Assembly: GCF_039566955.1 (NCBI RefSeq)
Contig: NZ_CP154796.1
Coordinates: 5,766,001 to 5,830,000 of the forward strand
Reading direction: 5' to 3'
DNA length: 64,000 nucleotides
DNA from: Micromonospora sp. DSM 45708
GTDB lineage: Bacteria > Actinomycetota > Actinomycetes > Mycobacteriales > Micromonosporaceae
Shown: piece by piece, positions 1 to 64,000 of the stretch
Numbering within the stretch: the stretch's first letter is position 1
How the letters are laid out: each line of letters starts with the position of its first letter
Made by a program: the position numbers and the translations under genes
Notes under the pieces: model-generated
Databases searched by the model: none
What the model saw: the letters and a program-made list of their open reading frames with translations, nothing else
Told to the model about the DNA's origin: nothing

Positions 1-330
1 GGCCGGCCCCCCGGCGGTGGCGTAGCTGGTCCGGCCGGCGGGGTCGGCGATCACGACGGCGGCGGCCAGCCCCCGGCCGACCACCTGGTCGGCGGCGCGC
101 GACCGGGCGGCCGGGTCGGTCACCAGCGCGACCGCGTCGGCCGCCGCGCGCAGTTGCTGGCAGAGCGCGTCGACCGAGGTACGCACGCCGGCCGCGGCCA
201 GGCCCAGCCGCTCGGTGGCGCGGCTGCGGTCGACCGCGCTGAGCGTGGCGCCGACGAAGAACGCGCCGAGCAGGACGGGGCCGAGGACCACCACGAGGAA
301 GGCCACCGTCAACCGCCCGCGTAGCGTCAA
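1..330 (-). CDS. N-terminal part of a membrane sensor-like protein (cut by window start)
   Basis: An open frame runs leftward off the window from a TTG codon at 328-330. A GGGGGGAAGG ribosome site lies just upstream on the minus strand, and a GTG four codons further at the ninth codon is an alternative start. The first residues are basic (LTLRGRLTV) and are followed by one hydrophobic segment at about residues 8-30. An Ala/Arg-rich, probably helical extracytoplasmic stretch comes next. This is the usual N-terminus of a one- or two-pass sensor (histidine kinase, GGDEF or chemoreceptor type). The output domain is outside the window, so the class cannot be settled. It is divergent from the 5-FCL gene, with an 85-nt gap. 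Confidence 0.6.
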   Translation of the reverse strand, partial: MTLRGRLTVAFLVVVLGPVLLGAFFVGATLSAVDRSRATERLGLAAAGVRTSVDALCQQLRAAADAVALVTDPAARSRAADQVVGRGLAAAVVIADPAGRTSYATAGGPA

Positions 331-415
331 AAGCCTTCCCCCCGGAAGTTCCGCGCCCTTGGTGCGATGCTGGCACAGAGCGACCGGTAGGCAAGCGTTG
401 CGTCAGGAGTGTTGC

Positions 416-1063
416 GTGCCGGATTTTTCGGATGAGGTGCACGAGGCGAAGCGGGACCTGCGCGTCGCGCTGCTCGCCGCCCGCCGGTCGCTGCCCGCGG
501 CGCGTCGCGCCGAGGCGGCGGCGTCCGTCCAGGCCGAGCTGGTGGCCCTGGTACGCCGGCTGCGCCCGGCCAGGATGACCGCGTACGTGCCGGTCGCCTC
601 CGAGCCCGGTGGGGACGACCTGCCGGAGGTGCTGCGGGCCGCGCTGCCGCCCGGAGCGGAGCTGCTGCTGCCGGTGCTCGCCGACGACCTGGACCTCGAC
701 TGGGCCGCCTACACCGACCGGGAGTCGCTGCGCGCCGCCGGCCGGGGGCTGCGCGAGCCGACCGGCCCGCCACGGGGACGCACCGCCGTGGCCGGCGCGG
801 ACCTGGTGGTGGTGCCCGCGCTGGCGGTGGACCGCCGGGGCGTCCGGCTGGGCCGGGGCGGCGGCTCGTACGACCGCGCGCTGGCCCGGGTGCCCGCCAC
901 CGTGCCGACGGTGGCGCTGCTGCACGACGGCGAGCTGGTCACGGCGGTGCCCGCCGACCCGCACGACCGGCCGGTGCACTGCGTGATCACGCCCGGGGAC
1001 GGGCTGGTGGCGGTGCCGGGTGTGGGGCCGGGCGCTTCCGCTGGACGAATCCGGGTGCCATGA
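416..1063 (+). CDS. 5-formyltetrahydrofolate cyclo-ligase
   Basis: 215 residues, normal for the family. The enzyme converts 5-formyl-THF to 5,10-methenyl-THF with ATP in the cytoplasm, salvaging folate one-carbon units. The N-terminal EAKRDLRVALLAARRSL helix and the C-terminal GRGGGSYDRAL loop (family GxGGGYYDR, phosphate/folate binding) are both present. The GTG at 416 is chosen because AGGAG ends 6 nt upstream and the family similarity begins there; the frame stays open further upstream but has no homology. In many actinobacteria this gene sits beside a fmdB gene, as it does here. Confidence 0.93.
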   Translation: MPDFSDEVHEAKRDLRVALLAARRSLPAARRAEAAASVQAELVALVRRLRPARMTAYVPVASEPGGDDLPEVLRAALPPGAELLLPVLADDLDLDWAAYTDRESLRAAGRGLREPTGPPRGRTAVAGADLVVVPALAVDRRGVRLGRGGGSYDRALARVPATVPTVALLHDGELVTAVPADPHDRPVHCVITPGDGLVAVPGVGPGASAGRIRVP

Positions 1064-1127
1064 CGCACCATTGGCACTCGAAGACCACGAGTGCCAGACC
1101 GGCCGTGCCAGAGATCCGGAGGAGAAC

Positions 1128-1517
1128 GTGCCCACGTACCAGTACGCCTGCACCGCGTGCGGCCACCAGCTCGAGGCGGTGCAGTCCTTCTCGGACGAGC
1201 CGCTGACCGAGTGCCCGGCGTGTGAGGGGCGGCTGCGCAAGCTCTTCAACTCGGTCGGCATCGTGTTCAAGGGCTCCGGCTTCTACCGGACGGATTCCCG
1301 TTCGTCCGGTTCCGACAGCGCCTCGAGCACCACGAACAAGCCGGGGAAGTCCGACTCGTCCTCGTCCGACTCGTCGTCCGGGGCGTCCTCGTCGGGGTCG
1401 TCCTCGTCCGGGTCGTCCTCGTCGTCGGGCTCGTCCGGTTCGGGGTCGGGCTCGTCGGGGTCGGGCTCGTCCGGCTCGGCTGCCAGCAAGGCGCCGGCCT
1501 CCTCCAGCTCCTCCTGA
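1128..1517 (+). CDS. FmdB-family zinc-ribbon protein with serine-rich tail
   Basis: 129 residues. The N-terminal 50 residues are a classic FmdB/CxxC regulatory-protein zinc ribbon: PTYQYACTACGH, then CPACEG about 17 residues later, giving four Cys ligands. The rest is a low-complexity tail of Ser and Gly with a few Asp and Ala, coded largely by TCG/TCC/GGG. GTG 1128 is preceded by GGAGGAG (1118-1124). The molecular function of the family is unknown; the zinc ribbon suggests nucleic-acid or protein contact. The tail is repeat DNA and may vary in length between strains. Confidence 0.92.
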   Translation: MPTYQYACTACGHQLEAVQSFSDEPLTECPACEGRLRKLFNSVGIVFKGSGFYRTDSRSSGSDSASSTTNKPGKSDSSSSDSSSGASSSGSSSSGSSSSSGSSGSGSGSSGSGSSGSAASKAPASSSSS

Positions 1518-1717
1518 TCGCGCGCTGAGCCGCAGGTGGCCGTCCCCGCCCGGGGGCGGCCACTTTCGCGCGCGCCGAGCCCGGGAGAGCCGGTCCCGGC
1601 CGACGCTGTCCACAGCGTGGCGGGGTTATCCACAGGAGGGACCGGCGGGACGACGCGGAGGTGCCGCACCCGCCTAGCCTGCTGCCGGACGGTCGATCGG
1701 CGGGCGGGGAGGCAGCG

Positions 1718-2200
1718 GTGACAGGTCGGGAGCCGACGTTGCGGCCGGTGCACTGGCGCGGGCTGCCCCGTCGCCGCACGCTGGTGCGGGTGACGCTGGT
1801 CGCGGTGCTGCTGGGGCTGGCCGCCGTGGTGCTCAGGACGCCGCCCGGCTGTCCGCCCGGGTCAACCCCGGGCACCGGAGCCACGGCGTCCGCCGAGCCT
1901 TCGCCCTCGGGGGCTCCACCGCTGCCCGACGGGGCGGTCGGCGTGCCGATCCGGCTGGCCGAGCCGGCCGCCCTCGCGGTGCTGCATCCGGGTGCCCGCG
2001 TCGACCTGCTGGTCGTACCGGCCGGCGGGTCGCCGGACCCCACCCTGCTCGCTCCGCGCGCGCTGGTGCTCGACGTGGTGGGGGCCGGCGGGGCGGTCGA
2101 CGGTTCGTCCGCGCTCTACCTGGCGCTCCCGCCCGAGCAGGCTCGGCGCGCGGTCGGGCTGCCCGAGGGCAGCCGCTTCGCCGTGGTGGTCCGCGGCTGA
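1718..2200 (+). CDS. SAF/RcpC-like membrane-anchored protein
   Basis: 160 residues. An N-terminal basic region is followed by one transmembrane segment at about 28-45 and a Pro/Ser/Thr linker. A SAF-like beta-clip domain fills the C-terminal 95 residues (VPIRLAEPAALAVLHPGARVDLLVV). SAF domains occur in CpaB/RcpC pilus-assembly proteins and FlgA-type chaperones. In Micromonosporaceae such short proteins stand alone, so a pilus role is only an inference. GTG 1718 has GGGGAGG 5 nt upstream. Two wider upstream start options lack a ribosome site. Confidence 0.8.
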   Translation: MTGREPTLRPVHWRGLPRRRTLVRVTLVAVLLGLAAVVLRTPPGCPPGSTPGTGATASAEPSPSGAPPLPDGAVGVPIRLAEPAALAVLHPGARVDLLVVPAGGSPDPTLLAPRALVLDVVGAGGAVDGSSALYLALPPEQARRAVGLPEGSRFAVVVRG

Positions 2201-2247
2201 CTCCGGCCGCCTGGGTCGACGATGGGTGGGGTCGGCCGCGGCGCGGG

Positions 2248-2433
2248 TCAGCCCCAGTGCGGCGGGCGCTCGGCGAGCAGCCAGTCGTCGTCACCGCCGG
2301 GGCGCTCGCCCCAGCCGTGGTCGGTGTCGTCGGTGGTCTGCTCAGGCAGCACCACGAGATCGTCGATGAGGTCGACCACGCGGTCGTCGTCGCCGCGCGG
2401 GACCCCGATGCCGGGTTCGGTCACGAACAGCAA
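2248..2433 (-). CDS. Small acidic conserved protein (61 aa)
   Basis: A short, very acidic protein rich in Asp and Trp, with DDRVVDLIDDLVVLPEQ in the middle and GWGERPGGDDDW near the C-terminus. I recall near-identical short proteins in other Micromonospora genomes but know no function. The codon pattern has the expected G/C third positions, unlike the opposite-strand frames. It is convergent with the SAF gene, with a 47-nt gap. It has no membrane segment or cysteines. Confidence 0.65.
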   Translation of the reverse strand: MLFVTEPGIGVPRGDDDRVVDLIDDLVVLPEQTTDDTDHGWGERPGGDDDWLLAERPPHWG

Positions 2434-2482
2434 CGATACCGCCGTCGGGCGGCCATCTCGACCTCACCGCCCCCGCCCGCTC

Positions 2483-2534
2483 ATTCACGGAAACAGGGGC
2501 CATCACGCGCCCGATAGCCACGCTTTCCGTGAAT
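2483..2534. repeat. Inverted repeat with 11-bp perfect arms
   Basis: ATTCACGGAAA at 2483-2493 is repeated inverted (TTTCCGTGAAT) at 2524-2534, with a 30-nt GC-rich centre. No gene lies here; it is upstream of the acidic small protein. It could be a cruciform-type intergenic repeat or a regulator site. It lacks a T-tract and so is not a classic terminator. Confidence 0.7.
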
Positions 2535-2538
2535 CAGC

Positions 2539-2698
2539 GGAGCCGGGCGAGGTGGGGCGGGGCGGAGCCGGGCGGGCGGGCCGGGCCGGGCGGGGCGGGG
2601 CCGGGCCGGGCCGGGCCGGGCCGGGCGGGGCGGGGCGGGTGGGGCGGGGCGGGTGGGGCGGGGCGGGTGGGGCGGGGCGGGCGGGGCGGGGCGGGTGG
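2539..2698 (+). repeat. G-rich simple-sequence tract
   Basis: About 160 nt made almost only of GGGGC, GGGCC and GGGT units with nearly no A. The G-runs of 3-4 spaced by 1-2 nt satisfy the G-quadruplex pattern many times over on the plus strand. It lies in the 2434-2789 gap between a minus-strand small gene and a plus-strand membrane gene. An open frame crosses it only because stop codons cannot occur in such sequence. Length polymorphism is likely. Confidence 0.9.
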
Positions 2699-2707
2699 TC
2701 GAAATGG

Positions 2708-2736
2708 CTACGAACTTGAGGGCGTGAATGGGTCAG
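2708..2736 (+). repeat. Dispersed 29-bp element, copy 1
   Basis: CTACGAACTTGAGGGCG begins this segment. It matches the reverse complement of 31472-31500 at 24 of 29 positions, and a third related copy lies at 31406-31430. All three copies lie in repeat-rich intergenic DNA. Confidence 0.6.
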
Positions 2737-2789
2737 CCTTCGCCGCGTCGGGCGGCCGACCGGCCACGGCGTTGGTAGCGTCGGTCGGC

Positions 2790-3611
2790 GTGACGACGCC
2801 GAGCGGTGGCAGCACCGACGACGAGACCTGGCGACGCCCCGATCAGCCGGCCGCCCCCGACGAAGCCCCGACCGTGGACCGCCCCGCTGACCGCCGTCCG
2901 GCCGGGGCGGGCCACCCGCACGACGGAACGCTCCCGGAGACCGGTCTCACCGTTGGCGGCGACCCGGCCGAGGCCAACCGCCGGGAGCAGGCCGACGCGG
3001 ACGGCGGACCCGGCACCGACACGACTGGACGCTCGACGCCCGACACCGACACGACGCCCGACACCGGGCCGACGCCCGACACCGCCCTCGTCGGGCCGCA
3101 CACCACCGAAGACGACACGACCACCGAAGACGACACGACCGGGCCGCACACCACCGAAGCGGGCACGGCCGAATCCTCAACGGCCGGGGCCGGCGGGGTC
3201 GAGGGTGCCAGCCCGTGGTCGCGTGCGGGTGCGGCGGAGAGTCCCTGGGCCAGGCCAGACCCGGCCGCACCGACCGGTGGCTGGACCGCAACCGGCGGCG
3301 AGTGGCCCGGCGCACCTGGAACAACCGCCTTCGATCCGGCAGCGGGCGGGTATGCGGGTGGACCGCCCACCGCCGCTGGATCCGCAGCCGGCGGGTACGC
3401 CGGGCCGCCGCCGAGCACGCCGCCGCCCCCTGGCTGGCGACCGCCGGTGCACGTGCAGACGCCACCGCCCCGGCAGCTCCCGCCGCAGGACATGGCCGCC
3501 ATGGACCGCTCGGAACAGCGTGCCCAGCAGCTCACCTACGGCATCGGCGCGGTCGTCGGCGTGGTGCTGGTGCTGCTGATGTGCCTGCTCTGCTCGCGGT
3601 TGCTGTTCTAG
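2790..3611 (+). CDS. Thr/Pro-rich protein with C-terminal membrane anchor
   Basis: 273 residues, function not recognised. Residues 1-130 are disordered, rich in Asp, Thr and Pro, with repeats such as TPDTGPTPDT and HTTEDDTTTEDDTT. The middle is rich in Gly, Ala, Pro and Trp. About 25 hydrophobic residues at the end (YGIGAVVGVVLVLLMCLLC) form a tail anchor. GTG 2790 is chosen because upstream codons fall in the G-rich tract; the ribosome site is weak (GTCGG). The composition suggests a large disordered cytoplasmic or surface region tethered by a C-terminal helix. Confidence 0.7.
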   Translation: MTTPSGGSTDDETWRRPDQPAAPDEAPTVDRPADRRPAGAGHPHDGTLPETGLTVGGDPAEANRREQADADGGPGTDTTGRSTPDTDTTPDTGPTPDTALVGPHTTEDDTTTEDDTTGPHTTEAGTAESSTAGAGGVEGASPWSRAGAAESPWARPDPAAPTGGWTATGGEWPGAPGTTAFDPAAGGYAGGPPTAAGSAAGGYAGPPPSTPPPPGWRPPVHVQTPPPRQLPPQDMAAMDRSEQRAQQLTYGIGAVVGVVLVLLMCLLCSRLLF

Positions 3612-3647
3612 CGTCTGTGTCGGGGCAGGCGGCACTGAGATGCGTGG

Positions 3648-3695
3648 AGCGGTATACCTCAGAGTCATAAAAATGACTCTGAGGTATACCGCTCA
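3648..3695. terminator. Perfect 22-bp stem palindrome between convergent genes
   Basis: The left arm at 3648-3669 begins GAGCGGTATACCTCAGAG. The right arm at 3674-3695 is its exact reverse complement, and the loop is AAAA. It lies between the ends of the tail-anchored protein gene (+) and the DUF2231 gene (-), so it can terminate both transcripts. It is less GC-rich than its surroundings. Eleven bases of the arm (CTCAGAGTCAT) recur at 14426-14436, so it may be a dispersed repeat. Confidence 0.8.
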
Positions 3696-3760
3696 CACCC
3701 GATAGTTTCTTCGCCGGAAGCGACGCACGGTAACTGGCGGCGAAGTGCAGCCCGTAGCCG

Positions 3761-4243
3761 TCAGACGATGCCGTCCCACACCATCTTGGCGCCGCTGTCG
3801 CCGGTCAGGTAGACGTAGACCAGCGCGAACACGGCGAGCACGGCGGCCACGGCGGTGAGCGCCAGCGGCAGCCAGCGGGGCAGGTTCCGGGCGCGGGCGA
3901 AGCCCGCGGTGGACAGCAGCAGCAGGAGCGCCGCCACGGCCAGGCCGAGCGTGAACCAGAGCAGCGTCTCGCCGTACTCGGCATGTTCGTGGATCTTTTG
4001 AAGCCCCTCGGGCGGGTAGCCCCGCGACCGCAGCGCCTCCTCCAGCGCCTCGCCCGACTCGGTCGCCACCCAGGCCACGATCGGGGTGACCACGGCCAGC
4101 GCCGCCACCGCCCAGTCCAGTCGGGGCCGCCAGCGGGGCAGCACGCCGTACGCGACGGTGAGCACAGCCAGCAGCGGCACCAGCACCACGACGGCGTGGA
4201 TGACCAGAACGTGGCCCGGGAGGCCGTTGATTTCCCTGAACAC
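3761..4243 (-). CDS. DUF2231-type integral membrane protein
   Basis: 160 residues with four transmembrane segments and a short His/Glu-containing segment (KIHEHAEYGE) between the second and third. This matches the DUF2231 family, where conserved His residues may bind heme or metal; the role is unknown. Two GTG codons compete. GGAG abuts the one at 4249 but sits 6 nt from the one at 4243, so the latter is preferred (protein begins with FREINGLPGH). It is divergent from the Fur-family gene. Confidence 0.85.
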   Translation of the reverse strand: MFREINGLPGHVLVIHAVVVLVPLLAVLTVAYGVLPRWRPRLDWAVAALAVVTPIVAWVATESGEALEEALRSRGYPPEGLQKIHEHAEYGETLLWFTLGLAVAALLLLLSTAGFARARNLPRWLPLALTAVAAVLAVFALVYVYLTGDSGAKMVWDGIV

Positions 4244-4409
4244 CGACACCTCCGGCGAGTGGACGGATTCGCGCGGTCAGCGTACGACGCGGTGCTGTCG
4301 CACACCGACACACACGCACGGGCCGCCACCCCGGTTCACGCGACGCTGATGACGACCGTCGAGGAACGCTCACTTGTCGGCTCGGCCGGCTCCGTGCTGT
4401 CATGAGGGC

Positions 4410-4838
4410 ATGGCCACGGGTGAGGAACTGCTCCGGTCGCGGGGCCTGCGGGTCACCCGGCCGCGTCTCGCCGTGCTGGCCGTGCTCGCCGACGGCGGTC
4501 ACCTGGAGGTCGACGAGATCACCCGGCGGGTCCGCGAACGGCTCGACTCGGTCTCCACCCAGGCGGTCTACGACGTGCTGGGCGCGCTGTCCCGCGCCGG
4601 CCTGTCCCGGCGGATCGAACCGGCCGGCAGTCCCGCCCGGTACGAGGCCCGGGTGGGCGACAACCACCACCACGTGGTGTGCCGCGGCTGCGGTGTGATC
4701 GCCGACGTCGACTGCGCGGTCGGCGGCGCTCCCTGCCTGGACCCGAACGAGGCCCACGGCTTCCAGCTCGACGAGGCGGAAGTGACGTTCTGGGGTCTCT
4801 GCCCGGCCTGCCAGTCCCGTCGTTCGGCCGACGACTGA
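4410..4838 (+). CDS. Fur-family metalloregulator
   Basis: 142 residues. An N-terminal winged helix (residues 10-75, with STQAVYDVLGALSRAGL as recognition region) is followed by the dimerisation domain with HHHVVCRGCG and a C-terminal CPAC. These are the His-rich and double CxxC metal sites of Fur, FurA and Zur proteins. The length and the VSTQAVYDVL sequence fit the FurA/CatR type that usually controls an adjacent catalase, but no catalase is next to it. ATG 4410 has GAGGG 3-4 nt upstream. The metal (Fe, Zn or peroxide sensing) cannot be assigned from sequence. Confidence 0.92.
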   Translation: MATGEELLRSRGLRVTRPRLAVLAVLADGGHLEVDEITRRVRERLDSVSTQAVYDVLGALSRAGLSRRIEPAGSPARYEARVGDNHHHVVCRGCGVIADVDCAVGGAPCLDPNEAHGFQLDEAEVTFWGLCPACQSRRSADD

Positions 4839-4882
4839 GTCGGCCGGCCGGGCAGGTCCGCCCGGCGTGGCACTCTTGACCG

Positions 4883-5734
4883 GTGGACACCGACGACCTC
4901 GGCCTGTTCGGTCCGGGATCGGTCACGTGGAAGGTGCACGAGGAACCGATCCTGATCGTCGCCGGCCTGCGCTCGCTCTACCTCCAGGCGTTGCATCCGC
5001 GGGCGATGGCGGGCGTCGCGCAGAACAGCAACTACCGCGCCGACGCGTGGGGGCGGCTGGTCCGGACCGCGACCTACGTGGCGACGACGATCTACGGCAC
5101 CACCGCGGAGGCGGAGGCGGCCGGCCGGCGGCTGCGGATGCTGCACGCCCGGATGCGCGCCACCGACCCGGTCACCGGCGAGGAGTTCCGCGTCGACGAG
5201 CCGGACCTGCTGCGGTGGGTGCACGTCACCGAGGTCGAGTCGTTCGTGAGCACCGCCCGCCGGGCCGGGCTCGCGCTGACCGACGACGAGGTGGACGGCT
5301 ACTACACCGAGCAGCGCCGGGCGGCGGCCCTGGTCGGGCTGGACCCGGCCGGGGTGCCGGGCACCGCCGCCGAGGTCGAGGCCTACTACCGGGGCGTACG
5401 CCCGGAGTTGCGGATGACCCGCGAGGCGGCCGAGACCGCGCTGTTCCTGACCGCCCCGCCGATCCCCTGGAAGCTCAACCTGCCGGCGCGGCTCGGCCTG
5501 AGTCTCGGCCCGCCACGCTGGGCGTACCTCGGGGTGGCCGGCGCCGCGCTGGGTCTGCTGCCGCCCTGGGCGCTGCGGCTCTACGGCGGGCTGGGCCTGC
5601 CCACCACCGCGCTGTCGGCGGAGGTGGGCGTGCGGGCCTTGCGGCTCGCGCTGGCGGCGGTGCCGCGTCGTTACCGGGAGGGGCCGTTGCAGCAGGCCGC
5701 CAAGGAACGTGCCGCCCGCCTCGCGGCGGCCTGA
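4883..5734 (+). CDS. DUF2236 / MpaB-like oxygenase
   Basis: 283 residues, all-alpha. FGPGSVTWKVHEEPILIVAG at the N-terminus and LYLQALHPRAMAGVAQNSNY are hallmark segments of the oxygenase MpaB family (DUF2236), related to the b-type heme latex-clearing protein Lcp. The invariant His of LHPRAM is present. The substrate is unknown. The GTG at 4883 begins the family homology. It lies 44 nt after the Fur gene on the same strand, so it may share its transcript. Confidence 0.88.
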   Translation: MDTDDLGLFGPGSVTWKVHEEPILIVAGLRSLYLQALHPRAMAGVAQNSNYRADAWGRLVRTATYVATTIYGTTAEAEAAGRRLRMLHARMRATDPVTGEEFRVDEPDLLRWVHVTEVESFVSTARRAGLALTDDEVDGYYTEQRRAAALVGLDPAGVPGTAAEVEAYYRGVRPELRMTREAAETALFLTAPPIPWKLNLPARLGLSLGPPRWAYLGVAGAALGLLPPWALRLYGGLGLPTTALSAEVGVRALRLALAAVPRRYREGPLQQAAKERAARLAAA

Positions 5735-5742
5735 GCCGCCGG

Positions 5743-5802
5743 CAACGGCAGCGGGGTGCCGCCAGCGGCAGCGGGGTGCCGCCAGCGGCTGCGGGGTGCC
5801 GA
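5743..5802. repeat. 20-bp tandem repeat, three units
   Basis: Three consecutive 20-bp units share GCGGGGTGCCG and differ at only a few positions. They lie in the 95-nt gap between two convergent genes. There is no coding potential. Confidence 0.75.
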
Positions 5803-5829
5803 TGAGGGCTGCGGCAGCGGGTGCCGGTT

Positions 5830-6783
5830 TCAGCCGGCGTCGGCGGTGGGCTGGGCGGAACGCTCGACGGCCGACCACGGCTCCTTGCCGGGGACCTGGG
5901 CGCCGGTGGGGCAGGTGCGCCGGTAGTCGCACCAGCCGCAGCGTGGCCCCGCCTCGGTGGGGAACGCCTCGTCGGGGTCCGTCCCGTCGGCCACCGCCCG
6001 TTCGGCGGCCATGATGTCGCGGGCGGTGTGCTCCGCGCGGGTGAGCTGGCGGTCCAGCGACTCCGGGGTGTGCTCGTGCGCGGCGACCGTGCCGGTAGGC
6101 AGGTGGTGCAGCTCGACCCGGCGGCACGGCCGCCGGAACACCCGCTCGGCCGCGTACGCGTAGAGCGCGAGCGCCTGCGAGCCGCGCGCGTCGTCGGCGT
6201 CGAGCCCGGTGCGGCCGGTCTTGTAGTCGACGATGACCAGCTCGGGCCGCCCGTCGGGGCCGGGGCGGGAGTCGATGCGGTCGGTGCGGCCGTTGAAGGC
6301 GAGCACCGCGGTCTTCACCGCCACCACCCGCTCCACGCCGACCGGCTCGTCGGCCGGGTCGAGGCCCGCCACGTAGGACTCCAGCCAGGTCAGCGCCCGC
6401 CGGAACGCGTCGCGTTCCTGCTCGTCGTCGCGGTAGCCCTCGCGCACCCAGGTGCCCTTGAGCAGCGTGCCGAGCACCTCGGGGCGGCGGCGGTCGGGAG
6501 CCAACGCATACCAGTTCTTCAGCGCGGTGTGGACGCTGGCGCCGAGCGAGTTGTGCGCCCAGGGCGGCCCCTTCGGCGGGGCGGGCCGGTCGACGTAGGC
6601 GTAGCGGTAGCGCCGGGGGCAGTCGGCGTAGGCGCCGAGCTTGCTGGGCGTGCAGACGAAGAGCCGTTCCGGCATGCCCTCGAAGCCGAGCTGCTCGGCC
6701 TGCTCGGCGCGGGGCCGGGGCGCCCGGCCGCCGGTGGGTCGGCTGCTCGACGCGGAGCGGCCGGTCGATGAGGATCGTCGCAC
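5830..6783 (-). CDS. RecB-like PD-(D/E)XK nuclease
   Basis: 317 residues. Motifs: TPSKLGAYADCPRRYRYAYV near the N-terminus, an RTDRIDSRP strand, ELVIVDYKTGR (the D-x(n)-E/D-x-K core) and a C-terminal CGWCDYRRTCP. The lone N-terminal Cys plus three C-terminal Cys form the Fe-S cluster clasp of AddB/Cas4/RecB-family nucleases. The enzyme probably cuts single-stranded DNA in repair. The GTG at 6783 gives an unusual Ser/Arg-rich 36-residue leader; the in-frame ATG before PERLFVCTP is a plausible alternative. It is followed by marC on the same strand. Confidence 0.88.
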   Translation of the reverse strand: MRRSSSTGRSASSSRPTGGRAPRPRAEQAEQLGFEGMPERLFVCTPSKLGAYADCPRRYRYAYVDRPAPPKGPPWAHNSLGASVHTALKNWYALAPDRRRPEVLGTLLKGTWVREGYRDDEQERDAFRRALTWLESYVAGLDPADEPVGVERVVAVKTAVLAFNGRTDRIDSRPGPDGRPELVIVDYKTGRTGLDADDARGSQALALYAYAAERVFRRPCRRVELHHLPTGTVAAHEHTPESLDRQLTRAEHTARDIMAAERAVADGTDPDEAFPTEAGPRCGWCDYRRTCPTGAQVPGKEPWSAVERSAQPTADAG

Positions 6784-6825
6784 ACCGCAGATCCTGCCAC
6801 CCGGGTCCGACAGCGGACGACAGGC

Positions 6826-7440
6826 TCAGGCGTTGTTGACGTACTCGGTCACGAACGCGGCGATCGCGTCGGCGATGAGCTGCACCGCGATGGCGGCCAG
6901 CAGCAGGCCGGCGATCCGGGTGAGCACCTCGATGCCGCCCGGACGGAGCACCTTGACGATCCCGCCGGAGAAGCGCAGCACCACCCAGACCGCGACCATC
7001 ACCGCGACGATGGCCAGCGCGATGGCGACGTAGTCGGTGACGCCGCCGGCCTGCTGCACGAACAGCATGGTGGCCACGATCGCGCCCGGCCCGGCCAGCA
7101 GCGGGGTGCCCAGCGGCACCAGCGCGATGTTGGAGGTGACCTGCTGGCTCGGGTCGTCCGCCTTGCCGGTCAGCAGCTCCAACGCGACGAGTATCAGCAG
7201 CAGCCCGCCGGCGGCCTGCAACGCGGGCAGGTCGACGTGCAGGTAGGCCAGGATCGTCTGCCCCGCCACCGCGAAGATCACGATGACCCCGAGCGCCAGC
7301 GCCACGGCCTGCCAGGCGGCCCGGTTGCGGTCGCGGGCGGGCAGCGGCCCGGTGAGCGCGAGGAAGATGGGCATCATTCCGGGCGGGTCGACGATCACCA
7401 GCAGGGTCACGAAGACCTCGCCGAAGAGCTTGAGATCCAC
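6826..7440 (-). CDS. MarC-family integral membrane protein
   Basis: 204 residues with six transmembrane helices. The MarC/YhgN signature is visible: LLVIVDPPGMMPIFLALTG at the start and VPLGTPLLAGPGAIVATML in the middle. The family was once linked to multiple antibiotic resistance but is no longer thought to be an exporter; the substrate is unknown. GTG start at 7440. It is part of a minus-strand block with the PHP gene 31 nt upstream. Confidence 0.9.
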   Translation of the reverse strand: MDLKLFGEVFVTLLVIVDPPGMMPIFLALTGPLPARDRNRAAWQAVALALGVIVIFAVAGQTILAYLHVDLPALQAAGGLLLILVALELLTGKADDPSQQVTSNIALVPLGTPLLAGPGAIVATMLFVQQAGGVTDYVAIALAIVAVMVAVWVVLRFSGGIVKVLRPGGIEVLTRIAGLLLAAIAVQLIADAIAAFVTEYVNNA

Positions 7441-7471
7441 GCGGACACGGTAGCCGTGCCGCCGGAACGCT

Positions 7472-8338
7472 TCAGCCTGAAGCGACCGGGGTCACCCCCC
7501 GGGCCAGCGCGACGATCCGCTCGTACGCCTCGGGGGCGGTGGTGTACGCGCCGAGCCGGACCGTCTTGTGCGTGCCGTGGAAGTCCGACGCGCCGGTGAC
7601 CAGCAGCCCCAGCTCGGCGGCGAGCCGGCGGACGTGCTCCCGTTCGGCCAGGCTGTGGTCCTCGTGGTCGGCCTCCAGGCCGGCCAGTCCGGCCGCCGCC
7701 AACGCCGCGATCAGCTCGTCGGGCACGATCCGGCCGCGCCGACTGGCCCTCGGATGGGCGAAGACGGGCACCCCGCCGGCGGCCCGGACCAGCGCGACCG
7801 CCCGGAACACGTCGATGTCGTCCTTGGGCAGCCGGTACCGCTCCCCCAGCCAGTCCCTGCCGAACGCCTCGGTGGTGGTGGCGACCAGGCCGGCCCGGAT
7901 CAGCGCCTGTGCGATGTGCGGTCGGCCGACCGTTCCGCCAGCCGCCCCGGCCAGGATCTCCGACCAGCTCACCGGGATGCCGTCGGCCTGGAGCAGCCGG
8001 ACGATCCGCTCGCCGCGTTCCTCGCGGGCCCGCCGGACCCGGGCCAGTTCGGCGGCCAGCTCCGGCTCGGCCGGGTCGAAGAGGTACGCGAGCAGGTGCA
8101 GCGGGACCGCCGGCTTGATGCCGGACCAGCGGCAGGACAGTTCCGCGCCGCGGATCAGGGTGAGGCCGGGCGGCAGGGCGGCGACGGCCGGCGCCCAGCC
8201 CGCCGTGGTGTCGTGGTCGGTCAGGGCCACCACGTCGAGCCCGGCGTCGGCGGCGGCCCGGACCAGCCCGGCCGGGCCGAGTGTGCCGTCGCTCGCGGTG
8301 GAGTGGGTGTGCAGGTCGATGCGGGCGGGAACGGTCAC
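7472..8338 (-). CDS. PHP-domain phosphoesterase (TrpH/RNase AM type)
   Basis: 288 residues. PHP metal motifs are visible: DLHTHSTASDG at residues 8-18, ALTDHDT, AHPRA and a C-terminal TGASDFHG. The family includes E. coli YciV (RNase AM), which removes nucleotides from RNA 5' ends, and nucleoside 3',5'-bisphosphate phosphatases. The SDFHG ending and length fit that group. It is 10 nt downstream of the anti-sigma-like gene, so probably the same operon. Confidence 0.92.
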   Translation of the reverse strand: MTVPARIDLHTHSTASDGTLGPAGLVRAAADAGLDVVALTDHDTTAGWAPAVAALPPGLTLIRGAELSCRWSGIKPAVPLHLLAYLFDPAEPELAAELARVRRAREERGERIVRLLQADGIPVSWSEILAGAAGGTVGRPHIAQALIRAGLVATTTEAFGRDWLGERYRLPKDDIDVFRAVALVRAAGGVPVFAHPRASRRGRIVPDELIAALAAAGLAGLEADHEDHSLAEREHVRRLAAELGLLVTGASDFHGTHKTVRLGAYTTAPEAYERIVALARGVTPVASG

Positions 8339-8348
8339 CGGCCCGACG

Positions 8349-9629
8349 CTACGCCCCGTCGGGCAGCGCGGGGGTGTCGGTCACCACCACCGGCCGTTGC
8401 CCCGGCGCCATCCCGTCGATCGTGGACGGGGTCGGTCGCTCGCCGGCCAGCACCCGCTCCGGCTTGACCCGGACCAGCCCGCCGGCGGCGTCCACGTGCA
8501 GCGCGACGCCGGCCCGGGTCCAGGCCACCGGGCCGGCCAGCAGCGGGCCGGCCGGGTGGGCCGCCGGCGTGGCGGCCGGGTCGGCGAGGTCGATCAGCAG
8601 GGCGGTCCGGCCGGTGCCGTTCACCAGCAGCCAGCGCCCGTCCGGCGAGACGCCGCCGAGCCCGTCGTCGGCCAGTTCGGCGACGCAGCCGGTCCGGGTC
8701 GGGGTGAGACCGCGGGCCGGGTCGAGCAGCCCCACGCAGGACCGCCGCGCCGGCTCTGCGGTGACGAGGCCGACGAGCCGACCGTCCGGGCGGGTGCCGT
8801 AGACGACCCGGACGTTCGGGTTCGGGGTGCCCGGCACGCCGCCCATCGCCCGCCGCCAGACGCTCATGCCACCCCGGCCGGGCTGGGTGATCAGCACGTC
8901 GTCGCCGGTGAAGCCGACCGGCACGACGCCGGTCGGCGCGGTCACCCGGCTGGGCGCGATGAGCTGGCCGGCGACCACCCCGGCGGCGACCACGTCCGTG
9001 CCGTCCCGCCAGGCCACCTGTCGGCCGTCCGCCGAGACCGCGACCGCGTCCGCGGCGGCGAGCATCACCTGCGGCGCGCCCCCGTCGGCCGACACCCACC
9101 ACAGGGTACGGCCGGCGGCGGTGGCCGCCGAGGTGAGCAGCCAGCCCTCCCCGTCGTGGATCCGCTGCGCCCGTTCGACGCCGTCCACCCCGCTCAGCTC
9201 CCGGCGCTGGCCGCCACTGGTGTCGAGCTGGCCACCGACGAGCAGGTCGAGTTCGGCGCGGACCGGGCCCGGCCGGTACACCGGGGTGGGCGCGGTCGGC
9301 ATCGGGGACACGGAGAACGCGGGTGGGTCGCCGAGCACCACGGTCGGCGTGCCGCCGCGCCCGTCCGGCCCGCTGAGCTGCGCCATGCCGGTGGTGACCA
9401 GCACCGTCGCCACGCCGGCCAGCGCCAGGCCGGTGAGCGTCCGGCGGCGCGCGGTGCGGCGGGCCCGGCGCAGCACCTCCCCCGCCGGATCGGCGCGGCG
9501 CGGCGCGGGCGTGGCGACCTGGCGGGAGAACGTCTCCCGCAGCACCCGTTCCAGCTCGTCCTCGCCCACGGGGAGTGGACGCTCCGGGCTGCCGGTTCGG
9601 TTGTCACCGGGTGACCGGACGCCGCTCAT
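8349..9629 (-). CDS. Membrane beta-propeller protein, likely partner of the sigma factor
   Basis: 426 residues. A cytoplasmic N-terminus (about 60 residues) is followed by one transmembrane helix (TLTGLALAGVATVLVTTGMA). A long extracytoplasmic region follows with WD40/TolB-like strands (VAVSADGRQVAW, GGVSPDGRWLLV). Its start overlaps the end of the sigma-factor gene by 4 nt, indicating translational coupling. In Micromonosporaceae such proteins follow SigE-type ECF factors and are assumed to act as anti-sigma or signal receptors. No HxxxCxxC zinc anti-sigma motif is seen. Confidence 0.85.
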   Translation of the reverse strand: MSGVRSPGDNRTGSPERPLPVGEDELERVLRETFSRQVATPAPRRADPAGEVLRRARRTARRRTLTGLALAGVATVLVTTGMAQLSGPDGRGGTPTVVLGDPPAFSVSPMPTAPTPVYRPGPVRAELDLLVGGQLDTSGGQRRELSGVDGVERAQRIHDGEGWLLTSAATAAGRTLWWVSADGGAPQVMLAAADAVAVSADGRQVAWRDGTDVVAAGVVAGQLIAPSRVTAPTGVVPVGFTGDDVLITQPGRGGMSVWRRAMGGVPGTPNPNVRVVYGTRPDGRLVGLVTAEPARRSCVGLLDPARGLTPTRTGCVAELADDGLGGVSPDGRWLLVNGTGRTALLIDLADPAATPAAHPAGPLLAGPVAWTRAGVALHVDAAGGLVRVKPERVLAGERPTPSTIDGMAPGQRPVVVTDTPALPDGA

Positions 9630-10378
9630 CGCGTCTCCGCCGGGATCGGGGCGGCGGGGCGGACCGGGGCCGGCACGGTCGTCGCCGGTGGCGTGGCCGG
9701 GCGTGGCGCGGGGGCGGCGGGCTGCCGCGTCGACCCGACCGGGAGGCGGGACGCCGGTGGCGTGGCGGGCTGCCGTGCCGGCGCCGCGCGCCCGACCCGC
9801 GGACCGGCCGGGGCCGGCGGGACCCGGGGGGTCGCGGGGGCCGGGGCGGGCGCGGGGGCCGACTCGCCCGGCAGGCCCAGGGCGGCCTCCGAGCCGAGGC
9901 GGCGGCGCAGCGTGTTCAACGCCCGGGAGGTCTGACTCTTGACCGTGCCCGGGGAGATCTCCAGCAGGGCGGCCGTCTGCGCCTCCGACAGGTCTTCGTA
10001 GAAACGGAGCACCAGCACGGCCCGCTGGCGGGCGGGCAACGCCTGGAGGTGCCGCCAGAGCGCGTCCCGGTCGAGCTGGTGTTCGATCTCGTCGACGCCG
10101 GCCCGCTCGGGCAGCACCTCGGTCGGCCGTTCACCGTGCCAGCGGCGACGCCACCAACTGGTCGACGTGTTGACCAGGACCCGGCGGGCGTACGGCTCGA
10201 TGGCGTCGATCCCGCCGAGCCGCTTCCAGGCCAGGTAGGTCTTGGTCAGCGCGGTCTGGAGCAGGTCCTCGGCGGTCGCCCAGTCACCGGCCAGCAGATA
10301 CGCGGTGCGCAGCAGGGCGCCGGACCGGGCCGCGACGAACTCGCGGAACTCCTCCTCCAGCGGATCCCTGCTCGCCAC
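9626..10378 (-). CDS. SigE-family ECF RNA polymerase sigma factor
   Basis: 250 residues. Region 2 spans about residues 8-85 (LLRTAYLLAGDWATAEDLLQ, then YARRVLVNT) and region 4 about 100-155 (LPARQRAVLVLRFYEDLS, then GTVKSQTSRALNTLRRRL). A low-complexity Ala/Pro tail of about 90 residues follows, unusual for an ECF factor. GTG 10378 is preferred over the GTG at 10384 because GGAG abuts the latter but lies 6 nt from the former. The adjacent membrane propeller gene is probably its regulator. Confidence 0.93.
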   Translation of the reverse strand: MASRDPLEEEFREFVAARSGALLRTAYLLAGDWATAEDLLQTALTKTYLAWKRLGGIDAIEPYARRVLVNTSTSWWRRRWHGERPTEVLPERAGVDEIEHQLDRDALWRHLQALPARQRAVLVLRFYEDLSEAQTAALLEISPGTVKSQTSRALNTLRRRLGSEAALGLPGESAPAPAPAPATPRVPPAPAGPRVGRAAPARQPATPPASRLPVGSTRQPAAPAPRPATPPATTVPAPVRPAAPIPAETR

Positions 10379-10481
10379 ACCCACCTCCGCGCCCCCGTCC
10401 TGCCTGGCAGGCTCCCACGACCGAGCGGGTCGGGTCGACGGCGAAAGGTGCGCAGTCCTTGAGATGTTCGGACGAAAAGTT

Positions 10482-11354
10482 TCAGGCGCCGTCGTCGGCC
10501 TTGGCCTCGTCGGCCTCCTTGCCCAACCGCGCCTCGACGGCCTGCGGCTCGTACATCTCCTCCACCACGCGCAGGTAGAGCTCGTTCGGGTTGGGCAGGT
10601 TCTTGACCTCGCGGAGCGCCTGCTCCTGGCCCGCCGACTCCAGCACGAACGTGCCGTAGTTGAGGGCCCGGCCGGTGGGGGTCTGTTCGTACTTCATGTC
10701 GGTGACCCGGACCAGCGGCATCATCGCGACCCGGCGGGTGATGATGCCGTTGACCACCATCACCCGCTTGTTGGTCAGGATGAACCGGTCGTACCACCAG
10801 TCGGCGACCCGCCAGGCGACCCAGCCCATCACCGCGAACCAGAGCAGCACCGCGATGGTGGTCAGCGCGCCGACGTCCCGCCCGGCGAGGAAGCCGGAGA
10901 GGTAGCCGAGCACGAACGTGGCCGCGATGCCGACGATGATCGGCGTGCTGAGGTGGATCCAGTGCCGCTTCCACTCGCCCCGGTAGCGCTCGGTGGGGAA
11001 GAGGTAGCGCGCGACCAGCGAGCTGGGCTCGTCCTCCAACGGCAGCACCCGGCGCGGGGCCATGCCGGAGGCGTCGACCCGGAGACCGGCCAGCTCCTCC
11101 TCGGAGATCGGCTGTTCCGGGTAGCCCTCCGGGTCACGCGCCCAGGCGCGACCGGAGCGCCCCTCACCGGCGAAGCCGGGTCCGTCGCCGAATGCGGCAT
11201 CGTCCGAGAGGGAGGGGCCGGCCCCGTAGCCGGGACCGGCGCCGTAGCCGGGACCGTCGTCCGGGTCGATCCGGGGGATCGGCTCGGTGTCGCGCTCCCG
11301 GCGTGCCCGGTCGGGATCGTCCGGGTCGAAGGGGGGACCGGAAGGGCTTCCCAT
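10482..11354 (-). CDS. PH-domain (DUF304-type) membrane protein
   Basis: 290 residues. An acidic, Gly/Pro-rich cytoplasmic N-terminus of about 115 residues is followed by two transmembrane helices (IIVGIAATFVLGYLSGFLA; TIAVLLWFAVMGWVAWRVA). A bacterial PH domain comes next (RFILTNKRVMVVNGIITRRVAMMPLVRVTD, then GTFVLESAG). Such proteins are common in actinobacteria with no proven function; a membrane-scaffold role is possible. Its ATG lies 6 nt after the stop of the 52-residue peptide gene, so the two form an operon. Confidence 0.9.
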   Translation of the reverse strand: MGSPSGPPFDPDDPDRARRERDTEPIPRIDPDDGPGYGAGPGYGAGPSLSDDAAFGDGPGFAGEGRSGRAWARDPEGYPEQPISEEELAGLRVDASGMAPRRVLPLEDEPSSLVARYLFPTERYRGEWKRHWIHLSTPIIVGIAATFVLGYLSGFLAGRDVGALTTIAVLLWFAVMGWVAWRVADWWYDRFILTNKRVMVVNGIITRRVAMMPLVRVTDMKYEQTPTGRALNYGTFVLESAGQEQALREVKNLPNPNELYLRVVEEMYEPQAVEARLGKEADEAKADDGA

Positions 11355-11360
11355 GGCCGG

Positions 11361-11519
11361 CTAGGCGACCAGGTTGGTGAAGAAATCACCGAAGCCCTGC
11401 GCGATGTCCATGATGCCGCCACCGAGAGACTTGAACACGTCGGCTGCCGAGTTGGGTCGGTAGGCGACGAAGAAGATCAAGAATGCGATGCCGGCCCAGG
11501 TGAGGACCTTCTTGACCAT
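11361..11519 (-). CDS. Conserved 52-aa single-span membrane peptide
   Basis: An ATG at 11517-11519 with GAGAGGA about 9 nt upstream opens a 52-codon frame. The protein begins MVKKVLTWAGIAFLIFFVAY, followed by RPNSAADVFKSLGG and an amphipathic C-terminus with FGDFFTNLV. It has one transmembrane helix (residues 4-20) and a short amphipathic tail. I recall nearly identical short proteins in Streptomyces and other actinobacteria, so conservation supports a real gene. It is the first gene of a pair with the PH-domain protein. Function unknown. Confidence 0.85.
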   Translation of the reverse strand: MVKKVLTWAGIAFLIFFVAYRPNSAADVFKSLGGGIMDIAQGFGDFFTNLVA

Positions 11520-11637
11520 AGCGGGCCATCCTCTCGCGCGGAGCCGGGTCCATGTACCGCAGCGGCACCCAGAGTATCAGCATGGTGTCTTACCGTGAAT
11601 ATCTGCGTCCGTTCCCCGACTCGCCGGTGCCGGCCGG

Positions 11638-12336
11638 TCAGGCCTGCCCGTGCAGGTACGGGGACGGTGCGCCGTACACGAGCTCGGGCGGTGTCCACTC
11701 GGTGAGGTCGTGCAGGACGACTTCTTCCGCGAGGAGGTAACCCGCGCTCGCCGGCCAGGCTATCGCATGGAGCCACATTCCCCGAGCCTCTCCGGCGTAC
11801 GCGCTTCGATCCGTTTCGGACCGGACGAGCCACAGTGGAGTGGGATGGCCCGCCACCCGGATCTTCGCGTGCGGCACACGCTCCGGGTGACCAGGGCCGG
11901 GATCGGTCAGCGCCTCCTCGACCTGGGGGCCGGGATCGGGTCCGGGCAGTCCCGCGAAGCGGGAACCCAGACCGACACCCGGCTCCTCGGCGACGAAGAT
12001 CAGGTCGGCCGGTCCACCGTCGAGCGGGGCCGGGCCGGCGCAGGCGACCACCGTGGCCCGGATGCCGGCCCGGTCGTCGCCCGCCCAGGCCACGCCGGTC
12101 AGCGTCCAACCCGGTGGGAGCGGCCAGGGGCACCAGAGCGGCACGCCGGGCCGGTCGGGCGTGTCGCCGTCGGCGGCCACCCGCTCGACCACGCTCGCCA
12201 TGATCTCGGCGCCGATGTGCTCCGGCACGTGCAGGGGCGGGACCGGGCCGCAGCGCAGGCACCGGGACTCGCCGTGCATCAGGTCCGGCTCGCGCACCGG
12301 GCCCGCGCATCTCGGACAACTCACCGCGACAGTCAC
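11638..12336 (-). CDS. DUF6758-family protein
   Basis: 232 residues. An N-terminal CPRC...CLRC zinc-knuckle-like pair is followed by a core with GVPLWCPWPLPPGW, GVAWAGDDRAG and GEARGMWLHAIAWPASAG. These segments match the actinobacterial DUF6758 proteins I know from Streptomyces, whose function is unknown. It is soluble. GTG/ATG choice: the first codon at 12336 is taken because VSCPRC follows directly. It is transcribed toward the 52-aa peptide gene with a 118-nt gap. Confidence 0.85.
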   Translation of the reverse strand: MTVAVSCPRCAGPVREPDLMHGESRCLRCGPVPPLHVPEHIGAEIMASVVERVAADGDTPDRPGVPLWCPWPLPPGWTLTGVAWAGDDRAGIRATVVACAGPAPLDGGPADLIFVAEEPGVGLGSRFAGLPGPDPGPQVEEALTDPGPGHPERVPHAKIRVAGHPTPLWLVRSETDRSAYAGEARGMWLHAIAWPASAGYLLAEEVVLHDLTEWTPPELVYGAPSPYLHGQA

Positions 12337-12424
12337 GCCTTCACCGTCCCGCCGGGGCGGCGAGCCGTCAAGCGGGGCGGGCCGACGAACGTGGGATTTC
12401 CGCCCGGCGCCACACCCACCGACG

Positions 12425-13051
12425 TCAGCCGGGCGGCGGCGGGCCGGCGTACGACCGGACCCAGGCGTGCATGGCGATGCCGCTGGCCACCCCCGCGTTG
12501 ATCGACCGGGTCGAGCCGTACTGGGCGATCGAGAACAGCGCGTCGCAGGCCGCCCGGGCCACCGGCGACAGCCCCGGTCCCTCCTGGCCGAAGAGCAGCA
12601 CGCAGCGGCGGGGCAGGACGGCGGTCTCCAGCGGCCGGGAGCCGGGCAGGTTGTCGATGCCGACCACCGGCAGCCGTTCCCCGGCCGCCCACGCGACGAA
12701 CTCCTCGATCGTCGGATGGTGCCGGACGTGCTGGTAGCGGTCGGTCACCATGGCGCCCCGGCGGTTCCACCGCCGATGCCCGACGATGTGCACCTCGGCG
12801 GCGAGGAACGCGTTGGCGTTGCGGACCACGGTGCCGATGTTGAAGTCGTGCTGCCAGTTCTCGATCGCCACGTGGAAGTCGTGCCGCCGCAGGTCCAGGT
12901 CGGCCACCACCGCCTCGCGCCGCCAGTAGCGGTAGCGGTCCACCACGTTGCGCCGGTCGCCGGCGGCGAGCAGCTCCGGGTCGAGTCGCGGGTCGTCCGG
13001 CGGGTCACCGGTCCACGGCCCCACCCCCACGGTGAGCTGGTCGTCGGTCAC
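12425..13051 (-). CDS. TrmH/SpoU-family RNA methyltransferase
   Basis: 208 residues. The SPOUT signature is visible: FHVAIENWQHDFNIGTVVRNANAF near the N-terminus, RCVLLFGQEGPGLSP and QYGSTRSINAGVASGIAMH at the C-terminus, forming the trefoil knot that binds S-adenosylmethionine. Members 2'-O-methylate ribose in tRNA or rRNA; the target here is not predictable. GTG 13051 fits the start of homology; the frame remains open upstream with no ribosome site. Confidence 0.92.
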   Translation of the reverse strand: MTDDQLTVGVGPWTGDPPDDPRLDPELLAAGDRRNVVDRYRYWRREAVVADLDLRRHDFHVAIENWQHDFNIGTVVRNANAFLAAEVHIVGHRRWNRRGAMVTDRYQHVRHHPTIEEFVAWAAGERLPVVGIDNLPGSRPLETAVLPRRCVLLFGQEGPGLSPVARAACDALFSIAQYGSTRSINAGVASGIAMHAWVRSYAGPPPPG

Positions 13052-13086
13052 GGTTGCCGAGGGTACGCACCCGGCCGCGCGCGCCG

Positions 13087-13578
13087 TCAGCGCAGGTCGA
13101 GCGCGCCGGCCAGCCGGTCCAGGAAACGCCTGTCGGCGGGGCCGGGCGACGTCCCGCCGGCCCGGCACACCCGGGCGGCCACCGACTCCACCCACTGCCG
13201 GTACGCGGCGGAGTCGGCCGGATCGGCCCGGCGGCGCAGCACGCGTACCGCGGCCCGGGCGGCGGCGAGCAGGTCGACCAGGTCGGTGAGGCGCTCGCCC
13301 CGGTCGGCGGCGCCGTCGTGGCGCGCGTAGATGGCGGTGACCACCGCACGGATCAGATCACTGTCGAAGGCGCGGCCGGCGGCCACCGCGTCCAGGCCGG
13401 CCAGGCCGGCGGCGATCCCTCGCGGCGGGCGGCCGGGGCCGGGCGAGGCGGCGGCGACGAGGACCCGGCCGGGCAGTTCGGTCAGCAGGTCCCACTCCGC
13501 CGCCGAGTAGACGGCGGTGGTGAGCGGTGCGGCGCGGCGACCGGCAGAGGGCGGCTCTCCGGCGACGGAGTGGCTCAT
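13087..13578 (-). CDS. Conserved hypothetical helical protein
   Basis: 163 residues, Ala/Arg-rich and largely alpha-helical, soluble, no recognised domain. The central part (AAGRAFDSDLIRAVVTAIYARHD, then RLTDLVDLLAAARAAVRVLR) resembles small actinobacterial four-helix proteins. ATG 13578 is chosen because GGAGG lies 6 nt upstream. It lies 35 nt upstream of the RNA methyltransferase gene on the same strand and may be cotranscribed. Confidence 0.75.
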   Translation of the reverse strand: MSHSVAGEPPSAGRRAAPLTTAVYSAAEWDLLTELPGRVLVAAASPGPGRPPRGIAAGLAGLDAVAAGRAFDSDLIRAVVTAIYARHDGAADRGERLTDLVDLLAAARAAVRVLRRRADPADSAAYRQWVESVAARVCRAGGTSPGPADRRFLDRLAGALDLR

Positions 13579-13670
13579 GGGGACCTCCAGCCCGAGCATA
13601 TGCCCCGCCAGGAGGGTCCGGGCCCCGTCCCGGCGGAACGGGAACGGGACCCGGTCGGCGGGCGGCCGGC

Positions 13671-14186
13671 TCAGCGCGGCTCGGGGAAGCTCGGGCGCTC
13701 CGGGTCGACGCCGTCCGGCACGGCGGCGACGGCGTACTCCCGCTTCGGGACCATGACCTTGCGGCGGAAGACGCAGACCAGCGTGCCGTCCTGGTTGTAG
13801 CCGCGGGTCTCCACCGCGACCACGCCACGGTCGGGCTTCGAGGCCGACTCACGCTTGTCCAGCACCGTGGTCTCGCCGTAGATCGTGTCGCCGTGGAAGG
13901 TCGGGGCGACGTGCCGCAGGGACTCGATCTCCAGGTTGGCGATCGCCTTGCCGCTGACGTCGGGCACCGACATGCCGAGCAGCAGCGAGTAGACGTAGTT
14001 GCCGACCACCACGTTGCGCTTGAACTGGGAGGCGGACTCCGCGTAGTGCGCGTCCAGGTGGAGTGGGTGGTGGTTCATGGTCAGCAGGCAGAAGAGGTGG
14101 TCGTCGTACTCGGTGACGGTCTTGCCCGGCCAGTGCCGGTAGACCGCGCCGACCTCGAACTCCTCGTAGTAGCGGCCGAACTGCAT
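13671..14186 (-). CDS. MaoC-like hot-dog dehydratase
   Basis: 171 residues. The hot-dog fold signature is VGAVYRHWPGKTVTEYDDHLFCLLTMNHHPLHLDAHYA (given here in part: EYDDHLFCLLTMNHHPLHLD holds the D/H dyad), then VVVGNYVYSLLLGMSV. This matches MaoC/mesaconyl-CoA hydratase-type proteins that hydrate enoyl-CoA thioesters. Mesaconyl-CoA hydratase (ethylmalonyl-CoA pathway) is a possibility, fitting the CitE-like lyase elsewhere in the window, but unproven. ATG 14186 begins the homology and has GAAGGGA upstream. Confidence 0.88.
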   Translation of the reverse strand: MQFGRYYEEFEVGAVYRHWPGKTVTEYDDHLFCLLTMNHHPLHLDAHYAESASQFKRNVVVGNYVYSLLLGMSVPDVSGKAIANLEIESLRHVAPTFHGDTIYGETTVLDKRESASKPDRGVVAVETRGYNQDGTLVCVFRRKVMVPKREYAVAAVPDGVDPERPSFPEPR

Positions 14187-14423
14187 CCTGGTCCCTTCGA
14201 CGGGCGGCGATGGAGTTCGGCACAGCATGCCTTACCGCTGGTTAAGGCGAGGGGCGGGGCGCTCGCGCGGCGGAAATGTCACACCGGGCGCCACCTGGGA
14301 GGAGACGCAATGAGCGGCGGGGCCCTCCCCGGCACCCGCCGCCCACGCTCTGATGTGAAAGATTCTGCCGTACGGGGACCCGGTCCGACAGAGACCGGCG
14401 TCACATTTATCTTTTCGTAACAA

Positions 14424-14450
14424 TACTCAGAGTCATCGAAGGGCCCTCCC
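14424..14450 (+). repeat. Short segment shared with the 3648-3695 palindrome, followed by a GGGCCC core
   Basis: CTCAGAGTCAT at 14426-14436 equals half of the perfect palindrome at 3648-3695. It is followed by GAAGGGCCCTCCC, similar to the AGAGGGGGCCC motifs near 21 kb. This is probably a decayed copy of intergenic repeats. Confidence 0.5.
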
Positions 14451-14663
14451 TAAGCGATCTCCGCAGGCCGGATCACCGCTCTTCAGCACGCAAGTTACCG
14501 ACTCGTAGCAAGAACGGAGCGTGATCTCCTTGGAAACGCTCCCATCACGTGCCGTCACGCAAATGCGTCCTGCACTTGCGATCCGCACGATCAAGCGAAC
14601 AGATAGAGTTCGATGTAGCGGAGGTCACCTGCGGGGTGGTCGGCGTTTCGTCGCGCAGGTCAC

Positions 14664-14690
14664 GGGAATTCCCACGGATCGACCTTGGTT
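14664..14690 (+). promoter_or_regulatory. SigR/SigH-type ECF promoter for thioredoxin
   Basis: GGGAAT at 14664-14669 and GTT at 14688-14690 are separated by exactly 18 nt. This is the consensus of the disulfide-stress sigma factors SigR (Streptomyces) and SigH (Mycobacterium), GGAAT-N18/19-GTT. The predicted transcript start is about 14697, giving a roughly 35-nt leader to the thioredoxin ATG. Thioredoxins are classic SigR targets. The rest of the 545-nt gap (14187-14731) holds a short repeat and moderately lower GC, with no credible gene. Confidence 0.75.
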
Positions 14691-14731
14691 CCACCGGACG
14701 TACGGCAATCCGCGGTGATCGGAGAGAGCAC

Positions 14732-15094
14732 ATGGCAACGGTTGAGCTGACCACGGCCAACTTCGACGAGGTGACCAGCCGGGACGGCATCGTCCTGCTC
14801 GACTTCTGGGCGGACTGGTGCGGTCCGTGCAAGCGCTTCGCACCCGTCTACGAGCGCTCCTCGGAGAAGCACCCGGAGATCGTCTTCGGCAAGGTCGACA
14901 CCGAGGCGCAGCAGGAGCTGGGGGCCAAGTTCAACATCAGCTCCATCCCGACCGTGATGGCGATCCGCGACGGCGTCATCGTGTTCGCCCAGCCGGGCGC
15001 GCTGCCGGAGTCGGCACTGGAGAACCTCATCGAGCAGGTCGAGCAGCTGGACATGGACGACGTCCGCAAGAAGCTGTCCGAGCACAAGCACTGA
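14732..15094 (+). CDS. trxA: Thioredoxin
   Basis: 120 residues. The thioredoxin fold has the active site WCGPC (Cys30, Cys33) and the cis-Pro loop SSIPT at about residue 77. It reduces protein disulfides in the cytoplasm, recycled by thioredoxin reductase. The C-terminal extension (EQLDMDDVRKKLSEHKH) is about 12 residues longer than E. coli TrxA. ATG 14732 has GGAGAGA 5-6 nt upstream. A SigR-type promoter lies 42 nt upstream, and a strong hairpin follows. Confidence 0.95.
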   Translation: MATVELTTANFDEVTSRDGIVLLDFWADWCGPCKRFAPVYERSSEKHPEIVFGKVDTEAQQELGAKFNISSIPTVMAIRDGVIVFAQPGALPESALENLIEQVEQLDMDDVRKKLSEHKH

Positions 15095-15110
15095 GCACGC
15101 AACGCCTTCC

Positions 15111-15149
15111 GCCGCCGGCCGGGCCCGTCCACGGGGCCCGGCCGGCGGC
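15111..15149 (+). terminator. Hairpin terminator after thioredoxin
   Basis: A perfect 16-bp stem (15111-15126 with 15134-15149) closes a 7-nt loop 16 nt after the thioredoxin stop. There is no U-tract, as is common in high-GC actinobacteria. Confidence 0.8.
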
Positions 15150-15243
15150 GTCTCGCGTACCGGGTGACCGGCGGGACGGGCAGCGGGAAATGGCCGACTG
15201 AGGGACAGTTGCGGACGGTTCACTCCCGTATCGTCACGACCTG

Positions 15244-15684
15244 ATGGAGACCTTGACCGCGCGCGGGCGTGCCGTCCGGCTCGGCGCCACCCTGCTCGGA
15301 ATGGCGCTGCTCCTGCTCGGCACCGTGCACGGCACGGACGACGACTTCCCGTTCGGGCCGTTCCGGATGTACTCCACCTCCGACCCGCCGGACACGCCGG
15401 CCCCCGACACCCGGGTCGAGGGCGTCGACGAGACCGGCGCGGTGGTGCCGCTCGGCCAGGACGCCACCGGCATCCGCCGCGCCGAGATCGAGGGCCAGCA
15501 GGGCCGCTACGCCGCCGATACCAGCCTGCTGCGCACCGTCGCCGAGGCGTACGCGGAACGCCACCCCGGAGCGCCGGCGCTGGTGGAGGTGCGCATCGTG
15601 ATCCGCCTGCACGACATCCGGGGCGGGCGCCCGACCGGCGAGTGGACCGACCGCACGGCCGTACGCTGGGACACCGCCGGATGA
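15244..15684 (+). CDS. Membrane-anchored secreted protein paired with HTTM protein
   Basis: 146 residues. An N-terminal transmembrane helix (LGATLLGMALLLLGTVHGT, residues 12-30) is followed by an extracytoplasmic domain beginning DDFPFGPFRMYS and rich in Asp and Glu. No named family is recognised. Its stop overlaps the start of the next gene as ATGA, so the two are translationally coupled. PFGPFRMYS-type sequences occur in small proteins encoded beside HTTM genes (my recollection). A substrate or accessory role for the HTTM protein is an inference. Confidence 0.8.
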   Translation: METLTARGRAVRLGATLLGMALLLLGTVHGTDDDFPFGPFRMYSTSDPPDTPAPDTRVEGVDETGAVVPLGQDATGIRRAEIEGQQGRYAADTSLLRTVAEAYAERHPGAPALVEVRIVIRLHDIRGGRPTGEWTDRTAVRWDTAG

Positions 15685-16592
15685 CCGGCTGGCTCACCGA
15701 GGCGGTGCCGCGCGGCCGGGTCGCCGCGTTCCGCACCCTCGTCTACCTCTTCGTCGCCGCCGACCTGGTCGTCTTCACCCCCTGGGTACGCACCCGTGTC
15801 GACGTGCCCGGCGACCTCTACCAGCCGCTGCTCGTCGGCCGGCTGCTGCCGCTGCCCACGCCCACCCCGGCCCTGGTCGGCGTGGTCTTCTGGGTGCTGC
15901 TGGTCGCCGCGCTGCTCGCCGCGACCGGTCGGGCGCCGCGACTGCTCGGCTGGACGGTCTTCGCGCTCTACCTCGAGTGGATGATCGTGGCGATGAGCTA
16001 CGGCAAGGTCGACCACGACCGGTTCGGGCTCCTGGTGGCGCTGGCCGCGCTGCCCACCGCCGGCCGGGCCCGGCACGGTGACGCGACCCGCACCGAGGCG
16101 GGCGGCTGGGCACTGCGGGTCACCCAGATCGCGGTCATCTGCACCTACTTCCTCGCCGCCTGGGCCAAGTTCCGCTTCGGCGGCCTCGACTGGGCGACCG
16201 GCTCGGTGCTGGCGCGGGCGATCATCCGCCGCGGCACCGACCTCGCCGACCTGATCGCGCAGGTGCCGCACCTGCTGATCGTGGCCCAGTTCGGCATCCT
16301 GGCGTTCGAGCTGCTCAGCCCGCTGGTGTTCGTGCTGCCCGCGCGGTGGCGGACGGCCATGGTGGGCTTCTTCTACTCGTTCCACCTGGTGACCTTCGCG
16401 ACCATCACCATCTCGTTCGCCCCGCACCTGGTGGCGATGACCGCGTTCCTCCCGCTGGAGAAGGTCCGCCCGGTGTTCCTGGCCCGCCGCCTGCTCCACC
16501 GTCCCGCATCTCCCCCGCCGTCCGCACCGCCCGCCACGGTGATCAAGGACTTCGCGCCACCGCAGAGATCGACGCCGACACAAACCCCTTGA
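15681..16592 (+). CDS. HTTM-like (vitamin K-dependent carboxylase-related) membrane protein
   Basis: 303 residues with about seven or eight transmembrane helices. Helical segments include FRTLVYLFVAADLVVFTPW, VFWVLLVAALLAATG, ICTYFLAAWAKFRFGGLDWA and GFFYSFHLVTFATITISF. This pattern, with the YFLAAWAKFR and LFELLSPLV-like segments, resembles HTTM proteins, bacterial relatives of vitamin K-dependent gamma-carboxylase. The chemistry of bacterial HTTM proteins is mostly unknown. ATG 15681 overlaps the upstream stop. A DCC-type thiol oxidoreductase gene is convergent just downstream, a frequent HTTM neighbour. Confidence 0.75.
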   Translation: MTGWLTEAVPRGRVAAFRTLVYLFVAADLVVFTPWVRTRVDVPGDLYQPLLVGRLLPLPTPTPALVGVVFWVLLVAALLAATGRAPRLLGWTVFALYLEWMIVAMSYGKVDHDRFGLLVALAALPTAGRARHGDATRTEAGGWALRVTQIAVICTYFLAAWAKFRFGGLDWATGSVLARAIIRRGTDLADLIAQVPHLLIVAQFGILAFELLSPLVFVLPARWRTAMVGFFYSFHLVTFATITISFAPHLVAMTAFLPLEKVRPVFLARRLLHRPASPPPSAPPATVIKDFAPPQRSTPTQTP

Positions 16593-16616
16593 TCACGCCA
16601 CGCTGGCGGCCGAGGG

Positions 16617-16672
16617 CCGGGGTGGGGGTGGGGGTGGGTGGTTAGGGGGTGGGGTTGGGGCGGTTGGTGGGG
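16617..16672 (+). repeat. G-quadruplex-prone tract at convergent gene ends
   Basis: GGGGTGGGGGTGGGGGTGGG followed by more GGGG runs on the plus strand. It covers the last codons of the DCC gene and the gap after the HTTM gene. At least four G-runs with 1-nt loops satisfy the G4 pattern. Confidence 0.75.
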
Positions 16673-17061
16673 CCGTAGAGGCGGTCGCGGGTCTCCTGCG
16701 GGAGCGCGCACGCGGCGGTGCCGCCGGGCAGCCGGTGCCGGTTGCGGGCCACCCAGCGGTACGCGGGCCAGGCGGCGGCGCGCACCGGGGGCAGACGCAG
16801 CCCGCCACCGGCGACGCGCCAGAGCGGCCCGCTGTCGCCGAGCAGCCGGGCGATGGCGTCCGGCCCGGCGGCCCGGGAGCCGTCGGCGCCCACCCACTGC
16901 ACCGCCTCCTCGCACTCGGCCTCCGTCAGGCCCAGTGCCGCCAGGTCGGCGAACTGCCACGGGACCACCCGGGCCCCGGTCGGGATCCGACGTTCGATGA
17001 ACTGCGCGCAGCGGGTGCAGAACGCGCAGTCGCCGTCGTACACGAAGGTCGACGTCTCCAT
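16642..17061 (-). CDS. DCC-family (DUF393) thiol-disulfide oxidoreductase
   Basis: 139 residues. The N-terminal FVYDGDCAFCTRC carries the DxDCxxC motif of the DCC1/DUF393 family, a thioredoxin-like group. ARVVPWQFADLAALGLTEAEC and DAIARLLG fit the same family. It is thought to reduce or exchange disulfides of membrane partners, and is often next to HTTM genes, as here. ATG 17061 is the start of homology. It is convergent with the HTTM gene, and divergent from the radical SAM gene. Confidence 0.85.
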   Translation of the reverse strand: METSTFVYDGDCAFCTRCAQFIERRIPTGARVVPWQFADLAALGLTEAECEEAVQWVGADGSRAAGPDAIARLLGDSGPLWRVAGGGLRLPPVRAAAWPAYRWVARNRHRLPGGTAACALPQETRDRLYGPTNRPNPTP

Positions 17062-17127
17062 GCGTCCATCCTGCACCCGCACCGATCACGACGGTACGCG
17101 GTGTCCGGCGCGTCACTTGCGCTTCGT

Positions 17128-17143
17128 TCGTACACATGTTCGA
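17128..17143 (+). promoter_or_regulatory. LexA-like SOS box
   Basis: TCGTACACATGTTCGA matches the actinobacterial SOS consensus TCGAAC-N4-GTTCGA at 11 of 12 fixed positions. It lies 9 nt before the ATG at 17153, so LexA bound here would block initiation. It also sits between divergent genes, but the box abuts the radical SAM start and is about 70 nt from the DCC start. Confidence 0.65.
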
Positions 17144-17152
17144 ATGAACGCC

Positions 17153-19219
17153 ATGCGCTGGGACAACCTCTCCGCTCCCCCGGACGAGGGGACTCCTGAC
17201 CGGGCAGCGCCAGCGGCTCCACCCCTGCCGCTGGCGCTGCCCCACGCGGTCGTCCGCACGTTCGACACCCCCGACTTCGCCGGCATGACGTTCTACGAGG
17301 TGCAGGCCAAGTCGATCATCAACCGGGTGCCCGGTCAGTCGCGCGTGCCGTTCGAGTGGACCGTCAACCCCTACCGTGGCTGTTCCCACGCCTGCACCTA
17401 CTGCCTGGCCGGCGACACGCCGATCCTGATGGCGGACGGGCGCACCCGGCCGATCAGCGAGCTGACGCCCGGCGACCGGATCTACGGCACCCAGCGGCGC
17501 GGCGCCTACCGGCACTACGTCGTCACCACCGTGCTCGACACGTGGTCGACGGTGAAGCGGGCCTACCGGGTCACCCTGGCCGACGGCACCACGTTGGTGG
17601 CCAGCGGCGACCATCGGTTCCTCACCGAACGCGGCTGGAAGCACGTCACCGGCGGTATGCGAGGCGGCGGGCGCCGCCCGCACCTCACCACCCGCAACCG
17701 CCTGCTCGGCACCGGTCGGTTCGCGGTCCCGCCGAAGCGTTCCGCCGACTACCACCGGGGTTACCTGCACGCGCTGGTCCGCGACGCCGACCGGCGGCGG
17801 CTGCCGCTCGACGAGGCGGAGGCCGACGGCCCGCGCCTCCGCTTCCGGCTGCGCACCGTCGAGGCGGAGGCGCTGGAGCGGGCCGAGCGGTTCCTCGCCG
17901 ACGCCGGGGTGGGCGTCGAGCGGATGACCAGGCGGCCCGCCGGTCGGTTGACGACCCTGCGCACGGTGGGGCCGGTCCGGGCCGGGGTCGTCGCCGCGCT
18001 GGTCCGACCACCCGACGACCCGACCGACGACTGGCGGCACGGCTTCCTGGCCGGCATGTTCGACGCCGCCGGCAGCTGCCGCCGGGGCGTGTTCCGGATC
18101 GGCGTCACCGACGACGAGAGCCGGCGCCACGCGGTCGAGGCGCTCGAACGGTTCGCCTTCCGGTGGGCGCTCGACGATCCGGGCAACCGCAGCGGAAGTT
18201 TCCAGATCCGGCTGACCGGTGGCCTGCCGGAGCGGCTGCGCTTCTTCCACCTGACCGATCCGGCGGTCACCGGCCGTCGCTCGATCGAGGGCGCGGCGCT
18301 CAAGTGCGCGGCGCGGCTCCAGGTGACATCCGTCGAGGATCTGGGGCTGGAGCTGCCGCTGTGGGACATCACCACCGGCACCGGCGACTTCATCGCCAAC
18401 GGGGTGGTCAGCCACAACTGCTTCGCCCGCAACACCCACACCTACCTCGACCTGGACGCCGGGGCCGACTTCGACCGCAAGGTGATCGTCAAGGCCAACG
18501 CCGGCGAGCTGGTCCGGCGCGAGCTGGCCGCCCCACGCTGGCGGGGCGCGCACGTCGCCATGGGCACCAACGTGGACTGCTACCAGCGGGCCGAGGGGCG
18601 CTACCGCCTGATGCCGCCGATCCTGGAGGCGCTACGCGACTTCGCCAACCCGTTCTCGATCCTGACCAAGGGCACCCTGCTGCTGCGCGACCTGCCCCTG
18701 TTGCGGCAGGCCGCCGAGGTGACCCGGGTCGGGCTGTCCTATTCGGTGGGTTTCGTGGACGAGGCGCTCTGGCGCCTGGCCGAGCCGGGCACGCCGAGCC
18801 CGCGCCGCCGGCTGGACGCGGTCCGCCGGCTCACCGACGCCGGCTTCCCGGTCGGCGTGCTGATGGCCCCGATCCTGCCGGGCCTCAGCGACCACGAGGA
18901 GTCGATCGACGCCACCGTGTCGGCGATCGCGGCGGCCGGGGCCGTCGACGTGACGCCGCTGCCGCTGCACCTGCGCCCCGGCGCCCGGGAGTGGTACGCA
19001 CGCTGGCTGGCCCGCGAGTTCCCCCACCTGGTGCCCCGCTACCGGCAGCTCTACCAGGCCGGGGCGTACGCGCCGCAGGCGTACCAGCGGGAGGTGACGG
19101 CGCGGGTCCGGATGGCGGCACGCCGGCACGGGCTGCACCGGGGCGAGGTCGGCGACAACCGCCGGCTGCCCGACACCGCACCGCCGGCGTCGACCGCCGA
19201 ACAGCTCTCCCTGCTGTGA
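17153..19219 (+). CDS. Intein-containing Rv2578c-family radical SAM protein
   Basis: 688-residue precursor: extein 1-83, intein 84-422, extein 423-688. The spliced 349-residue enzyme resembles M. tuberculosis Rv2578c. It has FEWTVNPYRGCSHACTY before the intein and CFARNTHTYLDL after it, giving CxxxCxxC for the 4Fe-4S cluster, then ILTKGTLLLRDLPLL and LHLRPGAREWYARWL. The reaction is unknown (spore-photoproduct-lyase-like radical SAM branch). The MRW start at 17153 is chosen because homologues start MRW; ATG 17144 is an in-frame alternative. No clear ribosome site exists, so a leaderless or short-leader mRNA is likely. An SOS-type box directly precedes it. Confidence 0.93.
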   Translation: MRWDNLSAPPDEGTPDRAAPAAPPLPLALPHAVVRTFDTPDFAGMTFYEVQAKSIINRVPGQSRVPFEWTVNPYRGCSHACTYCLAGDTPILMADGRTRPISELTPGDRIYGTQRRGAYRHYVVTTVLDTWSTVKRAYRVTLADGTTLVASGDHRFLTERGWKHVTGGMRGGGRRPHLTTRNRLLGTGRFAVPPKRSADYHRGYLHALVRDADRRRLPLDEAEADGPRLRFRLRTVEAEALERAERFLADAGVGVERMTRRPAGRLTTLRTVGPVRAGVVAALVRPPDDPTDDWRHGFLAGMFDAAGSCRRGVFRIGVTDDESRRHAVEALERFAFRWALDDPGNRSGSFQIRLTGGLPERLRFFHLTDPAVTGRRSIEGAALKCAARLQVTSVEDLGLELPLWDITTGTGDFIANGVVSHNCFARNTHTYLDLDAGADFDRKVIVKANAGELVRRELAAPRWRGAHVAMGTNVDCYQRAEGRYRLMPPILEALRDFANPFSILTKGTLLLRDLPLLRQAAEVTRVGLSYSVGFVDEALWRLAEPGTPSPRRRLDAVRRLTDAGFPVGVLMAPILPGLSDHEESIDATVSAIAAAGAVDVTPLPLHLRPGAREWYARWLAREFPHLVPRYRQLYQAGAYAPQAYQREVTARVRMAARRHGLHRGEVGDNRRLPDTAPPASTAEQLSLL
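17402..18418 (+). other. Intein (339 aa) with decayed LAGLIDADG endonuclease
   Basis: The intein starts with Cys1 (CLAGDTPILMADG, block A). Block B holds LVASGDHRFL with His at precursor residue 154. It ends with LWDITTGTGDFIANGVVSHN (blocks F and G) and is followed by Cys+1. All splicing residues (Cys1, block-B His, penultimate His, terminal Asn, Cys+1) are present, so splicing should work. The homing domain is recognisable but degraded: GYLHALVRDAD at residues 203-213 in place of a GYLxGxIRGDG-type motif, and FLAGMFDAAGS at 298-308 where the acidic residue before GS is Ala. Confidence 0.93.
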
Positions 19220-19245
19220 GCGGGCCGGCGGGTTAGTCTCGGTGA

Positions 19246-19653
19246 ATGCGTTCCGCCCAGCAGCTCCTCGCCGACTCCGCCGTGATCGCCGTCGTCGGGG
19301 CCTCCCGCGACCCGGGCAAGGCCGCGCACCGGGTGCCGCTGGAGATGCAGCGGCACGGGTGGCGGATCATCCCGGTGAACCCGACGGTGGACGAGTTGTT
19401 CGGCGAGAAGGCGTACCCGACGCTTGCCGACATCCCGCACCCGGTCGACCTGGTGGACGTGTTCCGCCCGGCGGGGGACGCGGTCGAGGTGGTCCGGCAG
19501 GCGGTGGCGATCGGCGCGCCGGCGGTCTGGTTGCAGCTCGGAATCCTCTCGGCCGAGGCGCGCCGGATCGCCGAGGCGGCCGGCATCGACTACGTCGAGG
19601 ACAGGTGCCTCATCGTGGAGCGGGCTGCGGCCGGCCTGACCCGGCGCGGCTGA
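19246..19653 (+). CDS. CoA-binding (YccU-type) Rossmann protein
   Basis: 135 residues. VIAVVGASRDPGKAAHRVP is the nucleotide-binding loop of the CoA_binding/YccU family, followed by GWRIIPVNPTVDELFG and a C-terminal GIDYVEDRCLIVE. It probably binds CoA or acyl-CoA; role not established. The coding end overlaps that of the convergent TetR gene by 44 nt. ATG start at 19246, 26 nt after the radical SAM stop, so possibly cotranscribed. Confidence 0.9.
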   Translation: MRSAQQLLADSAVIAVVGASRDPGKAAHRVPLEMQRHGWRIIPVNPTVDELFGEKAYPTLADIPHPVDLVDVFRPAGDAVEVVRQAVAIGAPAVWLQLGILSAEARRIAEAAGIDYVEDRCLIVERAAAGLTRRG

Positions 19654-20263
19654 CCGCATCGGCCGGCGGTTCGGCCCCGAAGAGCAGGTCGAGCTGGGCG
19701 TCGAGCGCGGCCAGCGCGGTCTCCGGGGGGTAGTGGCCGCCGAGCACGTGGATGCCGAGCCCCTCCATCACGGCGAGCAGGCCGACCGCGGCCGGTTCCG
19801 GGTCGACCCGGCCGTCCGCGGCGAGCGGTGACCGGGCGAGCTGACCGGCGACGAACGCCCGCAGCGCGGCGGTGTCGTCGTGCAGCGCAGCGGCCACGGC
19901 CGGCCGGACGGCGGTGTAGGCGAGGAAGGCCAGGGCCACCCGGCCGTCCGCCCGCCGTTCCTCGTCTAGCGGCAGCAGTTCGGTCAGCATGGCCCGGAGC
20001 AACGCCCGGGGTGGCGGCGTCACGCCGAGCGCCTCGACCGCCTGACGGACCCGGGTCTCGTTGCGCTCGCTCACCACGGCGAGCGCGAAGACCATCATCT
20101 CGTCCCGGGTACGGAAGTAGTGCTGCACCATCCCGGTGCTGACCTGGGCCGCGGCGGCCACTTGTCGCAGGCTGACCGCCTCCAGCCCCTGCTCGGCCGC
20201 GACCCGCATCAACGCGTCCGCGATCAGCGCCCGGCGCTCCCGGTGGTCCACCCGCTTCGGCAT
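19610..20263 (-). CDS. TetR-family repressor
   Basis: 217 residues. The N-terminal helix-turn-helix is typical (RALIADALMRVAAEQGLEAVSLRQVAAAAQVSTGMVQHYF). The ligand-binding domain (60-200) resembles AcrR/BetI-like C-terminal domains (ALLRAMLTELLPLDEERRADGRVALAF). It faces a divergent membrane-protein gene. Two similar operator-like repeats, 20279-20294 and 20320-20336, lie in the 92-nt gap, so it probably represses that gene and itself. The 3' end overlaps the CoA-binding gene by 44 nt. Confidence 0.93.
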   Translation of the reverse strand: MPKRVDHRERRALIADALMRVAAEQGLEAVSLRQVAAAAQVSTGMVQHYFRTRDEMMVFALAVVSERNETRVRQAVEALGVTPPPRALLRAMLTELLPLDEERRADGRVALAFLAYTAVRPAVAAALHDDTAALRAFVAGQLARSPLAADGRVDPEPAAVGLLAVMEGLGIHVLGGHYPPETALAALDAQLDLLFGAEPPADAVSRAGSGRPQPAPR

Positions 20264-20278
20264 CCCCCCATGTTTTCA

Positions 20279-20294
20279 CAATACAACTGCATTG
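20279..20294. promoter_or_regulatory. Probable TetR operator 1
   Basis: CAATACAACTGCATTG is an imperfect palindrome with CAAT/ATTG ends. It shares the CAATACA/TGTATTG half with operator 2 and overlaps the -35 element at 20292-20297. It lies 15 nt from the TetR start codon. Confidence 0.65.
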
Positions 20295-20321
20295 ACACGT
20301 AGGCCGGGTCGCCTTTACCTT
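20292..20321 (+). promoter_or_regulatory. Sigma70-type promoter for the TetR-controlled gene
   Basis: TTGACA at 20292-20297 is a perfect -35. A TACCTT -10-like hexamer follows at 20316-20321 after 18 nt. Operator 1 overlaps the -35 and operator 2 the -10/start region, the layout expected for repression. Confidence 0.6.
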
Positions 20322-20336
20322 GCAACTGTATTGCAA
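20320..20336. promoter_or_regulatory. Probable TetR operator 2
   Basis: TTGCAACTGTATTGCAA is two TTGCAA arms around CTGTA. It lies 19 nt before the ATG of the divergent gene, so a bound repressor would block transcription. Confidence 0.7.
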
Positions 20337-20355
20337 AAAGGGAGGAGGGCTGACG

Positions 20356-20994
20356 ATGAGGCTGATCCGACGGGTGGTGGCGTACGAGTGGGGCATGTGG
20401 CGCAGCCTGGCCCGGTGGGTGCTGCGCCGCCCCTACCCGGTGGCGCCCGACGCGACGACGTTCGCCTACGTCGGCGGCGTACAGCCGATCCTGCTGGCCT
20501 TCCTCGTCATGTCCGCGATCGAGATTCCGATCCTGGACGTGATCCTGCGGCACACCGTCGACTCGCCGACGATCCGGCACGCCGCCGTCGGGCTCGGCGT
20601 CTGGGGTCTGCTGTGGATGTTCGGGCTGATGGCCAGCCTCCGGATCCACCCGCACGTGGTCGACGGCGACGGCCTGCGGGTGCGCAACGGTGTCTCGCTC
20701 GACGTCACGATCCCGTGGGCCGCCGTCGCCGACGTGGCGGTCCGCCGCCGGTCGCTGCCGTCCAGCCGGGCGGTCCGGTACGACGAGGACGACCCCACGG
20801 TGCTCATCTTCGGCGTCGGCAGCCAGACGGCGATCGACCTGGTGTTGCGGGAACCGCTGTCGGTGCTGCTGCCGAGCGGGCCGAGCACCCCGGTCCGGGA
20901 GATCCGAATGTACGCGGACGACCCGGCCGCGCTTGTCGAGCACGCCCGCCGACACCTTGCCGCCGACCCCGTCACACGCCGGCCGAAGCGTTGA
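20356..20994 (+). CDS. Two-helix membrane protein under TetR control
   Basis: 212 residues. Transmembrane helices lie at about residues 45-65 (ILLAFLVMSAIEIPILDVIL) and 75-95 (AVGLGVWGLLWMFGLMASL). A cytoplasmic PH-like beta domain follows (VVDGDGLRVRNGVSLDVTIPW, then AIDLVLREPLSVLLP). Function not recognised; the domain order recalls DUF304/bPH proteins. A strong GGAGGAGGG site precedes the ATG. It is divergent from the TetR gene. Confidence 0.8.
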   Translation: MRLIRRVVAYEWGMWRSLARWVLRRPYPVAPDATTFAYVGGVQPILLAFLVMSAIEIPILDVILRHTVDSPTIRHAAVGLGVWGLLWMFGLMASLRIHPHVVDGDGLRVRNGVSLDVTIPWAAVADVAVRRRSLPSSRAVRYDEDDPTVLIFGVGSQTAIDLVLREPLSVLLPSGPSTPVREIRMYADDPAALVEHARRHLAADPVTRRPKR

Positions 20995-21034
20995 GAGGGG
21001 GCCCTTCTCCACCGGAAACGATAAGAGGGGGCCC
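20994..21034. repeat. Two AGAGGGGGCCC copies 30 bp apart
   Basis: AGAGGGGGCCC occurs at 20994-21004 and 21024-21034 between two convergent gene ends. Similar GGGCCC-centred motifs are frequent intergenic repeats in Micromonospora (recollection). It may help transcription termination. Confidence 0.6.
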
Positions 21035-21039
21035 GTCCT

Positions 21040-22266
21040 TCAAAGCTTGTACTCCTTGAGCAGGCCACGGGAGATGATGGTCTTCTGGATCTCCGAGGTG
21101 CCCTCGCCGATGAGCAGGAACGGGGCCTCGCGCATCAGGCGCTCGATCTCGTACTCCTTGGAGTAGCCGTAGCCGCCGTGGATGCGGAACGCCTCCTGGA
21201 CCACCTCGGCGCAGTACTCCGAGGCGAGCAGCTTGGCCATGCCGGCCTCGACGTCGTTGCGCTGGCCGGCGTCCTTGAGCCGGGCCGCGTTGACCATGAG
21301 CGCGTGCGCGGCCTCGATCTTCGTGCCCATCTCGGCGAGCTTGAACGCGATCGCCTGGTGCCGGGCGAGCGGCTGGCCGAACGTCTTGCGCTGCTGGGCG
21401 TACGCGACGGCCAACTCGAACGCGCGGATCGAGATGCCACAGGCGCGGGCCGCCACGTTGACGCGGCCGACCTCGATGCCGTCCATCATCTGGTAGAAGC
21501 CGCGACCGACCTTCTCCTCGCCGCCGAGCACGGCGGAGGCGGGCACGGTGACGCCGTCGAGCACCATCTCGGTGGTCTCGACGCCCTTGTAGCCCATCTT
21601 GTCGATCTTGCCGGGGATGGTCAGGCCGGGCGCGGTCTCACCGAAGCCGGGCTCCTTCTCCAGCAGGAACGTGCTCATGTTGCCGTAGACCGAGTCGGCC
21701 CCGGTGTCCGTCCTGACCAGGGTGGCCACCACCGACGAGTACGCGCCGTTGGTCAGCCACATCTTCTGGCCGTTGAGCACGTAGGTGTCGCCGTCGCGGA
21801 CCGCCCTCGACTTGATCGCCGACACGTCCGAGCCGCACTCCGGCTCGGACATCGAGAACGCGCCGCGCACCTCGCCGGTGGCCATCCGCGGCAGCAGGCG
21901 GGCCTTCTGGTCCGCGGACCCGTGCTGCGAGATCAGGTACGCCACGATGAAGTGCGTGTTGACGATGCCGGAGATCGACATCCAGCCCCGGGACAGCTCC
22001 TCGACCACCAGGGCGTAGGTCAGCAGGGACTCGCCGAGGCCGCCGTACTCCTCGTCGATGGTGAGGCCGAACAGCCCCATCTCGCGCATCCCGTCGAGGA
22101 TGTCGGTGGGGTACTCGTCGGCGTGCTCCAGCCGCTGGGCGTGCGGAACGATCTCCTTGTCGGCGAACTCCCGGACCGTTTCCAGGATCGACCGCTGCAC
22201 GTCGGTCAGGCCGGGCGTCTGGGCGAGTCGGGCCATCTCAGCCTCCGGGGTCGGCGCATTACTCAT
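21040..22266 (-). CDS. Acyl-CoA dehydrogenase
   Basis: 408 residues, FAD flavoenzyme of fatty-acid or amino-acid degradation. Signatures: GAFSMSEPECGSDVSAIKSRA (FAD loop), WLTNGAYSSVVATLVRTD, and RIHGGYGYSKEYEIERLMREA with the Glu of KEY as likely catalytic base. GEGTSEIQKTIISRGLLKE is the C-terminal FAD-binding tail. The substrate is not predictable. ATG 22266. Confidence 0.95.
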   Translation of the reverse strand: MSNAPTPEAEMARLAQTPGLTDVQRSILETVREFADKEIVPHAQRLEHADEYPTDILDGMREMGLFGLTIDEEYGGLGESLLTYALVVEELSRGWMSISGIVNTHFIVAYLISQHGSADQKARLLPRMATGEVRGAFSMSEPECGSDVSAIKSRAVRDGDTYVLNGQKMWLTNGAYSSVVATLVRTDTGADSVYGNMSTFLLEKEPGFGETAPGLTIPGKIDKMGYKGVETTEMVLDGVTVPASAVLGGEEKVGRGFYQMMDGIEVGRVNVAARACGISIRAFELAVAYAQQRKTFGQPLARHQAIAFKLAEMGTKIEAAHALMVNAARLKDAGQRNDVEAGMAKLLASEYCAEVVQEAFRIHGGYGYSKEYEIERLMREAPFLLIGEGTSEIQKTIISRGLLKEYKL

Positions 22267-22410
22267 GGGTAACTGAACGCTCGGTCAGTATCGGCCCCGC
22301 AACCGGCCGCGCCAAGGTGACCAGTCCACACAACCGCTGTGAAAAGGTTCACCGCTGCGGGTAGCGTCCGCAAGAGAGAGGGCGGTTGACCTGCTACCGA
22401 GGGGGCCGGC

Positions 22411-22815
22411 GTGACCGACGAGCAGCCACCGTCGCCGTACGAGCCACCGGACCGCGGCCAGCCGTACGGGCAACAACCGCCGTACGGGCACCAACCGCAG
22501 TGGGGGCAGCAGCCGCCGTACGCCCCGCAGCCGCCCTACGGCCAGTACGGCCCGCCCGGTGAGGGCCCGCGCCCGCGCGGCGGCCCCAACGTGCTCGCCA
22601 TCCTGTCGCTGGTCTTCGCGTTCGTCTTCGCGCCCGCCGGCATCGTCTGCGGCCACCTGGCCAAGCGGCAGATCCGGCAGACCGGCGAGGAGGGCGACCA
22701 GCTCGCCACCTGGGGGTTGATCCTCAGCTACGTCTTCACCGCGCTCGGCCTGCTGGCCTGCTGCGGCTGGATCGGGCTGGCGATCTGGGCCAACGCGGAC
22801 AACAACGGCTACTGA
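22411..22815 (+). CDS. DUF4190 membrane protein (copy A)
   Basis: 134 residues. A Pro/Tyr/Gln-rich cytoplasmic head (repeats of QPPYG) is followed by DUF4190: two transmembrane helices enclosing GHLAKRQIRQTGEEGDQLATWGLILSY. GTG 22411 has GAGGGGG upstream. A paralogue lies 1 kb away (23826-24314). The function of the family is unknown; related proteins sit in mycobacterial and Streptomyces cell-envelope settings. Confidence 0.88.
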   Translation: MTDEQPPSPYEPPDRGQPYGQQPPYGHQPQWGQQPPYAPQPPYGQYGPPGEGPRPRGGPNVLAILSLVFAFVFAPAGIVCGHLAKRQIRQTGEEGDQLATWGLILSYVFTALGLLACCGWIGLAIWANADNNGY

Positions 22816-22818
22816 CGC

Positions 22819-23574
22819 TCAGCGGAACTGCGCCTCCCGCACGCTGTTGCCGCCGTCGACCACCAGCATCTGCCCGGTGATGTACGACGCGGCCGGCGAG
22901 CAGAGGAACGCGATCGCGGCGGCCACCTCGTCCGGCAGGCCGGGACGACCCACCGGCGTGCCGAGCCCCTGCTTGATCTCGGCCATGGTGGACGCGGCGG
23001 TGTGGATGATGCCCGGCGCCACCGCATTCACGGTCACCCCGTCGGCGATCATCTCCATCGCCAGCGCCCGGGTCAGCCCCACCACGCCGGCCTTGGCCGC
23101 CGCGTAGCCCGCCTCGGTGGGCAACGCGTTGACCGGCCCGGCGGTGGCGGCCAGGTTGACGATCCGCCCCCAGCCGCGTTCGGACATTCCGTTGATGAAC
23201 GCGCGGCTGCACAGGAACGCGGTGGTCAGGTTGCGGTCGATCTCGCCGCGCCACTCGTCGTAGGTCAACTGGGCCACCGGCCGCAGCACCTCCGGGCTGG
23301 CCCGGCTGGCCAGGCCCGCGTTGTTGACCAGCACCTCGACGTCGCCGAGCTGCTCGGCCACCGCGTCGGCGAGCGCGCCCACCTCCGACTCGTCGGTGAG
23401 GTCGGCGACGAAGCCGGTCACGCCCAGCTCTTCGGCACGGTCGTGGATGCGCCGGGTGGTCGACACGATCGCCACCCGGGCGCCCAGGTCGGCCAGCCGG
23501 CGCGCGGTCGCGTACCCGATGCCGTCCGCGCTGCCCGCGCCGGTCACCAACGCGACCCGGCCGTCCAGCCGCAT
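22819..23574 (-). CDS. Short-chain dehydrogenase/reductase
   Basis: 251 residues. Nucleotide motif [22 protein letters not shown], then NNAG, a catalytic YAAAK (in [14 protein letters not shown]) and a C-terminal [15 protein letters not shown]. Start uncertain: ATG 23574 gives the standard SDR start ([12 protein letters not shown]). ATG 23709, with AGGA about 8 nt upstream, adds a 45-residue Arg/Pro-rich leader. The family length favours the shorter form. Typical role: NAD(P)-dependent oxidation of a hydroxy compound; substrate unknown. Confidence 0.9.
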
Positions 23575-23825
23575 GGTGGCCGGCTCCGGGAGCGGCGCGG
23601 CCCGTTCCTGGTCGTCGGCGCCCGCCGGCTCCCCGGCGCGCGGGCGGCGCACCGACCCCGGCCGGCTCGTGTCCCGTCGCGACCGACCCCCACGCGCGTC
23701 AAGTGCCATGTCGAGGATCCTGCCCGCTGTGGACCTTCCGGGCAACGCGGCACCCGGAAAGGGGGTGCTCCGGGTTTCCCGGTGGTGGCTACCCTGACCC
23801 GGACCACGTACCTGGAGATGATCAG

Positions 23826-24314
23826 ATGAGCTATCCCCCACCGCCCGGTGGCTGGCACGACCCCTCGGCCGGGCCGCAGTCGAGCCCACCTGTCGACCCC
23901 TACGCGCCCGAGGATCCGTACGCGGTCGGGAAGTCGCCCTACGCGCCCCCGCCCGGCGACCCGTACGCGGCGGCCGGCTACCCGCCGGCCGGGTATCCGC
24001 CGCCCGGGACGTACCCGCCGCCCGGCGCGTACCCCGGCTACGCGCCGGCGAGCCGGACGAACACGCTGGCCATCGTGGCGCTGGTGCTCTCGCTGGTGGG
24101 CTTCACCTCCTGCATCACCGCGCCGATCGGCGCGATCATGGGGCACGTGGCCCAGCGGCAGATCCGGGAGACCGGTGAACAGGGCGAGGGCATGGCGAAG
24201 GCGGCCATCATCGTCGGCTGGATCCTCACCGCCCTGCTGGTCGCCGGCATCATCTTCTACATCGTGATGATCGCGATCGCCATCAACGCGGACAGCTCCA
24301 GCAGCAGCTACTGA
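23826..24314 (+). CDS. DUF4190 membrane protein (copy B)
   Basis: 162 residues. Paralogue of the 22411 gene: Pro/Tyr-rich head with repeats such as AGYPPPG, then DUF4190 with [23 protein letters not shown] between two transmembrane helices. ATG 23826 has GGAG 9 nt upstream. It is followed by a hairpin terminator. The two copies flank the SDR gene. Confidence 0.88.
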
Positions 24315-24319
24315 GGCGA

Positions 24320-24350
24320 CCGGGCCGCCCTTCGGCGCGGGGCGGCCCGG
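24320..24350. terminator. Hairpin between convergent genes
   Basis: An 11-bp perfect stem (24320-24330 with 24340-24350) with a 9-nt loop lies 6 nt after the DUF4190 stop and 8 nt before the end of the CitE-like gene. It is probably bidirectional. Confidence 0.75.
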
Positions 24351-24357
24351 CGCGCGG

Positions 24358-25314
24358 TCACGCCGAGGGCGGGGTGAACGAGGAGGTACGCGTCATCCCG
24401 GCGGCCCGGCCCTTGGCGGCGATCACCAGCGCCATCTTGCGGGACGCCTCGTCGATCATCTCGTCGCCGAGCATCACCGCGCCCAGCTTCCCGCCCGCCT
24501 CGGACGTGTAGTAGTCGTACGCGTCGAGGATCAGCTCGGCGTGGTCGTAGTCGGCCTGCGCCGGCGAGTAGACCTCGTTCGCGGCGTCGATCTGGCCCGG
24601 GTGCAGCACCCACTTGCCGTCGAAGCCCAGCGCGGCCGAGCGCTTCGCCACCTCGCGGAACGCGTCGGTGTCGCGGATCTGGAGGAACGGGCCGTCGATG
24701 GCCTGCTTGTCGTGCATCCGGGCGGCCATCAGGATGCGCATCAGGATGTAGTGGTAGGGATCGCCCGGGTAGTCCGGGATCAGCGCGCCGACCACCAGCG
24801 ACTTCATGTTGATCGAGGCCATGAAGTCGGCCGGGCCGAAGATGATCGTCTCGACCCGGGGCGAGGCGGCGGCGATGGCGTCCACGTTGACCAGCCCGGC
24901 GGCGTTCTCGATCTGCGCCTCGATGCCGATCCGGCCGACCTCCAGGCCGAGCGTCTTCTCGATCTGGGTGAGCAGCAGGTCCAGCCAGTGCACCTGCTCG
25001 GCGTTCTGCGCCTTCGGCAGCATGATGCAGTCCAGGTTCGCCCCGGCGCCCTCGACCACCTCGATGACGTCCCGGTAGGTCCACGGCGTGGTCAGGTCGT
25101 TCACCCGGACCACGCGGGTCTTGCCGGCCCAGTCCCCCTCGTTCAGCGCGGCCACGATGTTCTTGCGCGCGTCCGGCTTGGCCAGCGGGGCGACCGCGTC
25201 CTCCAGATCCAGGAAGACCTGGTCGGCGGGGAGGCCCTGGGCCTTGCCGAGCATCTTGACGCTGGACCCGGGTACCGCCAGGCAGGACCGGCGGGGGCGA
25301 CCGACAGCGACCAT
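24358..25314 (-). CDS. CitE-like HpcH/HpaI aldolase (CoA-ester lyase)
   Basis: 318 residues. A TIM-barrel lyase: LDLEDAVAP and EAQIENAAGLVNVDAI are motif regions binding Mg2+ and substrate, with PGSSVKMLGKA near the N-terminus. Family members are citrate lyase beta subunits, malyl-CoA lyase and (3S)-malyl-CoA thioesterase. Length and the IIFGPADFMASI region fit malyl-CoA/citramalyl-CoA lyase (Mcl). ATG 25314 has AGGAG 8 nt upstream. A role with the MaoC-like hydratase is possible but only inferred. Confidence 0.9.
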   Translation of the reverse strand: MVAVGRPRRSCLAVPGSSVKMLGKAQGLPADQVFLDLEDAVAPLAKPDARKNIVAALNEGDWAGKTRVVRVNDLTTPWTYRDVIEVVEGAGANLDCIMLPKAQNAEQVHWLDLLLTQIEKTLGLEVGRIGIEAQIENAAGLVNVDAIAAASPRVETIIFGPADFMASINMKSLVVGALIPDYPGDPYHYILMRILMAARMHDKQAIDGPFLQIRDTDAFREVAKRSAALGFDGKWVLHPGQIDAANEVYSPAQADYDHAELILDAYDYYTSEAGGKLGAVMLGDEMIDEASRKMALVIAAKGRAAGMTRTSSFTPPSA

Positions 25315-25419
25315 GGATGCGCTCCTATCAGCGTCCGGCGGCAGCACGCCGACGCGGCGGTGGATGTCGAGAACTTAACGATCCCAAAGGGCAGGGCTAC
25401 GTCACGGTAACCTCGTGCC

Positions 25420-26265
25420 GTGACCGGGGTGAATGGACCTGTGGAAGATCTCACTGAGCGTCGGATCGTGGTGCTGACCGGCGCCAGTTCGGGCATCGGG
25501 CTGGCCGCCGCCGTCGCGCTGGCCCGCCGCGGTGACCAGGTGGTGCTGGTCGGCCGGGACCCGGCCCGGCTGCGCGCCGCCGGGGAGCGGGTGCGCGAGT
25601 CCAGCGGCGAGCAGCCGGAGCTGTTCCGCTCCGACTTCGCCGTGCTCGACGACGTACGCGGGCTCGCCGAGCGGCTGCGCGCGAACTACGACCGGATCGA
25701 CGTGCTGGCCAACAACGCCGGCGCGATCGTGCTCGAACCGGTCACCACGGTCGACGGGTTCGAGCTGAGCATGCAGGCCAACCACCTCGCCCCGTTCCTG
25801 CTCAGCAACCTGCTGGCCGACCGGGTGCGCCGGATGGTGGTGACCGCCTCCAACGCGCACCGCAGCGGCGTGCTCGACCCGGACGACCTCAACGCCGCGC
25901 TGCGCCACTACCGGCCGTTCCGCGCGTACGGCACCAGCAAGCAGGCGAACATCCTGTTCACCGCCGAGGCGGCCCGCCGCTGGCCGCGGGTGCGGGCGTA
26001 CGCGTTCCACCCCGGCGTGGTCAGCACCCGGTTCGGCAACGAGAGCCGGGTGGTGGCGCTCGGCATGCGGCTGCTGCCGTTCCGCACCCCGGAGAAGGGC
26101 GCGGAAACGCTTGTCTGGCTCGCCGGCCAGGACCCGTCCCGGCTGACCGACGGCGGTTACTACGCCGACCGCCGGCCGCACCGGCCGCGCCCCAAGGCGG
26201 CCGACCCGGCGCTGGCGGCCCGGCTCTGGACGGCCAGCGTCGAGGCCGTCGGCCTCGCCGGCTGA
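25420..26265 (+). CDS. Short-chain dehydrogenase (retinol-dehydrogenase type)
   Basis: 281 residues. TGASSGIGLAAAVALARRG is the NAD(P) motif, NNAG at about residue 100, and AYGTSKQANILF holds the YxxxK pair. The lack of the usual C-terminal VDGG ending and FHPGVVSTRF point to the RDH/WWOX-like subgroup, which acts on diverse alcohols. GTG 25420 is the likely start. Divergent from the CitE-like gene. Confidence 0.9.
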   Translation: MTGVNGPVEDLTERRIVVLTGASSGIGLAAAVALARRGDQVVLVGRDPARLRAAGERVRESSGEQPELFRSDFAVLDDVRGLAERLRANYDRIDVLANNAGAIVLEPVTTVDGFELSMQANHLAPFLLSNLLADRVRRMVVTASNAHRSGVLDPDDLNAALRHYRPFRAYGTSKQANILFTAEAARRWPRVRAYAFHPGVVSTRFGNESRVVALGMRLLPFRTPEKGAETLVWLAGQDPSRLTDGGYYADRRPHRPRPKAADPALAARLWTASVEAVGLAG

Positions 26266-26340
26266 GGGACCCCGCTTCGGTCGGCCGGCCGGGACGCTGA
26301 GGGACGCCGCGACGGCCGGCCGGCTGGGACACTCGACGCC

Positions 26341-26628
26341 ATGACGACGGGGAACGAGGTCCTGCTGGTCGCGCTGGTCGACCTGAGCGCCGACGCCGAC
26401 GCCGGCCGGCGCTACGAGGACGCGGTGCTGGCGCTGCTCGGCCGGCACGGCGGCCGGCTGGAGCGACGGTTGCGCACCGGGGACGGGGAGACCGAGGTGC
26501 ACGTGATCCGGTTCGCCGCCCGCGACGGGCTCGACGCGTTCCTGGTCGACCCGGAGCGCGCCGCGTTGCGGGCCGTGCTGGGCGACGCCGCCCCCAGCAC
26601 GCGCGTGCTGGAGGTCCACGACGTCTGA
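26341..26628 (+). CDS. Small dimeric alpha/beta-barrel-like protein
   Basis: 95 residues. VLLVALVDLSADADAGRRYE and VHVIRFAARDGLDAFLVD suggest the ferredoxin-like dimeric alpha/beta-barrel fold (DUF1330/antibiotic-monooxygenase type). Function unknown. It has an in-frame ATG and expected codon bias. It is convergent with the permease gene, 4 nt apart. Confidence 0.75.
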   Translation: MTTGNEVLLVALVDLSADADAGRRYEDAVLALLGRHGGRLERRLRTGDGETEVHVIRFAARDGLDAFLVDPERAALRAVLGDAAPSTRVLEVHDV

Positions 26629-26632
26629 GGCG

Positions 26633-28852
26633 TCACTGCGACACGTGCACCGGGACGCTCGTCACCACCACGCCGGGCAGCGCCCGCAGCGCGGCGCGCA
26701 GCCGCTGCTCGGCGCGGCTGTGCAGCAACCGGTGCCGACGCCGGCGCAGCACCACCTCCGGCACGATCACGGTGAGCGTCAGCTCCGGGCGCGCGGCGTG
26801 CAGCGCCTCCAGGTAGTGCGCCAGCGGCCCGATCACCGACCGGTACGGCGACACGATCGTCTCCAGCCGCAGGTGGTCGCCCCAGGCCCGCCACTGGTCC
26901 CGGAACCGGTCCGCCTCGGGCTCCTCCGGCGCGATGTGCACGGCCAGCGTCGGCCGGCCCAGCGAGGCCGCGTACGCCAGCGCCCGCAGCGACGCCCGGT
27001 TCAGCCGGGCCACCGGCACGATGACCAGGTGGCGTACCTGCTGTGGCAGTTCCTCGCCCTCGGCGGACCCGGCCGGGCCCGGCGGCCCGGCGGACGGGGG
27101 CGGATGCAGCGCCAGCGCGCGGTGCAGCGTGGCGTAGTGCCGGTGGATCCGGCGGAACAGCAGCACCAGCAGCGGCACCGCGACCACCACCACCCAGGCG
27201 CCCTCGGCGAACTTGGCGACCGCGGCGGTCACCAGCACCAGCCCGGAGAGCGTCGCGCCGACGGCGTTCACCGCGAGCCGGCGACGCCAGCCCCGCCCGC
27301 GCCGGCGTCGCCAGTGCACCACCATCCCGGCCTGCGACAGCGTGAACGCGAGGAAGACGCCGACCGCGTAGAGCGGGATCAGCGTCTGGGTGTGCCCACC
27401 GAACGCGACGAAGACCGCCACCGCGGCGAGCGCGAGCGCGACCAGCCCGTTGCTGAACGCCAGCCGGTCACCCATGTGCAGGAAGCGGCGCGGCGCGTGA
27501 CCGTCCCGGGCCATGAAGAACAACAGCCGGGGGAAGTCGTTGAACGCGGTGTTCGCGGCCAGCAGCAGGATCAGCGCGGTGGTGGCCTGGAGGATCGCGT
27601 ACCCGGGGCCGGTGGGGAACGTGACGCGGCCGAGTTGGGACAGCAACGTCTCGTCCCCCCGGGGCACCAGGCCGTCGAGGTGGATCAGCCCGACCAGACC
27701 GGCGAAGAGCGTGACCAGCATGGCGACCATCCAGCCCAGCGTGGTGCGGGCGTTGCGCCACTCCGTCGGGCGGAACGCGGGCACCGCGTTGGAGACCGCC
27801 TCGATGCCGGTCATCGACACCGCGCCGGAGGAGAAGGCGCGCAGGACCAGCAGCAGCCCCAGCCCCTCCGCGGCCGGCACCGCCGGCGGCGGCACCGGCG
27901 CGAAGCCCCGCGCCGCGGCCTTCGCGTAGCCGACCGCCAGCACCGCGAGGACCACCACCACGAACGCGTACGTGGGCAGTACGAAGATGTTGCCGGCGGT
28001 GCGTACGCCGCGCAGGTTGCCGGCGAGCAGTACGGCGATCACCAGCACCCCGAGCGGCACGGTCCACCTGGTGAACGCCGGCAGCGCCGAGGTGACCGCG
28101 TGCACGCCGGCGGCCACCGACACCGACACGGTCAGCACGTAGTCGAGCATCAGCCCGGCCGCGGCGGCCAGTCCCGCCGTACGCCCGAGGTTGTCCCCGG
28201 CCACGATGTACGACCCGGCGCCGTGCGGATAGGCCGGGATGGTCTGCCGGTAGGAGAGCCCGACCGCGACCATCAGCACCGCCAGCAGCGCGGCCAGCGG
28301 CAGCGCCAGCCCGAGCGCGGCGCCGCCGGCCAGCACCAGCACGGCGAGCATCGCCTCCGGCCCGTACGCGACGGAGCTGAGCAGGTCCGAGGAGAGCACC
28401 GGCAGCGCGACCAGCTTGCGCATCCGCTCGTAGAGCACCGAGCTGCTGGCCAGCGGCGGGCCGATCAGGGTCCGGCGCAGCCGGGTGGCCGCCCGGCCGG
28501 CCCGGTTGCCGGGCAGGTACGCCGGCCCGGTGGCGACCACCTCGTCCGGCTGCGCCACGGTGAACAGGTCGATCGGGGCCAACCGCCCGAACCGGGTGGG
28601 CCGGGGCCGGCGCCCGCGCCGGCCGAGCGTCGGGTCGACGGGCAGGTCGCCGGCCTCGCGGGGGACGTGCCAGCGCGTGCCGATCCGGCCGAGCGCGGCC
28701 CGCTCCTCGGTGCCGAGCGGCGGGAACTCGGCCGACGGCGTGACCACGGTGCCCGGCTCCTCCGCGCCGTCCCGCTCTGCCTCCACTCCCGCACTGTCGT
28801 GCACGCCGGCCCCTCCGGTGACCGGTTCGGCCACAGTTCGGCCGACCGGCAT
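26633..28852 (-). CDS. APC-superfamily permease with C-terminal USP-like domain (KimA-like)
   Basis: 739 residues. A cytoplasmic head of about 150 residues is followed by about 12 transmembrane helices (VLSSDLLSSVAYGPEAMLA is the first). A cytoplasmic tail of about 170 residues resembles the universal-stress-protein/USP domain (HLVIVPVARLNRASLRALAYA). The SSVAYGPEAM sequence and this tail recall the K+ importer KimA/YdaO of Bacillus. Ion or amino-acid substrate is not certain. The ATG overlaps the stop of the upstream HAD gene (TGATG), so the two are coupled. No c-di-AMP riboswitch was seen. Confidence 0.88.
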   Translation of the reverse strand: MPVGRTVAEPVTGGAGVHDSAGVEAERDGAEEPGTVVTPSAEFPPLGTEERAALGRIGTRWHVPREAGDLPVDPTLGRRGRRPRPTRFGRLAPIDLFTVAQPDEVVATGPAYLPGNRAGRAATRLRRTLIGPPLASSSVLYERMRKLVALPVLSSDLLSSVAYGPEAMLAVLVLAGGAALGLALPLAALLAVLMVAVGLSYRQTIPAYPHGAGSYIVAGDNLGRTAGLAAAAGLMLDYVLTVSVSVAAGVHAVTSALPAFTRWTVPLGVLVIAVLLAGNLRGVRTAGNIFVLPTYAFVVVVLAVLAVGYAKAAARGFAPVPPPAVPAAEGLGLLLVLRAFSSGAVSMTGIEAVSNAVPAFRPTEWRNARTTLGWMVAMLVTLFAGLVGLIHLDGLVPRGDETLLSQLGRVTFPTGPGYAILQATTALILLLAANTAFNDFPRLLFFMARDGHAPRRFLHMGDRLAFSNGLVALALAAVAVFVAFGGHTQTLIPLYAVGVFLAFTLSQAGMVVHWRRRRGRGWRRRLAVNAVGATLSGLVLVTAAVAKFAEGAWVVVVAVPLLVLLFRRIHRHYATLHRALALHPPPSAGPPGPAGSAEGEELPQQVRHLVIVPVARLNRASLRALAYAASLGRPTLAVHIAPEEPEADRFRDQWRAWGDHLRLETIVSPYRSVIGPLAHYLEALHAARPELTLTVIVPEVVLRRRRHRLLHSRAEQRLRAALRALPGVVVTSVPVHVSQ

Positions 28853-29547
28853 CAGCCGACGGCGACCGGACCGAGCAGGTCGAGCACGCCGGTGAGCGAG
28901 GTCAGCACCGGCCCGTCCCACCCGTGGTCGGCGTTGAAGACCAGGTGGCCGGCGAGGTCGGGAGCAGCGAGCCGGACCGCGCGCAGCCCCGCCCGCTCCG
29001 CGCCGCTGAGTTCCTGGCTGCCGCCGTCGCCGACGTAGAGGCAGTCGGCCGGGGCGCGGCCGAGCCGGTGGCAGGCGGCCAGGTAGAGCGCCGGGTCGGG
29101 TTTGCAGCGACCGAGCCGTACCGAGAAGACCCCGGTGTCGAGCAGCGGCGCGACCGCGAGCTGGGGCAGGAACGCCGGCAACTCGTGGGTGCAGTCGCTG
29201 ACCAGCCCGGTGCGTACGCCCCGGCCGCGCAGCGCGGCCAGCACCGGCACCGCCTCCACGCGCAGCCGGGTGTCGGCCCGGACGGCCCGGTGCCGCGAGG
29301 CGACGGCGGCGCGTACCGCCGCGTCCGAGGGGCGTACGCCGACCTGGGCGCAGACCCACCGCATGGTCGACTCGGCGTTGCCGAAGAACCCGCTGGCGCG
29401 CTCGTAGTAGCTGCGGTCGAGCACCTCGACCAGGGCCTCGGTGGAACAGCCGAGCTGCTCCGCGATGGCGTGGTGGGCGGCTCCGCGCCGGACGCTGTGG
29501 GTCAGGGTGCCGAAGAAGTCGAACAGCACCGCGTGGAACACGCGCAT
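28852..29547 (-). CDS. HAD-superfamily hydrolase
   Basis: 231 residues. HAD motif I FDFFGTLT at the N-terminus (FHAVLFDFFGTLTHS), motif II GLVSDCTHE, motif III Lys in LGRCKPDPALY and motif IV YVGDGGSQE. These are phosphoglycolate-phosphatase/haloacid-dehalogenase-like, but the second Asp is replaced by Phe (DFF rather than DxD), as in some catalytically distinct members. It is followed by the KimA-like permease with overlapping stop/start. Its ATG overlaps the start of the divergent EamA gene. Confidence 0.9.
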   Translation of the reverse strand: MRVFHAVLFDFFGTLTHSVRRGAAHHAIAEQLGCSTEALVEVLDRSYYERASGFFGNAESTMRWVCAQVGVRPSDAAVRAAVASRHRAVRADTRLRVEAVPVLAALRGRGVRTGLVSDCTHELPAFLPQLAVAPLLDTGVFSVRLGRCKPDPALYLAACHRLGRAPADCLYVGDGGSQELSGAERAGLRAVRLAAPDLAGHLVFNADHGWDGPVLTSLTGVLDLLGPVAVG

Positions 29548-30514
29548 GATCGTAGCCGTGCACCCCGCTCCACACCGCCCGCCGCTCGACGCGCCGACCG
29601 TCGGCGCGCTCGCGCTGGCCGTCGCCGCCGTCTCGTCCTCCGCGCCGCTGGTGGCGTTCGCCACCGCGCCGGCCCTGGCCATCGCGTTCTGGCGCAACGC
29701 GCTGTCGGTGGCGGTGCTCGGTCCGGTCGCGGTGACCCGTCGACGGGCCGAACTCCGGGCGCTCCTGGTCGGGCCGAGCCGTCGGGAGGGGCTGTACTGC
29801 GTACTCTCCGGGGTGGCGCTGGCCGCCCACTTCGCCACCTGGATGCCGAGCGCGAAGCTCACCTCGGTCGCGGCAGCGACCGCGTTGGGCGCGACGCAGC
29901 CGGTGTGGCAGGGGTTGATCGCCCGCTGGCAGGGACGCCGGCTGCCGGCCGCGGTCTGGGCCGGCATCGCGGTGGCGGTGCTCGGCGCGGTGCTCGCCAC
30001 CGGCGCCGACTTCGCCGTCTCGGGCCGGGCCTTCGCCGGCGACCTGCTGGCCGTGACCGGCGGCTTGTTCGCGGCCGTCTACACCGCCCTCGGCGAGCGG
30101 GCCCGGGCGAGCATCAGCACCACCGGCTACACCACCGTCTGTTACGGCGTCTGCGCGCTGGTCCTGCTGGTGGTCTGCCTGGTCGGCGGCGTACCCCTGC
30201 ACGGCTGGGACGGCGGGACGTGGCTGGCCGTCCTCGGCCTGGTGGCCGGTGCCCAACTCCTCGGGCACTCGATGTTCAACTACGCGCTGCACCGGGTCTC
30301 CGCCACCACGGTCAGCGTGCTGATCCTGCTGGAGGCGCCGGGCGCGGCGCTGATCGGCTGGGTCTGGCTGGGGCAGCTACCCCGGCCGCTCGCCCTGCCC
30401 GGGCTGGCGCTGCTGCTGGTCGGCGTCGCCGTGGTCGTGCTCGGCGGCGCGCGGGCCGGCCGGCGCACCGAGCCGGTGCCCGTGCCCGTCGACCCCACGC
30501 CGCTGGGCGACTGA
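29546..30514 (+). CDS. EamA/DMT-family transporter
   Basis: 322 residues, ten transmembrane helices in two EamA repeats (SAPLVAFATAPALAIAFWRN; LLGHSMFNYALHRVSATTVS). Drug/metabolite transporter superfamily, exporter of small metabolites, substrate unknown. The likely start ATG at 29546 overlaps the divergent HAD ATG (CATGAT), with no ribosome site, so leaderless mRNAs are probable. An in-frame GTG at 29558 is an alternative start. Confidence 0.9.
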   Translation: MIVAVHPAPHRPPLDAPTVGALALAVAAVSSSAPLVAFATAPALAIAFWRNALSVAVLGPVAVTRRRAELRALLVGPSRREGLYCVLSGVALAAHFATWMPSAKLTSVAAATALGATQPVWQGLIARWQGRRLPAAVWAGIAVAVLGAVLATGADFAVSGRAFAGDLLAVTGGLFAAVYTALGERARASISTTGYTTVCYGVCALVLLVVCLVGGVPLHGWDGGTWLAVLGLVAGAQLLGHSMFNYALHRVSATTVSVLILLEAPGAALIGWVWLGQLPRPLALPGLALLLVGVAVVVLGGARAGRRTEPVPVPVDPTPLGD

Positions 30515-30592
30515 CCCGCGCCCCGCTGCCGTGCTGCCCGCTGACCGCCGCGCGGCCGGGCTGCGCGCCGGTGCGCGACGCGGGCTCCGCGG

Positions 30593-31108
30593 TCAGCGGC
30601 GGCGGACCCGGTGCAGGCGGAACGGCTTACGGACGGCGCGGACCGCCGGCGTCGGGCGGGGCTGCTCGGCCAACGAACCGTCCGGCAGGTCGGCGCCGCT
30701 GACCGCGCTGCCGGCCGGCGTGAGCCGGTTGAGCGCGCAGCCCCCGGCCACCCAGCGCGCCACCAGCTCCGCCGCCGAGCCGGACGCGTTGAGCCGCTTC
30801 GCCGCGACCAGCGGCGCGACGGTGTCCCACTCCTCGGTGCCGGGCCGCAGCCGCGTCACCCGCGCCGGCCAGCTCACGATCCGCCCGCCGTGATCGCCGC
30901 GCAGCGTGACGTCGGCCCCGTCGGCGTCGGCCAGCCCGGGCGCGGCCTGCTCGCCGGGGCCGGTCACCACCAGCAACGCGCCGTCCAGCGGCAGGCACCA
31001 CAACGCGTACGCCGGGCCGCCCGACACGCTCACCCAGCAGACGGCGGCCTTCTTCACCGCCTCGTCCACCAGTGGCGGGGTCACCCGCTCGTCCACCTCG
31101 TCGCTCAC
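30593..31108 (-). CDS. Conserved hypothetical (flavin-reductase-like split barrel?)
   Basis: 171 residues. VDEAVKKAAVCWVSVSGGPAYALWCLPLDGALLVVTGPGEQ is beta-rich, followed by VTLRGDHGGRIVSWPARVTRL and RWVAGGCALNRLTP. This resembles actinobacterial proteins of the PNPOx-like (FMN-binding split barrel) type, but no catalytic residue is identified. GTG 31108 is chosen because GGAGGA lies 8 nt upstream. Convergent with the EamA gene. Confidence 0.75.
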   Translation of the reverse strand: MSDEVDERVTPPLVDEAVKKAAVCWVSVSGGPAYALWCLPLDGALLVVTGPGEQAAPGLADADGADVTLRGDHGGRIVSWPARVTRLRPGTEEWDTVAPLVAAKRLNASGSAAELVARWVAGGCALNRLTPAGSAVSGADLPDGSLAEQPRPTPAVRAVRKPFRLHRVRRR

Positions 31109-31230
31109 CCCGCCATCCTCCCGCATCCCGCGCCCATTCGGGCCGGCGGACGGCCGCCCTGTCCAGCCGGACGCCCCGTCGGGCGGGGCTGCCGCGCGGG
31201 GCTGCCGTGCGGGGCTGCCGTGCGAGGCTG

Positions 31231-31323
31231 CCTGACGAGGGCCGCTCGGGCTGCCGTGCGGGACTGCCTGACGAGGGCCGCTCGGGCTGCCGTGCGGGAC
31301 TGTCAGACGAAGGCCCGCTCGGG
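31231..31323 (+). repeat. 36-bp tandem repeat, about 2.6 units
   Basis: Two exact copies of a 36-bp unit beginning CCTGACGAGGGCCGCTCGGG at 31231-31266 and 31267-31302, then a diverged partial third copy. The flanking 31180-31230 holds shorter GGGGCTGCCGTGC repeats. No gene is supported in 31109-31709 (600 nt). Confidence 0.85.
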
Positions 31324-31405
31324 CCGAAGCTCGGCCAGCCGGGCGAGGCCAAGCGAACGGGCCTGCGCGGGAACCAGGCGGGCCGTCCAGGCTCTGCTTC
31401 GGAGA

Positions 31406-31500
31406 CTAGGAACTTGATGGCGCGGATGGATCGCCGGTTGGCGAGCGCGCCGGCTCCCGCCGACCGCGCCGCTGAACCATCTACGCCATCAAGTTTGTAG
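31406..31500. repeat. Inverted pair of a dispersed ~25-bp element
   Basis: AACTTGATGGCG at 31411-31422 and its exact reverse complement CGCCATCAAGTT at 31484-31495 are arms with a 61-nt spacer. Extending them to 17 bp gives two mismatches. The same element family occurs at 2708-2736. The structure recalls a small inverted-repeat element or a decayed mobile repeat; there is no gene inside. Confidence 0.7.
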
Positions 31501-31709
31501 GCGGGCGAGTAGTCCCTTCCGCGCTGACCACCCGCGCGTGGACGGACCGGCGGGCCAGCCCCAGTCCGGGATCAGGCGGCCGGCCAACCAGGCCCGCCAA
31601 GCCCACTCGGCCTGCTTGGCCCTCAGCCCGCCATACCCCCGGCAAGCCCGGATCGCTCCGCCAGCGGGCGCGGCGGCGCAGCGGGGGCGGCGGGGGCAGC
31701 GAGGGCGGC

Positions 31710-32579
31710 TCAGCCGATGAACGGCGGGACGGCGATCTCGCCACGGGCCACCGGCATCACCTGACCGGAGACGGTCGCGCCGACCGCCGTCCCGCTGGCC
31801 GCGGTCACGGTGCAGGCCAGCGACGAGGGCCGGTGGATCTCGATGCCCTGGCGCACCGCGTACGACGTCCGGCCCTCGCCCGGCAGCAGGCCGCTGGCGA
31901 CCAGCCAGACGCCCAGCCCGAGCGCGGCCGAGCCGGTGGCCGGGTCCTCCGGGACGCCGATCCCGGGCACGAAGACCCGGGCGTGCGCGGTTTGCGACTC
32001 CGGGTCCCAGGAGAAGAGACTGACGTGCTCGACGCCGTACCGCTCCGCAGCCGCCGTGTTCAGCCGCGCCCGGGCCACCGCGTCGGGACGTACCGGGAGG
32101 TAGGGGAATTCCAGGCCGCACCCGGCGACGCGCGGCGGCGGGCCGGCGTGGTCGGCCGCGGTGAGGCCGGCGATCTCCAGCAGCGGCTCCGGGTCGAGTT
32201 CCGGGCCGAGCGTCGGGGTGCCGCCGGTCAGCGTCGCGCCGGTCGCGGTCACCTCGATCGGCAGCACGCCGGCGCCGCACTCCTGGGTGACCCGGCCCAA
32301 CTCGAAGAGGCCGCGCCGGCCGGCGGTCACCGCGGCGCCCACGCTCGGGTGCCCGGCGAACGGCAGCTCGTCGGTCGGGGTGAAGATGCGGGCCCGGTAG
32401 GTCGCACCGGCCTGAGTGGGTGCCAGCACGAAGACCGTCTCGGACAGGTTGAACTCCAGCGCGAGCGCCTGCATCTGCTCGGTGGCCAGCCCTTCCGCGC
32501 CGAACACCACGGCCAGCGGGTTGCCGGCGAACGGGCGGTCGGTGAAGACGTCCACGATCTCGTAGGCCAAGGTCGACAT
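31710..32579 (-). CDS. PhzF-family isomerase-like protein
   Basis: 289 residues. PhzF/DapF-like fold: MSTLAYEIVDVFTDRPFAGNPLAV at the N-terminus, FNLSETVFV with the conserved catalytic Glu, ELPFAGHPSVGAA and PATGSAALGLG near the C-terminus. PhzF isomerises DHHA in phenazine synthesis, but family members are common outside such clusters, and no phenazine genes are here. ATG 32579. Divergent from the MgtE-N/CBS gene. Confidence 0.93.
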   Translation of the reverse strand: MSTLAYEIVDVFTDRPFAGNPLAVVFGAEGLATEQMQALALEFNLSETVFVLAPTQAGATYRARIFTPTDELPFAGHPSVGAAVTAGRRGLFELGRVTQECGAGVLPIEVTATGATLTGGTPTLGPELDPEPLLEIAGLTAADHAGPPPRVAGCGLEFPYLPVRPDAVARARLNTAAAERYGVEHVSLFSWDPESQTAHARVFVPGIGVPEDPATGSAALGLGVWLVASGLLPGEGRTSYAVRQGIEIHRPSSLACTVTAASGTAVGATVSGQVMPVARGEIAVPPFIG

Positions 32580-32612
32580 GCTGTTAGAGAGTAGGCCCTT
32601 AGGCTGGTCCCC

Positions 32613-33896
32613 GTGAGCACGCCGAACCGGGTCTACATCGCTCGACTCGCCGGAGTCGCCGTCTTCGACCCGAACGGCGACCAGGTGGGCCGCGTCCGCG
32701 ACGCGGTCGCCCGGATGCGTCCGACCCAACGACCGCCTGAGGTGGTGGGGCTGGTCGCCGAGATGCCAATGCGGCGCCGCATCTTCCTCTCCATCAACCG
32801 GATCACCTCGATCGACCCGGACGCCGTGGTGCTCGGCAGCGGCACGCTCAACCTGCGCCGGTTCGAGAAGCGACCGAATGAGCTGCTGGTGCTCCAGGAA
32901 CTGCTCGACCGGCGGGTCCAGCTCGAGGGCGGGCAGGCCGGCTCGGTGGTGGACGTCGCCATGGAGCACAGCCGCGGCGGCGAGTGGGCGCTGACCCGGG
33001 TCGCCGTCCGCGAGCAGACCGGCCGGCTCACCCGCCGCGGCCACCTGCACCAGGTCGAGTGGGACCGGGTCCGCGGCCTCGGCGCGGTGGGCGACAACAA
33101 CCGGGGTACGGCCAACCTGCTCGCCGTGCTGGAGGACATGCGCCCGGCCGACCTGGCCAACGCGCTCCAGGACCTGCCCGACGCCCGACGCAACGAGGTG
33201 GCCGCCGCGCTCGACGACGAGCGTCTCGCCGACGTGCTCAGCGAGCTGCCCGAGCGCGACCAGGTGGAGATCCTGGCCGCGCTGGACCGGGAACGGGCCG
33301 CCGACGTGCTGGAGGAGATGGATCCGGACGACGCCGCCGACCTGCTCAACGAGTTGCCCCCGCCGGAGCAGGACGTGCTGCTCGACCTGATGGAGCCGGA
33401 CGAGGCCGACCCGGTGCGCCAGCTGTTGCGGTACGCCTCGGGCACCGCCGGCAGCGTGATGACCTCCGAGCCGGTGATCCTGCCACCGGACGCCACCGTC
33501 GCCGAGGCCCTGGCCCGGATCCGGGAGGTGCAGCTCTCGCCCGCCGTGGCCGCGCAGGTCTTCGTGACCCGCGCGCCGTTGACCACGCCGACCGGGCGTT
33601 ACCTGGGTATGGTTCACTTCCAGCGGTTGCTCCGCGAGCCCCCGGCCGACCTGCTCGGCGGGATCGTGGTCAACGACATCGACCCGCTCCGGACGTCCAC
33701 CCCGCTGACCGAGATCACCCGCCGGATGGCCACCTACGACATGGTGGGCATGCCGGTGGTGGACCGGAGCAACCGGCTGGTCGGCGCCGTCACGGTGGAC
33801 GACGTGCTGGACCATTCCCTGCCGCGCGACTGGCGGGACCGGGACGCGGCACCGACCCCGTCCGCCACCGACGACGGGACCGTGGACGATGAGTGA
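32613..33896 (+). CDS. Soluble PRC-barrel/MgtE-N/CBS protein
   Basis: 427 residues, no transmembrane segment. An N-terminal PRC-barrel-like domain (to about residue 130) is followed by the MgtE N-domain repeats (DMRPADLANALQDLP, DPDDAADLLNELPPPEQDVLLDLM) and two CBS domains (VMTSEPVILPPDATVAEAL; MVGMPVVDRSNRLVGAVTVDDVLDH). This is the Mg2+-sensing part of MgtE channels without the pore. From memory M. tuberculosis Rv1232c has the same build. GTG 32613. It overlaps the DUF1003 gene by 8 nt. Confidence 0.92.
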   Translation: MSTPNRVYIARLAGVAVFDPNGDQVGRVRDAVARMRPTQRPPEVVGLVAEMPMRRRIFLSINRITSIDPDAVVLGSGTLNLRRFEKRPNELLVLQELLDRRVQLEGGQAGSVVDVAMEHSRGGEWALTRVAVREQTGRLTRRGHLHQVEWDRVRGLGAVGDNNRGTANLLAVLEDMRPADLANALQDLPDARRNEVAAALDDERLADVLSELPERDQVEILAALDRERAADVLEEMDPDDAADLLNELPPPEQDVLLDLMEPDEADPVRQLLRYASGTAGSVMTSEPVILPPDATVAEALARIREVQLSPAVAAQVFVTRAPLTTPTGRYLGMVHFQRLLREPPADLLGGIVVNDIDPLRTSTPLTEITRRMATYDMVGMPVVDRSNRLVGAVTVDDVLDHSLPRDWRDRDAAPTPSATDDGTVDDE

Positions 33897-34518
33897 GCAG
33901 CGACGCGGCGAGCGGCTCGACCAGCCACGCGCCCCCCGGGGCCTGCACCTGCCCCGGATCGACGCGGATTCCTTCGGCCGTTGGGCCGAGGGCATCGCCC
34001 GGGGCATGGGCACGGCCAACTTCCTGGTCTACATGACGCTGATCCTGGCCGCCTGGTTCCTGTGGAACACGCTGGCCCCGGCGCACCTGCGGTTCGACCC
34101 GTACACGTTCACGTTCCTGACCCTGGTGCTCTCCCTCCAGGCCTCGTACGCCGCCCCGCTGATCCTGCTCGCGCAGAACCGGCAGGCGGACCGGGACCGG
34201 GTCTCGCTGGACGAGGACCGGCGGCGGGCCACCATGCAGAAGGCCGACACGGAATACCTGGCCCGGGAGATCGCCGCGCTACGGATCGCGATGGGGGAGG
34301 TGGCGACCCGGGACTTCCTCCGCTCCGAGCTGACCCGGCTGGCCGAGGAGCTGGACGAGGCGGCCGAGCGGCGGCGCAAGCTGCAACGGCGGCAGCACGA
34401 GCGGGGACAGCAGGACCGAGGGGCGCGGCGACCGCCCGGTGGCGGCCCGCTCGACGAGCCCCGCGACGAGCTCGACGGTGACCACGCCCACGACGTCCGC
34501 CACCAGAGCCCGACGTAG
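33889..34518 (+). CDS. DUF1003 membrane protein
   Basis: 209 residues. Two transmembrane helices: MTLILAAWFLWNTLAP and FLTLVLSLQASYAAPLILLAQNRQADRDR, the DUF1003 signature. A coiled-coil tail (IAALRIAMGEVATRDFLRSELTRLAEELDEAAERRRKLQRRQ) and an acidic end follow. Function unknown. Coupled to the soluble MgtE-N/CBS gene by an 8-nt overlap, suggesting a membrane partner of a Mg2+ sensor. Confidence 0.92.
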   Translation: MSEQRRGERLDQPRAPRGLHLPRIDADSFGRWAEGIARGMGTANFLVYMTLILAAWFLWNTLAPAHLRFDPYTFTFLTLVLSLQASYAAPLILLAQNRQADRDRVSLDEDRRRATMQKADTEYLAREIAALRIAMGEVATRDFLRSELTRLAEELDEAAERRRKLQRRQHERGQQDRGARRPPGGGPLDEPRDELDGDHAHDVRHQSPT

Positions 34519-34528
34519 CATTACGGGC

Positions 34529-35674
34529 ATGTCAGCACCCGTCAGCACCGTCTCCGACGCGATCCAGGCCGCGCTGGCCACCGTCAACGACCCGGAGATC
34601 CGCCGGCCGATCACCGAACTCGGCATGGTCCGCTCCGCGGAGCGGGACGACGACGGCGTGGTGCGGGTGGAGCTGCTGCTCACCGTGGCCGGCTGCCCGC
34701 TGAAGGACAAGCTGCGTACCGACATCACCGCCGCGGTCGGGGCGGTGCCCGGGGTGAGCCACGTCGAGATCATCTTCGGGGTGATGAGCCCGGAGCAGCG
34801 CCAGGAGTTGCAGTCGAAGCTGCGCGGCGGTGGCACCGCCGAGCCGGTGATCCCGTTCGCCCAGCCCGGCTCGCGGACCCGCGTCTACGCGGTGGCCAGC
34901 GGCAAGGGCGGCGTCGGCAAGTCCAGCGTCACGGTCAACCTGGCCGCCGCGCTGGCCGCCCGCGGCCTGTCGGTCGGCGTGGTGGACGCCGACATCTACG
35001 GCCACTCGGTGCCGCGCATGCTCGGCGCCGACGGCGCGCCGACCCGGGTCGAGGACATGATCATGCCGCCGCAGTCGCACGGCGTGAAGGTCATCTCGAT
35101 CGGCATGTTCACCCCCGGCAACGCGGCGGTGGTCTGGCGCGGCCCGATGCTGCACCGCGCGCTCCAGCAGTTCCTCGCCGACGTCTACTGGGGCGACCTG
35201 GACGTCCTCCTGCTCGACCTGCCGCCGGGCACCGGCGACATCGCGATCTCGGTGGCCCAACTGCTGCCGAACGCGGAGATCCTGGTGGTCACCACCCCGC
35301 AGGCAGCCGCCGCCGAGGTGGCCGAGCGGGCCGGCGCCATCGCGTTGCAGACCCACCAGCGGGTGGTCGGTGTGATCGAGAACATGTCCTGGCTCGAACT
35401 GCCGGACGGTTCCCGGATGGAGGTCTTCGGTGCCGGCGGCGGTGCCGCGGTGGCCGAGTCGCTGACCCGGACCATCGGCGCGCAGGTGCCGGTGCTGGGG
35501 CAGATCCCGATGGACACCCGGGTCCGCGAGGGCGGCGACGCCGGCCAGCCGATCGTGCTGACCCAGCCGGACGCGCCGGCCGCGAAGGCCATGTTCGAGG
35601 TGGCCGACCGGCTCGCCGTACGCCGCGAGTCCCTGCTCGGCAAGCCGCTCGGCCTCAAGCCCGCCGGCCGCTGA
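34529..35674 (+). CDS. mrp: Mrp/ApbC-type iron-sulfur carrier ATPase
   Basis: 381 residues. N-terminal DUF59 (MIP18-like) domain (residues 1-90), then the P-loop VASGKGGVGKSS and DLDVLLLDLPPGTGDIAIS. It carries Fe-S clusters to apoproteins in the cytoplasm. The CxxC found in many Mrp proteins is not visible; M. tuberculosis Mrp (Rv1229c) is the closest in my memory. ATG 34529. It lies 10 nt after the DUF1003 stop, so the three genes from 32613 probably form an operon. A terminator hairpin follows. Confidence 0.95.
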   Translation: MSAPVSTVSDAIQAALATVNDPEIRRPITELGMVRSAERDDDGVVRVELLLTVAGCPLKDKLRTDITAAVGAVPGVSHVEIIFGVMSPEQRQELQSKLRGGGTAEPVIPFAQPGSRTRVYAVASGKGGVGKSSVTVNLAAALAARGLSVGVVDADIYGHSVPRMLGADGAPTRVEDMIMPPQSHGVKVISIGMFTPGNAAVVWRGPMLHRALQQFLADVYWGDLDVLLLDLPPGTGDIAISVAQLLPNAEILVVTTPQAAAAEVAERAGAIALQTHQRVVGVIENMSWLELPDGSRMEVFGAGGGAAVAESLTRTIGAQVPVLGQIPMDTRVREGGDAGQPIVLTQPDAPAAKAMFEVADRLAVRRESLLGKPLGLKPAGR

Positions 35675-35682
35675 CCCACTTC

Positions 35683-35723
35683 CCTGACCCCTCCCCCGCG
35701 GATCCCGTGGGGTGGGGGTCAGG
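35683..35723. terminator. Imperfect 19-bp hairpin between mrp and tatB
   Basis: CCTGACCCCTCCCCCGCGG (35683-35701) pairs with CCGTGGGGTGGGGGTCAGG (35705-35723), with three non-Watson-Crick positions and a 3-nt loop. It includes the tatB stop codon. Likely terminates both convergent genes. Confidence 0.7.
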
Positions 35724-36153
35724 TGGCGTCGTCGTAGGAGGGGCGGGGGGCGGGGGCAGGCGGGGTGGCGGGGGCGGTCGGGGTCGCCACCGCCGGGCGG
35801 GCGGTGGGGTTCCGCAGGTCCGCGGCCTTGGCCACGTCCTTCAGCTCGTCGTGCACGCCGGTGACGTCCGAGCGCAGGTTGTCGTACATGCTCTGGAGCG
35901 GCTTCCGGATCGCCTGCTCGTCGTCCTCGCTGAGCAGGTGCTTGCGGATGAACGCCTTCGGGTGCAGATCCTCCAGTTGGATGTCCGTCCCCAGCTCGCG
36001 ACTCAGGTCGCCGGTCGCGTTCCGCGCCATGTTCCGCAGGTTGCGCACCATCCGCAGGCCGTCGTTGATCACGTTGGGCAGCCGGTCCCCGAAGATCAAC
36101 AACGCCAGGAGCAGCAGGGCGCCGATCTCCCACCAGTTCAGGTTCTCGAACAC
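35719..36153 (-). CDS. tatB: Sec-independent translocase TatB
   Basis: 144 residues. One N-terminal transmembrane helix (WEIGALLLLALLIFGDRLP) with the Phe-Gly-(Asp)-x-x-Leu-Pro hinge, then an amphipathic helix (VINDGLRMVRNLRNMA) and a long acidic-basic cytoplasmic tail. It recognises twin-arginine signal peptides with TatC. GTG 36153 has GGAG nearby. It lies 72 nt downstream of the htrA-like gene on the same strand, likely one operon as in Mtb (Rv1223-Rv1224). Confidence 0.95.
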   Translation of the reverse strand: MFENLNWWEIGALLLLALLIFGDRLPNVINDGLRMVRNLRNMARNATGDLSRELGTDIQLEDLHPKAFIRKHLLSEDDEQAIRKPLQSMYDNLRSDVTGVHDELKDVAKAADLRNPTARPAVATPTAPATPPAPAPRPSYDDAT

Positions 36154-36225
36154 TCCGGCCTCCTCGTCCGTGTCAGGGCAAGACTACGCACGGAAGGCGG
36201 CCCTCCGGGAGGGGGTCGCCGGTCC

Positions 36226-37518
36226 TCACTTCGCGTCCGCGGCGAGCGTCACCGAGGTGTTCTGCCGGGCCGACCCGCGCCGGTACTCCACCGTCACCAC
36301 CGAACCCGGCGCGTACTTGCGCACCAGCGCCACCAGGTCGGTCGGATCGGTCATCGGGTGGTTGTCCAGCCGGAGGACCACGTCCCCGGTGCGCATCCCG
36401 GCCGCCGCCGCCGGGCCGGCCGGCTCGACGGCGTTGAGCCGCACCCCGCCGCCGGTGGCGCCGGTGCCGCCGACCTGGGCCCCGATCACCGTACGCCGGG
36501 CCTTGCCGGTGCCGATGATCTCCTCGGTGACGCGCTTGGCCTGGTTGATCGGGATGGCGAAGGCGAGCCCGATGTTGCCGGCCTCCTGCCCGTCGGCCAC
36601 CAACGACTTGATCGTCGAGTTCACGCCGACCACCCGCCCCGCCCCGTCCACCAGCGGGCCGCCGGAGTTGCCGTGGTTGACCGCGGCGTCGGTCTGGATC
36701 GCCGCGTAGTAGCGGGTCGGTCCGCCCGGCTCACCCGCCTGCATGGTGCGGTCCAGCGCGCTGACGATGCCGGCGGTGACCGTGTTGGCGAGCGACAGCG
36801 GCGAGCCCATGGCGAGCACCGGGTCGCCCACCGCGAGCGCGTCCGAGTCGCCGAACTGCACCGGCGTCAGCCCGCTCCGGGTGACCTTGATGACCGCGAT
36901 GTCCGACTCCGGGTCCTGCCCGACCACCGTGCCGGCGGCGGTGCTGCCGTCGTTGAAGACCACCGTGGCCCGGCCCGGGCCGTCCGCGACCACGTGGTCG
37001 TTGGTGACGATGTGCCCGTCGGTGCTCACCACGAAGCCGGAGCCCTCGCTGGTGCCGCCGAGACTGGCCACCCGGATGGTGACCACGCTGGGCAGCACCC
37101 GCTCGGCGACCCCGGCCAGCGACTCCGGCTTGCGCTGGGCGAGCGCCGGGGCCTGCCCGGCCTGCGCGCCCAGCGTCGGCACGTTGCCGCCGCGCAGGAA
37201 GGCGTAGGTCAGGGCGCTGCCCAGTGAGCCGGCCAGCAGCGCGGTGATCAGCGAGATCAGCACCACCTGGCGCAGCCCCGGCCGGGTCGGCGCGTCCGGG
37301 TCGGTGACCGGCTCCGGCTCACCCGCACCGGCGGGCGCGGCGGCCGGGACCACCACGGCCGCGGGCGCGTACGGGTCCCGCCACGGGTCGGCCAGCGCGT
37401 CGGACCACCAGGGCGACGTCGTGCCACCCCCGGCGCTCGGCGGTGGCTGCCCGGGCACCGGCCCTCCCACCGGTGCGCCGGACCCGCCGGGCCGGCGCCA
37501 GTCCCAGCCGTCGGTCAC
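36226..37518 (-). CDS. HtrA/DegP-like serine protease with PDZ domain
   Basis: 430 residues. A Pro/Gly-rich cytoplasmic head is followed by one transmembrane helix (residues 83-108), a trypsin-like domain and a C-terminal PDZ domain (GVRLNAVEPAGPAAAAGMRTGDVVLRLD). Catalytic triad: His175 (TNDHV), Asp206 (ESDIAV), Ser285 (GNSGGPL). It degrades or refolds damaged envelope proteins outside the cytoplasmic membrane. GTG 37518 is chosen over 37533 because GGGAGG lies about 7 nt upstream. Neighbour of tatB and divergent from the O-methyltransferase. Confidence 0.94.
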   Translation of the reverse strand: MTDGWDWRRPGGSGAPVGGPVPGQPPPSAGGGTTSPWWSDALADPWRDPYAPAAVVVPAAAPAGAGEPEPVTDPDAPTRPGLRQVVLISLITALLAGSLGSALTYAFLRGGNVPTLGAQAGQAPALAQRKPESLAGVAERVLPSVVTIRVASLGGTSEGSGFVVSTDGHIVTNDHVVADGPGRATVVFNDGSTAAGTVVGQDPESDIAVIKVTRSGLTPVQFGDSDALAVGDPVLAMGSPLSLANTVTAGIVSALDRTMQAGEPGGPTRYYAAIQTDAAVNHGNSGGPLVDGAGRVVGVNSTIKSLVADGQEAGNIGLAFAIPINQAKRVTEEIIGTGKARRTVIGAQVGGTGATGGGVRLNAVEPAGPAAAAGMRTGDVVLRLDNHPMTDPTDLVALVRKYAPGSVVTVEYRRGSARQNTSVTLAADAK

Positions 37519-37747
37519 GTCCGTGCCTCCCACATTCGTCCCGCGCGCCCCGCGCCGGACGTCGGCGGAGCCGGACGACCGAGACGCGCGGGACCCATCC
37601 AGGATTGCACGGATGTCCCGGGTGGAGTCAGGGGTTGCCGGCCGTGATCGCCCGAGGGGCCGCCTCGCGGCTGCGCGCGTACCGGCTCGCCTCTACGCTC
37701 ACAGTGCCAACCGACCCTCGTACCAGCCCGCCCCCAGGAGGTGCCCC

Positions 37748-38398
37748 ATCGCCACGGTCGCCGGTCCCGGCGGTTCGACGGCCCAGGCGTTGCAGTTCGC
37801 CGAGTCGTACGTCACCGAGGACATCGTGCTGCGCACGGCCCGCGCCCTCGCCCACGAGGTGGGTGTGGAGGCGGTGACGCCCGGCGCCGGTGCCGCGCTG
37901 CGCCTGCTCGCCGCCGCCGGCAACGCCCGCGCGGTGGTGGAGATCGGCACCGGCACCGGGGTCAGCGGCGTGTGGCTGCTGCGCGGCATGCGCCCCGACG
38001 GCGTGCTCACCACGATCGACGTGGAGGTGGAATACCAGCGCATCGCCCGGCGGCTGTTCCAGGAGGCGGGCTTCCCGTCGGGGCGTACCCGGATCATCAC
38101 CGGTCGGGCGCTCGACGTGCTGCCGCGTCTCGCGGACGGCGTCTACGACCTGGTCTTCGCGGACGCGCCGGGGCCCGGCTTCGCGGCGTACGTGGACGCG
38201 GCGCTGCGCCTGCTGCGCCCCGGCGGGGTGCTCGCCCTCAACGGCGCGTTGGCCGCCGGCCGGATCGGTGATCCGGCCGCGCGGGACGTGGAGACGGTGA
38301 CGGTGCGGGAGACCATCAAGGCGATCCGCGAGTCGGAGCACTGGGTGCCCGCGCTGCTGCCGGTCGGCCACGGGCTGCTCGCCGCCGTGAAGAGCTGA
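37748..38398 (+). CDS. SAM-dependent O-methyltransferase with probable AUC start
   Basis: 216 residues. Rv1220c-type class I methyltransferase: VVEIGTGTGVSGVWLLRGM (SAM loop), TTIDVEVEYQRIARRLF and LVFADAPGPGFAAYVDAALRLLRPGG with acidic SAM/metal residues. No in-frame ATG, GTG or TTG lies at the natural start. An ideal AGGAGG (37736-37741) is 6 nt before ATC at 37748, and family homology starts there, so translation may begin at AUC. The first in-frame conventional start, TTG, is about 15 codons further in. Divergent from htrA with no sigma-factor gene between. Confidence 0.85.
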   Translation: MATVAGPGGSTAQALQFAESYVTEDIVLRTARALAHEVGVEAVTPGAGAALRLLAAAGNARAVVEIGTGTGVSGVWLLRGMRPDGVLTTIDVEVEYQRIARRLFQEAGFPSGRTRIITGRALDVLPRLADGVYDLVFADAPGPGFAAYVDAALRLLRPGGVLALNGALAAGRIGDPAARDVETVTVRETIKAIRESEHWVPALLPVGHGLLAAVKS

Positions 38399-38408
38399 CG
38401 CCGCCCGG

Positions 38409-39869
38409 TCAGCCCAGCGTCGCCAGCCAGCGCAGCAACCCGCGTACGCCCCAGCCGGTGGCGCCCTTAACCAGCTCGCCGTGCACGTCGTCGGACCAGG
38501 ACGGGGCGGACATGTCCAGGTGCGCCCAGCGGTCCCGCCGGTCGCCGGTGAACTCGCGGAGGAAGAGCGCGGCCACCACCGAGCCGGCGCCCCGGGCCGG
38601 GGAGCTGTGCAGGTCGGCGACGTCGCTGGCCAGGTATTCCAGGTAGTCGTCGGGGAGCGGCATCCGCCAGGCCCGCTCGCCGGCCGCGGTGATCGCGGCC
38701 AGCAGGTCGCCGGCCAGGTCGTCGTCGTCGGCGTAGAGCGCGGCGTGCCGCTTGCCCAGGGCGACCGCGTTCGCGCCGGTCAGGGTGGCCAGGTCGACCA
38801 GCAGGTCGGGCTTCAGCTCCCGGACCGCGTACGCCAGCGCGTCGGCGAGCACCAGCCGCCCCTCGGCGTCGGAGTTGGTGCTCTCGCTGGTCAGCCCGCC
38901 GTAGTGGCGGATCACGTCGCCGGGGCGGAACGCGGAGCCGCTGACCATGTTCTCGGCCAGCGGGGCCAGCGTGGTGACCCGGACCGGCAGGCGCAGCGCG
39001 GCGGCGCCCAGCGTCGCGGCGACCACGGCGGCGGCGCCGGCCATGTCCTTGCGCATCAGTTTCATGGCCGGGACCGGCTTGATCGAGATGCCGCCGGTGT
39101 CGAACGTGATGCCCTTGCCCACCAGCACCACGTGGGTACGCGCACCGGCTGGCCGCCAGTCCAGCTCGACCAGGCGCGGCCCCTGGGCGGAGCCGCCGCC
39201 GACGGCCAGGATGCCGCCGAAGCCCTCGGCCGACAGCTCCTCCGGGCCACGCACGCGCAGGTGCAGGTCGGGCCGGCCGGCGGCGGCACCGGCCACCTGG
39301 TCGGCGAACCACGCCGGATGCTTGGTCGAGGACGGGGTGTTCGTCAGGTCACGGGCCAGCCGCGTCATCTCGGCGGTGATCCGGGCCGCGGCCAGCGTGT
39401 CGGCGAGCGCGTCCGGGTCGGCCACCAGCACGTCCACCCGGGCCAGGGCGGGCCGCGCGCCGGCTTCGGTGAGCCGGAACCGGTAGGCGCCGAGCAGCAG
39501 TCCCTCGGCCAGGCCGCGCAGCGCCGCCTCGGACCCGTCGGGAATCGAGATCGTGATCTGTGTCTCATCCTTGGCGGCGCGGGCCAGTGCCGCGCCTGCG
39601 GAGCGCCAGCCCGGCTCGTCGCCGTCGCCGACGCCGAGCAGCCAGAGCCGGCCCGGGACGCCACCGGGGCGCAGGTGTTCGCGGACCTCGCCGGCGGCGC
39701 CGGTGAGGCGGGCGGCGGGCAGCAGCGCGGTCGCCTCGGCCCGGACGTCGTCACCGGGTGGCACGGCGGTCGGGAGCAGCGCCGGCGGGGCGTCCGGCCC
39801 ACCGGGACGAACGGGCAGGACGAGGGCGTCGGGTCGCGTCGACCCGCTCACCAGACGAATGGCCAGCAC
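38409..39869 (-). CDS. Leucyl aminopeptidase (M17)
   Basis: 486 residues. The N-terminal macro-like domain is followed by the catalytic domain with VGKGITFDTGGISIKP and NSDAEGRLVLADAL, the M17 signature holding Zn/Mn ligands. It removes N-terminal amino acids from peptides as a cytoplasmic hexamer. GTG 39869 is chosen with GGAGG 11 nt upstream. It is convergent with the O-methyltransferase gene; the DUF3117 gene lies upstream on the same strand, separated by a terminator. Confidence 0.95.
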   Translation of the reverse strand: MLAIRLVSGSTRPDALVLPVRPGGPDAPPALLPTAVPPGDDVRAEATALLPAARLTGAAGEVREHLRPGGVPGRLWLLGVGDGDEPGWRSAGAALARAAKDETQITISIPDGSEAALRGLAEGLLLGAYRFRLTEAGARPALARVDVLVADPDALADTLAAARITAEMTRLARDLTNTPSSTKHPAWFADQVAGAAAGRPDLHLRVRGPEELSAEGFGGILAVGGGSAQGPRLVELDWRPAGARTHVVLVGKGITFDTGGISIKPVPAMKLMRKDMAGAAAVVAATLGAAALRLPVRVTTLAPLAENMVSGSAFRPGDVIRHYGGLTSESTNSDAEGRLVLADALAYAVRELKPDLLVDLATLTGANAVALGKRHAALYADDDDLAGDLLAAITAAGERAWRMPLPDDYLEYLASDVADLHSSPARGAGSVVAALFLREFTGDRRDRWAHLDMSAPSWSDDVHGELVKGATGWGVRGLLRWLATLG

Positions 39870-39931
39870 GCTGGACCGTACCTCCGAAAACGCTCTAAGC
39901 GGGACGCATTGCCGCTTGCCGGCCGAGGAAG

Positions 39932-39966
39932 GCCCTGAGCCACCGGGCAAGCCGGTGGCTCAGGGC
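39932..39966 (-). terminator. Perfect 15-bp hairpin
   Basis: GCCCTGAGCCACCGG (39932-39946) pairs exactly with 39952-39966, loop GCAAG. It lies after the DUF3117 gene and before the aminopeptidase on the minus strand, so it likely ends the DUF3117 transcript. Confidence 0.8.
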
Positions 39967-40013
39967 AGAACGAACCGTCCGCGCGGCGGACGCCACGCGG
40001 ACCGCTCCTCGAA

Positions 40014-40181
40014 TCAGCCGGCGGCCGCCTTCAGCGCGTCACCCAGCGCGGTGGCCTCGTCGGGAGTCATCTCGACGACGAGCCGGCCACCACCCTCCAG
40101 CGGGACCCGCATGACGATGCCCCGGCCCTCCTTGGTGACTTCCAGCGGACCGTCGCCCGTCCGCGGCTTCATCGCCGCCAT
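40014..40181 (-). CDS. DUF3117 protein (55 aa)
   Basis: 55 residues, highly conserved in actinobacteria (Rv1211 in Mtb from memory): MAAMKPRTGDGPLEVTKEGR, then RVPLEGGGRLVVEMTPDEA. A beta-sheet protein, function unknown. ATG 40181 begins the conserved part; an upstream in-frame extension is not conserved. Neighbours downstream on the same strand: leucyl aminopeptidase. Confidence 0.9.
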   Translation of the reverse strand: MAAMKPRTGDGPLEVTKEGRGIVMRVPLEGGGRLVVEMTPDEATALGDALKAAAG

Positions 40182-40335
40182 GTTGTCTCCCCTCAGACCT
40201 ACGCCAGGGTCGGTGGGTTGCCCCACAGCCACTTCGCCATCGCACCCGCAACAGTCGCGGAGGCGTCGACCAACGATTTTCCCTGATGAACACCGCCGGA
40301 CCCAAACCGAAGCAGCATTGATGTAACAGCATCTA

Positions 40336-40352
40336 GCTTATCCTGGATAGGC
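40336..40352. promoter_or_regulatory. Palindrome before the PaaX-like gene
   Basis: GCTTATCCTGGATAGGC has eight-nucleotide arms around a central T with one mismatch (TATCC/GGATA core). It lies 18 nt before the PaaX ATG, so it may be an autoregulatory operator or overlap the -10 (TATCCT). Confidence 0.55.
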
Positions 40353-40370
40353 CTGTCACAATGTGCGGTC

Positions 40371-41189
40371 ATGCAGGCACGGTCGGCACTCTTCGACCTG
40401 TACGGCGACCACCTCCGCGTCCGGGGTGGCCGTGCACCGGTCGCCGCCCTGGTCAAGCTGCTGGCGCCGCTCGGGATCGCCCCACCGGCGGTACGTACCG
40501 CGGTGTCCCGGATGGTCCGCCAGGGCTGGCTGGAACCACTCCGGCTCGCCTCCGGACCGGGATATTCGATCACCCCGAAAGCGGGTCGTCGACTGGACGA
40601 GGCGGCTTCCCGGATCTACCGGACCGGTCGGCACAGTTGGGACGGACGGTTCGATCTTCTCGTCCTCACGGCGCCCACCTCCCGGCGGGACCGGCAGCGG
40701 CTCGCCGCGAACCTCACCTTCCTGGGCTACGGCACGCTCGACGACTGCACCTGGGTCGCCACCCGCCCCGGCGAGGACGTCGACCTGCTGCTCGCCGAGG
40801 CGGGCGTGCGCTTCGAACGGTTCACCGCCGCGCACGCCGCCGGCACCCCGGGCGCCATGGGCGTGGTCCGTCGGGCCTGGGACCTGGTCGAGATCGGCCG
40901 GGCGTACGAACGCTTCGTCGCCGAACAGAAGCCGCTGCTGTCCGGCGTCACGGTCCGCAGCAGCGACGAGGAGGCGTACGCGGCCCGGTTCCGGCTCGTG
41001 CACGCGTGGCGTACCTTCCTGTTCCGGGACCCGCAACTGCCCCCGGCGCTGCTCCCCGAGCGCTGGCCCGGCACCAGCGCGGCCGGGTTCTTCGACCGGC
41101 ACGCGGCCCGGCTCCGGCCGGCCGCCGACCGGTACGTCGAGCAGTGCCTCGACGCCAGCCACCGCCTCGCCCGACAGAAGGGTCGTTAG
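40371..41189 (+). CDS. PaaX-family transcriptional regulator
   Basis: 272 residues. N-terminal winged helix (LVKLLAPLGIAPPAVRTAVSRMVRQGWLEP) and a C-terminal PaaX domain with FLRD-type region (RTFLFRDPQLPPALLPERWPG). PaaX represses phenylacetate-CoA catabolism genes on binding phenylacetyl-CoA. Here the next gene is an enoyl-CoA hydratase. ATG 40371. The 189-nt upstream region has a palindrome. Confidence 0.92.
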   Translation: MQARSALFDLYGDHLRVRGGRAPVAALVKLLAPLGIAPPAVRTAVSRMVRQGWLEPLRLASGPGYSITPKAGRRLDEAASRIYRTGRHSWDGRFDLLVLTAPTSRRDRQRLAANLTFLGYGTLDDCTWVATRPGEDVDLLLAEAGVRFERFTAAHAAGTPGAMGVVRRAWDLVEIGRAYERFVAEQKPLLSGVTVRSSDEEAYAARFRLVHAWRTFLFRDPQLPPALLPERWPGTSAAGFFDRHAARLRPAADRYVEQCLDASHRLARQKGR

Positions 41190-41193
41190 AAAC

Positions 41194-41985
41194 GTGACCG
41201 AGCCGCTGCTCGTCGACCGCACCGACGCCGTCGTCACCCTGACGCTGAACCGCCCCACGGCGATGAACTCGCTCGACGTGGCGCTCAAGGAGGCGCTCCG
41301 GGACGTCCTGGCCGAGCTGGAGACCGACCGCTCCTGCCGGGCGGTCGTGCTGGCCGGCGCGGGCGGCTCGTTCAGCGCCGGGCAGGACCTGCGGGAGCAC
41401 GTGCAGACGCTGGAGTCGGCGGACGCCGACCCGCTCGCCACCGTGCGGGCGCACTACAACCCGATCGCCGCCCGGCTGGCCAACCTGCCCAAGCCGGTGG
41501 TCGCCGCGGTACGCGGAATGGCCGCCGGGGCCGGCGCCTCGCTGGCGTTCCTGGCCGACTTCCGCATCGGCGGCCCGAAGACCCGGTTCCTGATGGCGTT
41601 CGCCGGGGTCGGGCTCGCCGCCGACACCGGCGCGTCCTGGACGCTGCCCCGGCTGGTCGGCCACGCCAAGGCGGTCGAGCTGCTCATGCTCGCCGAGCCG
41701 GTCGGCGCCGAGGACGCCTGCCGGCTGGGCCTGCTCACCCGACTGGTGGACGACGACGAGCAGGTGCTCCCGACCGCGCAGGAGCTGGCCGCCCGGCTCG
41801 CCGCCGGCCCGACCGTCGCGTACGGGGCGATCAAGCGCCAGCTCTCGGTCGCCGACGCCGGCACGCTTGCCGACGCGCTGGCCGCCGAGGCGCAGGCGCA
41901 GGCCATCTGCGGCGGCACCGCCGACCACCGGGCCGCCACGATGGCGTTCGTCAACAAGCAGAAGCCGGTCTTCGAGGGCCGCTGA
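41194..41985 (+). CDS. Enoyl-CoA hydratase/isomerase (PaaG-like)
   Basis: 263 residues. Crotonase fold: VLAGAGGSFSAGQDLREH (oxyanion-hole loop), PVVAAVRGMAAGAGASLAFLADFRIG and LPRLVGHAKAVELLMLAEPVGAEDA. The Asp/Gln positions of the PaaG group (1,2-epoxyphenylacetyl-CoA isomerase) are plausible, but other activities cannot be excluded. It starts 4 nt after the PaaX stop, so cotranscribed. GTG 41194. Confidence 0.92.
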   Translation: MTEPLLVDRTDAVVTLTLNRPTAMNSLDVALKEALRDVLAELETDRSCRAVVLAGAGGSFSAGQDLREHVQTLESADADPLATVRAHYNPIAARLANLPKPVVAAVRGMAAGAGASLAFLADFRIGGPKTRFLMAFAGVGLAADTGASWTLPRLVGHAKAVELLMLAEPVGAEDACRLGLLTRLVDDDEQVLPTAQELAARLAAGPTVAYGAIKRQLSVADAGTLADALAAEAQAQAICGGTADHRAATMAFVNKQKPVFEGR

Positions 41986-41988
41986 GGC

Positions 41989-42612
41989 TCAGTCGTCCTC
42001 CTCCGGGTCCTGGTTGGCCTCGACGCCGAGCACGAACGCCTGCATGGCCAGCTCGTCGCCGGCGGGCGAGACGAACGCCGGCAGCTCACGCGGGCCCAGC
42101 TCCTGCACGTAGGACCAGAAGACCCGGACCGCCTCGGCCCGGGTGGCCGCCTCGATCGGCAGGTCGAGGCTGACCAGCCAGGTGCGCCGGGCCGGCGGCG
42201 GACCGAGCCGGTCGGCGAGCGCCCGCCAGCGCGCCGGGTCGAGCGCGGCGACCGGGCCGTCCGGGGCCGGGCCGTCGACCGGCACCGGCTCGTCGAGCGC
42301 CCGCCGGGTGTACGTCACCACGAGCGCGCCGGCCGCCGGGTCGGACTGCGGGTCGTCCGGGTCTTCCCGGCCCCCGGCGTCGGGGCGCGTCACCCGGCCG
42401 AGCGCCACCAGCCGCAGCGGCTCCTCGACCAGCACCGCCACCCGGTCACCCGGGCGCGGTCGGGCCGCCCCCGGCAACCCGGTCAGCTCCAGCACGTCGT
42501 GGTGCACCAACCGCTCGGCCTGGTAGCGCTCGGCGGGCAGCAGCACCGCCCAGGCACCCGGCGTGGTGTCACCGTCGGTCGTCCCGCTCGTCCGTGGCTC
42601 GGTGTCGGTCAT
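41989..42612 (-). CDS. Conserved hypothetical soluble protein
   Basis: 207 residues. RPRPGDRVAVLVEEPLRLVALGRV suggests a beta-barrel like EVE/ASCH RNA-binding proteins, while later parts are acidic. No named domain is certain. Typical codon usage; 4 nt convergent gap with the enoyl-CoA hydratase. ATG 42612 begins with MTDTEPRTSG. Function unknown. Confidence 0.75.
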   Translation of the reverse strand: MTDTEPRTSGTTDGDTTPGAWAVLLPAERYQAERLVHHDVLELTGLPGAARPRPGDRVAVLVEEPLRLVALGRVTRPDAGGREDPDDPQSDPAAGALVVTYTRRALDEPVPVDGPAPDGPVAALDPARWRALADRLGPPPARRTWLVSLDLPIEAATRAEAVRVFWSYVQELGPRELPAFVSPAGDELAMQAFVLGVEANQDPEEDD

Positions 42613-42637
42613 GCCTCAATCCCATCACGCCGTGTCG

Positions 42638-43222
42638 TCACACCTCGGCCCGGTCACCGCTGGCGTGGCATCCGGCGAGGTGATCGTCCACCATGCCGGT
42701 GGCCTGCATCAACGCGTAGGCGGTGGTCGGGCCGACGAAGCGGAAGCCGCGCTTCTTGAGCGCCTTGGCCATCGCGGTGGACTCCGGGGTGAGCGCCGGC
42801 ACCGAGGCGAACGACCCGGGCCGCGCCGCCCGGGGCGGGGGCGCGAACGACCAGAGCAGCGCGGAGAGGCCCTCGGGCAACGCCAACGCGGCCCGCGCGT
42901 TGGCGACCGCCGCCTCGATCTTGGCCCGGTTGCGGACGATCCCGACGTCGGCCAGCAGCCGGGCCACCTCGGCCTCGCCGAAGCCGGCGACCGACTCGAT
43001 CCGGAACCCGTCGAAGGCGAGCCGGAACGCCGGCCGCTTGCGCAGGATGGTCAGCCAGGACAGGCCGGACTGGAACGCCTCCAGGGTGAGCCGCTCGTAG
43101 AGCGCGTCGTCGCCGTGCAGCGGCCGGCCCCACTCCTCGTCGTGGTAGGCGGCGTAGTCGGGGGTGCTCGCTCCCCAGGCGCAGCGGGGCAGCCCGTCCG
43201 GGCCGGTCACCAGGTCAGTCAC
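42638..43222 (-). CDS. tag: DNA-3-methyladenine glycosylase I
   Basis: 194 residues. Tag signature: RCAWGASTPDYAAYHDEEWGRP with Cys and His zinc ligands, FEAFQSGLSWLTILRKR-like core (LEAFQSGLSWLTILRKRPAF) and the C-terminal VDDHLAGCHAS His/Cys pair. It excises 3-methyladenine from alkylated DNA. Start unsure: GTG 43222 gives the family start; GTG 43231 and 43246 are in frame. No ribosome site is obvious, so leaderless translation is possible. From memory it corresponds to Rv1210. Confidence 0.94.
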   Translation of the reverse strand: MTDLVTGPDGLPRCAWGASTPDYAAYHDEEWGRPLHGDDALYERLTLEAFQSGLSWLTILRKRPAFRLAFDGFRIESVAGFGEAEVARLLADVGIVRNRAKIEAAVANARAALALPEGLSALLWSFAPPPRAARPGSFASVPALTPESTAMAKALKKRGFRFVGPTTAYALMQATGMVDDHLAGCHASGDRAEV

Positions 43223-43270
43223 GTCGCACACGGTAGTGCGGCCCACCGACAGGGTCGACGTGCGCCACCG

Positions 43271-43768
43271 TCAGGGCAGGCGGCCCTGCTCGACCAGCCG
43301 GGCGAACCTCTTCAGCGCCTGGGTCAGGCCGAACTTCGAGCCGGGCCAGAGCACCGGCCAGGCCACCCGGCCCGCCGCCCCGCCCGGCAGGTGGAACCAC
43401 TCGTGCCAGATGACCTGGGTGCGCTCCCGGTCCATCGGGGTGCACCGCAGCACGCCCGGACCGCGCAGCAGCTTGCCGCAGTGCACCACCCCGACCTCGT
43501 AGGGCGCGTCGACACGCACCACCCGCATCTCGTCCCGCAGCACCGCCGGACCGAGCGCGGTGACCGCCTCGACCAGGCTGCCCTCGCCGCCGTCCCCCTC
43601 GACCACCCGGACCGTGGTGAACGGGATCCAGTCGGACTGCCGTTCCCACGCGGTCAGCGCCGCGAAGACGCGTTCCGCCGGCGCGTCGACGATCACCGTG
43701 GCGGTGACCTCGGCGGCACCCGGCTGGGCCGCCTCGGCGAAGCCGGCGGAGCCCTCCGCGCCGGTCAC
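43271..43768 (-). CDS. SRPBCC (polyketide-cyclase/START-like) protein
   Basis: 165 residues. EVTATVIVDAPAERVFAALTAWERQSDWIPFTT is the N-terminal strand-helix of the SRPBCC family, and HEWFHLPGGAAGRVAWPVLWP the C-terminal helix. Members bind hydrophobic ligands, role unknown. The first 18 residues are disordered. Its GTG overlaps the end of the DivIVA-like gene by 4 nt. Confidence 0.88.
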   Translation of the reverse strand: MTGAEGSAGFAEAAQPGAAEVTATVIVDAPAERVFAALTAWERQSDWIPFTTVRVVEGDGGEGSLVEAVTALGPAVLRDEMRVVRVDAPYEVGVVHCGKLLRGPGVLRCTPMDRERTQVIWHEWFHLPGGAAGRVAWPVLWPGSKFGLTQALKRFARLVEQGRLP

Positions 43769-44532
43769 GCCGGCTCCGAGCGGGCCACCGGCCCGCGTTC
43801 CCGGTCGTCCGCGTCGCTCCGGTCCGCGCCCGCGCCGGCCGGCCCGGCGATGATCCCGCCGGCCGGGGACGTGGTGTCCTCGACCGCGGCGGCGGCCGGC
43901 GCCTCCGCCACGCCCGCCTCGGCCGCCCCGGCGCGGGCTCCGGCCATGGCTCCCGGCCGGCTCCCGGCGGGCCGGTCGTCGGCGGGCTGCTCGGCAGCGG
44001 ACCGGTCGGCGGCGGGCTGCTCGGCGGCAGGCCGGTCGGCGGCGGGCTGCTCGGCGGCGGGCTTGTCGAGGGCCGGCGTCGCGGTGGTCTCCGGCTCCGG
44101 CGCCGACAGGTCGATGGTCACCGGAGCGGCGCTCGACGTCTCAAGCCCCGCCTCGCCGGCCCCGGCCCCGGCCGCGACGGCCTCCTCGCGCGCCCGGCGC
44201 AACGCGTCGGCCTCCTCGGTCCGGCCGTCCCGCAGCGCGGCGTTCTCGGCCTCCAGCACGCCGATCAGCTCGGACTTGTAGCCGATGTCGTAGGCGGCCC
44301 GCCGGAGCGCCACGTCGACCTGGGCCATCCGGTATCCGCGCAGCGCGGTGTCGAACCGGACCCCGGTCACGTCCGACTCGTCGAGCGGGCGGCTGCCCGG
44401 CAGCGGCACGGCCCGCCCGTCCGGCTCGGCCGGCACCAGTCCCGGATCCCGCCCGGAGACGAGCACCGTCACTCCGAACACCACTGCCGCGACGGTCAAC
44501 GCGACGACCAAGAGGAGCAGAACCTCACCCAT
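43765..44532 (-). CDS. DivIVA-domain membrane protein
   Basis: 255 residues. One N-terminal transmembrane helix (LLLLVVALTVAAVVFGVTVL), then a short DivIVA-like coiled-coil motif (DVTGVRFDTALRGYRMAQVDVALRR). A long Ala/Pro/Glu disordered tail contains a decapeptide repeat PAAEQPAADR encoded by three 30-bp direct repeats at 43971-44060. From memory it matches Rv1209. Possible role in cell-wall or pole organisation. ATG 44532. Confidence 0.88.
   Translation of the reverse strand: MGEVLLLLVVALTVAAVVFGVTVLVSGRDPGLVPAEPDGRAVPLPGSRPLDESDVTGVRFDTALRGYRMAQVDVALRRAAYDIGYKSELIGVLEAENAALRDGRTEEADALRRAREEAVAAGAGAGEAGLETSSAAPVTIDLSAPEPETTATPALDKPAAEQPAADRPAAEQPAADRSAAEQPADDRPAGSRPGAMAGARAGAAEAGVAEAPAAAAVEDTTSPAGGIIAGPAGAGADRSDADDRERGPVARSEPA
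43971..44060 (-). repeat. Three 30-bp direct repeats in the DivIVA-like gene
   Basis: GGCGGGCTGCTCGGC recurs every 30 bp at 43981, 44011 and 44041 within units of 30 bp. They encode the PAAEQPAADR repeat. In-frame so copy-number change would lengthen the tail without frameshift. Confidence 0.85.
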
Positions 44533-45002
44533 GCAGAGATCGTGGCACGCGGGCCGGGATCGGGCGAGCCCTCCACGGCCTCCGGTCGGCAAAACCCGCG
44601 CTCCCGAGCCGTACCGGTAGCCCCTCGACCGGCCCGCGCACCCGCTCGGCCAGCCGGACCGGCCGACCCCGCGCCGACTCGGCGGCGTGGCGACACCGGC
44701 GCCGCCCGCCCCACCACCTCGCCGAAATGGCGGGACGGCCTGCTCTCGCACGGCAGGCGCTCCGATCCGCCCGCCCGGGCCGGCCCGGGTCCGTTGCCAC
44801 CGCCGCCCGGCTGTCCCGGCTCCGGAAACCTTCCAATGAGATGAGATCAATCTTCCAAATCTCGGGAAATGCGAGGATCTTGGCGAGAAGGTGCCCCCGG
44901 AGGGGCCGTTTCATACCAAGATCTCGGGGCGCCACCGTGCTGCGGTACGACGGTGGGTACGGGGTGACCGGTCGGCAGGGGCGCGGAGACGAGGAGGCGG
45001 GC
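44533..45002 (+). other. 470-nt gap between DivIVA-like and folP2 (scar of gpgS?)
   Basis: No credible gene. The first 290 nt are GC-rich, the next 120 nt (44820-44940) are lower in GC. It contains CTTCCAA direct repeats 22 bp apart (44830 and 44852), two ATCTCGGG occurrences and a promoter-like region. In Mtb (from memory) the gene gpgS lies at this spot; here it is absent. Confidence 0.55.
44830..44858 (+). promoter_or_regulatory. Direct repeats CTTCCAA 22 bp apart
   Basis: CTTCCAA at 44830-44836 and 44852-44858 are separated by two helical turns, as in sites bound by activators. The gene downstream is folP2, starting about 145 nt away. Functional significance is unproven. Confidence 0.4.
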
Positions 45003-45872
45003 ATGACCGGGGTGTTGCGGCTCGGCGGGCGGAGCTTCGCCCCCGGCGAGCTGGTGGTGATGGCGATCGTGAACCGCACCCCGGACTCGTTCTTCGACCG
45101 GGGTGCCACGTTCGCCCAGGACAGCGCGCTGCGGGCGGTCGAGCGGGCGGTGACCGAGGGCGCGGAGATCGTCGACATCGGCGGGGTGAAGGCCGGGCCC
45201 GGCGACGAGGTGGACGTGACCGAGGAGATCCGGCGCACGGTGGACACCATCGCCGCGGTCCGGGCCGCCTTTCCCGACGTGGTCGTCTCGATCGACACCT
45301 GGCGGGCGGAGGTGGCGGTGGAGGCGGTCGCGGCCGGCGCGGACCTGCTCAACGACACCTGGTCGGGGGCGGACCCGGCGCTGGCCCGGGTCGCCGCGGC
45401 GACCGGCGCCGGCCTGGTCTGCTCGCACGCCGGCGGCCTGGCCCCACGGACCCGGCCGCACCGGGCGGCCTTCGACGACGTGGTGACCGACGTGCTCGAC
45501 ACCGTCACCGGGCTGGCGGAACGCGCGGCCGGGCTGGGGGTACGCCGGGACGGCATCCTGATCGACCCGGCGCACGACTTCGGCAAGAACACCCGGCACT
45601 CGCTGGAGATCACCCGACGGCTGGCCGAGCTGACCGGCACCGGCTGGCCGCTGCTGGTGGCGCTGTCGAACAAGGACTTCGTCGGCGAGACGCTGGACCT
45701 GCCGGTGCCCGAACGGCTGGAGGGGACGCTCGCCGCCACCGCGGTCTCGGCCTGGCTCGGCGCCCGGGTGTTCCGCGCGCACCAGGTCCGCCCGACCCGT
45801 CGGGTGCTGGACATGGTGGCGTCGATCCGGGGGGACCGGCCGCCGGCGGCGACCCGGCGCGGGCTGGCCTAG
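45003..45872 (+). CDS. folP2: FolP2-type dihydropteroate synthase homologue
   Basis: 289 residues. TIM-barrel: VMAIVNRTPDSFFDRGATF (pterin loop), VSIDTWRAEVAVEAVAAGADLLNDTWSG and LIDPAHDFGKN at the C-terminal side. This closely resembles the Mtb FolP2 (Rv1207) as I remember it; FolP2 of mycobacteria lacks dihydropteroate synthase activity, so the true role is open. ATG 45003 has GAGGAGG 5 nt upstream. Alternative GTG at 44964 adds 13 residues. Confidence 0.94.
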   Translation: MTGVLRLGGRSFAPGELVVMAIVNRTPDSFFDRGATFAQDSALRAVERAVTEGAEIVDIGGVKAGPGDEVDVTEEIRRTVDTIAAVRAAFPDVVVSIDTWRAEVAVEAVAAGADLLNDTWSGADPALARVAAATGAGLVCSHAGGLAPRTRPHRAAFDDVVTDVLDTVTGLAERAAGLGVRRDGILIDPAHDFGKNTRHSLEITRRLAELTGTGWPLLVALSNKDFVGETLDLPVPERLEGTLAATAVSAWLGARVFRAHQVRPTRRVLDMVASIRGDRPPAATRRGLA

Positions 45873-45873
45873 G

Positions 45874-46251
45874 TCAGGCCCAGCGCAGGACGCCGCGCCG
45901 CCAGGCGTAGAGGATGCCGAGCGCCACGATCGCCACGAACACGCCCATCTCCGCCACCGTGGTCGCCCCGAAGCCGGGCCGGTCGAAGACCAGCGCCCAC
46001 GGGAAGAGGAAGACCGCCTCCACCGCGAAGAGGACGTAGAGATAGGCGTAGACGTAGTAGCGGATCTGCATCTGGGCCCAGTCGCCACCGACCGGGTCGA
46101 GCCCGCACTCGTACGTGGCCCGCTTGCCCCACGGCTCCGCCGGTCGGGCCGGACGTAACATCCGGTTCGCCGAGAACGCCGTCACGAAGAAGAGCACGGC
46201 AGCGAGCAGCAGCAGACCGAGCGTGGCGTACGAGCCGAGGTATCCGGTCAC
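45874..46251 (-). CDS. nuoA: Stand-alone NADH-quinone oxidoreductase subunit A
   Basis: 125 residues, three transmembrane helices. The NuoA signature YECGLDPVGGDWAQMQIRYYVYAYLYVLFAVEAVFLFPWAL is present (YECGLDPVGG is the conserved loop). It is the only nuo gene in the window and no other subunit is adjacent, so it is a lone paralogue or a dispersed subunit. GTG 46251. Convergent with folP2. Confidence 0.92.
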   Translation of the reverse strand: MTGYLGSYATLGLLLLAAVLFFVTAFSANRMLRPARPAEPWGKRATYECGLDPVGGDWAQMQIRYYVYAYLYVLFAVEAVFLFPWALVFDRPGFGATTVAEMGVFVAIVALGILYAWRRGVLRWA

Positions 46252-46294
46252 GCCCCGGAGCGTACCGGTCCCGCCGAATCGTCTCGGACACGTT

Positions 46295-46304
46295 ACGAAT
46301 TCGT
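46295..46304. promoter_or_regulatory. ACGAATTCGT palindrome upstream of the surface protein
   Basis: A perfect 10-bp palindrome with low-GC flanks, 75 nt before the ATG at 46379 and 44 nt from the nuoA start. It may be a promoter or regulator site shared by the two divergent genes. Confidence 0.3.
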
Positions 46305-46378
46305 TTCCTGTGGGGACTAGTGCCGGATGGCAACGGTCCCCGAATAATGAGACCTCTTGACACGTCCCCGGAGGACAG

Positions 46379-47809
46379 ATGACCCGCCCCCGCGTCCGGC
46401 CTGCCCAACGGGTCACGCCTCGCCGTACCCTCGCGTTGTTCGCGCCCGCGCTGATCGCCGCGACCGCGGCGGTCGCCGTGGTGGCACCGGGGTGGGCCGC
46501 GGTCACCCCCGCCGCCGCGGCCGGGGTGGTCCGGGTGGCCGACCCGGGCCCGCCGGGCGACCCGGGCGGCGATCCCGGCGGCGACCCGACCGAGCCGACG
46601 CCGACCGGGGACGCGACGAGCACCGCGCCGGCCCCGACCAGCGCGCCGCCGACCGAGCCGGCCCCGCCGCCCACCACGCCCCCGGCGCCGGTCGACACCA
46701 CCCCGACGACGACCACGCCGACGACGGCGCCGATCACCATGCCGCCGACCACCGGCGCGCCCGCCACCACCACGTCCCCGCCGCCGGTCGTGCAGCCCCC
46801 GCCGCCGCCGCGGACCCAGCCGGCGGGCGGGCCGCTGGGCGTGCAGGTCGGCACCGACGACCTGGTGCTGACGCCGGCCTACTGGAACGCCGACAGCACG
46901 GTGGCCGCGCTGCGGGTGACGGTGACCAACACCGGTGGGCGGGAGGAGGAGATCAGCCTCGGCTACACGTTGCCGGCCGGGCTGGTCGACGGCGGCACGC
47001 CGGGCTGCGTCGCTGCCGGCGGCGGCAACCACCGCTGCGGCGGCTGGACCGTCGCGCCCGGCGCCCGGTTCAGCGCCACCATCCGGGTCCGGGTCGACGG
47101 GGAGGCCTGGCGGACCATGCCGCTGAGCGGGTCGGTCCAGGTCACCGCCGTCGCGCCCGGGGTCACCGGAGCGGCGTACGACGACGAGGGCTTCGCCGTG
47201 CTGTTCCCGCCCGGCCCGCCGGTGCCCGGCATCGCGCTCCGCGCCGACGAGGTCCTCTTCGACATCAGCGGCGCACCGAGCACGCTCACCGTCCGGCTGG
47301 GCAACACCGGCGAGGTGGACGCCGCCGGGCGGGTGGAGGTGCTCCTTCCCGCCGGGGTGACGGTGGGCGACGCGGGCAACGGCTGCGCCCCGGCGGCCCC
47401 GGACCGGACCCGGTGCGAGCTGGGCACGCTGCCGGCCGGCCGGACCGCCACCCTGCGCCTGCCGGTGTCCGCGTCGGCGGAGGCCCAGCGGATGGCCCCG
47501 CTCGCCGGCGCGGTGATCGGCCGGTTGGACCCGCGCAGCGGGCGGGACCGGCAGGTGCAGATGAGCTTCCGGATCAGCGCGGCGGCGGCGCAGTCCACCC
47601 CGTTGGCCGGGGCGCCGGCGCCGACCGGTTCTCAGGGAGTGCTGACTGCGTCCGAGCGGTCCGGTTCCGACGACGGCCCGGCGCGGGGGATCGCGATTGC
47701 CTTGATCATCATGTCGGGGCTGCTCGTCGTGTTCGCGTTGACGCTGGCCACGCGCTCGCTGCGACGCCGCAGCGACATCACCGTGCCGAAGCCGACCACG
47801 GAGCAGTGA
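46379..47809 (+). CDS. Secreted, C-terminally anchored surface protein
   Basis: 476 residues. An N-terminal signal peptide (RTLALFAPALIAATAAVAVV, then AAAA cleavage region) is followed by a Thr/Pro-rich stalk of about 100 residues. Two beta-sandwich-like domains follow (LRVTVTNTGGREEEISLGYTLP; TLTVRLGNTGEVDAAGRVEVLLP). A C-terminal transmembrane helix (IAIALIIMSGLLVVFALTLA) with RSLRRR tail anchors it. Such DUF11-like domains occur in cell-wall proteins. ATG 46379 has GGAGG 4 nt upstream. Function unknown, probably adhesion or envelope. Confidence 0.88.
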   Translation: MTRPRVRPAQRVTPRRTLALFAPALIAATAAVAVVAPGWAAVTPAAAAGVVRVADPGPPGDPGGDPGGDPTEPTPTGDATSTAPAPTSAPPTEPAPPPTTPPAPVDTTPTTTTPTTAPITMPPTTGAPATTTSPPPVVQPPPPPRTQPAGGPLGVQVGTDDLVLTPAYWNADSTVAALRVTVTNTGGREEEISLGYTLPAGLVDGGTPGCVAAGGGNHRCGGWTVAPGARFSATIRVRVDGEAWRTMPLSGSVQVTAVAPGVTGAAYDDEGFAVLFPPGPPVPGIALRADEVLFDISGAPSTLTVRLGNTGEVDAAGRVEVLLPAGVTVGDAGNGCAPAAPDRTRCELGTLPAGRTATLRLPVSASAEAQRMAPLAGAVIGRLDPRSGRDRQVQMSFRISAAAAQSTPLAGAPAPTGSQGVLTASERSGSDDGPARGIAIALIIMSGLLVVFALTLATRSLRRRSDITVPKPTTEQ

Positions 47810-48006
47810 GCCGCGCGGCGCGGTGATCTCGATTACGGTCGACGGTACTAACCGCCCCGAAGTGGGGCATACAGCAGCCCGATCGGATCTCACCCGTCGG
47901 ACCGCCACCAAGGCGGCCCTAACCGTCCGACGTAGGCTCTGACGGTGAGAAACGGAGCGGGCCGCGTCGGCGAGGGCGACGGCGCTCAGCGAAGCGAGGT
48001 GCGGGC

Positions 48007-49854
48007 GTGACCAAGCAGATCCGTCAACTGGACCGGGTGGTCATCCGGTTCGCCGGCGACTCCGGCGACGGCATGCAGCTCACCGGCGACCGGTTCACCT
48101 CGGAGACGGCACAGTTGGGCAACGACATCTCCACGTTGCCCAACTTCCCGGCCGAGATCCGCGCGCCCGCCGGCACGCTGCCGGGCGTGTCGAGCTTCCA
48201 GGTGCACTTCGCCGACTACGACATCCTGACCCCCGGCGACGCGCCGAACGTGCTGGTGGCGATGAACCCGGCCGCGCTCAAGGCCAACCTGGCCGACCTG
48301 CCGCGCGGGGCGGACATCATCGTCAACACCGACGAGTTCACCCGCCGCAACCTGGCCAAGGTCGGCTACGCGACCAGCCCGTTGGACGACGACTCGCTCG
48401 CCGGCTACGCGGTGCACCCGGTCGCGCTCACCTCGATGACGGTCGGCGCGCTGGCCGAGCTGACGGTGTCCAAGAAGGACGCCGAGCGGGCCAAGAACAT
48501 GTTCGCGCTCGGGCTGCTGAGCTGGATGTACTCCCGCCCGTACGAGTCGACGCTGCGGTTCCTGGAGCGCAAGTTCGCCCGCCGGCCGGAGCTGGTGGCG
48601 GCGAACGTGGCCGCGTTCCGGGCCGGCTGGAACTTCGGCGAGACCACCGAGGACTTCTCCGTCCGGTACGAGGTCAAGCCGGCGAAGATGCCGCCCGGCA
48701 CGTACCGCAACATCACCGGCAACGCGGCGCTGTCGCTGGGCCTGGTGGCCGCCGGGGTGCGCTCCGGGCTGCCGGTGTTCCTCGGCGCCTACCCGATCAC
48801 CCCGGCCTCGGACATCCTGCACGAGCTGAGCAAGCACAAGAAGTTCGGCGTGGTCACCATGCAGGCCGAGGACGAGATCGCCGCGGTCGGCGCGGCGCTG
48901 GGCGCGTCGTACGGCGGCTCGCTCGGCATCACCACCACCAGCGGGCCGGGCGTGGCGCTGAAGAGCGAGACGATCTCCCTGGCGGTGGCGCTGGAGCTGC
49001 CGCTGGTCATCGTCGACGTGCAGCGGGCCGGGCCGTCCACCGGCATGCCCACCAAGACCGAGCAGGCCGACCTGAACATGGCCCTGTACGGCCGGCACGG
49101 CGAGGCACCGGTCGCGGTGATCGCGCCGAAGTCGCCGTCGGACTGCTTCCACGCCGCGCTGGAGGCGGCGCGGATCGCGCTGACCTACCGCACGCCGGTC
49201 ATCCTGCTCTCCGACAACTACGTGGCGAACGGCTCCGAGCCGTGGCTGCTGCCGGACGTGGAGTCCCTGCCCGACCTGCGGGTCGAGTTCGCCACCCGGC
49301 CCAACGGCGAGGACGGCACCACGTTCCTGCCCTACCTGCGTGACGCGCAGACGCTGGCCCGCCCGTGGGCGGTGCCCGGCACGCCGGGGCTGGAGCACCG
49401 GATCGGCGGTCTGGAGAAGGCCGACAAGACCGGCGACATCTCGTACGACCCGGCGAACCACGACTTCATGGTCCGGACCCGGGCGGCCCGGATCGAGACG
49501 ATCCCGGTGCCGGACGTCGAGGTGGAGGATCCGGACGGCGACGCCCGGGTGCTGGTGCTCGGCTGGGGCTCGACGTACGGCCCGATCGGCGCGGCCTGCC
49601 GGGGGTTGCGTCAGCGCGGGCTGCCGGTGGCCCAGGCGCACCTGCGGCACCTGTCCCCGATGCCGGCCAACCTCGGCGAGGTGCTGCGCTCCTACGAGCG
49701 GGTGGTCGTTCCCGAGATGAACCTCGGCCAGCTCGCCCACGTGATCCGGGCGAAGTACCTGGTCGACGCGATCGGCTACAACCAGGTCCGCGGCCTGCCG
49801 TTCACCGCCGCGGAGCTGGAGACGATGCTGGAAGAGGTCCTGAAGAATGTCTGA
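48007..49854 (+). CDS. korA: 2-oxoacid:ferredoxin oxidoreductase subunit alpha
   Basis: 615 residues, gamma-alpha fusion type. The gamma part is N-terminal (VVIRFAGDSGDGMQLTGDRF), the pyrophosphate/substrate part follows (GAYPITPASDILHEL). It oxidises 2-oxoglutarate (or similar 2-oxoacid) to acyl-CoA with ferredoxin reduction, replacing or supplementing 2-oxoglutarate dehydrogenase in the TCA cycle. GTG 48007. Overlaps korB by 8 nt. Confidence 0.95.
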   Translation: MTKQIRQLDRVVIRFAGDSGDGMQLTGDRFTSETAQLGNDISTLPNFPAEIRAPAGTLPGVSSFQVHFADYDILTPGDAPNVLVAMNPAALKANLADLPRGADIIVNTDEFTRRNLAKVGYATSPLDDDSLAGYAVHPVALTSMTVGALAELTVSKKDAERAKNMFALGLLSWMYSRPYESTLRFLERKFARRPELVAANVAAFRAGWNFGETTEDFSVRYEVKPAKMPPGTYRNITGNAALSLGLVAAGVRSGLPVFLGAYPITPASDILHELSKHKKFGVVTMQAEDEIAAVGAALGASYGGSLGITTTSGPGVALKSETISLAVALELPLVIVDVQRAGPSTGMPTKTEQADLNMALYGRHGEAPVAVIAPKSPSDCFHAALEAARIALTYRTPVILLSDNYVANGSEPWLLPDVESLPDLRVEFATRPNGEDGTTFLPYLRDAQTLARPWAVPGTPGLEHRIGGLEKADKTGDISYDPANHDFMVRTRAARIETIPVPDVEVEDPDGDARVLVLGWGSTYGPIGAACRGLRQRGLPVAQAHLRHLSPMPANLGEVLRSYERVVVPEMNLGQLAHVIRAKYLVDAIGYNQVRGLPFTAAELETMLEEVLKNV

Positions 49855-50881
49855 GCCCGTCGCCCTGAAGCTCACCGCCAAGGACTTCAAGTCCGACCAG
49901 GAGGTGCGTTGGTGCCCCGGCTGCGGCGACTACGCCGTCCTGGCCGCGGTGCAGGGGTTCATGCCGGAGCTGAACATCCCCCGGGAGAACACCGTCTTCG
50001 TCTCGGGCATCGGGTGTTCGTCCCGCTTCCCGTACTACATGAACACGTACGGCATGCACTCGATCCACGGCCGCGCCCCGGCGATCGCCACCGGCCTGTC
50101 GGTGTCCCGGCCGGACCTGTCGGTCTGGGTGGTCACCGGTGACGGGGACGCGCTCTCCATCGGCGGCAACCACCTGATCCACGCGCTGCGCCGCAACGTC
50201 AACCTGAAAATCCTGCTGTTCAACAACCGGATCTACGGGCTGACCAAGGGTCAGTACTCGCCCACCTCCGAGGTCGGCAAGATCACCAAGTCGACGCCGG
50301 TCGGCTCCGCGGACGCCCCGTTCAACCCGCTGTCGCTGGCGCTCGGCGCGGAGGCCACGTTCGTGGCCCGTACGCTCGACTCGGACCGCAAGCACCTCCA
50401 GTCGGTGCTGCGGGCCGCCGCCGAGCACCGGGGCTCGGCGTTCGTGGAGATCTACCAGAACTGCAACATCTTCAACGACGGCGCGTTCGAGCCGCTGAAG
50501 GAGCCGACCACCCGGGACGACTACCTGATCCGGCTGGAGCACGGGCAGCCGATCACGTTCGGCTCGGAGGGGCAGTTCTGCGTCGTCCACCCGCCGGGCG
50601 GCTTCGGGCTGGAGGTGCGGGAGACCGCGGCCACCCCGGCGGAGCAGATCGTGGTGCACGACGTCACGGTCGCCGACCCGGCGTACGCGTTCGCGCTGTC
50701 CCGGCTGCCCGGCCTGGATCTGCGCAACACGCCGCTCGGGGTGTTCCGGTCGGTGGACCGGCCCTCCTACGACAGCGTGGTGCAGGAGCAGGTCGCCGCC
50801 GCGCGGGCGAGCGTCGACCAGACCCCGGAGCAGCAGCTCTCGGCGTTGCTCGGTGGCGGCGACACCTGGACGATCCTGTAG
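49847..50881 (+). CDS. korB: 2-oxoacid:ferredoxin oxidoreductase subunit beta
   Basis: 344 residues. CPGCGDYAVL with Fe-S Cys, GIGCSSRFPYYMNTYGMH and the TPP motif GDGDALSIGGNHLIHALRRN with NNRIYGLTKGQYSPTS. Complex with KorA. ATG 49847 overlaps the korA end, as in other actinobacteria. A strong hairpin follows at 50907. Confidence 0.96.
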   Translation: MSEPVALKLTAKDFKSDQEVRWCPGCGDYAVLAAVQGFMPELNIPRENTVFVSGIGCSSRFPYYMNTYGMHSIHGRAPAIATGLSVSRPDLSVWVVTGDGDALSIGGNHLIHALRRNVNLKILLFNNRIYGLTKGQYSPTSEVGKITKSTPVGSADAPFNPLSLALGAEATFVARTLDSDRKHLQSVLRAAAEHRGSAFVEIYQNCNIFNDGAFEPLKEPTTRDDYLIRLEHGQPITFGSEGQFCVVHPPGGFGLEVRETAATPAEQIVVHDVTVADPAYAFALSRLPGLDLRNTPLGVFRSVDRPSYDSVVQEQVAAARASVDQTPEQQLSALLGGGDTWTIL

Positions 50882-50906
50882 CTCCGCCCCTGATCCGCTC
50901 ATCCGG

Positions 50907-50940
50907 AAGGCGGGCCGTCCCACCGGGGACGGCCCGCCTT
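50907..50940. terminator. Perfect 15-bp hairpin after korB
   Basis: AAGGCGGGCCGTCCC (50907-50921) pairs exactly with 50926-50940, loop ACCG. It lies between korB and the convergent azoreductase gene, serving both. Confidence 0.85.
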
Positions 50941-50958
50941 CGCGGTTTCCCGAACCGG

Positions 50959-51600
50959 TCAGACGACCGCCGGCACCCACAGCTCGTCGATCGCCCGTTC
51001 GGCGGCGGCGAGGCTCGCCTCGTGCAGCGGGATCAGCTCGGCCATCGCCGGGTTGACCGGGGCCAGGGTCAGCTCGGCCGAGATGAACCGCGGCTCCAGG
51101 CCGGTGCGCGACAGTCCGTGCGGCAACCAGGGCTCGGCGTGGTCCCAGCCGGCGCGCGGGGTGCCCGCGCCGTAGCCGCCGCCCCGGGTGCCGAACACGA
51201 TGAACTCGCGACCGCCGAGCAGCCCGGCGCCGGTGGCCGGGTCGAGCGCGAGGCCGGGCGCGATCAGGTGGTCGACCCAGGCCTTCACGCTGCTGGGCGG
51301 CCCGAAGTTGTAGAGCGGCAGGCCGAGCAGGATCGTGTCGGCGCGCAGGACCTCGCCCACCAGCTCCTCGGTCAGCCGCCAGGACGCGCGCTGCGCGGGC
51401 GTGTGCTGGTCGGGCGGCACCGCCCGGGCGAGACCGCCGGCGGCGTCCAGGTGCGGCAGCGGGTCCTGACCGAGGTCCCGGTAGGCGACCGTGCCGCCGG
51501 GGTGGGCGGCCAGCCAGGCGTCGGCCGCGCGGGCGGTGAGGCGACGGCTGACCGACCGCTCGCCGTTGATGCTCGAGTCGATGTGCAACAGGTGGGCCAT
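50959..51600 (-). CDS. FMN-dependent NADH-azoreductase (AzoR-type)
   Basis: 213 residues. Flavodoxin-like: LLHIDSSINGERSVSRRLTARAADAWLAAHP (FMN loop), PLYNFGPPSSVKAWVDHL and FGTRGGGYG. It reduces quinones and azo dyes in the cytoplasm. ATG 51600. Divergent from a MarR-family gene that most likely regulates it. Confidence 0.93.
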   Translation of the reverse strand: MAHLLHIDSSINGERSVSRRLTARAADAWLAAHPGGTVAYRDLGQDPLPHLDAAGGLARAVPPDQHTPAQRASWRLTEELVGEVLRADTILLGLPLYNFGPPSSVKAWVDHLIAPGLALDPATGAGLLGGREFIVFGTRGGGYGAGTPRAGWDHAEPWLPHGLSRTGLEPRFISAELTLAPVNPAMAELIPLHEASLAAAERAIDELWVPAVV

Positions 51601-51636
51601 TGTTTACTCCTCCATCGATCGTTCGTGTAGCACCAA

Positions 51637-51646
51637 CTATTTATAG
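51637..51646. promoter_or_regulatory. Palindromic MarR-type operator candidate
   Basis: CTATTTATAG, CTAT/ATAG arms around TT, in an AT-rich patch of the 83-nt azoreductase/MarR intergenic region. It is the most AT-rich stretch nearby, so it also may hold both promoters. Confidence 0.55.
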
Positions 51647-51683
51647 CAGGTCGATGTTCCTTGTCCGCCGTAGACTGGGTCAC

Positions 51684-52157
51684 ATGCCAGCCGAGCCCGC
51701 CGACGCGCGCCGCTCCGGGCCGCTGCTCCAGCACCTGGCCCGGCGGATGCGGCTGCGCTCGGAGTCGGTGCTGACACCGCTCGGCCTGCGCCCCCGGCAC
51801 CTGGTCGCGCTCACCGTGCTGCGCGACTCGGGCGGCATCAGCCAGCAGGGGCTGGCCGGCATGCTCCAGATCGACGGCACCAACGTGGTCGGGCTGCTCA
51901 ACGACCTGGAAGCGGCCGGCCTGGTCGAGCGGCGCCGCTCCCCGACCGACCGTCGCCGGCACGTCGTCAGCCTCACCGCAACGGGCGCGACGCGGATCCG
52001 CGAGGCCGAGTGCGCGCTCGCCGACGCGGAGGGCGAGGTGCTCGGCGCGTTGGCGCCCGGCGAACGGGAGCTGCTCTACGACCTGCTGCGGCGGGCCAGC
52101 CAGGGCTGCGCTCCGACCTGCACCGAGGCGGTGGCGGAGAGCCCGGACGCCTGCTGA
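51684..52157 (+). CDS. MarR-family transcriptional regulator
   Basis: 157 residues. Winged helix: QQGLAGMLQIDGTNVVGLLNDLEAAGLVERRRSPTDRRRHVVSLT. It ends with GCAPTCTEAVAESPDAC, with three Cys that could sense thiol-reactive or quinone stress as in QsrR/OhrR. It controls the divergent azoreductase by inference. ATG 51684. Confidence 0.92.
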   Translation: MPAEPADARRSGPLLQHLARRMRLRSESVLTPLGLRPRHLVALTVLRDSGGISQQGLAGMLQIDGTNVVGLLNDLEAAGLVERRRSPTDRRRHVVSLTATGATRIREAECALADAEGEVLGALAPGERELLYDLLRRASQGCAPTCTEAVAESPDAC

Positions 52158-52173
52158 CCGGGCCCCGGGCGGA

Positions 52174-53187
52174 TCACACGGCGGTGGTCGCCTGCGGGCG
52201 GTCGTCGCGGACGTGGACAAGCATGTCGCCGGTCTCGATGACCGCGGCGGCGCGGTCGTTCAACGTGACCACCTTGCCCCGGCGGACCAGCGCGATGACC
52301 AGTGACTCCAGCTCACGCGGCGAGCGGCCCACCTCGTTGCGCTCGGCCGAGCGCATCGCCAACGCCATGCCCTGACCCGGGGTGAGCAGGTCCTCCACCA
52401 CGTCGATCAGGGGCGGGGCCGAGGTGGAGAGGCCGAGCAGCCGACCGGCGGTGGCCGACGAGACGATCACGTGGTGCGCGCCGCTCTGCTTGAGCAGCGG
52501 CGCGTTCTCCGCCTCCCGGACCGCCGCGATGATCCGGACCTGACCGGCGGTGAGCTGCCGGACGGTCAGCGCCACCAGCACCGAGGCGTCGTCGCTGTCG
52601 GTCGCGATGATGACCGCCTTGGCGGTGCGGATGTGCGCCTCCTCCAGCACCGACGAGCGGGTCGCCGAGCCCTCGATCGTGACCAGCCCGTTCGAGGTGG
52701 CCTGGCGCAGCGCCGGCCCGCTCCGCTCCACCACCACGATCTTGGACTTGTCCGCCCCGTTCTCCAGCAGCGCGGAGACCGCGCTGCGACCCTTGGTGCC
52801 GTAGCCGCAGATGATGACGTGATCCTTCACGGTTCTCCTCCACCGCGACAGGCGACGGCCGGTCCGGTACTGCTCGGTCAGGACTTCCAGGGTGGTGCCG
52901 ACCAGGATGATCAGGAAGAGCACCCGGGCGGGAGTGATGAACAGGACGTTGATCAGTCGCGCCGACGGGCTGGCCGGGGTGATGTCGCCGTATCCGGTGG
53001 TGGAGAGCGAGACCACCGTGTAGTAGAAGCAGTCGAGCAGCGTCAGGCCGTCCTCGTTGACGTCGCGGTAGCCGTCCCGGTCGAGCCAGACCACGAAGAC
53101 CGTGGCGAAGACCAGGCCGAGGGCCGCGAGCAGGCGCAGACTCAGCGCGCTCAGCGGCCCCCGCCGTTGCGCGGGAAAATGGATCAC
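52174..53187 (-). CDS. Potassium channel with RCK (TrkA-N) domain
   Basis: 337 residues. Two transmembrane helices around a pore with TTGYGD selectivity filter (residues 63-68). Then an RCK domain with Rossmann motif DHVIICGYGTKGRSAVSALLENG (GYGTKG at 128-133) and a C-terminal TrkA-C-like part. K+ uptake or efflux gated by a nucleotide or ion. GTG 53187. It follows the MarR gene convergently. Confidence 0.95.
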   Translation of the reverse strand: MIHFPAQRRGPLSALSLRLLAALGLVFATVFVVWLDRDGYRDVNEDGLTLLDCFYYTVVSLSTTGYGDITPASPSARLINVLFITPARVLFLIILVGTTLEVLTEQYRTGRRLSRWRRTVKDHVIICGYGTKGRSAVSALLENGADKSKIVVVERSGPALRQATSNGLVTIEGSATRSSVLEEAHIRTAKAVIIATDSDDASVLVALTVRQLTAGQVRIIAAVREAENAPLLKQSGAHHVIVSSATAGRLLGLSTSAPPLIDVVEDLLTPGQGMALAMRSAERNEVGRSPRELESLVIALVRRGKVVTLNDRAAAVIETGDMLVHVRDDRPQATTAV

Positions 53188-53399
53188 CGTCGGTCCCGCC
53201 CCGCCACCGTCGCCTGCACGCCCTCAAGATAGCCGGTACGCCGGGAGTCGGCCGGGCGGGCCGTGGACCGGGCCCGCGCCACGAGCGGTAGGCCGACACC
53301 GGTCCGGTCGGTACCACGGGGGCCGCCCGGGCCGGCCCACGCCGCCGGGACGGGGCATGATGGGTAGCGTCGGCGAACGGCGACCGCGAGGAGGCCGGC

Positions 53400-54026
53400 A
53401 TGTCGTTGCTGCGACGGGTGATCGGCGGGGTGCTGCGGCGGACCCGCCTGCGTCAGGGCCGCACGTTGCGCGAGGTGGCGCAGGCGGCCGGCGTCTCCCT
53501 GCCCTACCTCTCCGAGGTCGAGCGCGGGCGCAAGGAAGCCTCCTCCGAGGTGCTGGCCGCGATCTGCCGGGCGCTCGGCATCCACCTCGCCGACCTGCTG
53601 GAGGAGGCGCGCGACGAGCTGCGCCGGGAGCGGCCCACGCCGGTCGGTTCCGGGGTGCCGCTGGCCCGGCTCGACCGGGTGCCCGCCGCCCGCAGCGGCC
53701 CGCAGCTCCGGGTCGGCCCGCCCCGCCTGCACGCCACCCGCCGCCCGGGCGGCCCGAACGCGCCGCATCCCGCCCGTCCGGTCACGCCGGCGCACGCCGC
53801 CCGCCCGGTCCGGCCGACCCCGCTGCTCGGCGGTGGGCTGCGCCCGGTGGGCATGTCCCCCACGCCGGTCGGTCCGCCGCTCGGCCACGGCGCCCCGGAG
53901 CTGTTCGGCACCGGCACCCGGATCTGGCTGATCCCGACGCCGGCCGCGCGCCCGCGTCCGCGTACCTCACCGGCGCTGGCCCGGCGACGGGCCCGGGCGG
54001 CCCGACGGCGCCCGGTCGCGGCGTAG
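53400..54026 (+). CDS. XRE-family regulator of Clp protease genes (PopR/ClgR-like)
   Basis: 208 residues. An N-terminal Xre helix-turn-helix (LRQGRTLREVAQAAGVSLPYLSEVERGRKEASSEVLAAICRALGI in part; key segment VSLPYLSEVERGRKEASSE) is that of ClgR/PopR. A long Pro/Arg/Gly-rich unstructured tail follows. PopR activates clpP3P4 in Streptomyces and ClgR activates clp genes. The clpP gene downstream supports this. ATG 53400. Confidence 0.85.
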   Translation: MSLLRRVIGGVLRRTRLRQGRTLREVAQAAGVSLPYLSEVERGRKEASSEVLAAICRALGIHLADLLEEARDELRRERPTPVGSGVPLARLDRVPAARSGPQLRVGPPRLHATRRPGGPNAPHPARPVTPAHAARPVRPTPLLGGGLRPVGMSPTPVGPPLGHGAPELFGTGTRIWLIPTPAARPRPRTSPALARRRARAARRRPVAA

Positions 54027-54124
54027 CGCGCCCCGGTCGGGCCGGACGGACACCGACCGGGCACGACGTGGCCCGGGGGGCGACGCCGGGTGCGGCGGGA
54101 CGCTCGCACCGGCTCCCACCCGGC

Positions 54125-54156
54125 TTCTGCCGAGGGCGAATCTGCCCCGGGCAGAA
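54125..54156 (+). promoter_or_regulatory. PopR-type repeats before clpP
   Basis: TTCTGCC at 54125-54131, ATCTGCC at 54140-54146 (15 nt later) and the inverted GGCAGAA at 54150-54156. In Streptomyces lividans PopR is reported to bind TTCTGCC repeats upstream of clpP3 (from memory). The distance of about 95 nt to the clpP ATG suits an activator site. Confidence 0.65.
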
Positions 54157-54249
54157 AGCCTGGGCCGGGCGGGTGCGCCCGGCGGACGCTGGAGGCCGCC
54201 GGCTCGCCGGGCGGTCCCCCGTCCACCGGCGCTACGGAGGTGGGCGGTC

Positions 54250-54840
54250 ATGGGTGGCATCTGGATGCGGGACGAGGGGCAGCCGGTCTTCGGCGACCGG
54301 GTCTTCGAGCGGTTGCTCAAAGAGCGGATCATCTTCCTCGGCACCGAGGTCACCGACGACTCGGCGAACCAGATCTGCGCGCAGATCCTGCTGCTCGCGG
54401 CCGAGGACGCGGAGCGGGACATCTACCTCTACATCAACTCGCCCGGCGGCTCGGTCAGCGCCGGGATGGCCGTCTACGACACCATGCGGTGGGTGAAGAA
54501 CGACGTGGCGACGCTGGCGCTCGGGATGGCCGGCTCGATGGGGCAGTTCCTGCTCTGCGCCGGCACGGCGGGCAAGCGGTTCGCGCTGCCGCACTCGCGG
54601 ATCATGATGCACCAGCCGTCCGGCGGGTTCGGCGGCACGGTCGCCGACATCACCATCCAGGCCGAGAACATGCTGCACGTGAAGCACACCATGCAGGAGC
54701 TGATCGCCCGGCACAGCGGGCACACGCTGGAGGAGATCCAGCGCGACTGGGACCGGGACCGTTGGTTCACCGCCGAGGAGGCCCGCGAGTACGGCCTGGT
54801 CGACCAGGTGCTCTCCCGGGTCGACCAGCTCACGGCGTGA
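54250..54840 (+). CDS. clpP: ClpP protease subunit
   Basis: 196 residues. Catalytic triad Ser96 (GMAGSMGQ), His121 (MMHQPSGG), Asp170 (DRDRW). YLYINSPGGSVSAGMAVYDTM is the substrate groove. Degrades proteins with Clp ATPases. The short N-terminus (MGGIWMRDEGQPVFGDRV) differs from ClpP1/2 and resembles ClpP3. GTG/ATG: ATG 54250 is used. The upstream XRE gene and repeats indicate stress control. A hairpin terminator follows. A second clpP subunit is not in the window. Confidence 0.95.
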   Translation: MGGIWMRDEGQPVFGDRVFERLLKERIIFLGTEVTDDSANQICAQILLLAAEDAERDIYLYINSPGGSVSAGMAVYDTMRWVKNDVATLALGMAGSMGQFLLCAGTAGKRFALPHSRIMMHQPSGGFGGTVADITIQAENMLHVKHTMQELIARHSGHTLEEIQRDWDRDRWFTAEEAREYGLVDQVLSRVDQLTA

Positions 54841-54844
54841 GCGG

Positions 54845-54881
54845 GGGCGGCCCGGCCGGTGTCACGCCGGCCGGGCCGCCC
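54845..54881. terminator. Perfect 15-bp hairpin after clpP
   Basis: GGGCGGCCCGGCCGG (54845-54859) pairs exactly with 54867-54881, loop TGTCACG. It lies between clpP and the convergent beta-helix gene, bidirectional. Confidence 0.8.
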
Positions 54882-54888
54882 GCCCGGG

Positions 54889-56676
54889 TCAGGGGTAGCT
54901 GACCACCGGGCTGGTGCCGTACGAGCCGACGACCGGGGTGCCGGCCTCGTTGATCGTGCGCTCGATCCCGCCGCTGCCGTTGAGGAACACGGTGATCGCG
55001 TCATGGAACCGCACCCCGGCGCGGCGCGGCGCCTCGACCGCCCGGTCGCAGCGGATGTCCACGCCCTGGTTGAAGTACGCGTAGACGCCCAGCCCCCACG
55101 CCTCGTGCGTGCGGACGTGCGGGGCCACCTGGTAGGAGGCCCAGCCCTCACCGGTGGGGCTGCGCCAGGCCGCCTGGCTGGGCGGGTCGTAGGGCAGCTC
55201 GCTCTGGTAGAACACGGTCCGGCCGCGCTCGCCGTTCCAGATCGTCTGCCAGCGCTGGTAGTGCTCGACGAAGAGCCCGTACGCGGTGACGTCGTCGCCG
55301 TTGACGACCACGCCGGTGGCGGCCGTGTTGACGTCCCAGCCGATGGTGCCCGGCCGGCCGTGGTCGCCCCGCCAGGCCCAGATGTTGTCGATGAGCGTGT
55401 GCCGGCTGTTCACCACCAGGCTGGTCTCCGCGCGCCCGGCGGACGGGCCGCCGATGCGGAAGAAGACGTCCTGGAGTGAGATCGGGTTGGCCGCGTGCGA
55501 CTGGTTGCTGTGCCGCCCGCCGACCTCGACCAGCACCTCGGACTCGACCGGCCCGGCGTCGACGAGCACCCCGGCGACGCGTACCCCGTCGACGTCCTCG
55601 ATCCGCAGCGCCGCGTCACCGGTGGCCGGCGCGAGGCTGGGCATGCCGAGGCCGAGCACGACGGTGTTCGGCCGGCGCACCCGCAGCGCCCGGTCCAGCC
55701 GGTAGACGCCGGGGGTGAGCAGCAGGTGGCGACCCCGGGCGAGTTCGGCGTTGATCCGCTTCGCGGTGTCGGTGGGCCGGGCGACGAAGAAGTCGGTGAG
55801 TGGCAGCGACGGCGTCGGCGCGCCGCCGGCGGCCCAGGTGGTGCCCGCGGTGTCGCGGCGCAGGCGGGGCACCGCCACCCGCCAGCGGCCCGCGTCGTCC
55901 ACGAAGAGGTACGGCTTCTCCCGGATCACCGGGCTGGTCGGCAGCGTGGTGTAGGGCGGGTCGGGGAAGCCCTGCGCGGGCGCGCCGATCACCCCGGAGA
56001 AGACCTGGTTCCAGACGCCGTTGGTCCACTCGCCGCCGAGTTCGCTGTCCCGGGTGAGCCACTGCTGCTGGGAGCCGTTGATGGTGATGCCGTCCACCTT
56101 GGAGTCGGCGATGAAGCCGCCGCTGGAGTAGCCGCCGTTGCCGGGCTCCAGCCAGAGCACGCCCTTGACGTGCACCCGGCGCATCGGCGACGCCTGGGAG
56201 ACGGCCCACTGGTTCGACCAGTCGGTCGGGGTGACGGCGAGGTTCTCCGCCGAGCGCCAGAAGTTGGTCAGCGCGGAGATGCCGGCGGGCGAGTTCGGGT
56301 CGGGCTGGCCGACCACGCGGACCGCACCGTGGATCTCCACGTCGTCCGGGTGGCTGCCGAGGCCGGCCACCGTGGTGTAGTAGCCGAGCCGGGCGTCCAC
56401 CTCGTAGCGGCCGGGCTTGAACAGCACGGCGTACCGGTCGGAGCCCATCTCGTTGTGCTCCTGGGCGGTGAAGATCTGGTCCAGCGTGGACTGGATCTCC
56501 GCGACCGGCGTGCTCGGGTCGAAGACGTGCACGTGGGGGCCGAGGTCGGGCTCCTCCGTCGGGCGTGCCGGCGGCGAGGCGACGGCGGCACCGGCCGGGA
56601 GGCCGAGGGCGGTGAGCGAGGCCGCCGAGGCGGTGAGCGTGAGGAAGCGGCGGCGGGAGGGGTCGGGTGATCGCAT
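54889..56676 (-). CDS. Tat-exported right-handed beta-helix protein (pectate-lyase/GH55-like)
   Basis: 595 residues. A twin-arginine signal (PSRRRFLTLTASAASLTALG) leads a long beta-helix with repeats such as DVDGVRVAGVLVDAG, FFRIGG and HTLIDNIWAWRGDHG. Similar Streptomyces proteins are annotated adenylyl cyclase or coagulation factor-like, which I think is misnaming. A polysaccharide-active role is suggested by fold. No catalytic residues can be assigned. ATG 56676. Confidence 0.85.
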   Translation of the reverse strand: MRSPDPSRRRFLTLTASAASLTALGLPAGAAVASPPARPTEEPDLGPHVHVFDPSTPVAEIQSTLDQIFTAQEHNEMGSDRYAVLFKPGRYEVDARLGYYTTVAGLGSHPDDVEIHGAVRVVGQPDPNSPAGISALTNFWRSAENLAVTPTDWSNQWAVSQASPMRRVHVKGVLWLEPGNGGYSSGGFIADSKVDGITINGSQQQWLTRDSELGGEWTNGVWNQVFSGVIGAPAQGFPDPPYTTLPTSPVIREKPYLFVDDAGRWRVAVPRLRRDTAGTTWAAGGAPTPSLPLTDFFVARPTDTAKRINAELARGRHLLLTPGVYRLDRALRVRRPNTVVLGLGMPSLAPATGDAALRIEDVDGVRVAGVLVDAGPVESEVLVEVGGRHSNQSHAANPISLQDVFFRIGGPSAGRAETSLVVNSRHTLIDNIWAWRGDHGRPGTIGWDVNTAATGVVVNGDDVTAYGLFVEHYQRWQTIWNGERGRTVFYQSELPYDPPSQAAWRSPTGEGWASYQVAPHVRTHEAWGLGVYAYFNQGVDIRCDRAVEAPRRAGVRFHDAITVFLNGSGGIERTINEAGTPVVGSYGTSPVVSYP

Positions 56677-56840
56677 CTGCCTGCCTGTTCGGTGATGGTG
56701 GGGAGAGCGCTCTCTTGGCGTTCCTACCGCATCACCGCCACTCCCGCCAGAGCCCGCCGGTTCCGGAACCGGGAAGCATCGCGAGGCCGTCGTGGTTGCC
56801 CCTCACGCAAGTTGAACTCGCAACCACAGGGAGCGCGCCC

Positions 56841-57686
56841 ATGTCCATCGTCGTCACCGGGGCCACCGGCCAGCTCGGCCGCCTCATCGTCACCGCGCTG
56901 CTCGACCGGGGCGTACCGGCCGCGGAGATCGTCGCGGTCGGCCGCGACCGCGAACGGCTCGCCGACCTCGCCGACCGGGGCGTCGTCACCCGGCGGGCCG
57001 ACTACGACGACCTCGACTCGCTCCGCGCCGCCCTCGCCGGCGCCGAGAAACTGATGTTCGTCTCCGGCAGCGAGGTCGGCCGGCGTCGGCCGCAGCACGC
57101 CAACGTGGTCACCGCCGCCCGGGAGGCCGGCGTCGGGCTGGTCGTCTACACCAGCATCGCCCACGCCGACACCGCCGGCATGCGGCTCGCCGGCGAGCAC
57201 CGGGACACCGAGCGACTCATCCGCGACTCCGGACTGCCGTACGTCTTCCTGCGCAACAGCTGGTACCTGGAGAACTACACCGACCAGCTCGACGCGTACC
57301 GGGAGCACGGGGTGGCGGGCGCGGCGGGCGACGGGCGGGTCAGCGCCGCCACCCGCGCGGACTACGCCGAGGCCGCCGCCGTGGTGCTCACCACCGACGG
57401 TCACGACCACCAGGTGTACGAGCTGGGCGGCGCGCCGTTCACGCTGACCGAACTCGCCGCCGAGGTGGCCCGGCAGACCGGCGCGGCGGTCGACTACACC
57501 GACCTGCCGGCGGACCGCTACACCGAGGCGCTGGTCGCTGCCGGCCTGCCCGAGGGGTACGCCGCCGTGCTCGCCGACAGCGACCTCGGCGCCGCCCGGG
57601 GCGAACTGGAGGTCGGCGACGACCTCGCCAAGCTGCTCGGCCACGCCCCGACCACGCTGGCCGAGGCGATCCGCGCCGCGCGCTGA
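56841..57686 (+). CDS. NmrA-like NAD(P)-binding protein (QorB type)
   Basis: 281 residues. VVTGATGQLGRLIVTALLDRG is the NAD(P) motif, later LRNSWYLENYTDQLDAYREHG and VYELGGAPFTLTELA. QorB/NmrA-like proteins act on quinones or sense redox state. ATG 56841, with GGGAG 9 nt upstream. A repeat GTTG/CAAC around ACTCG upstream may be a regulator site. Divergent from the beta-helix gene. Terminator hairpin follows. Confidence 0.9.
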   Translation: MSIVVTGATGQLGRLIVTALLDRGVPAAEIVAVGRDRERLADLADRGVVTRRADYDDLDSLRAALAGAEKLMFVSGSEVGRRRPQHANVVTAAREAGVGLVVYTSIAHADTAGMRLAGEHRDTERLIRDSGLPYVFLRNSWYLENYTDQLDAYREHGVAGAAGDGRVSAATRADYAEAAAVVLTTDGHDHQVYELGGAPFTLTELAAEVARQTGAAVDYTDLPADRYTEALVAAGLPEGYAAVLADSDLGAARGELEVGDDLAKLLGHAPTTLAEAIRAAR

Positions 57687-57696
57687 ACGACCGGAT

Positions 57697-57730
57697 CGCG
57701 CCCGTCACCCCCACAGGGGTGACGGGCGCG
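57697..57730. terminator. Perfect 15-bp hairpin
   Basis: CGCGCCCGTCACCCC (57697-57711) pairs exactly with 57716-57730, loop CACA. It lies between the NmrA-like gene and the convergent HAD gene, bidirectional. Confidence 0.85.
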
Positions 57731-57737
57731 GTTTCCG

Positions 57738-58514
57738 TCAGGCGCGCTCGGCGCGCTGCTTCACCAGGCCGTCGACAAGCGTCTCGACGTAGTCGGCGGT
57801 CTCCTCCCAGCGCGTCACCGCGACGCTGCGGATGCCCATGGCCTTGACCGGGTAGTCGTTGCCGCCCACGTCGAGGCGGTCCCCCACGAAGAGCACGTTG
57901 TCGATCTTCAGATCGAGGTGCTCCAGCAGCTTCCGCATGCCGTACGCCTTGTCCACACCCTTGCGCGTCACGTCGATCGAGGTCGAGCCGCCGCCCCGGA
58001 CCTCCAGGTCGGGCAGCTTCTCGGCGACCGCGTCGCGCAGCAGCTTCTTCTTGCTGCCGTCCGGGTCCCAGCCGTACTTCTCCGCCGGCGGGGCGGACTG
58101 CCCGAGCGCGGAGAACGTGATCTGGCTGCCCCGGTCCTCGACGATGTCGCCCCAGGTCTTCGCCTCCCACAGCCCGAGCGCCTGCGCCGACTCGGTGAGC
58201 GCGGCGATCACCCGGGCCTTGTCCGCCTCGCTCAGGTCCTCCGCGTAGACCAGCCGCCAGTCGCCGGACGACCAGCGGTAGTAGCGGGTGCCGCAGGTCG
58301 GCATCAGGTGCAGCCGGTCCCGCTGCTCCTCGGTGAGGTCGAGGTGGGCCAGCACCTGCGACTGGAACTGCTCGAACCGCCCGCCGGAGATGATCAGGAC
58401 ATCCACCTCGCCGAGCAGGTGACCGAGCAGGTCCGCCATCCGACGATCGATCTGGGACTTGGAAATCGCCAGGGTGTCGTCGAGGTCGAACGCCACCACT
58501 CGAAGATCGTTCAC
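57738..58514 (-). CDS. HAD-IIB (phosphomannomutase-like) phosphatase
   Basis: 258 residues. DLDDTLAISK is motif I. LIISGGRFEQFQ and a C-terminal VLFVGDRLDVGGNDYPVKAMGI supply motifs II-IV. The build resembles eukaryotic phosphomannomutase and bacterial HAD-IIB sugar phosphatases. GTG 58514 has GAGG 5 nt upstream. Substrate: phosphosugar likely, unproven. Divergent from the methyltransferase gene with 174 nt between. Confidence 0.88.
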   Translation of the reverse strand: MNDLRVVAFDLDDTLAISKSQIDRRMADLLGHLLGEVDVLIISGGRFEQFQSQVLAHLDLTEEQRDRLHLMPTCGTRYYRWSSGDWRLVYAEDLSEADKARVIAALTESAQALGLWEAKTWGDIVEDRGSQITFSALGQSAPPAEKYGWDPDGSKKKLLRDAVAEKLPDLEVRGGGSTSIDVTRKGVDKAYGMRKLLEHLDLKIDNVLFVGDRLDVGGNDYPVKAMGIRSVAVTRWEETADYVETLVDGLVKQRAERA

Positions 58515-58688
58515 GAATACCTCATGTGTCGTCGCGGGCTGGTCGGGACTAGCAGGGTACCGATGCGACCTGACGCGTTCCTGAGCGCCCGTGGGCTCCA
58601 CCCACTGACGGAGAGTAACAAGCGGACCGCGTACGGCGACCGGAAAAAGCGCTGGACACGCGACCGCATCGACGCCGATGGTGGCCCG

Positions 58689-59423
58689 ATGCGCCAGGAC
58701 GAGATCTGGGACGGCGAGGCCGCCCGACGCTATGACACGCCGGGCAGCGGAATGTTCGCGCCGGAGGTGCTCGGTCCCACCGTCGACCGGCTCGCCGCGC
58801 TCGCCGGGACCGGCCGGGCCCTGGAGTTCGCCATCGGCACCGGCCGGGTGGCGGTGCCACTCGCCGAACGCGGCGTGCGGGTGAGCGGCATCGAACTCTC
58901 CGTACCCATGCTGGAGCGGCTGCGGACGAAGGCTGACGCCGCCACGATCCCGGTGGTGGTCGGTGACATGGCCCGCGCGACCGTTCCGGGCGAGTTCAGC
59001 CTGGTCTACCTGGTCTACAACACCATCGCCAACCTGCTCGGCCAGGACGAGCAGGTGGCCTGCTTCCGCAACGCGGCGCGCCACCTCCGGCCGGGCGGCC
59101 GGTTCGTGATCGAGCTGTGGGTGCCGGAGCTGCGCAAGCTCCCCCCGGGCCAACAGGCGACCGTGTGGCACACCGAGGCCGGCTACATCGGCCTGGACAC
59201 CTACGACGTGCTGCGTCAGCGGGTGGTGTCGCACCACTTCCACTTCGGCGACGGCCGCGAGGCGCGGGTCTTCCGCTCCCCGCACCGCTACATCTGGCCG
59301 GCCGAGCTGGACCTGATGGGCGAGCTGGCCGGCTTCACGCTGGAGAGCCGGCACGCCGACTGGTCCGGCGCGGAGTTCACCGCGGAGTCCCGCTCCCACG
59401 TGTCGGTCTACCGGCTGGCCTGA
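58689..59423 (+). CDS. Class I SAM-dependent methyltransferase
   Basis: 244 residues. ALEFAIGTGRVAVPLAERG is the SAM motif I, VYNTIANLLGQDEQVACFRNAARHLRPGGRFVIELW the post-I region. WHTEAGYIGLDTYDVLRQ follows. Target not predictable. ATG 58689 (MRQDEIWDGEAARRYD) is the family start. Confidence 0.92.
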   Translation: MRQDEIWDGEAARRYDTPGSGMFAPEVLGPTVDRLAALAGTGRALEFAIGTGRVAVPLAERGVRVSGIELSVPMLERLRTKADAATIPVVVGDMARATVPGEFSLVYLVYNTIANLLGQDEQVACFRNAARHLRPGGRFVIELWVPELRKLPPGQQATVWHTEAGYIGLDTYDVLRQRVVSHHFHFGDGREARVFRSPHRYIWPAELDLMGELAGFTLESRHADWSGAEFTAESRSHVSVYRLA

Positions 59424-59441
59424 GCGCTCCCCGAGGCGTGC

Positions 59442-61400
59442 TCAGATCACCCGCTCGTTCCCGCCGTCCACACTGATCTGCGCCCCGGTGGTGGCCGCGA
59501 ACGTCTCCCCGCAGAGCGTGGCGGCCAGCTCCCCCACCCGGGCGCTGGTGATCTCGGCGCCGAGCAGGTTCCGTCGCTTGTACTCCGCCACGGTCAGCCC
59601 GTAGTGCCGGGCCCGGGCGTCGAGCACCTCGGGGCTCCACAGCCCGGTGTCGAAGACCGCGTCGGGGTGCAGCACGTTCACCCGGATGCCGTCGCCCGCC
59701 CACTCCAGCGCCGCCACGCGCGCCACCTGCGTCACCGCCGCCTTCGAGGCGGAGTAGGCGACCGCGCCGGGGCCGGGGGCGAGGGCGTTGCGGGAGGCGA
59801 CAACGACCACCCGGCCGCCACGGGGCGCGAGCGCCAGCAGCGGGTGGGTCCGGGCGAAGAGGTACGCCACGGACTCCGCGTTGACCGCCATGGTCTGCTG
59901 CCACCCGGCCGGGTCCAGCTCGGCGATCGCCCGGCTCGGCGGGAAGACCCCGGCCGCCGCGACGACGATGTCCACCCCGCCGAAGCGATCCACGGCGGCG
60001 TCCAGGGCGGCGTCCACGGCCGCGGCGTCGGTGACGTCGACGGTCAGACCGAGGCGGGCCGGCCCGTCGGACGCGCCGACCGACGGGTCCCGGTCCAGGG
60101 CCACCACGCAGGCCCCGCGCGCCAGCAGCGCCTCGGCGCAGGCCCGGCCGATGCCGGAGGCCGCCCCGGTCACCACCGCCACCTCGCCCGCGAACTCCGG
60201 TGCCGCCCCGCCCCGCCGCAGCTTCGCCTGCTCCAGCTCCCAGTACTCCAGGTCGAAGATGTCCTCCGCCGGCAGCGCCCGGTAGCCGCCGACCGCCTCA
60301 GCGGCCTCGATCACGTCGACCGTGTGCCGGTAGATGTCCCGGGCCATCAGGGCCTCGGCCGCCGACCGACCGGCGGTGAGCATCCCCAACTCCGGGTCGA
60401 GGATCACCCGTGGCGCCGGGTCGAGCATGGTCAGCGTGGTCCGGGCCCGGGAGCGGTGCTGCTCGACGTACCGGCGGTAGGCGTCGGCGTAGTCGGCCGG
60501 GTCGGTGCCCACCAGCGGGATCCGCTTGGTGCGCAGCACGTGGTCGGGGGTGACCGGGCCCCGGGTGGCGACCGACGCCAGGTCGGGCCGGTCCAGGAAG
60601 GCCCGCACGGCCGGATCCTCATGGCGGCTGAGCAGCATCGGGAAGCCCGCCGTGGTGGAGACCTCCCGGCGCAGCCGGGCCAGCCGCACCCGGTCCACCG
60701 GCGGGGGCGTGACCGGCGCGACCCGGGGCCGCGGCAGCGCCATCCGCTCCTCCGCCCGGCTGACCAGGTCGATGTGCCGACGGTACGCCTCCTCGGCGTC
60801 CACGCCGAAGGTGAAGAGCCCGTGGTGGAGCAGCACCATGCCGACCGTCCCGGCGTGAGCCCGCTGCGGGTAGAGGTCCGCGCACCGCCGGGCCAGGTCG
60901 AACCCCGGCATGACGTACGGCACCACGACGACACTGTCGCCGTAGAGTTCCTCGACCAGCCGCGCGCCGTCCGGCTGATTGGTGAGGGCGAGCAGCGCGT
61001 CGGCGTGGCTGTGCAGCACGAACGGGTGCGGCAACAGCGCGTGCAGCAGCGTCTCCACGCTCGGGTCCGGCGCCCTCGCGTCGAGCCGGGCACAGCGCAG
61101 CTCGTTCATCATGTCGCTGTCGCCGAGACGCTCCAGCCGCAGCAGCGCCCGCAGCCGGTCCAGCCGCAGCGCGGTGAACCCGGACGGATCCATCGTCGCC
61201 AGGTCGGAGCCGCTGCCCTTGACGTGCAGCACCGACACCGGCTCCCCGGTGAGGTCGGTGACCGTCGTCTTGACCGAGGTGTTCCCCCCGCCGTGCAGCA
61301 CCAGGCCGGTGTCGGCCCCGAGCAGCCGGGACGCGTACACGAGTCCCGCGATCGGGGCGGAGTCGTCCGGGGCGTCGACGGCGGACCAGCGGTTACGCAT
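59442..61400 (-). CDS. Bifunctional class II aldolase / short-chain dehydrogenase
   Basis: 652 residues. N-terminal class II aldolase/adducin domain (LVLHGGGNTSVKTTVTDL, FVLHSHADALLAL, VLLHHGLFTFG with Zn-binding His) and a C-terminal SDR domain (AVVTGAASGIGRACAEALLARG, AYSASKAAVTQ). Family members split rhamnulose-1-P or 5-deoxyribulose-1-P and oxidise or reduce the aldehyde. Because mtnA is immediately upstream, 5-methylthio- or 5-deoxy-ribulose-1-phosphate is the inferred substrate. ATG 61400. Confidence 0.92.
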   Translation of the reverse strand: MRNRWSAVDAPDDSAPIAGLVYASRLLGADTGLVLHGGGNTSVKTTVTDLTGEPVSVLHVKGSGSDLATMDPSGFTALRLDRLRALLRLERLGDSDMMNELRCARLDARAPDPSVETLLHALLPHPFVLHSHADALLALTNQPDGARLVEELYGDSVVVVPYVMPGFDLARRCADLYPQRAHAGTVGMVLLHHGLFTFGVDAEEAYRRHIDLVSRAEERMALPRPRVAPVTPPPVDRVRLARLRREVSTTAGFPMLLSRHEDPAVRAFLDRPDLASVATRGPVTPDHVLRTKRIPLVGTDPADYADAYRRYVEQHRSRARTTLTMLDPAPRVILDPELGMLTAGRSAAEALMARDIYRHTVDVIEAAEAVGGYRALPAEDIFDLEYWELEQAKLRRGGAAPEFAGEVAVVTGAASGIGRACAEALLARGACVVALDRDPSVGASDGPARLGLTVDVTDAAAVDAALDAAVDRFGGVDIVVAAAGVFPPSRAIAELDPAGWQQTMAVNAESVAYLFARTHPLLALAPRGGRVVVVASRNALAPGPGAVAYSASKAAVTQVARVAALEWAGDGIRVNVLHPDAVFDTGLWSPEVLDARARHYGLTVAEYKRRNLLGAEITSARVGELAATLCGETFAATTGAQISVDGGNERVI

Positions 61401-61430
61401 CGGGGTGTGGCTCCTCGTGGGGTGGGTGGG

Positions 61431-62441
61431 TCAGCTCCGGCCGATGGGGTCGTCGGGACGACCACCGGCAGCCGGCAGGATGACCCGACGCTCGGTGACG
61501 ATCGCGGTGACCAGATCCGCCGGGGTCACGTCGAACGCGTAGTTGAGCGTGCCCGTGCCCTTCGGGGCCAGCGCCACCGCCCCCAGGGCGGTGATCTCCT
61601 CGGCATCGCGTACCTCGATGTGCACGTCCCGGCCGGACGGGGTGGCCAGATCGACCGTGGACTCCGGAGCGGCGACCACCATCGGCACCCCGGCCCGCGC
61701 CGCCGCCAACGCCAGCGGATACGTGCCCACCTTGTTGATCACGTCGCCGTTGGCGGTGATCCGGTCCGCGCCCACCACCACCGCGTCGACCCGACCCTGA
61801 GCGAGCACCGACGCCGCCGCCGAGTCCACCACCAGCGTGTGCGGCACCCCGATCTGGGCCAACTCCCACACCGTCAACCGCGCGCCCTGGAGCAGCGGGC
61901 GGGTCTCCGAGGCGTACACGTGGGTGAGCGCACCGTGTTCCTGAAGAGACCGGACGACCCCGAGCGCGGTGCCCCACTCCACGGTCGCCAGCGCACCGGC
62001 GTTGCAGTGCGTCTGCACCGCCACCTGGGGCCCCACGGTGTCGACCAACCAACGGGCGCCGCGCTCGCTGAGCTCCCGACAGCAGCGCACATCCTCCGCC
62101 AACACGGCCAAGGCCTCGTCGAGGGCCGCCTCGACGCCCTCGGCATCGAGGCGGGCACGGACCCGGTCCACCCCCCAGGCGAGATTGACCGCGGTGGGAC
62201 GGGCCGCCCGGATCGCGTCGACCGCGCGAGCCCGCTCGACCGGATCCGCGTGCCGGCGGGCAGCGAGCGCCACGCCGAGCGCCCCGGCGACACCGATCGC
62301 GGGCGCGCCCCGGATCGCCAGGGACCGGATCGCCACGACCAGATCCTCCACCGTGTCGATCTCCAGGAACTCGACCTCGTGCGGCAACCGGGTCTGATCG
62401 ATCGCGACGATCCGGTCGTTTCGCCAGTCGATGGTTCGCAT
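61431..62441 (-). CDS. mtnA: S-methyl-5-thioribose-1-phosphate isomerase
   Basis: 336 residues. Family MRTIDWRNDRIVAIDQTRLP N-terminus, QTHCNAGALATVEWGTALG (Cys region), and VVVGADRITANGDVINKVGTY with active-site Asp. It isomerises 5-methylthioribose-1-P (or 5-deoxyribose-1-P) to the ribulose-1-P. ATG 62441 is preferred to GTG 62447 because GAGGGG lies 6 nt upstream and homologues start there. The next gene (aldolase/SDR, 30 nt downstream) completes the pathway. Confidence 0.95.
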   Translation of the reverse strand: MRTIDWRNDRIVAIDQTRLPHEVEFLEIDTVEDLVVAIRSLAIRGAPAIGVAGALGVALAARRHADPVERARAVDAIRAARPTAVNLAWGVDRVRARLDAEGVEAALDEALAVLAEDVRCCRELSERGARWLVDTVGPQVAVQTHCNAGALATVEWGTALGVVRSLQEHGALTHVYASETRPLLQGARLTVWELAQIGVPHTLVVDSAAASVLAQGRVDAVVVGADRITANGDVINKVGTYPLALAAARAGVPMVVAAPESTVDLATPSGRDVHIEVRDAEEITALGAVALAPKGTGTLNYAFDVTPADLVTAIVTERRVILPAAGGRPDDPIGRS

Positions 62442-62613
62442 CCGCACCCCTCACCGCCCGAGCTTTCGATCATAACGTCGAACGCAGCAGGAGAGTCCAC
62501 CATTGATCGAGAGCTGTCAACCTCAGCACTCTCGGACCGGCCGGGACGATTATCAGGGCGATTCAAGCCCGAATCGGGAACATGCTGCATTTCGGATTTT
62601 CGAAGCTTCACGC

Positions 62614-62641
62614 TGGTGACCGCGGCAGGAATCGAACCCGC
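62614..62641 (-). pseudogene. tRNA 3'-end remnant (possible attachment site)
   Basis: On the minus strand GCGGGTTCGATTCCTGC forms a T-arm (5-bp stem, TTCGATT loop), followed by CGCGGTC, A and CCA at 62614-62624. No matching 5' acceptor strand is close; the 5' part to 62689 is only partly foldable. tRNA 3' ends are common phage and island attachment sites. Composition is lower-GC from here to 63.2 kb. Confidence 0.5.
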
Positions 62642-63122
62642 GACACCCGGCCCTCGACCATCGCAACCTCGGACTTGCCATCGACTGTCAGAAATTGGCA
62701 TTGAACCGGGAGACCCGTACGCGTCACAGCCGACCAACCGTCGACAGGGGGTTTTCGGGGGTGAATGGGGCAACCATAGGCCACATCCCTAACGAATGCC
62801 GAACACCCAAATCATTCCGGACGGCCGGCACAGATCAGCGCCAACCCGGCGAAGCCCGAGTTCTGGGCGATCCGGCCCACCGAGCACTCGGATGGACGAG
62901 CTGTCAGCCCAGCTCAACAGCGATGTCACGGTCAGCCCGCCGCCGCGCAGCGGGCACCCCGCAGACCGCCCGCCCACGGACGTCATCCGAACCACCGGGC
63001 CGGCCCGCGTCAACCCCGAACGTTTTGCCACCGCTTGGACGTCAATAGCCAGTTCGGAATGGCTTCCGCCGAGTTCGATCTCGGCAAATGATCTCGATGC
63101 TTTGTCGACGATCGCCTATCCC
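62642..63122. other. Low-GC gap without gene
   Basis: No supported gene; frames are short with poor codon bias. It lies between the tRNA remnant and a promoter at 63123, and has lower GC content than the rest of the window. It may be foreign or decayed DNA. Confidence 0.6.
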
Positions 63123-63150
63123 TTGACTCAACTTTAGGCGATGATAATAT
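63123..63150 (+). promoter_or_regulatory. Near-consensus sigma70 promoter
   Basis: TTGACT at 63123-63128, a 16-nt spacer and TAATAT at 63145-63150. A GGCGAT/ATCGCC inverted repeat around the -10 (63138-63155) could be a repressor operator. It would drive the small ORF and the selenium-binding-protein-like gene. Confidence 0.6.
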
Positions 63151-63176
63151 CGCCGAAGATATATGCGCCGGGCGGG

Positions 63177-63536
63177 ATGGCGCGACACGTCCCGTCGAAT
63201 GTCGTCTTATCGGACTGCGACCAACCTGGACGGGAACATGCACCCCACATTCGCCGCCGCCGGGATGGTCGGCGTCGGACAGGCCAGCTTCGACGCCGCA
63301 ACCTGATCATCGTGCCCGACGGCGTCCACCTGCCCGGGCAGACCACCTTCGACGTGCACGATCGCGGGATCGACTTCCTCCGCGGCTCCGATTCGACATA
63401 CCCCCGGTGCGGCCCGACGGGCACCGGGGTCCTGCACGCGCGCAACAGGGTGATCTCCCGTACCACCGCTGCCATCGCCGGCATTCCGGCCGGTCATGTG
63501 CATGCCATGACCACACTCACCGCCAACATGTCCTGA
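63177..63536 (+). CDS. Doubtful small ORF, perhaps frameshifted
   Basis: An open frame beginning at an ATG at 63177, ending 12 nt before the next gene. Its last 80 codons (from NLIIVPDGVHLPGQTTFDVHD) have good codon bias. An earlier stretch with good bias (63238-63303, MHPTFAAAGMVGVGQ) is in another frame ending at TGA, so a frameshift may have split a small secreted or cupredoxin-like gene. Function not recognised. Confidence 0.3.
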   Translation: MARHVPSNVVLSDCDQPGREHAPHIRRRRDGRRRTGQLRRRNLIIVPDGVHLPGQTTFDVHDRGIDFLRGSDSTYPRCGPTGTGVLHARNRVISRTTAAIAGIPAGHVHAMTTLTANMS

Positions 63537-63548
63537 CAGGAGCAAGCC

Positions 63549-64000
63549 ATGTGGAGACAACGCGTGCCGAGACGGCGCGTCCCTCGGGCAGCCGGCATCA
63601 CGGCGGCCTTGGTCCTGGTCGTCGTGGCCAGCACGGGCCTGGTCGCGGCGCCCGGCAGCACGGCCTACGCCGTCACGCAGGAGTCCTCGAGCGTGCGGGG
63701 TTCGGACAACCGGACGTACACCGCCACCAACCACCTCACGGCGGCGGCGCTGCGCGGCGGTCCCCGTGAGTGGCTGCTGGCCTGGGCCGGCGCGGCGGAC
63801 GCGTCGAATCCGGCGGCCAAGGACTTCATCGCCGTCATCGACGCGACGCGGGGCTCGCGGACGTACGGGCAGGTGGTCAACACGGTGACGTTGAGCCCGC
63901 AACGTCAGAACGAGCCGCACCACATGCAGTACATCTGGCACAAGGGCCAACGGATCTTCGCCGCGAGCATTCTGAGCGACACCGCTTTCGTGTTCGACGC
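63549..64000 (+). CDS. Secreted selenium-binding-protein/methanethiol-oxidase-like (cut by window end)
   Basis: First 150 residues. A signal peptide (RRVPRAAGITAALVLVVVAS) precedes a beta-propeller-like part with FIAVIDATRGSRTYGQVVNT, NEPHHMQYIWHKGQRIFAAS and LSDTAFVFD. These match the SBP56/methanethiol oxidase family, which oxidises methanethiol or related thiols with copper. AGGAG lies 6 nt before ATG 63549. The C-terminal part is outside. Confidence 0.75.
   Translation, partial: MWRQRVPRRRVPRAAGITAALVLVVVASTGLVAAPGSTAYAVTQESSSVRGSDNRTYTATNHLTAAALRGGPREWLLAWAGAADASNPAAKDFIAVIDATRGSRTYGQVVNTVTLSPQRQNEPHHMQYIWHKGQRIFAASILSDTAFVFD

Follow-up and report, generated by a model that had tools for sequence, protein, structure and literature searches.

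The intein-bearing radical SAM gene

The window analyzed here (the whole 64,000-nt stretch of Micromonospora sp. DSM 45708 DNA, whose coordinates are used throughout) contains a gene of the Rv2578c family of radical SAM proteins that is interrupted by an intein (Table 1). In a profile search with the whole protein, model NF038136 (rSAM_Rv_intein) scored 911.3 bits against a cut-off of 700. Model NF038135 (rSAM_Rv2578c), which matched residues 1–83 and 423–688, scored 525.2 bits against 430, which places the host protein in the family. The general model TIGR01445 (intein_Nterm) scored 28.4 (cut-off 24.5), and TIGR01443 (intein_Cterm) reached 14.5, slightly below its cut-off of 15.6. Translation of 17153–19219 gives CSHACTY / CLAGDTP...GVVSHN / CFARNTHTY across the two junctions, so that Cys77, Cys81, and Tyr83 precede the intein, Cys1 is residue 84, His421-Asn422 form the intein end, and Cys+1 is residue 423. 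The insert has the hallmarks of its class: Cys1, an N-terminal splicing block with GDHRF, a C-terminal His-Asn, and Cys+1. On its removal, CxxxCxxC is restored as C77, C81, and C423, a motif common to the 84 congeners with an empty allele.

Table 1. Features at the intein locus, in window coordinates.
Feature	Position	Strand	Basis and remarks
Divergent DCC1-like thiol-disulfide oxidoreductase gene	16642..17061	-	PF04134, 58 bits; SOS box in the gap to the precursor gene
CTTGC block, possible -35-like element	17116..17120	+	91-95% identity at -37 to -33 in 133 congeners; promoter role inferred
LexA/SOS-type box TCGTACacatGTTCGA	17128..17143	+	First base 25 nt before ATG 17153; conservation, genome count, other genera; TCGTAC half common to lexA/recA sites
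Gene for the 688-aa precursor, an intein-bearing Rv2578c-family radical SAM protein	17153..19219	+	Translation, family and intein models; start backed by conserved MRW
N-extein, residues 1-83, ending CSHACTY	17153..17401	+	Translation, genus alignment
Intein, 339 aa, residues 84-422, Cys1 to His-Asn	17402..18418	+	Profile models, genus and wider comparison
Decayed LAGLIDADG motif P1, GYLHALVRDAD (intact relatives GYLCGMVRGDA)	17759..17791	+	Genus alignment
Decayed LAGLIDADG motif P2, GFLAGMFDAAG (intact relatives GFLAGIFDAEG)	18041..18073	+	Genus alignment
C-extein, starting CFARNTHTY, remainder of radical SAM domain	18419..19219	+	Translation

The first-pass annotation had placed the intein between Tyr83 and the third cluster cysteine, with Cys1 in the slot of that cysteine in the precursor and Cys+1 in it after splicing. 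The translation, together with the NF038136 score, bears out this arrangement. The comparison with intein-free homologues that it had proposed was carried out, and the empty alleles (84 of 134 full-length congeners) fix the insertion point to the residue. Occupation of the third-cysteine slot by Cys1 is automatic for any Cys1 intein placed directly before that cysteine. Inteins in Rv2578c relatives were correctly described as already known: the architecture is of a known type, with a dedicated NCBI model and many named members. The nearest relatives are annotated as NF038136-type, for example Micromonospora sp. RP3T, whose intein is 91% identical. The window copy shares host and insertion point with the NF038136 family and differs from it in its decayed endonuclease.

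A search of solved structures returned a single weak intein match, gp41-1 (E 0.0019). The AlphaFold model of the precursor had a mean pLDDT of 59.1, and residues 1–86 and 401–449 fell below 50. A thioredoxin gene (14729–15091, plus strand; PF00085, 90 bits) is located roughly 2 kb upstream of the gene with the intein.

Distribution of the intein

Searching 151 Micromonospora genomes yielded 134 full-length genes, all of which were parsed; the others had no match (10) or a partial or weak one (seven: G099, G062, G031, G066, G083, G107, and G158). The intein was found at the exact same codon in 50 of the 134 genes. All 50 inteins keep Cys1, the terminal His-Asn, the +1 Cys, the −3 and −7 Cys, and the −1 Tyr. 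At position −2, Val or Thr occurs in 47/50 intein-bearing vs. 50/84 empty alleles, with a median sign-test p of 0.06 over 14 independent pairs.

On a tree of the joined exteins, the intein state requires 24 changes, and branches with SH-aLRT support of 95% or more force 14 of these. The intein and host trees have 23 of 47 splits in common, with one pair of well-supported splits in conflict. Since this is the only such conflict, gains and losses are indistinguishable here. Frequent recent transfer within the genus is unsupported by the topology, and losses could account for most of the changes on the host tree.

A scan of named genomes with the intein as query gave 147 relatives, of which 80 were kept, and in 79 of these the insertion site was the same cluster cysteine. 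The one deviating record, L165, shows the C-junction alone; its counterpart is L149 (G099), where the reading frame is broken directly after Cys1. A second frame-broken gene with an intein, L151 (G062), has its break downstream of the intein, and both breaks may reflect assembly error or gene loss. In G031 the gene is divided between contigs, one of the visible parts being the C-end of the intein, and in G066 the 3′ part alone is visible. Besides Actinomycetota, intein carriers include MAG records labelled Beta- and Gammaproteobacteria, Myxococcales, and Omnitrophota (labels as deposited). Viral contigs gave no match to an endonuclease-intact intein and 20 partial matches to the N-terminal part only of the window intein, and no phage carrier was found among them.

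Decay and absence of the endonuclease

The window intein has neither catalytic acid of the two LAGLIDADG motifs (RDAD in P1, DAAG in P2) and does not classify as an active LAGLIDADG element. Both acids were present in 24 of the 50 genus inteins (GMVRGD / FDAEG type), while 19 had neither and seven lacked the second. The clade of the window strain comprises 18 genomes, all intein-bearing, and the second (P2) acid is gone in every one; in five of these genomes an acid does align in motif P1. Median pairwise dN/dS (omega), taken from non-independent pairs, was 0.56 for the endonuclease region of this clade, compared with 0.16 for the splicing region and 0.12 for the exteins. The corresponding values in the endonuclease-intact group were 0.23, 0.14, and 0.16. 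The median ratio of intein dS to extein dS was 1.05 in the window clade, which indicates vertical inheritance of the intein, vs. 2.0 in the endonuclease-intact group, which indicates that the intein there has a history partly separate from that of its host. By its sequence, the window intein resembles an ordinary homing intein that has entered its decay phase, with a loosely evolving endonuclease region beside a still constrained splicing region; it would be an ageing representative of a familiar selfish element.

Forms without any endonuclease were found in a class-wide sample of 296 genomes, of which 123 scored above the cut-off. Among 24 long-match genes fetched from outside Micromonospora, 19 contained inteins of 146–166 aa without an endonuclease and five contained full-size inteins. 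One genus (g44, probably Jiangella; L255–L258 and L264–L271) carried a 152-aa mini-intein of this kind at the same codon in 12/12 genomes. Forms of 146–166 aa were also present in seven genomes spread over five further genus codes (g36, g49, g61, g65, and g100). Within g65, the mini-intein occurred in two of five genomes and matches of empty length in the other three, so loss or gain occurs there too. Long persistence without an endonuclease is compatible with rare exact loss or with usefulness and is proof of neither.

Possible conditional splicing

The rival reading that survives best, although we judge it unlikely, is redox- or metal-gated splicing through a Cys81–Cys84 disulfide or through a zinc or iron-sulfur cluster on Cys77, Cys81, Cys84, and Cys423. 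Its purpose, of the same low probability, would be to let the enzyme mature only under conditions suiting an oxygen-labile cluster. In the precursor, Cys77-x3-Cys81-x2-Cys84 could conceivably, on chemical grounds, hold a bound cluster, zinc, or a Cys81–Cys84 disulfide. The strict conservation of Cys-3 and Cys1 noted above fits this reading, as do two systems from the literature.

The first is in MoaA, which is a radical SAM enzyme; the primary study of the Pyrococcus abyssi MoaA intein is reportedly that of Callahan et al. in 2011. Two reviews describe a Cys-3/Cys1 disulfide that controls splicing of this intein (PMC10663303, PMC3922620). Like the window intein, it lies in a radical SAM protein and has a native Cys-3 beside Cys1 in CxxC geometry; unlike it, it belongs to another host family and another domain of life, and redox control is reported for it. 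The −3 spacing suggests that both inteins sit at the third cysteine of CxxxCxxC. The redox-gating idea is therefore not new in kind, and the earlier remark that redox control of such inteins was unknown does not stand beside so close a precedent, albeit one from a different family. In the second system, the mycobacterial DnaB intein, zinc bound at the catalytic cysteine is reported to inhibit splicing reversibly (PMC7360933). This intein is actinobacterial and has a catalytic cysteine, as the window intein does, but its host and site differ.

Against gating by redox or metal, the cysteines concerned are cluster ligands and are equally strict in all 84 empty alleles, so their conservation is silent on gating. 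A cysteine near Cys1, the mark of conditional splicing, is indeed present in all 50 inteins as Cys-3, but for the same reason it is uninformative. The persistence of copies with a dead or missing endonuclease (18/18 in the window clade, 12/12 in the mini-intein genus) also speaks for gating, but it is equally expected where exact loss is rare. The junction in the AlphaFold model is too poor for judging geometry.

An extended form of the idea, to which we give slightly less credence still, would have the dead-endonuclease intein kept as a maturation checkpoint, in which a thiol or metal site formed by Cys-7, Cys-3, Cys1, and Cys+1 holds back splicing until the cell is in a reduced state with a good iron-sulfur supply. 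If this were true, an SOS-induced, oxygen-labile DNA-damage enzyme would be released only once its cluster could be built, and the endonuclease-free forms of the window clade and of g44 would be independent domesticated versions. The evidence gathered here does not point to the intein acting as a switch. A search of the open-licence literature on inteins, radical SAM, and Rv2578c found no splicing study of the Rv2578c intein, and one of the two open-licence papers on Rv2578c does not mention inteins.

LexA-type box upstream of the gene

Rv2578c belongs to the mycobacterial LexA regulon. The box upstream of the window gene (17128–17143) reads TCGTACACATGTTCGA and matches TCGAAC-N4-GTTCGA at 11 of 12 positions. 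For Streptomyces venezuelae, the consensus is a palindromic tCGAAC-N4-GNNCGa (PMC9380542), and measured against it, the window gene has a conserved LexA-regulon box near its start. The pattern TCGNACNNNNGTTCGA occurs at nine distinct places in the 7.0-Mb genome vs. none for the reversed-pattern control.

The presence of a LexA-like box, as claimed in the first-pass annotation, is upheld by its conservation. Scores of at least 11/12 were obtained at 124 of the 134 genus loci and of at least 10/12 at 133; the sole congener below 10/12, L090, has a misplaced start. By comparison, at least 10/12 was reached in 0.4% of mononucleotide-shuffled 200-nt upstream regions and in 2.2% of 1477 gene or downstream windows of 200 nt. 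Mean column conservation over 133 loci was 0.88 inside the box vs. 0.70 in the rest of the 60 nt upstream. Outside the genus, the GAAC-N4-GTTC core (at most one mismatch, at most 70 nt upstream) was found at 79/81 loci, with a background of 1.7% in shuffles. This count excludes 43 of 124 loci (eight where the first pattern missed the motif, 12 without a recognised start, and 23 named Micromonospora). Several Solirubrobacterales-type loci are weaker cases, with the core located at the start codon itself and a score of 6–7/12 for the full 16-mer. Seven loci (L176, L193, L212, L218, L220, L223, and L227) have the core at −12/−13 instead of about −22, and five of these are MAGs labelled Solirubrobacterales or Solirubrobacteraceae.

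The box does not depend on the intein. At least 11/12 was found in 47/50 intein-bearing vs. 77/84 empty genus alleles, and at least 10/12 in 83/84 empty ones. Outside the genus, the core was present at 60/61 intein-bearing loci (rows that include one genome twice, as L192 and L280) and at 19/20 empty loci. The proposal that intein and box act as a combined control finds no support in these equal frequencies inside and outside the genus, and the SOS box was ruled out as a component of the intein system, given that empty alleles carry it too. Being equally present in intein-free genes, the box belongs to the host gene and not to the intein. It is very probably a real, old feature of that gene, with or without intein, as judged from the alignments.

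In the window genome, lexA and recA each gave a single match, with a 10/12 site upstream that contains the TCGTAC half. These sites lend the box weak support; several other 10/12 matches lie inside the lexA locus, coding parts included. A Y-family polymerase gene of the same genome has a one-mismatch box 10 nt ahead of its start. The only perfect TCGAAC-N4-GTTCGA palindrome of the genome (L240, 1501–1516) is 12 nt away from the start of an 82-aa ORF that follows it and has no Pfam match. In S. venezuelae, the LexA study lists vnz_31145, whose radical SAM product resembles thymine-crosslink repair enzymes, in its DNA damage regulon table with values of 19.97 and 1.31 (PMC9380542). The box listed for vnz_31145, TCGACCGTTCGCTC, gave no match to the GAAC-N4-GTTC site of six probable Streptomyces loci, and vnz_31145 is at most a candidate orthologue of Rv2578c.

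A scan with the sigma-70 consensus and for terminators found zero promoters and zero terminators. A leaderless promoter whose −10 element would overlap the box is suggested by the fixed distance of the box and by two conserved stretches, TTCGAAT and CTTGC (the latter at −37 to −33). The box also sits between two divergent genes, and it might mainly control the DCC1-like thiol oxidoreductase gene instead of the radical SAM gene, a reading that we consider improbable. A DCC motif was found on the opposite strand of the upstream DNA in 114 of 134 congeners, in keeping with such control, but it was not found in the remaining 20, yet a box of at least 10/12 is missing in only one. In addition, the first base of the box lies 23–25 nt from the radical SAM start in 133/134 loci, with similar distances in many genera. 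In six probable Streptomyces the box is at −46 to −49, with a ribosome-binding-like GAGGAGG in between.

Splicing that itself responds to DNA damage and acts together with the SOS box is very improbable. A review reports that the RadA intein of Pyrococcus horikoshii splices faster with single-stranded DNA or DNA damage (PMC10663303), and the box is indeed found on host genes of the present family with and without intein. That same independence of box and intein, at the empty loci of the genus and beyond it, stands against this reading, and no sign of a damage-sensing step in splicing was seen here. Least credible of all is an intein that is still an active homing element. The 24 of 50 genus inteins with both acids speak for it, but it is rejected for this strain on the loss of both catalytic acids, and the endonuclease region of the window's clade also shows relaxed selection.

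Proposed mechanism

We consider it highly probable that the locus as a whole is a LexA-repressed, damage-induced Rv2578c radical SAM gene with a decaying homing intein, the box being unrelated to the intein. The gene, the insertion point, the intact splicing residues, the endonuclease without catalytic acids, and the conserved box can be read directly from the DNA; splicing of the precursor, and the steps around it, we infer. LexA is predicted to repress the gene, and DNA damage to induce it. Once LexA is cleared, transcription would lead to the 688-aa precursor, from which the intein would excise itself by the standard Cys1 / His-Asn / Cys+1 chemistry, to judge by its residues. Cys+1 would then become the third [4Fe-4S] ligand, giving a mature enzyme of 349 aa with its cluster on Cys77, Cys81, and Cys423. 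The intein's probable route of entry was DNA homing at the conserved third-cysteine codon of CxxxCxxC. In the window's clade, the endonuclease appears to have lost its catalytic acids and to be decaying, and the splicing domain would have been retained because the host protein would otherwise be without its cluster site.

Implications for the genus and the gene family

At a single codon of a single gene, the genus offers a clean natural series: 84 alleles are empty, 24 have an intact endonuclease, and 26 a decayed one. This Micromonospora series lends itself to comparing the redox behaviour of an SOS gene's alleles with and without the intein.

Streptomyces phage Samy, too, has its attB in the Rv2578c-family gene (PMC12924846). 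The Samy attP 12-mer matches 11/12 on the reverse strand at codons 30–34 of the six probable Streptomyces loci (L249–L254), far from the equivalent of the intein codon at 77–81. Two kinds of mobile element therefore probably use one gene at different sites, as far as these matches indicate. The same 2026 paper on this phage calls any DNA-repair link of the gene family speculative (PMC12924846). The widely conserved LexA-type box described here supports a DNA-repair link for the Rv2578c gene family.
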